From positions 1 through 9,094 of the forward strand of contig NZ_CDSC02000200.1 of the NCBI RefSeq assembly GCF_001298715.1: DNA of 9,094 nt, written 5' to 3'. The position numbers and the translations under genes were made by a program. The stretch is from Bathymodiolus azoricus thioautotrophic gill symbiont (GTDB lineage: Bacteria > Pseudomonadota > Gammaproteobacteria > PS1 > Pseudothioglobaceae). Of the stretch, positions 1-9,094 are shown one piece after another (the first letter of the stretch is position 1; the number at the start of each line of letters is the position of its first letter). A model generated the notes under the pieces. The model saw only the letters and a list, made by a program, of their open reading frames with translations, was not told where the DNA came from and did no database searches.

Positions 1-528
1 CGACTATAAAACAAATGCTGAGTAATAAAAACGAGCCAACAAAGGCGGTGTCAAACCAATCTTTTCCCAAGGTTGCAAGCTCTGGACCTAAAAAAGCAGA
101 AACCAAACCCCCAATAAGCACTGCTGAAGTAGCTGTTGCACTGAGGTTTTCATCAACACTTTCAATGGCGGCAAACCTAAACTGATTCATAGTCGCTACA
201 GTAACGCCAAATAAGAAAGTGGATAGACAAAACAAATAAAATGATTTTAATTCCAAGACCATGATAGCAAGTGCAATAACAGCAATTGTATAAACACAAA
301 CCCCTAAAAAAGTACGCCTTCTACCAATTTTAGACGTAATATAAACAACAGGAATAATACTGCTAGCAGTACCCACCGCAATCATTGCCACCGGTAGGGT
401 TGATAAACCAATATTGGGCGCTAAAGATTGACCAATAATACCCCAAGGAAAATCAAAAAAACCGTCAAAGACATAAATAATGACAAGCTAATCGCCAATA
501 ACCAAACATTACGAGGTAGTGAGTACAT
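1..528 (-). pseudogene. MFS transporter, N-terminal part, frameshifted and cut by the window edge
   Basis: This is the N-terminal part of a major facilitator superfamily permease, an inner-membrane transporter whose substrate cannot be told. Its ATG (526-528 on the complement) directly abuts the glmU stop, so it probably shares the glmU transcript. The first frame gives MYSLPRNVWLLAISLS and more hydrophobic sequence, then hits TAG at 421-423 after 35 residues. From about base 442 down to base 1 another frame is open for about 147 codons. It carries the family pattern GIIGQSLAPNIGLSTLP, a basic KIGRRR loop after the second helix, and several further membrane segments. One extra base restores the reading as FLGGIIGQ; the best site is the run of four C at 441-444 on the plus strand, the T7/A7 tract at 455-461 being the alternative. 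It could be a true pseudogene, a sequencing error or a slippage switch. The C-terminal half lies outside the window. Confidence 0.75.
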
Positions 529-1887
529 TTATTTTTTAATTGGTTTTTTCCAGTTTTTTAGCACAGCCTGCTTAGTGCGACTTAGACTGAGTTTACCACC
601 TGGCACATCTTTAGCGATAGTTGAGCCTGCACCAATAGTGGCATTTTTACCGATAGTCACTGGTGCGATGAATTGCGTATCTGAGCCGACAAATACACCG
701 TCTTCAATCGTGGTTTGGTGCTTATTAACACCATCATAATTACAAGTAATCACGCCAGCGCCGATATTAACACCCTCACCCATGATAGTATCGCCCACAT
801 AACTTAGGTGGGAGATTTTTGAACCCTTGCCAATAGTGGATTTTTTCACCTCAACAAAGTTGCCAATCTTGGCGCTTTCACCAATATGAGCCTCAGGGCG
901 GATGCGTGCAAATGGTCCGATAGATGCGCCATCGCCAATAATGGCATCTTCAATAACTGAATTAGGCAAGATAACTACATTAGTGCCAATTTTAGCGTTT
1001 TTTATTATACAATTCGGTGCAATTGTCGTGTTATCTCCAAGCGAAACATCACCCTCAACCACCACATTAACATCAACTTCACAATTTTGCCCAAAATTAA
1101 GCGTTCCTCGGCAATCAAAACGCGCAGGGTCTTTTAGCGTTAAGCCTTGTTGCATAAATTGATTTGCTTGATTTTTCTGAAAGACTCTTTCTAATTCTGC
1201 CAATTGCACTTTATCATTCACACCTGCTACCTCACTGTCATTTTCTGCAATGACTGATGCAATTGTTTTACCGTCTTTCACCGCCATTGCAATAATATCG
1301 GTCAAATAAAACTCGCCTTGTGCATTATTTGCGTTTAAATTGCCCAAATAAGCTTTTAATAAACCACTATCAAGCACCATAATACCTGTATTGACTTCAC
1401 AAATCATAAGTTGCTCAGTATTTGCATCTTTTTGCTCAACAATAGCTTGAATTTGATTATCCTTACGAATAATACGACCATAACCTGCTGGATTGTCAAG
1501 CATCACCGAAAGGAGTGCCACACCACTTTTTTGTGCTTGAGTGATCAGGTCTTTTAAAGTTGATTGCCGGATAAGTGGCACATCGCCATACAACACTAAA
1601 GAAATTGAATCATCATTGATATACGGCGTAGCCTGCTGAACCGCATGACCCGTGCCAAGTTGTTCGCTCTGCTCTACCCAGTTAATTGAATCATCATCAA
1701 GGGCTTGGCACACCTGCTCACTACCAAGGCCAACCACTACAAACACTTGTGAACAAAGTGCTTGTGCCTGCATCAGCACATGTTCAAGTAAAGTCTTGTC
1801 TGATAGGACTTGTAAGACTTTTGGTTTGGTAGAATTCATACGCGTGCCTTTGCCGGCAGCAAGAATGATGGCGTTAATGTTATTCAC
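529..1887 (-). CDS. glmU: Bifunctional UDP-N-acetylglucosamine pyrophosphorylase / glucosamine-1-phosphate N-acetyltransferase
   Basis: GlmU is a cytoplasmic enzyme that acetylates glucosamine-1-phosphate and then couples it to UTP, giving UDP-GlcNAc for peptidoglycan and lipopolysaccharide. At 452 residues it is close to the E. coli length of 456. The N-terminal nucleotidyltransferase domain (about 1-225) has the signature LAAGKGTRM at 9-17 followed by PK at 22-23, QLGTGHA at 76-82, and the metal-binding Asp102 in YGDVP. The C-terminal left-handed beta-helix (about 245-452) shows hexapeptide repeats rich in I/V-G-x-x-x, and the acetyltransferase motif [11 protein letters not shown] containing the catalytic His. 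The start codon is GTG (1885-1887), chosen because it places the signature at the expected distance; no clear Shine-Dalgarno precedes it. It is divergent from rpmE and runs straight into the MFS gene (stop and ATG adjacent). Confidence 0.97.
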
Positions 1888-1889
1888 AA

Positions 1890-1918
1890 TTGTATTTTAC
1901 TCAACAATGGTATATAAT
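1890..1918 (+). promoter_or_regulatory. Probable sigma-70 promoter of rpmE
   Basis: A perfect TATAAT at 1913-1918 lies 17 bases after TTGTAT at 1890-1895, which matches the -35 consensus in its first three positions. Transcription would begin near 1925, giving an rpmE leader of about 27 bases. The site starts only three bases from the glmU start codon on the other strand, so any glmU promoter must overlap it or lie inside the 5' part of rpmE. Confidence 0.6.
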
Positions 1919-1951
1919 GCTCCCTCTTTAGAGATTTGCATAAATAATAAC

Positions 1952-2164
1952 ATGAAAACAGATATCCACCCTAATTACGACACTGTAAAAGTAGTATGTT
2001 CATGCGGCAACGCTTTTGAGTCACGCTCAACGATTGGCAAAGAGGAGTTGCACTTAGATGTGTGTTCAAGTTGCCACCCTTTCTACACAGGCAAGCAAAA
2101 AATTATGGATAGCGCAGGTCGCGTTGAGAAGTTTAAATCTCGTTACGGTTCGTTCAAGCGATAA
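1952..2164 (+). CDS. rpmE: Large ribosomal subunit protein bL31, zinc-binding type
   Basis: This encodes bL31, a 70-residue protein of the 50S subunit that helps bridge the two subunits; E. coli L31 is also 70 residues. The start MKTDIHPNY and the block [15 protein letters not shown] are typical of the family. Cysteines 16, 18, 38 and 41 form the full zinc-ligand set, so this is the C+ form rather than the zinc-free YkgM-like paralogue. The frame is open further upstream (back to 1652), but that extension lies over glmU, whereas the ATG at 1952 gives the normal N-terminus. No strong Shine-Dalgarno is present; the leader before the ATG is A/T rich. The gene appears monocistronic, with a promoter at 1890-1918 and a terminator at 2184-2210. 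Confidence 0.97.
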
Positions 2165-2183
2165 ACAAACCGCTTCCCCAATA

Positions 2184-2210
2184 AAAAGCCACAATTTGTG
2201 GCTTTTTTTT
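2184..2210 (+). terminator. Rho-independent terminator after rpmE
   Basis: An inverted repeat GCCACA (2188-2193) / TGTGGC (2197-2202) with a three-base ATT loop is followed by eight T (2203-2210) and preceded by five A (2183-2187) that can extend the stem. It lies 20 bases after the rpmE stop and separates rpmE from hemE. The A-run/T-run symmetry could make it act on both strands, but no minus-strand gene ends here. Confidence 0.93.
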
Positions 2211-2235
2211 ATACCCGGCTACCAAGCAAAATCGC

Positions 2236-2241
2236 TATAAT
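2236..2241 (+). promoter_or_regulatory. Probable -10 box of the hemE operon
   Basis: A consensus TATAAT lies 30 bases upstream of the hemE ATG and just after the rpmE terminator, where a promoter for the downstream operon is expected. No recognisable -35 hexamer lies at 16-18 bases (the region is ACCCGG-like), and there is no TGn extension. The promoter is therefore either weak or activator-dependent, if real. Confidence 0.45.
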
Positions 2242-2271
2242 TACTAACTCACTATTTACTTACTTAAGACT

Positions 2272-3306
2272 ATGTCATTCGACTACATTAACGCTTTATT
2301 AAAAAAACCCACAACACGCACACCAATTTGGGTAATGCGTCAAGCAGGGCGTTATTTACCGGAGTATCGTGCCACTCGAAAACAAGCGGGTGATTTTTTA
2401 TCGTTGTGCAAAAATCCAGAATTAGCCTGTGAAGTCACGCTACAACCCATTGATAGATTTGACTTAGATGCAGCAATTTTATTCTCTGATATTTTGACCA
2501 TTCCTGATGCGATGGGCTTAGGCTTGTATTTTTCAGAAGGCGAAGGTCCGAAATTTAAAAACCCGATTCAAAATCTGCAAGATATTGAGAAATTACCAAG
2601 TGAGATCAATAACGATTTAACTTATGTTTTTGATGGTGTTTCAACCATTAAAAAAGCACTAAATAACCGTGTGCCCTTGATTGGTTTTAGTGGTAGCCCA
2701 TGGACTTTGGCAACCTATATGATTGAAGGTGGTAGCAGTAAGACATTTGCCAATACTAAAAAGATGTTGTTTAATGAACCAAAGGCCCTGCATTTACTAT
2801 TAGACAAATTAGCCCATAGCGTGATTGCCTATCTTAACCAACAAATTTTATCAGGTGCCGATAGCGTAATGATTTTTGACACTTGGGGTGGCGTACTATC
2901 CAAGCAAAATTATCTGGATTTTTCACTGGACTATATGGCAAAAATTGTTAAGGGCATCAAAGCCAAGCATCCTAATATTCCGATCACACTGTTCAGTAAG
3001 AATGGTGGCAAATATTTAACTTATATTGCCGATACGCTCTGTGATGGTATTGGTATTGACTGGACGGTTGAGCTGTCACAAGCACAACAAGAGGTTGGCA
3101 ATAAAGTCGCCATTCAAGGCAACCTTGACCCCGCCGTTCTCTACGCTACGCCTGAAATCATTGAGCGAGAAGTGAAAAAAGTGTTATCACAATTCAAAGG
3201 CGATACAGGGCATATTTTTAACCTTGGTCACGGTATTACACCTGATGTTGACCCTGAAAATATGAAAGTACTGGTTGATAGTGTGCATAACCTTAGCAAG
3301 AGGTAA
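2272..3306 (+). CDS. hemE: Uroporphyrinogen III decarboxylase
   Basis: HemE removes the four acetate carboxyl groups of uroporphyrinogen III to give coproporphyrinogen III in heme synthesis, in the cytoplasm and without a cofactor. It is 344 residues long (E. coli HemE is 354). The first family signature, [16 protein letters not shown], is at 18-33 with the substrate-binding arginines 23 and 27. The catalytic Asp is D73 in LFSDIL, the second signature [17 protein letters not shown] starts at 138 with Tyr149, and the C-terminal [15 protein letters not shown] block is intact. The ATG at 2272 gives the standard N-terminus; only a weak AAG precedes it. It is the first gene of a long plus-strand run, and its stop lies four bases before the next ATG. 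Its 3' end also supplies the ribosome binding site of that gene. Confidence 0.97.
3298..3303 (+). promoter_or_regulatory. Shine-Dalgarno of the ATPase gene
   Basis: AAGAGG in the last codons of hemE stands seven bases before the ATG at 3311. It decides the start in favour of 3311 over an in-frame ATG at 3275 inside hemE, which would only add [12 protein letters not shown] and has no ATPase-like sequence. Confidence 0.75.
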
Positions 3307-3310
3307 CATT

Positions 3311-4714
3311 ATGAATCTACTAGATATTAAGGTTAAGAACTTAGGGAAGCTGAAAGATGGCACAGTAAAGGTTCGCCCTTTAACTGTGCTGACGGGTGAA
3401 AATGGCACGGGTAAAAGTTTTTTTACCAAGACTCTGTATTCCGTTTTTAATATTGTTAATAAGAATTTACTTTATATTGAGGCTACTAATAATATTCGAA
3501 TGAGTAGCCTAGGAATTGATTTTTTTGATAAATCTTTAACGCGCAAAAGCAAAGAAGATAAAAAAAATATCCAATTATTAAAATTAACTCTTAACGAACT
3601 TCAATCCCTATTAATGGATATGAAAGATTACTCTATAGGTGCTTATATTCAAACTCGCTCTACTACAACCGATACACAGATTAAAAATTTTAATAGATTT
3701 ATAGAATACTTAACCAAATTAGAAAAAAAACAAAAAATCAAATCTGTGAGTTACCCTTCTAATATTTTAAGAAAATCTTTAAGCTCTTTAATCCTTAATT
3801 TAACAGAAGGAAAGAAAAGATATGTTGAACTATTAGATGATGCTTTAAAAAAAGAATTGCAAGAAAATTTCCAAATAGCCAACATATCAGAACTGGTTTC
3901 TTTTGATGAAGAAAAAACAAGCCTATCTGCCGATTATGGACTTAACATATCTTTTGATGCAAAAAATATTATTAATTTTAATTTAGACTCATTTTTTATT
4001 GATGATATATCCAAGCTTTCAAGAGTAGTATTTTTTGAGTCTCCTGCCTATTGGAGTGTCAGGGATGCATTGAATAAATCTAAAGAGGTTGAAGAAAAGA
4101 ATGACTTAACAGGTGTACCAAAATATTTTTATGATTTAGATAAAGCCTTAAACACCAAGTCAACTAACCCGCCATTGGAGATTATTTCAAAATTAGTAAC
4201 TGAGTTAAAAGCAGAAATTGGTGGGGAATTTATTTTTGAAAATGGTCGCCTGTCTTTTGTTGATGATTCTAACAGAAGCATTGATAAAAACTTAATTTCT
4301 TTTGGCATGACAAATTTAGGCATGATTCAAACGTTATTAAAAAATAATGTAATAAGTAAAGGCTCGTTTGTCTTTTTTGATGAACCAGAAACAAACCTAC
4401 ACCCAACTTGGCAGGTCTTATTAACCAAAACCTTAATTAAATTGGCAGAAAGCGGCGTTAATGTGGTGATGGCAACGCATAGTTTGGATATGATTAAGGC
4501 GTTAGAAGTCCACACTAAAGAAAAAGACGGCGATTTTATTGCGATTAATCATTTCACAAAAGAGGGTGGCTTGTTTGAATTTGACTCTAGTAATATTACT
4601 GAAAATTTAATAGAATCAAGAGAAAAATTGTCATCTCCATACACAGACCTATACACAGAAGACGCAAAGAATGGTCGATTTAACCAACTATTGCAAAACA
4701 ATTCAGCATGCTGA
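3311..4714 (+). CDS. ABC/OLD-type AAA ATPase, putative defence-module ATPase
   Basis: This is a 467-residue P-loop ATPase of the broad SMC/RecF/OLD-like class (AAA_15/AAA_21 type); I do not recognise a named family. Visible parts are an N-terminal strand start NLLDIKVKNLGKL, Walker A GENGTGKS at 29-36, a lysine/glutamate-rich and probably helical insertion at about 75-200, a signature-like S-F-G at 330-332, Walker B FVFFDEPE at 353-360 with the PExxLHP D-loop, and the switch histidine in THS (390). The chain ends about 75 residues after that, so it lacks the C-terminal TOPRIM nuclease of OLD proteins. No signal peptide or membrane segment is seen. It begins four bases after hemE and overlaps the next gene, which suggests the two proteins work together. 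Two 60-base blocks I counted have 25% (3541-3600) and 17% (3961-4020) G+C, against 47% in a block of hemE. The role is inferred: DNA- or phage-sensing ATPase of a two-gene module. Confidence 0.85.
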   Translation: MNLLDIKVKNLGKLKDGTVKVRPLTVLTGENGTGKSFFTKTLYSVFNIVNKNLLYIEATNNIRMSSLGIDFFDKSLTRKSKEDKKNIQLLKLTLNELQSLLMDMKDYSIGAYIQTRSTTTDTQIKNFNRFIEYLTKLEKKQKIKSVSYPSNILRKSLSSLILNLTEGKKRYVELLDDALKKELQENFQIANISELVSFDEEKTSLSADYGLNISFDAKNIINFNLDSFFIDDISKLSRVVFFESPAYWSVRDALNKSKEVEEKNDLTGVPKYFYDLDKALNTKSTNPPLEIISKLVTELKAEIGGEFIFENGRLSFVDDSNRSIDKNLISFGMTNLGMIQTLLKNNVISKGSFVFFDEPETNLHPTWQVLLTKTLIKLAESGVNVVMATHSLDMIKALEVHTKEKDGDFIAINHFTKEGGLFEFDSSNITENLIESREKLSSPYTDLYTEDAKNGRFNQLLQNNSAC

Positions 4715-5144
4715 AAAACACGGAAATAAAGAGATGGCAGATTGTAAAGCGATATTATTTGATATGAATGATGGCGGATTTGTTTCTTCCTTGGGTAAAA
4801 AATACGGCCAAGCATGCCAAGTTGACTATATTGAAATGATAGAAAATAGGGTTATTTTAATTGAATTAAAAGATTTGAAAGAGCAGTTAAAGAACAAAAC
4901 ATCGAAGGATATATTAAACAATCTTGGCAAAAAGTACACGAAGTCTATTGAGATTATTCAGAATGCCGTTCCCATTCTCTATTATGTAGTAGTTAAGAAT
5001 GACACCGAGATTGTTGTTTGGGATAATTTGTTTTCAATTAAAGACATAAAAATAAAGTTTGAAAATACATCTTTCGAGATTTGTGAAACCAATAAAATTT
5101 GCGAAAAATTGTCAACATTAAACACCCGATTATGTCAAGAATAA
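4671..5144 (+). CDS. Small protein with PD-(D/E)xK nuclease-like pattern, partner of the ATPase
   Basis: I do not recognise this 157-residue protein by family. Its middle reads VDYIEMIENRVILIELKD: an acidic Asp52, a turn, then a hydrophobic strand ending in E65-L-K67. A helical stretch (about 69-98) and another strand, PILYYVVV (101-108), follow. That order of acidic residue, ExK strand, helix and strand is the pattern of the restriction-endonuclease-like fold, so a metal-dependent nuclease is a reasonable inference, not a proof. The start at 4671 overlaps the ATPase by 44 bases and has GAAG nine bases upstream. An alternative ATG at 4734 gives 136 residues and keeps the whole motif. The stop overlaps the start of trpA by 13 bases. 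A block at 4861-4920 has 25% G+C, as in the ATPase and unlike trpA. It may be the effector of the pair; a structural or regulatory partner is also possible. Confidence 0.75.
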   Translation: MVDLTNYCKTIQHAEKHGNKEMADCKAILFDMNDGGFVSSLGKKYGQACQVDYIEMIENRVILIELKDLKEQLKNKTSKDILNNLGKKYTKSIEIIQNAVPILYYVVVKNDTEIVVWDNLFSIKDIKIKFENTSFEICETNKICEKLSTLNTRLCQE

Positions 5145-5935
5145 AAAATATCTTTCAAAGCCTAAGAAAACAAGGGCAAAAAGCCTTTATCCCCTTTATT
5201 ACCGCAGGTGATAGTGGCTTAAACAATACCTTTGAACTCATGCAAACATTAGTTGCCAATGGTGCAGATGTGATTGAGCTCGGTGTGCCGTTTTCAGATC
5301 CGATGGCTGATGGCCCTGTCATTGCCAAATCACATGAACGCTCAGTAGCAGACGGTGTGAGTTTGCGTGATGTGTTGACTTTAGTAGAAAAATTCAGACA
5401 AACTAATGACACAACTGCAATCGTTTTGATGGGTTATCTCAACCCAATTGAAGTGTTTGGTTACCAGGCATTTGCCGATGTGGCAAGTGAAAGTGGTGTA
5501 GATGGCATATTGGTAGTAGATATGCCGCCCGAAGAAGCACAAGATTTAAAAGCGTGTTTGGATGGTGCGGATATTGACTTTATTTTCTTAGTGGCGCCAA
5601 CCACGACTAACGAGCGCTTAGCAGCTTTAGCCAATATTGCCTCTGGCTTTGTTTATTTTGTTTCACTCAAAGGCGTGACCGGTGCTGGACATCTAAATAT
5701 TGATATCGTGAATACAAATATGAGTAGAATCCGCCAATTCATCAACTTGCCTATTGGTGTTGGCTTTGGCATTAAAGATGCAGCAACCGCCAAAGTGGTC
5801 TCTAAATCAGCAGATGCGGTGATTGTTGGCTCATCATTAGTGTCATTTATTGAAAAATATAATGAGAATAAGGATAAAATGTTAGCAAGTGTTGGCGCGT
5901 TGGCAAACGAAATTTCAAGAGCAATTAAGGAGTAA
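5132..5935 (+). CDS. trpA: Tryptophan synthase alpha subunit
   Basis: TrpA cleaves indole-3-glycerol phosphate to indole and glyceraldehyde-3-phosphate; the indole is channelled to TrpB, which makes tryptophan. The TIM-barrel protein is 267 residues when started at 5132. This puts the catalytic residues at E49 ([11 protein letters not shown]) and D60 (MADGP), the same numbers as in E. coli, which supports this ATG over one at 5099 that would add 11 residues inside the upstream gene. [14 protein letters not shown] and the phosphate-binding GVGFGI and VIVGSSLV segments are present. No good Shine-Dalgarno precedes the ATG, and it sits inside the end of the upstream gene, so translation may be coupled to it. 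Its usual partner trpB is not adjacent. The downstream accD, two bases away, is a common gammaproteobacterial neighbour. Confidence 0.96.
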
Positions 5936-5937
5936 CG

Positions 5938-6777
5938 ATGAGTTGGTTAGAAAAAATCCTACCTTCTATTACCAGTGTAGCGAAGAAAAATATTCCAGAG
6001 GGCTTGTGGAGAAAGTGCCCCAAGTGTGAAACTACCCTTTATTCAGAAGAGTTAGAAGGGTTGGATTATGTTTGTCCCAAATGCGATTATCACATGCGTA
6101 TTTCTGCTCGTGTACGCCTCAATAGTTTTTTAGACGAAGATGGACAAAAAGAAATTGCACCTGATTTGGTTGCAGTTGATCCTTTAAAATTTAAAGACCA
6201 AAAGAAATACAAAGAACGCATTATTCAAGCACAAAAAACCACCAATGAAAAAGACGCTTTAGTTGTAAAAAGTGGTACGCTACATGGGATGAGCGTTGTT
6301 GTAGCTGCATTTGATTTTAAATTTATGGGTGGTTCAATGGGCTCAGTAGTGGGCGAAAAATTTGTCCGTGCAGCGCAACTTTGTATGGATACTGATGTGC
6401 CGCTGGTTTGTTTTTCAGCATCCGGCGGTGCACGCATGCAAGAAGGCTTGTTTTCGCTTATGCAAATGAGCAAAACATCACTGGCACTAAAATTACTCAG
6501 CAACAAAAAAATTCCATTTATCTCAATTTTAACCGATCCAACCATGGGTGGTGTGTCTGCCAGCTTTGCCATGCTAGGCGATATTCACATTGCCGAGCCA
6601 AATGCACTGATTGGTTTTGCTGGGCCTAGAGTAGTGGAGCAAACAGTGCGAGAGGAGTTGCCACCAGGCTTTCAACGCAGTGAATTTTTACTTGAAAAAG
6701 GCGCAATCGATATGATTGTACATCGCAGAGATTTGCGCGACAAAGTACACCAACTGCTACAAGCTCTACATGGCTAA
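5938..6777 (+). CDS. accD: Acetyl-CoA carboxylase, carboxyltransferase beta subunit
   Basis: AccD pairs with AccA to form the carboxyltransferase that moves CO2 from biotin to acetyl-CoA, making malonyl-CoA, the first committed step of fatty acid synthesis. It has 279 residues; E. coli AccD has 304 and the difference is at the C-terminus. The N-terminal four-cysteine zinc ribbon has C27, C30, C46 and C49, identical in position to E. coli. The crotonase-like core shows [25 protein letters not shown] and [17 protein letters not shown]. The ATG follows the trpA stop by two bases, and AAGGAG at 5927-5932 is a strong ribosome binding site overlapping the end of trpA. The stop overlaps the start of fkpB by eight bases, indicating cotranslation. 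Confidence 0.97.
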
Positions 6778-7189
6778 ATACAAAATCTTCTACAAGCTCA
6801 CACACGCAAGTGGTGAATTGGTTGATGCCTCGCTTGACACCCCTTTTGAATTTGAAGTTGGCGATGGGCAACTTGACCCTTGCCTAGAATCTTGCATTAA
6901 AGAAGCAAAAGTGGGCAAACTGCAAACCTTCTTGTTAAGTGCCAGTGAGGCCTTTGGTCAAGCTGAGAGCGACGCCATTCAAGTGATGCGTCGCGCTGAG
7001 TTCCCTAAGGAGTTAGACATCAAGCTTAATAATGGCGTTGAATTTAAAACACCCGCAGGTGATTCTTATGCAGGCTGTATTGATAAAATTGATGGCGACA
7101 ATATTACCGTAAATTTTAATCACCCCTTGGCAGGTTGTGATGTCTCATTCCAAATAGAAATACTTGAAAAATCTAAAAGCCCTCAATGA
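6770..7189 (+). CDS. fkpB: FKBP-type peptidyl-prolyl cis-trans isomerase, FkpB/SlpA type
   Basis: This is a small cytoplasmic SlyD-like prolyl isomerase, 139 residues against 149 for E. coli FkpB. The FKBP core is split by an insert-in-flap domain. The first part (about 1-63) holds [16 protein letters not shown] and the acidic-aromatic EAFG. The insert spans about 65-110, and the core resumes with [11 protein letters not shown] at 112-122 and ends FQIEILE. It lacks the His-rich metal-binding tail of SlyD. The start at 6770 lies within the last codons of accD (eight-base overlap); the frame is open back to 6716 but the extra residues do not look like FKBP sequence. Its TGA overlaps the ispH ATG (ATGA), a pairing of fkpB with ispH that is common in gammaproteobacteria. 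Confidence 0.94.
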
Positions 7190-8112
7190 AGGTGCTACTT
7201 GCCAATCCACGAGGTTTTTGCGCAGGGGTTGAGCGTGCCATTGAAATCGTTGAGCGTGCATTAGAATTGCATGGTGCGCCTATTTATGTGCGTCATGAAG
7301 TAGTGCACAACAAATTTGTAGTAGATAGCCTTAAAACCAAAGGTGCGATTTTTGTTGAAGAAATCGATGAAGTGCCAGCAGGCAAAGTGGTGATTTTTAG
7401 CGCACACGGTGTATCAAAGGCAGTGCGCCAACAAGCCAATGAACTCGGTGCAATTATTTATGACGCTACCTGTCCACTGGTCACCAAAGTCCATAAGGAA
7501 GTCGTGCGCAAACAAAAAAAAAACCATCAAGTCATCTTAATTGGACACGAAGGACACCCAGAAGTAGAAGGCACACTTGGGCAATCAAACCAAAGTGCAA
7601 GTGTTACATTGATTGAAACCGTTGCAGATGTAGATAAGTTAAATTTGGACAACAAACAACTTTCTTATACAACACAAACCACCTTATCCATTGACGATAC
7701 CCAGCAAATTGTTAATGCGCTAAAAGATAGATTTCCTGAGATTAAATCACCGCAAAAAGATGATATTTGCTATGCGACGCAAAACCGACAAGACGCCGTT
7801 AAAACACTCATGCAAGATTCTGACATGCTCTTGGTATTAGGCTCTAGCAACTCTAGCAACTCAAATCGCTTGAGAGAAATTGCCGAAAAAATGCAAAAAA
7901 ACGCTTATTTGATTGACGGTGCAAACGAAATTCAACCAAGTTGGCTAACTGATGTCAATACTATTGGGGTTACAGCAGGCGCATCAGCGCCTGAAATATT
8001 GGTACAAGAAGTCATTGATTATTTGCGCGATCACGGTGCAAACGAAGTGATTGAAGTAGGTGGCGTGAAAGAAAGCACACACTTTCCAATACCCGAACAA
8101 TTAAGAAAGTAA
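7186..8112 (+). CDS. ispH: 4-hydroxy-3-methylbut-2-enyl diphosphate reductase
   Basis: IspH is the last enzyme of the MEP isoprenoid pathway. It reduces HMBPP to isopentenyl and dimethylallyl diphosphate using an oxygen-sensitive [4Fe-4S] cluster. At 308 residues it is near the usual size. The three cluster cysteines are C12 ([11 protein letters not shown]), C96 ([12 protein letters not shown]) and C195 ([10 protein letters not shown]). Substrate-contact residues H41, H74 and H124 are at their E. coli positions, and [17 protein letters not shown] and SSNSSNSNR are all intact. Translation is probably coupled to fkpB through the ATGA overlap. A run of ten A (7514-7523) encodes part of KQKKN and is a possible slippage point, but the frame is intact as given. 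Confidence 0.97.
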
Positions 8113-8133
8113 ACCGAAACACCTACATAAAAA

Positions 8134-8139
8134 AAGGAG
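8134..8139 (+). promoter_or_regulatory. Strong Shine-Dalgarno of the PfkB kinase gene
   Basis: A full AAGGAG lies six bases before the ATG at 8146, in the 33-base gap after ispH. It is among the best ribosome binding sites in the window and suggests independent initiation even if the gene is cotranscribed. No promoter or terminator is evident in the gap. Confidence 0.8.
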
Positions 8140-8145
8140 AAAACA

Positions 8146-9087
8146 ATGTCAAAAACAGCTCTCATTTGTGGCTCTTACGCCTTTGATTCTATTATGGTTT
8201 TTCACGACCAATTTAAAAACCATATCTTACCCGACAAGGTACATATGCTGAATGTCTCATTCTTAGTGCCAACCATGCGCAAAGAGTTTGGTGGTTGTGG
8301 TGGCAATATCGCTTACAATCTACATTTATTAGGCGCCAACTCCGTGCCAATGGCAACCGTGGGCGAAGACTTTACCCCTTATATGAATTGGATGGAATCT
8401 CATCATATGAATACCACGCATATAAAAGTAATTGAGGGCACTTACACAGGTCAAGCCTTTATCACCACTGATATGAATGACAACCAAATTACTGCTTTTC
8501 ACCCGGGTGCGATGAGCGAGTCGCACCAAAACCAAGTCAGTAATGCTTCTGTGGCTGATATTGGCATCGTCTCACCCGATGGACGCGACGGTATGATTGA
8601 ACACGCAAAACAATTTGCAGATAGCAACATCGCTTTTATCTTTGACCCAGGTCAGGGTATGCCGATGTTCTCAGGTGAAGAATTAACCGCCTTTATTAAG
8701 CAGGCAAACTATGTAGCAGTCAATGACTATGAATCACAAATGCTACAAGAGAAAACAAACCTAGATTTAGCAACTATTGCTTCAATGGTAGACGCACTCA
8801 TTATCACCAAAGGCGCTAAAGGCAGTGAAATCCACACCAATGGCGAAGTGATTAACATTGCCCCAGCAAAAACGCAATCTACACAAGACCCAACAGGCTG
8901 TGGCGATGCTTATCGTGCAGGCTTATTATACGGGCTAATGAATGACATGAGCTGGCAAACCACAGGGCAACTAGCAGGGCTGTTAGGCGCCATTAAGGTT
9001 GCCCACCTAGGCACGCAAAATCATCAATTTGACTTGACTGAGATAGAGCATTTGTATCAACAGAATTATGGCGAATCTTTATTTTGA
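8146..9087 (+). CDS. PfkB-family carbohydrate/nucleoside kinase, probably adenosine kinase-like
   Basis: This is a 313-residue ribokinase-fold kinase that transfers the ATP gamma-phosphate to a sugar hydroxyl. The N-terminal substrate-side motif GGCGGNIAYNLHLLGA begins at 49. NDYE at 193-196 is the NxxE metal/phosphate motif. The PfkB signature DPTGCGDAYRAG is at 248-259, with Asp254 as catalytic base and the anion-hole glycines before it. The sequence resembles proteobacterial proteins annotated as carbohydrate or adenosine kinase (AdoK-like). The substrate cannot be fixed from sequence alone; ribokinase or fructokinase activity remains possible, though adenosine salvage fits best. It starts 33 bases after ispH and is complete, with TGA at 9085-9087, seven bases before the window end. 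Confidence 0.9.
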   Translation: MSKTALICGSYAFDSIMVFHDQFKNHILPDKVHMLNVSFLVPTMRKEFGGCGGNIAYNLHLLGANSVPMATVGEDFTPYMNWMESHHMNTTHIKVIEGTYTGQAFITTDMNDNQITAFHPGAMSESHQNQVSNASVADIGIVSPDGRDGMIEHAKQFADSNIAFIFDPGQGMPMFSGEELTAFIKQANYVAVNDYESQMLQEKTNLDLATIASMVDALIITKGAKGSEIHTNGEVINIAPAKTQSTQDPTGCGDAYRAGLLYGLMNDMSWQTTGQLAGLLGAIKVAHLGTQNHQFDLTEIEHLYQQNYGESLF

Positions 9088-9094
9088 GTTACAA

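What the first reader, a model, noticed from the sequence alone, without database searches (positions are those of the whole stretch)
3311..5144. Unrecognised ATPase plus putative PD-(D/E)xK nuclease pair inside a housekeeping operon
An OLD/SMC-like ATPase with intact Walker A (GENGTGKS), Walker B (FFDEPE) and THS switch, but no TOPRIM domain, overlaps a 157-residue protein with a D52...E65-L-K67 pattern and restriction-fold-like strand/helix order. Many anti-phage modules are an ABC-like ATPase with a separate nuclease: Gabija with an OLD-like GajA, Septu with PtuA and HNH-type PtuB, PARIS with AriA and TOPRIM-type AriB. The partner here fits none of those effectors. The arrangement could be a compact, undescribed sensor-plus-nuclease module. 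Defence function is inference.
Basis: partly seen in the sequence, partly recalled or inferred. Interest (0 to 1): 0.78.

Follow-up and report, generated by a model that had tools for sequence, protein, structure and literature searches.

The report
Operon-embedded ATPase–nuclease immune pair
A bacterium related to deep-sea mussel symbionts carries, slotted between two housekeeping genes, a conserved gene pair for an ATPase and a small protein predicted to fold like a DNA- or RNA-cutting enzyme; together they likely work as an anti-virus alarm of a kind already described, in a branch whose small protein matched nothing in the defence catalogue searched here.

Summary

Two corrections. First, K67 is not a family residue (K in 13 of 45 representatives, S in 29); D31, D52, E65 and K88 are in 45 of 45, so K88 may replace the ExK lysine. 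Second, the architecture is known: WonAB (2025) and PD-T4-4 are OLD-ABC ATPases plus a small nuclease. This pair is an unlabelled branch of that kind.

Apparently new: ten of 40 hemE regions read hold the pair or a remnant after hemE; the eight with both flanks in view have it between hemE and trpA. The ATPase's C-terminal tail follows the partner type (12 of 12 linked pairs), not the ATPase body, suggesting exchangeable nucleases. The same genome holds three related pairs in other operon junctions. Defence function is inferred.

The parts
3311..4714 (+). OLD/SMC-type ABC ATPase, 467 aa, predicted sensor and regulator of the partner
3395..3418 (+). Walker A, GENGTGKS (residues 29-36)
   Evidence: sequence; G29, N31, G34, K35, S36 invariant in 27 rows
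4373..4390 (+). Walker B, FFDEPE (residues 355-360, E358)
   Evidence: sequence; D357, E358 invariant in 27 rows
4475..4483 (+). H-loop/switch, THS (H390)
   Evidence: T389, H390, S391 invariant in 27 rows
4622..4714 (+). swappable C-terminal tail of the ATPase (from about residue 438), inferred docking segment for the partner
   Evidence: tail type matches partner type in 12 of 12 linked pairs, typed by eye; tail-body rho -0.06, tail-partner rho 0.67
4671..5144 (+). partner, 157 aa, predicted PD-(D/E)xK-like nuclease-fold effector
4824..4826 (+). D52, invariant, candidate metal ligand
   Evidence: 45 of 45 representatives
4863..4865 (+). E65, invariant, candidate metal ligand
   Evidence: 45 of 45
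4869..4871 (+).
   Evidence: K 13, S 29, T 2, R 1 of 45
4932..4934 (+). K88, invariant lysine in the helix after the E65 strand; candidate migrated catalytic lysine
   Evidence: 45 of 45; position 92 is S 41 or T 4 of 45; helix 78-96 in the model
2272..3306 (+). hemE, upstream housekeeping neighbour (4-bp gap to the ATPase)
   Evidence: gene name read from the sequence
5132..5935 (+). trpA, downstream housekeeping neighbour, starting inside the partner's last codons
   Evidence: gene name read from the sequence

Best explanation
The pair is a conserved two-gene module of an OLD/SMC-type ATPase and a small predicted nuclease that likely acts as a WonAB-like anti-phage alarm. Shown here: the two genes occur together, overlap or nearly so, bear the mark of purifying selection, and sit without spare sequence between hemE and trpA. 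Inferred: the ATPase dimer senses a sign of infection and holds the partner through its C-terminal tail; on activation the partner, using D52, E65 and K88 (perhaps with D31), cuts nucleic acid and stops growth or the phage, as reported for WonAB. Also inferred: the module is expressed with the housekeeping operon and spreads between relatives by recombination in the flanking genes; the tail plus the partner can be exchanged as a block.
For: Pairing: partner profile match beside or fused with the ATPase in 36 of 41 loci L017-L057; the other 5 end 0-75 bp after the ATPase match; none of the 43 more distant ATPase loci (L058-L100) has a match even at E <= 1. Fold. Conservation. Purifying selection. 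Patchy, defence-like distribution: partner or remnant in 10 of 83 Thioglobaceae genomes; pairs on viral contigs; the ATPase, and the partners of Acinetobacter relatives, match PHROGs of unknown function. Joint decay: ATPase-start plus partner-end remnants in P0029, L038 and L046. Precedent for the mechanism: WonAB, where both genes are needed for defence and WonB K71 for toxicity. Tail-partner co-variation fits the WonB dock predicted on the dimerised C-terminal extensions of WonA.
Confidence: 0.7

Rival explanations
1. A toxin-antitoxin-like or plasmid-stabilising pair in which the ATPase only restrains a toxic partner, without sensing phage.
For: Small partner overlapping or abutting the ATPase; both genes are cut together in the remnants seen (P0029, L038, L046); AAA_21 is described in Pfam as a putative AbiEii toxin domain.
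Against: The ATP-binding and hydrolysis residues of the ATPase are invariant in 27 rows; in the related WonAB, WonB is not toxic without WonA, which argued against simple sequestration there.
Confidence: 0.12
2. A DNA-repair or recombination accessory (RecF/Rad50-like ATPase plus nuclease) useful to the host rather than immune.
For: Closest solved heads include SMC and Rad50; purifying selection; placement beside housekeeping genes.
Against: Partner or remnant in 10 of 83 genomes of the family and 5 of 369 genomes drawn from the class, one of these only at E 0.007; broken in G044, G050 and G179; found on viral contigs; so not a vertically kept core gene.
Confidence: 0.1
3. The partner is not a nuclease but a non-catalytic adaptor with a restriction-enzyme-like sheet.
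For: The ExK lysine is S or T in 31 of 45 representatives; the nearest structures include subunits that I recall as non-catalytic nuclease-fold proteins, such as ERCC1, EME1 and FANCM-FAAP24.
Against: D31, D52, E65 and K88 are invariant in 45 of 45 representatives of diverse sequence, which fits catalysis better than binding.
Confidence: 0.15

Closest known systems
WonAB (Vibrio cholerae WASA-1 prophage; PMC12137116)
   Same: OLD-type ABC ATPase followed by a small protein predicted as a variant PD-(D/E)xK nuclease; two-gene operon, downstream of a putative regulator on a prophage. Four loci of the present family (two Vibrio genomes, two viral contigs) lie between a repressor-like and an integrase-like gene, names read by eye
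PD-T4-4 and PDC-M47 (PADLOC)
   Same: OLD-like ATPase + small partner; PDC-M47B of the same genome shares a D...ELS motif segment with this family (hhalign 29 columns, probability 18%)
   Different: The B-component models do not match this partner at E <= 10, while a PDC-M47 pair in the same genome scores 2e-210 (A) and 3e-59 (B)
HEC-02 (PADLOC candidate)
   Same: HEC-02A is the best PADLOC match of this ATPase, 1e-33, best stretch residues 177-453
   Different: No small HEC-02B-type match for the partner at E <= 10; one model labelled HEC-02B is ATPase-sized and matches the ATPase (1.3e-26)
Septu/retron PtuAB, Gabija GajAB, PARIS AriAB
   Same: Related OLD/SMC-type ATPase heads; PtuA and AriA match by sequence profile, PtuA also among the nearest structures
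   Different: No HNH, UvrD or TOPRIM component found; the partner is of another family

Membership tests
WonAB | ABC ATPase with intact Walker A, Walker B and H-loop | tested here: met
   K35, E358, H390 invariant in 27 rows
WonAB | ATPase motif spacing as in WonA (K34, E300, H333) | tested here: not met
   K35, E358, H390 here (paper values); no ORF of the first 100 loci whose Walker A fits the G..G.GK[ST] pattern used has the WonA spacing
WonAB | adjacent small partner with a variant PD-(D/E)xK fold | tested here: inconclusive
WonAB | sequence similarity to WonA and WonB | not tested
   sequences AWB73975/AWB73976 not available in the tools
WonAB | abortive infection with translation arrest | not testable with these tools
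   needs experiment
PD-T4-4 / PDC-M47 | match to both A and B models | tested here: not met
   A models match at 3e-21 and 7e-17; no B match at E <= 10; a PDC-M47 pair in the same genome matches A and B models
HEC-02 | match to both A and small B models | tested here: not met
   A matches at 1e-33; partner has no PADLOC match at E <= 10
PARIS | AriA with TOPRIM-type AriB | tested here: not met
   AriA model matches the ATPase at 2.7e-22, but the partner has no TOPRIM or AriB match
Gabija | GajA with TOPRIM domain plus UvrD-like GajB | tested here: not met
   ATPase of 467 aa with no TOPRIM match in Pfam; neighbours are hemE and the partner, then trpA
Septu | PtuA with HNH-type PtuB | tested here: not met
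   no HNH or PtuB match in the partner
PD-(D/E)xK superfamily | restriction-enzyme-like core with D...ExK clustered | tested here: inconclusive
   fold leaning met; D and E invariant, ExK lysine not; distances not measurable

The most novel reading that the evidence does not exclude
A plug-in immune ATPase: one sensor body that takes exchangeable nuclease effectors through a swappable C-terminal docking tail of some 20-30 residues, with a nuclease whose catalytic lysine has moved from the ExK strand to the next helix (K88), carried in dedicated seamless slots between housekeeping operon genes (this pair at hemE|trpA, PDC-M47 at thrC|cysM, a PDC-M29-like pair at accC|argC) and spread by homologous recombination in the flanking genes without an integrase.
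Probability: 0.35. Interest if true: 0.75.

Novelty: new variant of a known kind. Interest (0 to 1): 0.52.

Why it matters
It adds an unlabelled branch to the OLD-ABC ATPase + small nuclease class, with a testable active-site change (K88 instead of K67) and a natural set of tail/partner combinations that points to where such ATPases may hold their nucleases. It also suggests that defence pairs can live in fixed, gap-free slots inside housekeeping operons, where surveys built on defence islands would tend to miss them.

Tried and rejected
Gabija, Septu, PARIS, PD-T4-4, PDC-M47 and HEC-02 membership was tested and not met on partner models. The partner found no match in phage or plasmid records, nor did the Vibrio partner L035 in plasmids; the ATPase found one phage record (25% identity over 33%) and ten plasmid records, all under 60% identity. 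Against solved structures the partner profile gave only E 0.37 and worse. The viral-contig scan with the partner profile confirmed none, although the ATPase scan found partner-bearing viral loci. WonA's motif spacing was not found among the ORFs examined in the first 100 loci. Foldseek gave no confident match for the partner; families absent from the VIA list are not excluded. Profile comparison of the partner family with the three other small partners of the same genome gave probabilities of 0.7, 18 and 8%: not conclusive. A trpA'-hemE' chimeric scar seen in G058 is not in the window at up to 3 mismatches; of the 207 loci then held it was only in L017, L102 and L132, all of one genome. Papers: HEC-02 with PADLOC returned none, four terms on ABC-ATPase conflict systems none, WonAB two. 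Of PMC12137116 I saw the abstract, sections 7 and 9, part 1 of 2 of section 39, and passages; of PMC12409358 and PMC10952713 passages only; other papers listed only as listings. The 2020 ABC-ATPase survey is not held and is known here only through PMC12137116 and PMC12409358. I do not claim that operon-slot defence pairs are unreported; two searches on Bathymodiolus-symbiont defence returned one and zero papers.

Full report
What is there. The ATPase (3311-4714, 467 aa) and the partner (4671-5144, 157 aa) overlap by 44 bp; hemE ends 4 bp upstream and trpA starts at 5132 inside the partner's last codons. The window's genome is of the same genus as G058, whose contig 13 has the length of a Bathymodiolus-symbiont contig, L017.

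Libraries. The ATPase matches Pfam AAA_15 and AAA_21, PADLOC HEC-02A at 1e-33 as best hit, with AriA, PD-T4-4_A and NsnB weaker, and a PHROG of unknown function at 2.5e-87. The partner has no PADLOC match at E <= 10, no NCBIfam match at E <= 1, and only Pfam and PHROG hits at E 0.03 or worse. Its Acinetobacter relative L043 matches phrog_34018 at 1e-75, and the same PHROG weakly matches the L019 (3.4e-5) and L035 (4e-4) partners, linking the branches.

Recurrence as a pair. The ATPase profile brought 32 loci from genomes and 52 from viral contigs. Of the 41 close loci L017-L057, 36 carry a partner match next to or fused with the ATPase; the other five (L029, L039, L042, L047, L048) end 0-75 bp beyond it. 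None of the 43 distant loci L058-L100 has a partner match even at E <= 1. The A3 profile used there contains many of these partners; the A1 profile, built only hits and the window, finds 24 of the 41 at E < 1e-6 and misses the Acinetobacter-like ones. L051-L053 carry the same pair. L036 (split partner), L038 and L046 (remnants) are included among the 36.

Context. In Thioglobaceae (83 genomes) the partner profile matches in 10, one of them a remnant. hemE was found in 80 of 83; I read the downstream region in 40 of those 80. Ten have the pair or a remnant after hemE (in G058 behind two Sel1-repeat genes; two of the ten contigs end inside it, so both flanks are seen in eight). One (G066) has another pair there, an AAA ATPase with a DUF3226-like second gene by likeness to the second pair of L033. 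One has an assembly gap, one shows no trpA within 5 kb, and 27 are empty with the aligned ends of hemE and trpA 2-71 bp apart. In G050 the second pair of L033 lies between the partner and trpA. In Methylococcales-type genomes, nine loci have an rnr-like gene upstream (one of them, L042, ends inside the ATPase) and six an rlmB-like gene downstream (in L023 1.8 kb away) (names by eye). Four loci (two Vibrio genomes, two viral contigs) have a repressor-like gene upstream and an integrase-like gene downstream (names by eye).

Sister pairs in the same genome. C165 thrC|PDC-M47A+B|cysM (2e-210 and 3e-59), C157 accC|split ATPase + PDC-M29B-like partner (1e-6)|argC, and C510 aspS|HEC-02A-like ATPase + small partner (HEC-02B 0.004)|nadA (housekeeping names by eye). 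The PDC-M47A search of 83 genomes hits 6 at 1e-30; the three strongest lie at thrC|cysM, and the weaker hits, in G000, G050, G052 and G071, lie at accC|argC (partners not checked in the last three).

Evolution. dN/dS is 0.17-0.24 for the ATPase (five comparisons) and 0.19-0.30 for the partner (four; a fifth was saturated), against 0.05-0.11 for hemE and trpA. Against the other-genus locus L018, ATPase dS (0.62) is below that of its flanks (1.27, 1.10), which suggests later exchange at the slot. In 12 linked pairs (six paired by position, six from protein clusters whose longest contigs have equal length) the ATPase tail falls, by eye, into two types that match the two partner types in 12 of 12, though one tail (P0079) is intermediate. 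Tail and body are uncorrelated (rho -0.06, p 0.74), tail and partner correlate (rho 0.67, Mantel p 0.002), and body and partner correlate weakly (rho 0.30, p 0.017). Linkage could contribute to this. P0029, L038 and L046 keep the ATPase start and the partner end with the middle lost.

Mechanism. By analogy with WonAB, where both genes and WonB K71 are needed for defence and WonB excess stops translation only with WonA present (PMC12137116), I infer an infection-sensing ATPase that activates a tail-docked nuclease. Defence, nuclease activity and the docking are untested here.

Verdict. The pair is real, conserved and defence-like; the class is known; the branch, the K88 shift, the tail/partner exchange and the operon slots are the parts that appear new within the searches made.

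Noticed in passing
G000:C165:3000-7939 (L200), G000:C157:1-5500 (L202), G000:C510:3876-8045 (L002): Three more OLD-like ATPase + small partner pairs, each fitted between housekeeping genes (thrC|cysM, accC|argC, aspS|nadA), with gaps or overlaps of a few bases at most junctions (about 41 bp at aspS).
   Followed up: partly
L017 3200-3411 and 4790-5003 (same genome as L132): In the mussel-symbiont genome G058 two Sel1-repeat genes and the pair are stacked between hemE and trpA, separated by chimeric scars made of a trpA start joined to a hemE end, with the same join twice: a possible trace of cassette stacking.
   Followed up: partly
L033 6902-8475 and L153 (G066): An AAA ATPase + DUF3226-like pair (AbiLi/PDC-M38-like) lies at the hemE|trpA junction in G050 (L033) and, by sequence likeness, G066; in G050 beside a broken copy of the window's ATPase.
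   Followed up: partly
L038 5001-7619 (G044): A deletion remnant fuses the ATPase start to the partner, followed by an IS30-like transposase fragment (name by eye), with hemE and trpA around it.
   Followed up: no
window 4951-4975: The window partner is five residues shorter than a 94%-identical relative (P0004); the missing residues lie just before NAVPILYY.
   Followed up: no
G000:C379 (L204) and G000:C175 (L203): A Gabija-like pair (OLD ATPase + UvrD helicase, by eye) and an AAA ATPase + RloB pair (RloB 6e-33) elsewhere in the same genome.
   Followed up: no
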